Shown: one piece after another, positions 1 to 8,189 of the stretch
How positions within the stretch are numbered: position 1 is the first letter of the stretch
Layout: each line of letters starts with the position of its first letter
NCBI GenBank assembly: GCA_023228245.1
Contig: JALOBN010000084.1
Location: 1 to 8,189 of the forward strand
Reading direction: 5' to 3'
DNA: 8,189 nucleotides
Source: Candidatus Pacearchaeota archaeon
GTDB lineage: Archaea; Nanoarchaeota; Nanoarchaeia; Pacearchaeales; GW2011-AR1
Program-made: the position numbers and the translations under genes
The notes under the pieces: model-generated
What the model saw: only the letters and a program-made list of their open reading frames with translations
Database searches by the model: none
What the model was told of the DNA's origin: nothing

Positions 1-3000
1 AGGTATATTTCAGGCCATTGACGAGAACGGTATCTCCGAGGCACGTTACATCTTGGAAATTACCGCTTGCATCCGCACCATTCAGGTTCACATTCGCGCC
101 CGAAAGATTGACATTGGCGCTAGAACCGGTGCGCTGAACAGGTCCATAGGGCACATTGCCCACGCCGCCCCATTGATTGAGCTTATTGGCAGCGTTGGTG
201 AGACTCGCTCCCGCGTTCGCCCCGCCCGTTTCCAATGATTGCCCGCTCATCAGGGCGGAAAGCTGCAAGACTTGGCCGCCCGTCTTCATGGCAGATGTAT
301 GATATGCAGACCCTTGTGAGATCGATCCCAGCAGGGCTATGCCGCCCTGGGACGCATTCTGTTGTGCTACCGAACCTATTACAGCAATTCTTTGGCCTGC
401 TTCGTTTAGGCCAATCTGGACGGCATTTGCGCCACTCGTGAAGCTGCCCACGATGCTATTGCCGATTGTCAGGGCATTTTTTGATGTCTGATCAAGCAAA
501 GAAATGCTCGATTTAGCGGCGGAAGTCGCCGTGCTCGTGACGGTGGATATGGCGTTCCCTGCCTTATTGGTGATGCTATCCAGGAATGAGCCGATGCCGT
601 ACATATCTTGCTTAAGGAGGTCGGCACCAGAGGTGATGCCAGTGTTTAGGGTTTGGCCCGCGATCTTGGTTTGCTCGGCGGCTTCTTTCGCCGCAGTCTT
701 TGTGGTTGTAGCCGCTTCGCTGGATGAGGATTTGATTTCAGTTGCAACCGGCATCACCTGATCCGCCCATGCTTGCCCGGCCTCGGCTGCATTGGTTACA
801 TAATCAGCGGTATAAGGCGCGATAAGGTCAAATATAGATGATGCAACGGTCTCTTTACCGGTCAGGGTGACGAAATCGCCCTTATCGGTGATCATGTAGA
901 GCTTGCCATCACCTGCGCTCTGAAGTTCGGATGAGACGAAGCCGGAGCCACCCGTTTGATATCCGGCCCATTGCCAATTCGACGCCGATGGTGTTATGCT
1001 CGCGGAATTCGCGATCAATCCGCCTGATGTATATGATCCAGATGCAGTTTTTGTTTTCGTATTCGCGCTCAAGACGGCGGTCGGATTTTGTTGCCTATAT
1101 GCATCGATGTCGCTTGCGGCGATATCCGCGCCCGTTCTTTCGTCGTGATAACTCACGATCTGTGATGGCGAAGAGCTTCCAAGACTCATTGCGCTCTTGG
1201 CGGCGTTGTATGCTTCGTTGATCTTATCCACAATCGGCTGTAGATATCCGGCGATCTTCGTGCCTACTTCGGAGAATGCCGAATAGATACCACTAACCAA
1301 GTTGGCTGCGCCTATCAGAATCGTATTCCACGCTTTTGCAAACGTGCCCTGGATCTCATAGGACGCGGTGGCAAAGGAAGCAAGCAGTTTATTGGCAGAT
1401 GGTTGGACAGCCGCGTACATATTGTCAAGAAGGCCCTGACCTATGCCTTTGACGATCTGCCAACCGATGCCCGCCCATTCGGTGACCGTTCCCCAAACGT
1501 CCGATAGACTATCCCATATAGATTTGTCTGAATTGAACCAAGAATTGATAGCATTGCCTATCGTATTCGCGATATCCCTGCCCAATTGCCTCGGACCATC
1601 CGAGGATATCCAGCCAGCGAGCTTATCATGAATCCAATCTCCGATCTGCAATAATCCACTTATAGCCGCTTGTAATCCAGCAGCAAGCAGATTAATAGCC
1701 TGCGATGCCCATGATCCCCAAGGCTGGTTTATGATGGCTTCGCCCGCGGCGGCAAACCATTGAGCCCAAGGTTGGGCCATGATCGAATTGCCAAGCTCGG
1801 TTAATAGGCTCTTGGCTTGCTCAACGCCTGATTGGAAGGCCGAGGCCATCATTTCAGAAACTTTGCTCCAATCGACTGACAGCAACGCCGAGGTGAATTC
1901 CTTGATCTTCGGCACGCCCGCGATAAAGGCATCAAAAAATTTCTTTACAGGTCCGGAAGTCACCTGCCCGATGGTAATACCCACATCATTGACACCAGAC
2001 ATCACGCGATTCCAGGAACCATTTAGAGTATCGTTTTGCCTATTGAACTCAGAAGTCATCGACTTTGAGCCACTCGCTATATCAGCATAGACGACTTTCA
2101 GGTTTTTGTCAAGGTTCCCAGCCTGGGATGACATAGTGCCCATGACCTTGAAGCCATAGGACCCCCAAATGTCGAACGCTTTCTTGGATCGGTCCGTCGA
2201 GCTGGATATGGTTTCAAGTGCCTTGGATGACTTGGCCATCGTGCCCAAGAAATCATCATTGAGCATTTTGTTGAGACTTTTTACGTCGGTGCCAAGTAGC
2301 TTTGCCCACTCGGTCATCCTAGTATTGCCCGGATTCGCGGCATTGAATGCGGCCTTTTGAGCATTTTCGTATTCCTTGGCCGCCGCTGACGCTTCCTCGG
2401 TGGATTTTCCAGCTTCCTTGTATTGCTGCTTGATGTGGTCTGCGCCCGCCTTAATCTGAGCCTTCGTGGTATCATCCATTTTCAGATCGGGCCCATTCAT
2501 GGCATATTCTATAGCCGATCTGATAGAGGTAGCGCCTTCTTCAGCGTCTACACCGGAAGATATTAGGGTTGCACCGAATGCCGCGACCTTTTCAATGGGC
2601 ACATTGAACATCGTGGCCATTGGCCCGAATGCTTGAGTGAAACTGAGAATTTGAGGCTCCGTGGCGGCGGTGGCATTGCCAAGAGCATTCATGGCAGAAA
2701 GATACTTACCGCTCTGCTCGATGGGCACCTGATAGACGGTCGATATCTTGGATACCTTTGTGGCCATCTCCTCGGCATCCATGCCGAAGGCTATCGATCC
2801 TTTGGATACCAGTTCAGTGGTTGCCGCGATATCCTTATAGGCTACTCCCAGACTGCCCAAGGTGGCCGAAACCCCGTTCAAGGATGTTACGGCTATGCCG
2901 GTGCTAGTAGCAAGATTCCTATTGTTCTCACCGAGCGCCGCGATCTGCTCCTTTGTGCCATCAACCGTTTTGCTTACATTGGCGAGGCTCTGCTCGTAGT

Positions 3001-3205
3001 CCATGAATGCTTTTGTGCCACCGACCAAGGCCCCGGTTATGGCCGCCCCCGCCGCAAGTACGCCAACCTTTAGCGCCGTGCCAATCGCACTGCCAACCTT
3101 CGACGCATGAGCATCCAGCCCCGATAGGTCTCCTTTGATATCATTGATTCCCGATCGGCAGCCAGACCCATCGATCGTGGCAGTAATCTTATAATTTTCA
3201 CCCAA
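1..3205 (-). CDS. Phage tail tape measure protein (TP901 family core), N-terminal 1068 codons, open at left edge
   Basis: The tape measure protein sets tail length, fills the tail tube and helps DNA entry. The frame is open with no stop from the start codon to base 1. Residues 1-15 read MGENYKITATIDGSG, a common opening for this family. Residues 39-67 form a long hydrophobic Ala/Gly segment. From about residue 70 the pattern YEQSLANVSKTV, then repeated Ala/Gly/Ser-rich helices and YKDIAATTELVSKG, fits the TP901 tape measure core. A Trp-rich middle part (about 476-600) and a Ser/Thr/Ala-rich part follow; the visible end carries NVNLSGA/NVNLNGA repeats. TTG at 3205 is chosen because GGTGAT (3210-3215) lies 4 nt upstream; GTG at 3214, directly after the previous stop, is the in-frame alternative. 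By the usual 0.15 nm per residue the tail would exceed about 160 nm. It follows the chaperone region, as is typical. Confidence 0.93.
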   Translation of the reverse strand, partial: MGENYKITATIDGSGCRSGINDIKGDLSGLDAHASKVGSAIGTALKVGVLAAGAAITGALVGGTKAFMDYEQSLANVSKTVDGTKEQIAALGENNRNLATSTGIAVTSLNGVSATLGSLGVAYKDIAATTELVSKGSIAFGMDAEEMATKVSKISTVYQVPIEQSGKYLSAMNALGNATAATEPQILSFTQAFGPMATMFNVPIEKVAAFGATLISSGVDAEEGATSIRSAIEYAMNGPDLKMDDTTKAQIKAGADHIKQQYKEAGKSTEEASAAAKEYENAQKAAFNAANPGNTRMTEWAKLLGTDVKSLNKMLNDDFLGTMAKSSKALETISSSTDRSKKAFDIWGSYGFKVMGTMSSQAGNLDKNLKVVYADIASGSKSMTSEFNRQNDTLNGSWNRVMSGVNDVGITIGQVTSGPVKKFFDAFIAGVPKIKEFTSALLSVDWSKVSEMMASAFQSGVEQAKSLLTELGNSIMAQPWAQWFAAAGEAIINQPWGSWASQAINLLAAGLQAAISGLLQIGDWIHDKLAGWISSDGPRQLGRDIANTIGNAINSWFNSDKSIWDSLSDVWGTVTEWAGIGWQIVKGIGQGLLDNMYAAVQPSANKLLASFATASYEIQGTFAKAWNTILIGAANLVSGIYSAFSEVGTKIAGYLQPIVDKINEAYNAAKSAMSLGSSSPSQIVSYHDERTGADIAASDIDAYRQQNPTAVLSANTKTKTASGSYTSGGLIANSASITPSASNWQWAGYQTGGSGFVSSELQSAGDGKLYMITDKGDFVTLTGKETVASSIFDLIAPYTADYVTNAAEAGQAWADQVMPVATEIKSSSSEAATTTKTAAKEAAEQTKIAGQTLNTGITSGADLLKQDMYGIGSFLDSITNKAGNAISTVTSTATSAAKSSISLLDQTSKNALTIGNSIVGSFTSGANAVQIGLNEAGQRIAVIGSVAQQNASQGGIALLGSISQGSAYHTSAMKTGGQVLQLSALMSGQSLETGGANAGASLTNAANKLNQWGGVGNVPYGPVQRTGSSANVNLSGANVNLNGADASGNFQDVTCLGDTVLVNGLKYT

Positions 3206-3214
3206 AATAATCAC

Positions 3215-3583
3215 CTATGGCGGGCAACCTATCCCAGCGGCTCTTGCCAGTTTCAATATAGCTTCGTGGTCTTGCACCACTTCTTCAGGTTCTTTGTGAA
3301 GAAGTTTTTCAACTGATGGCATTCTTTCAGGATGTGTACTAAATGCCCATGAATTCAGTTGTGCATTCAAATGTTCCAAGGAAAGTCGAGAGTTGAATTC
3401 TGCTTGATCAATCTTCTTGCGGACCTGTCTGATTTGCTCCAGTTCATAAAGGGTCGAGGCATAGGTATCTTTCACGGAGAGGCCGAGAGAGATCCCCGCT
3501 CTCAGCACCCTCTCATAAAATTCATCCTCGCTTACGGGGTCTTCGGCTTCTTCTCCTTCCGTTGACCCTTCTTGCGAAAACCC
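3215..3583 (-). CDS. Tail assembly chaperone, T-like C-terminal part, probably made only as a -1 frameshift fusion
   Basis: This frame is open from about 3630 but has no ATG, GTG or TTG before GTG 3508. That GTG lies inside continuous coding-like sequence (SEDEFYERVLRAGISLGLSVKD), which argues against it as the real start. Entry by -1 frameshifting at the G GGT TTT heptamer (3577-3583) solves this: after the slip, about 120 residues are added, beginning with an acidic linker (SQEGSTEGEEAEDPVSEDE). The piece LGLSVKDTYASTLYELEQI resembles the T domain of lambda-type TACs, which links the chaperone to the tail tube subunits while the G domain coats the tape measure protein. The predicted GT fusion is about 254 residues, close to lambda gpGT at about 279. 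The stop TAG is fused to the tape measure ribosome binding site. If translation began at GTG 3508 it would be a free protein of 97 residues. Confidence 0.8.
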   Translation of the reverse strand, partial: GFSQEGSTEGEEAEDPVSEDEFYERVLRAGISLGLSVKDTYASTLYELEQIRQVRKKIDQAEFNSRLSLEHLNAQLNSWAFSTHPERMPSVEKLLHKEPEEVVQDHEAILKLARAAGIGCPP

Positions 3584-3770
3584 GCGCCCGCCCTCGCAAT
3601 TGCAGATATCTCTTCCATGAAGGCGAATTGCGCCTTATCAAAGGCATTCATGGCCTCGCGCTCATCGTCCAGTTCTGCTGCCTGCTCGTACTGATAATCG
3701 AAATGATCCTGTAGCATCGCTTGGGCCTTTTCCAGATCGATGAACTCTTTCTCGCCATTGAAGCGCTTCC
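3532..3770 (-). CDS. Tail assembly chaperone, second segment of the G-like protein (in -1 frame relative to its start)
   Basis: After the G5 run the coding character continues in this frame: KRFNGEKEFIDLEKAQAM, then MLQDHFDYQYEQAAELDDER and an Ala-rich end with AGAGFRKKGQ, to a TAA stop at 3532-3534. Composition is balanced and acidic-helical, as in the C-terminal half of TAC G domains. No ATG, GTG or TTG precedes ATG 3717 in this frame, and that ATG has no Shine-Dalgarno, so the segment is best read as a continuation of the protein starting at 3977. The joined G-like product would be 148 residues, comparable with lambda gpG (about 140). The basic tail KKGQRKEKKPKTP is made only when the second slip does not occur. 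The break may be a real mutation, a lost G in the read consensus, or another programmed slip. Confidence 0.72.
3577..3583 (-). promoter_or_regulatory. Programmed -1 ribosomal frameshift heptamer G GGT TTT
   Basis: The minus-strand heptamer GGGTTTT fits the X XXY YYZ rule, with GGT (3582-3580) and TTT (3579-3577) as zero-frame codons of the G-like frame. A simultaneous one-base slip re-pairs both tRNAs on GGG and TTT and moves the ribosome into the T-like frame. Eight nucleotides downstream GGGTC (3564-3568) can pair with GACCC (3537-3541) across a 22-nt loop, a spacing suited to a stimulatory structure. The phase, the overlap and the position before the tape measure gene all agree with the conserved TAC frameshift of tailed phages. 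The efficiency cannot be read from sequence. Confidence 0.78.
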
Positions 3771-3977
3771 CCCATTGATGCCCGCCTGGATCATGGCCAC
3801 GAGTTCAGAGACATCGTAGGGCGGGTTGAGCAGTGCCCACCAGTTCTTTGAAGCCATGCCCATGCCTATGAGCTTGAGGCTTTGGGTCGCTTGGATTTGG
3901 GCCTGAACATCGAATCTGAGGCTATACTCTTTGCCCGCGATCATGAGCGGGATGGTTGGAATTCCTTTTTCGGACAT
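3648..3977 (-). CDS. Tail assembly chaperone (TAC) start, G-like N-terminal domain
   Basis: The protein begins MSEKGIPTIPLMIAGKEYSL and continues RFDVQAQIQATQSLKLIG. This is the GKEYxLRFD pattern of phage tail assembly chaperones, which bind the tape measure protein and prevent early tube polymerisation. NWWALLNPPYDVSELVAMIQAG then matches the usual helical part. The start at 3977 is supported by AGGAG (3986-3990) with 8 nt spacing; the upstream TTG 4085 gives an implausible extension. Only residues 1-70 look genuine. After GGG GGA at 3768-3773 this frame turns into a Ser/Arg-rich nonsense-like tail (SASMARKSSSIWKRPKRC) and stops at 3648, while the adjacent -1 frame carries the expected continuation. 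As literally read the product is 109 residues. It lies directly before the tape measure gene, separated by the T-like frame, the conserved position of TAC genes. Confidence 0.75.
   Translation of the reverse strand: MSEKGIPTIPLMIAGKEYSLRFDVQAQIQATQSLKLIGMGMASKNWWALLNPPYDVSELVAMIQAGINGGSASMARKSSSIWKRPKRCYRIISIISTSRQQNWTMSARP
3768..3773 (-). other. Frame break in the chaperone gene at a GGGGGA run
   Basis: The codons GGG GGA (3773-3768) mark the point where coding character moves from the frame of the TAC start to the -1 frame. A sixth G would make one continuous G-like protein of 148 residues. The run is not a canonical slippery heptamer, because the preceding base is T and the following codon is AGC. 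A one-tRNA slip from GGA to GGG is possible. A homopolymer miscall or a true one-base deletion is the simpler explanation. Confidence 0.65.
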
Positions 3978-4134
3978 TGGTATTTCTCCTGTGATCAGGA
4001 GCCGGGCCGAGGAATTTCGCTTTCCTCTCAACGTCGGTGAGCAAAGCCAACGGTTCGTACAAACCCGGACATCCTTTACTATCAAACGATAATTTTAAGT
4101 GCCTTTTTGGGGTTCTAGTAAATTATAATAAATT
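3978..4134 (-). promoter_or_regulatory. Structured leader upstream of the TAC gene
   Basis: Apart from the SD hairpin described separately, this spacer holds three more inverted repeats read in the minus direction. They are GGTTT/GAACC around GTAC (4065-4052, one U-G pair), CGTTGG/CCGACG (4052-4032, 9-nt loop, one U-G pair) and GAGGAA/TTCCTC (4027-4009, 7-nt loop). Before them lies an AT-rich stretch with TTTATTATAATTTA (about 4118-4131). It contains a perfect TATAAT (4127-4122), with only a weak TTGCTT 18 nt upstream, and could equally be an archaeal A-box. I see no convincing protein in the spacer; the in-frame extension from TTG 4085 has no ribosome binding site. Confidence 0.45.
3986..4001 (-). 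promoter_or_regulatory. Hairpin covering the Shine-Dalgarno of the TAC gene
   Basis: On the minus strand CTCCTG (4001-3996) and CAGGAG (3991-3986) are perfectly complementary across an ATCA tetraloop. The 3' arm contains the whole AGGAG ribosome binding site of the start at 3977. In RNA this would hide the site until melted by a ribosome, a protein or an alternative fold, so it is a candidate translational switch. The six-base-pair stem is directly visible; the regulatory role is inferred. Confidence 0.5.
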
Positions 4135-4156
4135 GAGGATTTAAAAAGCAATCCTC
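4135..4156 (-). terminator. Hairpin directly after the second tail tube gene, possible terminator or processing site
   Basis: GAGGATT (4156-4150) and AATCCTC (4141-4135) form a perfect seven-base-pair stem with an 8-nt loop containing five Ts. It starts at the base after the TAA stop of the upstream gene and is followed by AT-rich sequence (CAATTTATTATAATTT) rather than a clean T-run. It may therefore terminate weakly, leaving some read-through into the TAC and tape measure genes, or protect the 3' end of the tail tube message. The stem is clear; the function is inferred. Confidence 0.5.
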
Positions 4157-5119
4157 TTAACCTTCTTCATGGTAGCGAACCCTTCCCGATCCAGAAAATG
4201 ATAAATTGGATTCGCATACTCCACTCACATCAGCCGTAACCGACATGCCAGATAGGTTCCCAACCCAAGCAAAGTACCGCTTGGTACCGGTCGTGACATC
4301 CACATAGAAAACCATGAGCACTTTGCCCGCCATCTTTGCGATGATCTCAGCCGGATCGCGTCCACCTGTAAAAGCAACCGCCGTTACAGCGCCGGGCTTC
4401 CCCGTGCCTGCCGATCCGGTCTTGAGCGCGCAGGTGACAATAGCCGCAATTGCCGGATCTGCCATCGCGTGTGCAAGTATCTGGTTGGCTGTCGAATCGG
4501 CGGCTCCACCCACGGTGGTCGCACATGTCACGGTGATCTTATGGGCCGCATATGAGACATCGAGCGCCGTTTCCGTGCCGCTGACAATGTACTCAATGCT
4601 TTCCGCATTGCCAATTGTGCCGCCGGACTTCCACGTCCAAGTAAGATCCTTGTCGCTGCCCTGACTATCGGACCATGATGCTGATGTCACAACCCAATAG
4701 CGATCCAGGGAGCCGGAGAAGTCCCTAAGCGTGTTGGCATACTGCTTGTAGGTGGTCGAGGTATTCAGGCTGGATGGGAAGACAGTTACATCCTTGGTAT
4801 CACATTTCAGGTCGATCTTCCAGCCATGACCGCCGCCCAAGGCTTCCATGCTGAAATAGGACACATCACATGTTACAGTGCCGGTGGTATAGCTCGCCAA
4901 GGTGACATAGCCAATGGCATAGTCGATATTGGTTACCGCCACGGCGGAACCATTGACCTTGAAGACCGCAGAGGCCGCCGGGTCCCACCACATCTTTGAG
5001 CGAGTTGTGATATAGAACTCGTTGGTGGTGCCGACTCTGGTCATGCCTTCGGCAGTGACAGCGATCGATGCACCATGCTCAGTCCAGAAGCCCGCAACTT
5101 TCCCTTTTAGGACAGTCAT
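4157..5119 (-). CDS. Second tail tube-like protein with two extra domains (320 residues)
   Basis: The protein is a structural tail component related to the upstream 129-residue protein. Both share WKxDLKxDTKDxTxF (here residues 100-114) and YKxYxNTLRDxSGSxD (124-139), and both open with MTV-hydrophobic-xGK. Relative to its neighbour it carries an extra N-terminal beta-type part (about 30-95, with WWDPAASAVFKVNG and IDYAIGYVTL, resembling an accessory domain found in phage virion proteins). It also has an inserted domain of about 90 residues (165-255, with KITVTCATT, STANQILAHAMADPAIAAIV and GAVTAVAFTGG). Residues 260-320 resume the tube pattern. ATG 5119 follows the previous stop by 12 nt with a weak GAGGGG site, so the two are probably co-translated. 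Since sheath and tube proteins are unrelated at this level, I read it as a modified tube or tube-capping subunit, not a sheath. Confidence 0.78.
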   Translation of the reverse strand: MTVLKGKVAGFWTEHGASIAVTAEGMTRVGTTNEFYITTRSKMWWDPAASAVFKVNGSAVAVTNIDYAIGYVTLASYTTGTVTCDVSYFSMEALGGGHGWKIDLKCDTKDVTVFPSSLNTSTTYKQYANTLRDFSGSLDRYWVVTSASWSDSQGSDKDLTWTWKSGGTIGNAESIEYIVSGTETALDVSYAAHKITVTCATTVGGAADSTANQILAHAMADPAIAAIVTCALKTGSAGTGKPGAVTAVAFTGGRDPAEIIAKMAGKVLMVFYVDVTTGTKRYFAWVGNLSGMSVTADVSGVCESNLSFSGSGRVRYHEEG

Positions 5120-5131
5120 TTAGACCGCCCC

Positions 5132-5521
5132 TCAGGTATAAGTCATAGCGCCGCTAGACTGCCATGTGTAGTTCACGGTGACGACATCGCTCACATCTAC
5201 GCCAATGCTGCAACCATTGATGGCCACATTGCCCGCGAAGTAGTGGTCTGAGGTCACATAGAGGCTCACGGCTACGGCGGAACCGGCAACTGCCGAATAG
5301 AGCGCAGCCTGCCCGGTGTCGGACATGTCGAGCCTGCCGTCGAATGACCCGCTTACATCTCTCAGCGTGTTTGTGTAGGTCTTGTATTCCACATCATTGC
5401 CCGTCGCGAAACAGGTCGTGTCCTTTGTGTCTACTTTCAAGTCGAATTTCCAATTACTGATCTCGGCAACAAAATCGCTGCCGATCATGATTTTGCCGGT
5501 TTTTCCTGCAATTACGGTCAT
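5132..5521 (-). CDS. Major tail tube protein (129 residues)
   Basis: A small beta-rich protein of the size and position of siphovirus tail tube subunits, which stack as hexamer rings around the tape measure protein. Residues 24-34 read WKFDLKVDTKD, and 46-61 read YKTYTNTLRDVSGSFD, the conserved core of many such proteins (charged hairpin, then NTLRDxSGS). The C-terminal half alternates hydrophobic strands (VAVSLYVTS, YFAGNVAING, VVTVNYTWQSSG). ATG 5521 has AAGGAG 9 nt upstream, the strongest ribosome binding site in the window, as expected for a high-copy structural protein. It is the first gene after a hairpin-rich spacer, which suggests separately tuned expression. The next gene is its probable paralogue. 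Confidence 0.85.
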   Translation of the reverse strand: MTVIAGKTGKIMIGSDFVAEISNWKFDLKVDTKDTTCFATGNDVEYKTYTNTLRDVSGSFDGRLDMSDTGQAALYSAVAGSAVAVSLYVTSDHYFAGNVAINGCSIGVDVSDVVTVNYTWQSSGAMTYT

Positions 5522-5538
5522 TTAATATATCTCCTTTT

Positions 5539-5552
5539 ATAGATGCATCTAT
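5539..5552. repeat. Perfect 14-bp palindrome before the major tail tube gene
   Basis: ATAGATGCATCTAT equals its own reverse complement. It ends 17 bases before the ATG at 5521 and sits only a few bases from the AAGGAG site. It could be a protein-binding operator or, in RNA, an arm for alternative pairing or dimer contact. No function is established. Confidence 0.5.
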
Positions 5553-5553
5553 T

Positions 5554-5575
5554 CAGAGAACGTTGCGCTTCTCTG
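5554..5575 (-). terminator. Hairpin in the spacer before the major tail tube gene
   Basis: CAGAGAA (5575-5569) and TTCTCTG (5560-5554) form a perfect seven-base-pair stem with an 8-nt loop, the same geometry as the hairpin after the second tail tube gene. Two shorter repeats precede it towards the glycosyltransferase stop: GGCC/GGCC around a 4-nt loop (5575-5586) and TTCAT/ATGAA around 6 nt (5587-5602). There is no T-run after the stem, so terminator function is uncertain; RNA processing or mRNA stabilisation are alternatives. Confidence 0.4.
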
Positions 5576-5604
5576 GCCGGGTGGCCTTCATCGAAGAATG
5601 AAAA

Positions 5605-6291
5605 TCATTTGTTAATCTGCTTGACTTTTGTGGGCATTTCTTGGCCAATCACGAAAACGTGTTTGCCGTAGTGCCCAAGCACCAATCTGGTATCCGCCCA
5701 AACCTTGAATCCCGCCTCTCTCGCCCTATGGCAGAAGGCAAAATCCTCCGATAGATAGAGCCATCCAAGTTCCTGATCTTCATAATAGAACGGGCAAAAG
5801 AAAGGATATTCCTCGTCCTGGTTGCAGAGAGGTAGCCGCTTTGCCAACTCTTCCAAGACCTGCCTATGCACCGCCATGAAGCCGGTTGCGCCCCATTTGA
5901 TCTCTTGCAACTTTCCGCCTCGACCTATATCGAAGCTGGAATTGCCAGGAAGAGGCGCAAGGGCCAACTCATCGGCTGGCATCTTCTTCTTAACATAGGG
6001 GCCTATGACGATGGATTTGGTCTCTAGGCAATCAGCAATGAGCTGATAGACGCATTCGGGGGTATACAGAATATCATCGTCGATGAATAACAGGATGTCG
6101 CCGCCGGACTCCAAGAACTTGGTTGCCGCGATGGATCTCACTCTATCTATAGCCGCCTCTTCTGGCTGGCTATAATCGAATTGCAGATCGGCAGGCTTCT
6201 TTGCTAGGGTGCTTAGCAACCCATGTACCGAGGCGGCAGAGAGGCCACGGCTGGAAGGATCGCAGATTAGGACATTTGTCAGGATAATCAC
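5605..6291 (-). CDS. GT-A fold glycosyltransferase within the tail gene cluster (228 residues)
   Basis: A compact, soluble sugar-transferase-like protein. The first strand is IILTNVLIC (2-10). Residues 66-73 read ILLFIDDD: a hydrophobic strand ending in the DxD motif that binds the metal and nucleotide sugar (Asp71, Asp73). Further family signs are KWGATGFMAVHRQVLEEL (132-149), the SEDFAFCHRAREAGFKVWAD block (181-200), typical of the acceptor and catalytic side, and His207 in LGHYG, a likely metal ligand. No membrane segment or signal peptide is seen. The start GTG 6291 directly abuts the TAG of the preceding gene with no separate Shine-Dalgarno. Translation is probably coupled, or GGTGAT serves as the site for a downstream CTG. 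Substrate is unknown; virion tail, host surface or DNA base sugars are all possible. Confidence 0.82.
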   Translation of the reverse strand: MIILTNVLICDPSSRGLSAASVHGLLSTLAKKPADLQFDYSQPEEAAIDRVRSIAATKFLESGGDILLFIDDDILYTPECVYQLIADCLETKSIVIGPYVKKKMPADELALAPLPGNSSFDIGRGGKLQEIKWGATGFMAVHRQVLEELAKRLPLCNQDEEYPFFCPFYYEDQELGWLYLSEDFAFCHRAREAGFKVWADTRLVLGHYGKHVFVIGQEMPTKVKQINK

Positions 6292-6759
6292 CTAAATAGA
6301 ATAGTAAATTGTGCCTCGGACAGTCATTATTTGCCTAAAGAAATTGGCCGCATCATCATATTGCGGCGACCTGCTCACCGATGCAACCATAAAATCGTAG
6401 GCTTCCCCGCCATAGGTCACAACCATGTTTGCCTGTAGCTTATTTGCAATGAGAACCGCCGTCTCCCTCGCATAGGCATTGGACTCTCTGCTTATGACCT
6501 CTATTCCTATCAGGCAATCGGATTTCAAGGACGGATTGCCATTGTAGAAGCAGGAAACCGCTTCGGTGACACTGATCTCATAGACGCCGATGCAAGTTTT
6601 GGATGGGTTAAGTGTCTCATTCAGATAGCCATCGGCTAATGTAATCTGATAGCCTGGGATGATGGCGGGTAAGCCATCGGCTTGCCGAACTTTGGCCGAG
6701 ATAGTTGTATCTTCCGATAGCCACCAACAGATGATCGGCACAAGATTTGATCCATCCAT
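6292..6759 (-). CDS. Putative tail terminator / tail completion protein (155 residues)
   Basis: Assigned mainly by position and size. In siphovirus clusters the gene after the HK97-gp10-like neck protein and before the tail tube is usually the tail terminator, a hexameric ring that ends tail growth and docks to the head. The sequence is compatible: an N-terminal helix region (NLVPIICWWLSED), a beta-type middle (GYQITLADGYL, CIGVYEISV), a long helix (YARETAVLIANKLQANM) and a C-terminal strand pair ending FFRQIMTVRGTIYYSI, a common end for terminator-like proteins. No motif is diagnostic on its own. ATG 6759 is preceded by GGAG and follows the upstream TAA after a single base. The TAG stop is fused to the start of the glycosyltransferase. 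Confidence 0.6.
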   Translation of the reverse strand: MDGSNLVPIICWWLSEDTTISAKVRQADGLPAIIPGYQITLADGYLNETLNPSKTCIGVYEISVTEAVSCFYNGNPSLKSDCLIGIEVISRESNAYARETAVLIANKLQANMVVTYGGEAYDFMVASVSRSPQYDDAANFFRQIMTVRGTIYYSI

Positions 6760-6760
6760 G

Positions 6761-7114
6761 TTATTTCTCCAATTCTTCTTTTAGGATTTTACTAATCTGT
6801 GGTATAGCCGCGTTCACGCCTGGCTCCAAATGCGGTTTGGCCGACATTCGCGAGGTGCCCTTCTCGACAAAAATTTGATAATCCACATCGCTGGTAAAAT
6901 CTATCTGCCTCACGCCATCGGCGGGCTTGCTTATAATGGTGCATCGTGGATAGCTATTCTTCAGATTGGATGTATCCACCGGGCAGCGGGCTTGGATCTC
7001 CTGAACTCCGATGACCTTGCCCTTATTGGCGGCCCGCTCAACCGCGGCATCAACTTTTGCGGCCTTGGTGGTCAGTGATGCGAGGACCGCGGCCAGATTG
7101 CTAGACCAAGCCAT
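6761..7114 (-). CDS. HK97-gp10-like head-tail joining (neck) protein (117 residues)
   Basis: The pattern is that of the HK97-gp10-like family: an N-terminal amphipathic helix (KAAKVDAAVERAANKGKVIGVQEI), CPVDTSNLKNSY (44-55; the family hallmark is P-V-D-T-G/S-x-L-x-x-S), a strand with VDYQIFVEKGTSRMSAKPHL (77-96; Y-x-x-x-V-E-x-G-T and M-x-A-x-P-x-L are typical) and a C-terminal helix LKEELEK. Length is normal for the family. It acts at the neck of the virion in head-tail joining or tail completion. ATG 7114 has GGTGAT 3 nt upstream, overlapping the TAG stop of the preceding gene, so expression is coupled to it. Confidence 0.88.
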   Translation of the reverse strand: MAWSSNLAAVLASLTTKAAKVDAAVERAANKGKVIGVQEIQARCPVDTSNLKNSYPRCTIISKPADGVRQIDFTSDVDYQIFVEKGTSRMSAKPHLEPGVNAAIPQISKILKEELEK

Positions 7115-7117
7115 GCT

Positions 7118-7125
7118 ATCACCTA
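7118..7125 (-). promoter_or_regulatory. Fused stop and ribosome binding site TAGGTGAT
   Basis: The TAG of the minor head gene overlaps GGTGAT, a perfect match to the 16S rRNA tail complement, placed 3 nt before ATG 7114. The same eight bases occur at 6287-6294 and 3210-3217, at two other gene junctions of this operon, and decide or support the starts there. Confidence 0.6.
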
Positions 7126-7842
7126 GAAAATATATTCATCATGCCCTCGGCAGTTGATATCCTTCTCGCCGGGGAACATCTCGCCATTGCTATATGGCTT
7201 ATCGATAGCCACAACCTGCCCGATCATGGCCCTATGCGACGCCCTGGTGCGCTTATCTCCCACTTCCCACCGTCTCTTTTTGGTCGCTCCATTGTCGCCC
7301 GCAAACCGCCACGATCCATAATTGGTTGCTCTGAATTTTTCAGTCCTTATTATCGTTTCTGTCCTATGATTGCCTTGATCAAGCACATATCGCAGATGAG
7401 GCTGCTGATCTATGATCTTCGCGAATGGCCTTTCATTTCGGCCCGCGTCATACCAGATGAAATTTACAAGCTTTCTCTGATCGGTTCTGCTCATATTGGT
7501 TATGAACTCGCCGCCATGTGATTTTATGTAGCGGTTCATATAGTCTTGGGCAGTTGGCTTTGGAATGACGGGCAGCCGATATTTCTTCGCGACCTCGGCT
7601 GATCCGCCCACGATCGCATCCAAGATATAGGCCGCGCCTACTATCTCCCATATCCTGCTATTCTTCTCCTCGCTCGCGACCTGATACCTCTTCCATTCCG
7701 GTGCTGACCGGATTTGCTGCTCAACTTCTGCTGCATCATAGGTACCATCGATCGAGAAGAATTCGATAGATGCGAGGAGCTTGAGGATATGCGGGCCGAA
7801 CTTCCTCAGAAGCTCATGTATGGCGCGGTCTGGTAGGGGCAT
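7123..7842 (-). CDS. Minor head / head morphogenesis protein with MuF (SPP1 gp7-like) C-terminal domain (239 residues)
   Basis: The C-terminal third has the MuF signature: TEKFRATNYGSW (about 167-178), then KKRRWEVGDKRTRASHRAM (188-206; W192, D196, RTR, H203), a Gly-Pro loop (MFPGEKD) and INCRGH (229-234), matching the usual NCRC with Gly-His in place of the last Cys. Such proteins enter the capsid with the portal in few copies and assist assembly or DNA delivery. The N-terminal part is helical and unrecognised. ATG 7842 has GGTGA 9 nt upstream. It is the first gene of the leftward operon, after the divergent promoter. At 239 residues it is short for the family. Unusually, no major capsid, scaffold or connector gene lies between it and the neck gene. 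Confidence 0.8.
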   Translation of the reverse strand: MPLPDRAIHELLRKFGPHILKLLASIEFFSIDGTYDAAEVEQQIRSAPEWKRYQVASEEKNSRIWEIVGAAYILDAIVGGSAEVAKKYRLPVIPKPTAQDYMNRYIKSHGGEFITNMSRTDQRKLVNFIWYDAGRNERPFAKIIDQQPHLRYVLDQGNHRTETIIRTEKFRATNYGSWRFAGDNGATKKRRWEVGDKRTRASHRAMIGQVVAIDKPYSNGEMFPGEKDINCRGHDEYIF

Positions 7843-7871
7843 GGAGGGGGTTCACCGATGGGTAAGAGAAA

Positions 7872-7905
7872 GTTATTTATACTATTATAGCTACTATAGG
7901 TATTG
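7872..7905. promoter_or_regulatory. Divergent promoter/operator region
   Basis: The 76-base gap between the two divergent starts is AT-rich. Rightwards, GAAAG (7867-7872 area) followed by TTATTTATA (7873-7881) looks like an archaeal BRE plus A-box, about 25 nt before the GGAG of the plus-strand gene. Leftwards, a perfect TATAAT (7889-7884) and TATAAATA (7881-7874) are present, without a recognisable -35. CTATTATAGCTACTATAG (7882-7899) is an imperfect 18-bp dyad (14 of 18 positions symmetric) centred on AGCT and may be an operator acting on both genes. Confidence 0.45.
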
Positions 7906-7918
7906 GAGATGTATTACA

Positions 7919-8189
7919 ATGAAACAAGAAGCAATCGATATGATAATGTCTGGAAAGAGATCTGAGAAAGTCGTCGCTGAGGAAGTCGATGATTATCCCG
8001 AAAAGCTTCAGAGGGCAGCGGTTTCCCGCGATGTTCCCGAATGGGTTCGCCGAGCAGCCGCCGGAACAATCGAGATCGCGATGAGGCGAAATGTGCCCAT
8101 CGAAAAAGTCACTTTCGAAGACGTTGGCCTCGGGATGCATGATAATATCGTAGAATCCGCCGTGATTGGCGGCGAAGGCGAGCGATTCT
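7919..8189 (+). CDS. Divergent gene of unknown function, partial at right edge (90 codons seen)
   Basis: The frame is open from ATG 7919 to the window end with no stop. GGAG (7905-7908) lies 10 nt upstream. The protein begins MKQEAIDMIMSGKRSEKVV and continues with a charged helical stretch (EEVDDYPEKLQRAAVSRDVPEWVRRAAAGTIEIAMRR), then NVPIEKVTFEDVGLGMHDN. It has no signal peptide or membrane segment and looks soluble and helical. I do not recognise the family. Its opposite orientation at the edge of the structural cluster and the dyad in its promoter would suit a regulatory or accessory viral protein, but nothing in the visible part proves DNA binding. A minus-strand frame across the same bases (7877-8140) is less coding-like. 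Confidence 0.7.
   Translation, partial: MKQEAIDMIMSGKRSEKVVAEEVDDYPEKLQRAAVSRDVPEWVRRAAAGTIEIAMRRNVPIEKVTFEDVGLGMHDNIVESAVIGGEGERF

Follow-up and report, generated by a model that had tools for sequence, protein, structure and literature searches.

The lambda slip site is GGGAAAG. The tail assembly chaperones of that phage, gpG and gpGT, arise by a -1 frameshift, as set out in the portion of PMC5009743 at hand. Among archaeal viruses, the tail frameshifts of psiM2, psiM100 and phiCh1 are attributed to Xu et al. 2004, and a slip site, A_AAA_AAG, has been reported for psiM2 (extracts of PMC3483164). A -1 G-T frameshift has also been predicted in HVTV-1 and in HCTV-1, -2 and -5 (extracts of PMC5009743 and PMC8211752), and a +1 slip at TTT CGC has been proposed for the HF1-group haloviruses in the accessible part of PMC7230728. 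Programmed frameshifting in an archaeal virus, which the initial annotation of the present locus had raised should its host be archaeal, is already in print for psiM2, psiM100, phiCh1, HVTV-1 and HCTV-1, -2 and -5, going by the same partial texts. An archaeal host is likely here.

The locus lies in a window of 8,189 nt, the whole stretch of DNA that was analysed, which holds a minus-strand tail gene module running from head morphogenesis through the tape measure gene (Table 1). It is highly probable that this module carries a lambda G/GT-type pair of tail assembly chaperones joined by a -1 frameshift. The majority of ribosomes would follow the G-like frame until it stops at 3532, while a minority would decode GGT TTT, slip back by one base at G_GGT_TTT and read on in the T-like frame to 3215. 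The product of the slip would be a fusion, with a predicted length of 254 residues (134 + 120) in one related contig, L001, and 257 in another, L002. If the parallel with lambda holds, G and GT would form a coat on the tape measure protein, whose gene comes next, and recruitment of the major tail protein would fall to the T domain. We infer the slip itself, as well as its efficiency, its stimulator and the chaperone role of G and GT. The frameshift joining the two frames, as originally proposed, is strongly supported by conservation, by selection on T and by a T profile match; on the other side, the G frame of the window is interrupted and the downstream stem is partly kept.

Table 1. Features of the tail module and of the proposed frameshift locus, in window coordinates
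Feature	Position	Strand	Evidence or remark
Tape measure protein; gene extends beyond the window edge	2..3214	minus	phrog_28 tail length tape measure, E 1e-38; PF10145, E 2.3e-20
T-like domain, -1 frame, entered at the heptamer; stop 3217..3215	3215..3583	minus	dN/dS and profile match to vir515 T
G-like chaperone, C-terminal part with heptamer; TAA stop 3534..3532	3532..3783	minus	87% identity to L002 G residues 66-148, frame -3
T-frame codon at the rival start site	3533..3535	minus	Codon comparison: GTA in window, ATA in L001, GTG in L002
Candidate stimulatory stem, GGGTC (3568..3564) / GACCC (3541..3537)	3537..3568	minus	Folding
Slippery heptamer G_GGT_TTT (X_XXY_YYZ in the zero frame)	3577..3583	minus	Single copy in window; in phase in 3/3 genomes
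G run where the G-like frame changes in the window	3769..3773	minus	Intact copies in L001 and L002
G-like chaperone, N-terminal part (ATG 3977)	3771..3977	minus	97% identity to L002 G residues 1-69, frame -1
320-aa tail-module protein upstream of G	4157..5119	minus	92% identity to L002 counterpart
Major tail protein	5132..5521	minus	phrog_1407, E 2.9e-9; vir515 major tail protein likewise annotated phrog_1407
Glycosyltransferase-like gene	5605-6291	minus	
Neck gene	6761-7114	minus	
Head morphogenesis gene	7123-7842	minus	

As first described, the heptamer stands in the exact phase for a -1 shift, with GGT and TTT being codons of the G-like frame, and GGGTTTT occurs nowhere else in the window. 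Past the slip, the -1 frame, which is open from 5′ of the heptamer, continues for 120 aa. The initial annotation had proposed looking at homologous loci for conservation of the heptamer and the overlap, and both are retained, in the same -1 phase, in L001 (heptamer at 3794) and L002 (6611), that is, in three of three genomes. This DNA-level conservation is drawn from only three genomes, the window and two relatives from IMG/VR, and these relatives are close, with 87-88% identity to the window in the heptamer-bearing part of G. The overlap of the two frames, which is situated between the major tail protein and tape measure genes, measures 103 nt in the window, 106 nt in L001 and 133 nt in L002.

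Phase-correct XXXYYYZ heptamers (where YYY is AAA or TTT) occurred twice in 2244 codon positions of seven other window genes, neither of them as GGGTTTT; this rate predicts about 0.03 for an overlap of 34 codons. When the overlap was resampled synonymously with the codon usage of the window, some in-phase heptamer appeared in 34-36% of trials, so that the heptamer of one genome is weak evidence. The case is carried by conservation of the heptamer together with a selected T frame, rather than by the heptamer in a single genome. Both heptamer codons are the less common choices in the seven window genes (GGT, 32/206 Gly; TTT, 18/70 Phe). From GCG GGT TTT onward, six codons in a row are unchanged, whereas upstream 47 of 110 conserved degenerate codons differ, among them 10 of the 16 directly before the slip site. 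The degeneracy-matched chance of an unchanged six-codon run is 0.025, for a run length chosen after seeing where it ended; for no change in the three heptamer codons alone, the chance is about 0.12 (multiplied from per-codon rates). At the protein level, the G-F residues at the slip site are invariant in all 12 aligned G proteins, an alignment that left out the truncated protein of the window, P0011. A GAGG located 5′ of the slip site is also kept in all three genomes and, as a suggestion from its sequence, might act as an internal Shine-Dalgarno element.

Selection on the T-like frame provides the second line of evidence. Over the whole frame, dN/dS was 0.105, 0.069 and 0.107 in three pairs, the first two of which involve the window, and after the overlap it was 0.078, 0.038 and 0.061. 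The 16 T codons that overlap G gave no sign of purifying selection (two pairs at dN/dS 1.8, the third with zero synonymous changes), so the overlap part of T lacks independent support as protein. The first ATG, GTG or TTG of the T frame is a GTG at +75 from the heptamer in the window (minus 3508) and a codon at +108 in L001, and both fall inside or after the conserved SEDEFYERVLRAG stretch. Between the overlap and the first such codon of L001, a GTG, there are 19 T codons, of which 13 carry synonymous changes only, two carry amino-acid changes and four are identical. Given this selection on a T sequence that no ATG, GTG or TTG precedes, entry from G is the simplest reading. Initially, T had been said to have no usable start upstream of the overlap and yet to read as coding there. 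The window and L001 have no canonical start before the positions just given, L002 has a GTG at the overlap, and the purifying signal is missing from the overlap.

That GTG of L002, at 6662, overlaps the TGA of G, and two T relatives, P0012 and P0013, are predicted to begin at the overlap with VSEDEF. These observations would suit a separate T gene that starts at the overlap through translational coupling, with the stop of G lying over a GTG start (GTGA) and with no frameshift at all. We regard such an arrangement as unlikely. The same codon differs in the window and L001 (Table 1), although L001 might use a non-canonical start at its ATA, and the canonical starts of both come only at the distances given above. 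L002, moreover, retains the heptamer as well, and in vir515 (BK063672.1; its host is recorded as Methanosarcinales) the T frame is without ATG, GTG or TTG until 10736, close to its end. The predicted starts of P0014, P0015 and P0016 are each located elsewhere inside T, the kind of scatter to be expected if T has no start of its own; contig ends or sequence differences may account for part of it.

The -1 frameshift also has to be reconciled with the state of the G-like frame in the window. The frame that opens at ATG 3977 reaches a stop at 3648 after 109 aa, while the part with the heptamer sits in a different frame; counted from this ATG, the heptamer ends after 401 nt, which is no multiple of three. 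L002 G maps onto the window as two pieces in two frames that meet at the G run. The initial annotation, in giving the window a single G frame of 148 residues, missed this break. In the relatives G is intact, with 148 aa in L001 and 149 aa in L002, and these two proteins, along with ten from the databases (P0001-P0010; 64-95% identity to L002 G), read through the break position uninterrupted. P0011, the eleventh database match, is the window's own truncated frame. Most simply, the net one-base break in the window comes from a recent mutation or from an error in sequencing or assembly. The products of about 148 and 254 residues that had been claimed are exact for L001; for the window as sequenced, the G frame is interrupted upstream of the slip.

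The same break could instead mean that the G-T region of the window is a decaying pseudogene that has changed frame twice, and that the heptamer is there by accident, through conservation of the protein. This is very improbable: L001 and L002 have an intact G and an identical T phase, the T frame is constrained in both comparisons that involve the window, and each of the six further L002 proteins compared, among them T, maps to a single window frame.

G runs are slip-prone, and both frame changes of the window run in the -1 direction, as they would if the break were itself programmed and two successive -1 shifts, one of them the GGGTTTT slip, were needed for the full product. There is very little likelihood of this either, as the break sequence has no in-phase X_XXY_YYZ heptamer, and L001, L002 and the ten database proteins have no break to bridge. 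A +1 slip at TTT CGC was rejected, since the +1 frame of the window and of L001 fails to reach T.

A single -1 slip might be helped by RNA structure downstream, and a GGGTC/GACCC stem 8 nt from the heptamer had been noted from the start. In the window, the stem region folds at -11.4 kcal/mol with a z of -2.2 over 47 nt; longer spans gave z values of -1.25 (84 nt, from the heptamer) and -0.5 (97 nt). The equivalent 47-50 nt are unremarkable in the relatives, with -3.2 kcal/mol and z +1.2 in L001 and -8.7 kcal/mol and z -0.2 in L002. L001 and L002 have each lost one of the five stem pairs, L002 with one double change besides; the 11 pairs drawn are all present in the window, against 9 in each relative. 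The stem is present in the window but only partly kept in L001 and L002, and is a possible stimulator of frameshifting.

T gave no direct Pfam match. PHROG family phrog_2066 was touched by five of seven T members, with a best E of 0.0014, and vir515 T matches this family at 3.6e-4. The T profile aligned with vir515 T at an hhalign score of 28.2 over 90-91 columns, where the best of 200 shuffles reached 18.1 (0/200 as good) and hhalign's own probability was only about 40%. As vir515 T is itself a PF09550 Phage_TAC_6 protein at 32.9 bits (cut-off 23.4), the T of the window is tied by profile comparison to known tail assembly chaperones at one step removed, and the original description of it as a T-like chaperone is supported by a Phage_TAC_6 protein found in the same gene order. 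In the vir515 record (L009), the Phage_TAC_6 domain is carried by an unannotated -1 frame at 10325-10825. The T frame of the psiM2 record is likewise unannotated, and annotation thus loses the T gene. No significant family match was obtained for G in the family and profile searches: phrog_2115 ('tail protein') was touched by three of 12 G members at a best E of 0.074, and vir515 G matches it at 7.4e-5. The predicted structure of G was poor (pLDDT 49). Neither G nor T matched anything among the phage records searched, and G-like proteins had no host genome match in scans of genome contigs.

The position of the pair just before the tape measure gene, which had been part of the original argument, is confirmed, since the T stop directly adjoins the tape measure ORF. 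Several further observations can be made about the neighbourhood. The listed GTG start of the window's tape measure gene overlaps AGGTGAT, which resembles a ribosome site (window 3200-3217). For L002 a TTG at 6989 is listed instead, and the window gene may really begin at the TTG just downstream of its listed GTG. L001 T is 91% identical to that of the window, yet the L001 contig had no match to the window tape measure protein at E 1e-3 (the region next to the L001 chaperones, 4163-6406, being compared with window 2-3214). From these sequences, the tape measure gene seems to have been swapped beside conserved chaperones. Upstream of G, two opposite-strand genes separate it from the 320-aa gene in L001 (1827-3445) and L002 (4644-6145) and are absent from the short stretch in the window; one of them is ParB-like, by matches of the L001 copy. 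In vir515, the protein at the equivalent position is matched by the L002 counterpart of the 320-aa protein (107 aa, BLASTP E 3e-10). A stretch of about 40 aa is common to the 320-aa protein and the major tail protein, with 57-60% identity (window 4703-4822 and 5339-5452; L002 proteins against the window), which suggests that the two are partly paralogous.

DNA relatives of the locus came only from the L001 and L002 contigs in scans of viral contigs, and none came from the genome contigs scanned. The entries L003, L005, L007, L014 and L015 were cut from the same two contigs, and L004 is the full length of one; two pattern-search matches, L006 and L008, were dropped because nothing G-like was encoded at the match. 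On mixed protein matches, the virus probably has an archaeal host, a methanogen. Among 50,697 phage records, the only match to the 523-aa tail protein of L001 at E 1e-3 was vir515 (35% over 98%), and a search in the other direction, from the vir515 tail protein, returned that protein itself and two Thermoanaerobacterium phage records (24% over 51%). The head protein of the window matched 14 records, archaeal and bacterial mixed, including another Methanosarcinales virus and Drs3. Low-identity matches were found for the tape measure protein in 188 phage records, the named ones being bacterial phages, and for the glycosyltransferase in 51, where those named are again bacterial phages and none is named as archaeal. 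The ParB-like protein of L001 had mostly bacterial matches; its 28 phage records include two from Methanoculleus viruses, and the named members of its 64 plasmid records are bacterial.

Taken as a whole, the locus is very likely a conserved and well-supported example of the known lambda G/GT mechanism, and as such is ordinary among tailed viruses. Its one unusual trait, judged against the partial literature at hand, is a U-type second codon. HCTV-1, -2 and -5 have A-type second codons and none of the U type, in the portion of PMC5009743 consulted, in contrast to the U-type codon here. The same portion counts G_GGU_UUU with the sites at which mammalian ribosomes shift most readily, and the parts of the literature on archaeal tail frameshifts that were covered gave no archaeal G_GGU_UUU tail slip site, though one may yet be known. 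It is a tentative idea, and a somewhat doubtful one, that a lineage of methanogen viruses uses a G_GGU_UUU site with tRNA-Phe as the second tRNA, unlike the A-type sites of HCTV-1, -2 and -5 and psiM2. If true, the G:GT ratio could be governed by wye-type modification of archaeal tRNA-Phe. In any event, the locus adds a conserved case of tail-gene frameshifting to the poorly sampled viruses of probable methanogens, with a slip site type that differs from the archaeal ones described in the sources at hand.

For comparison with known systems, vir525 (25000-60090; it has a tail sheath gene) and vir555 (first 30,000 bases) were left out. Relative to lambda, the heptamer is G_GGT_TTT, the searches placed G in no known family, and the G/GT pair is known from sequence. 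In Drs3 (L011), an open frame follows the G-like gene and precedes a gene of tape measure size (23635-23790); it lies in +1, has no ATG, GTG or TTG until 23776 and perhaps reflects a +1 frameshift, and its profile match to T was nil. No in-phase heptamer was found in a -1 overlap at Drs3 or at psiM2 ORF20. At psiM2 ORF19, the script for in-phase heptamers found AAAAAAG in a -1 overlap before the report of that site was known to us, which served as a positive control. Methanobacterium phage psiM2 thus resembles the present locus in having a -1 overlap with an in-phase heptamer in a methanogen virus; it differs in the heptamer itself, A_AAA_AAG, in a T similarity that is undetectable and in a tape measure gene that is not directly next. 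The G protein of vir515 cannot be aligned with the window-type G, and its sole in-phase heptamer, GGGAAAC (10355), lies 186 nt before the G end and may not be the true site. In other respects vir515 is much like the window: the order is major tail protein, a 332-aa protein, G, an unannotated -1 T and tape measure, the T lies in the -1 frame without an early start codon, the T profiles align, and its tail protein is matched by that of L001.
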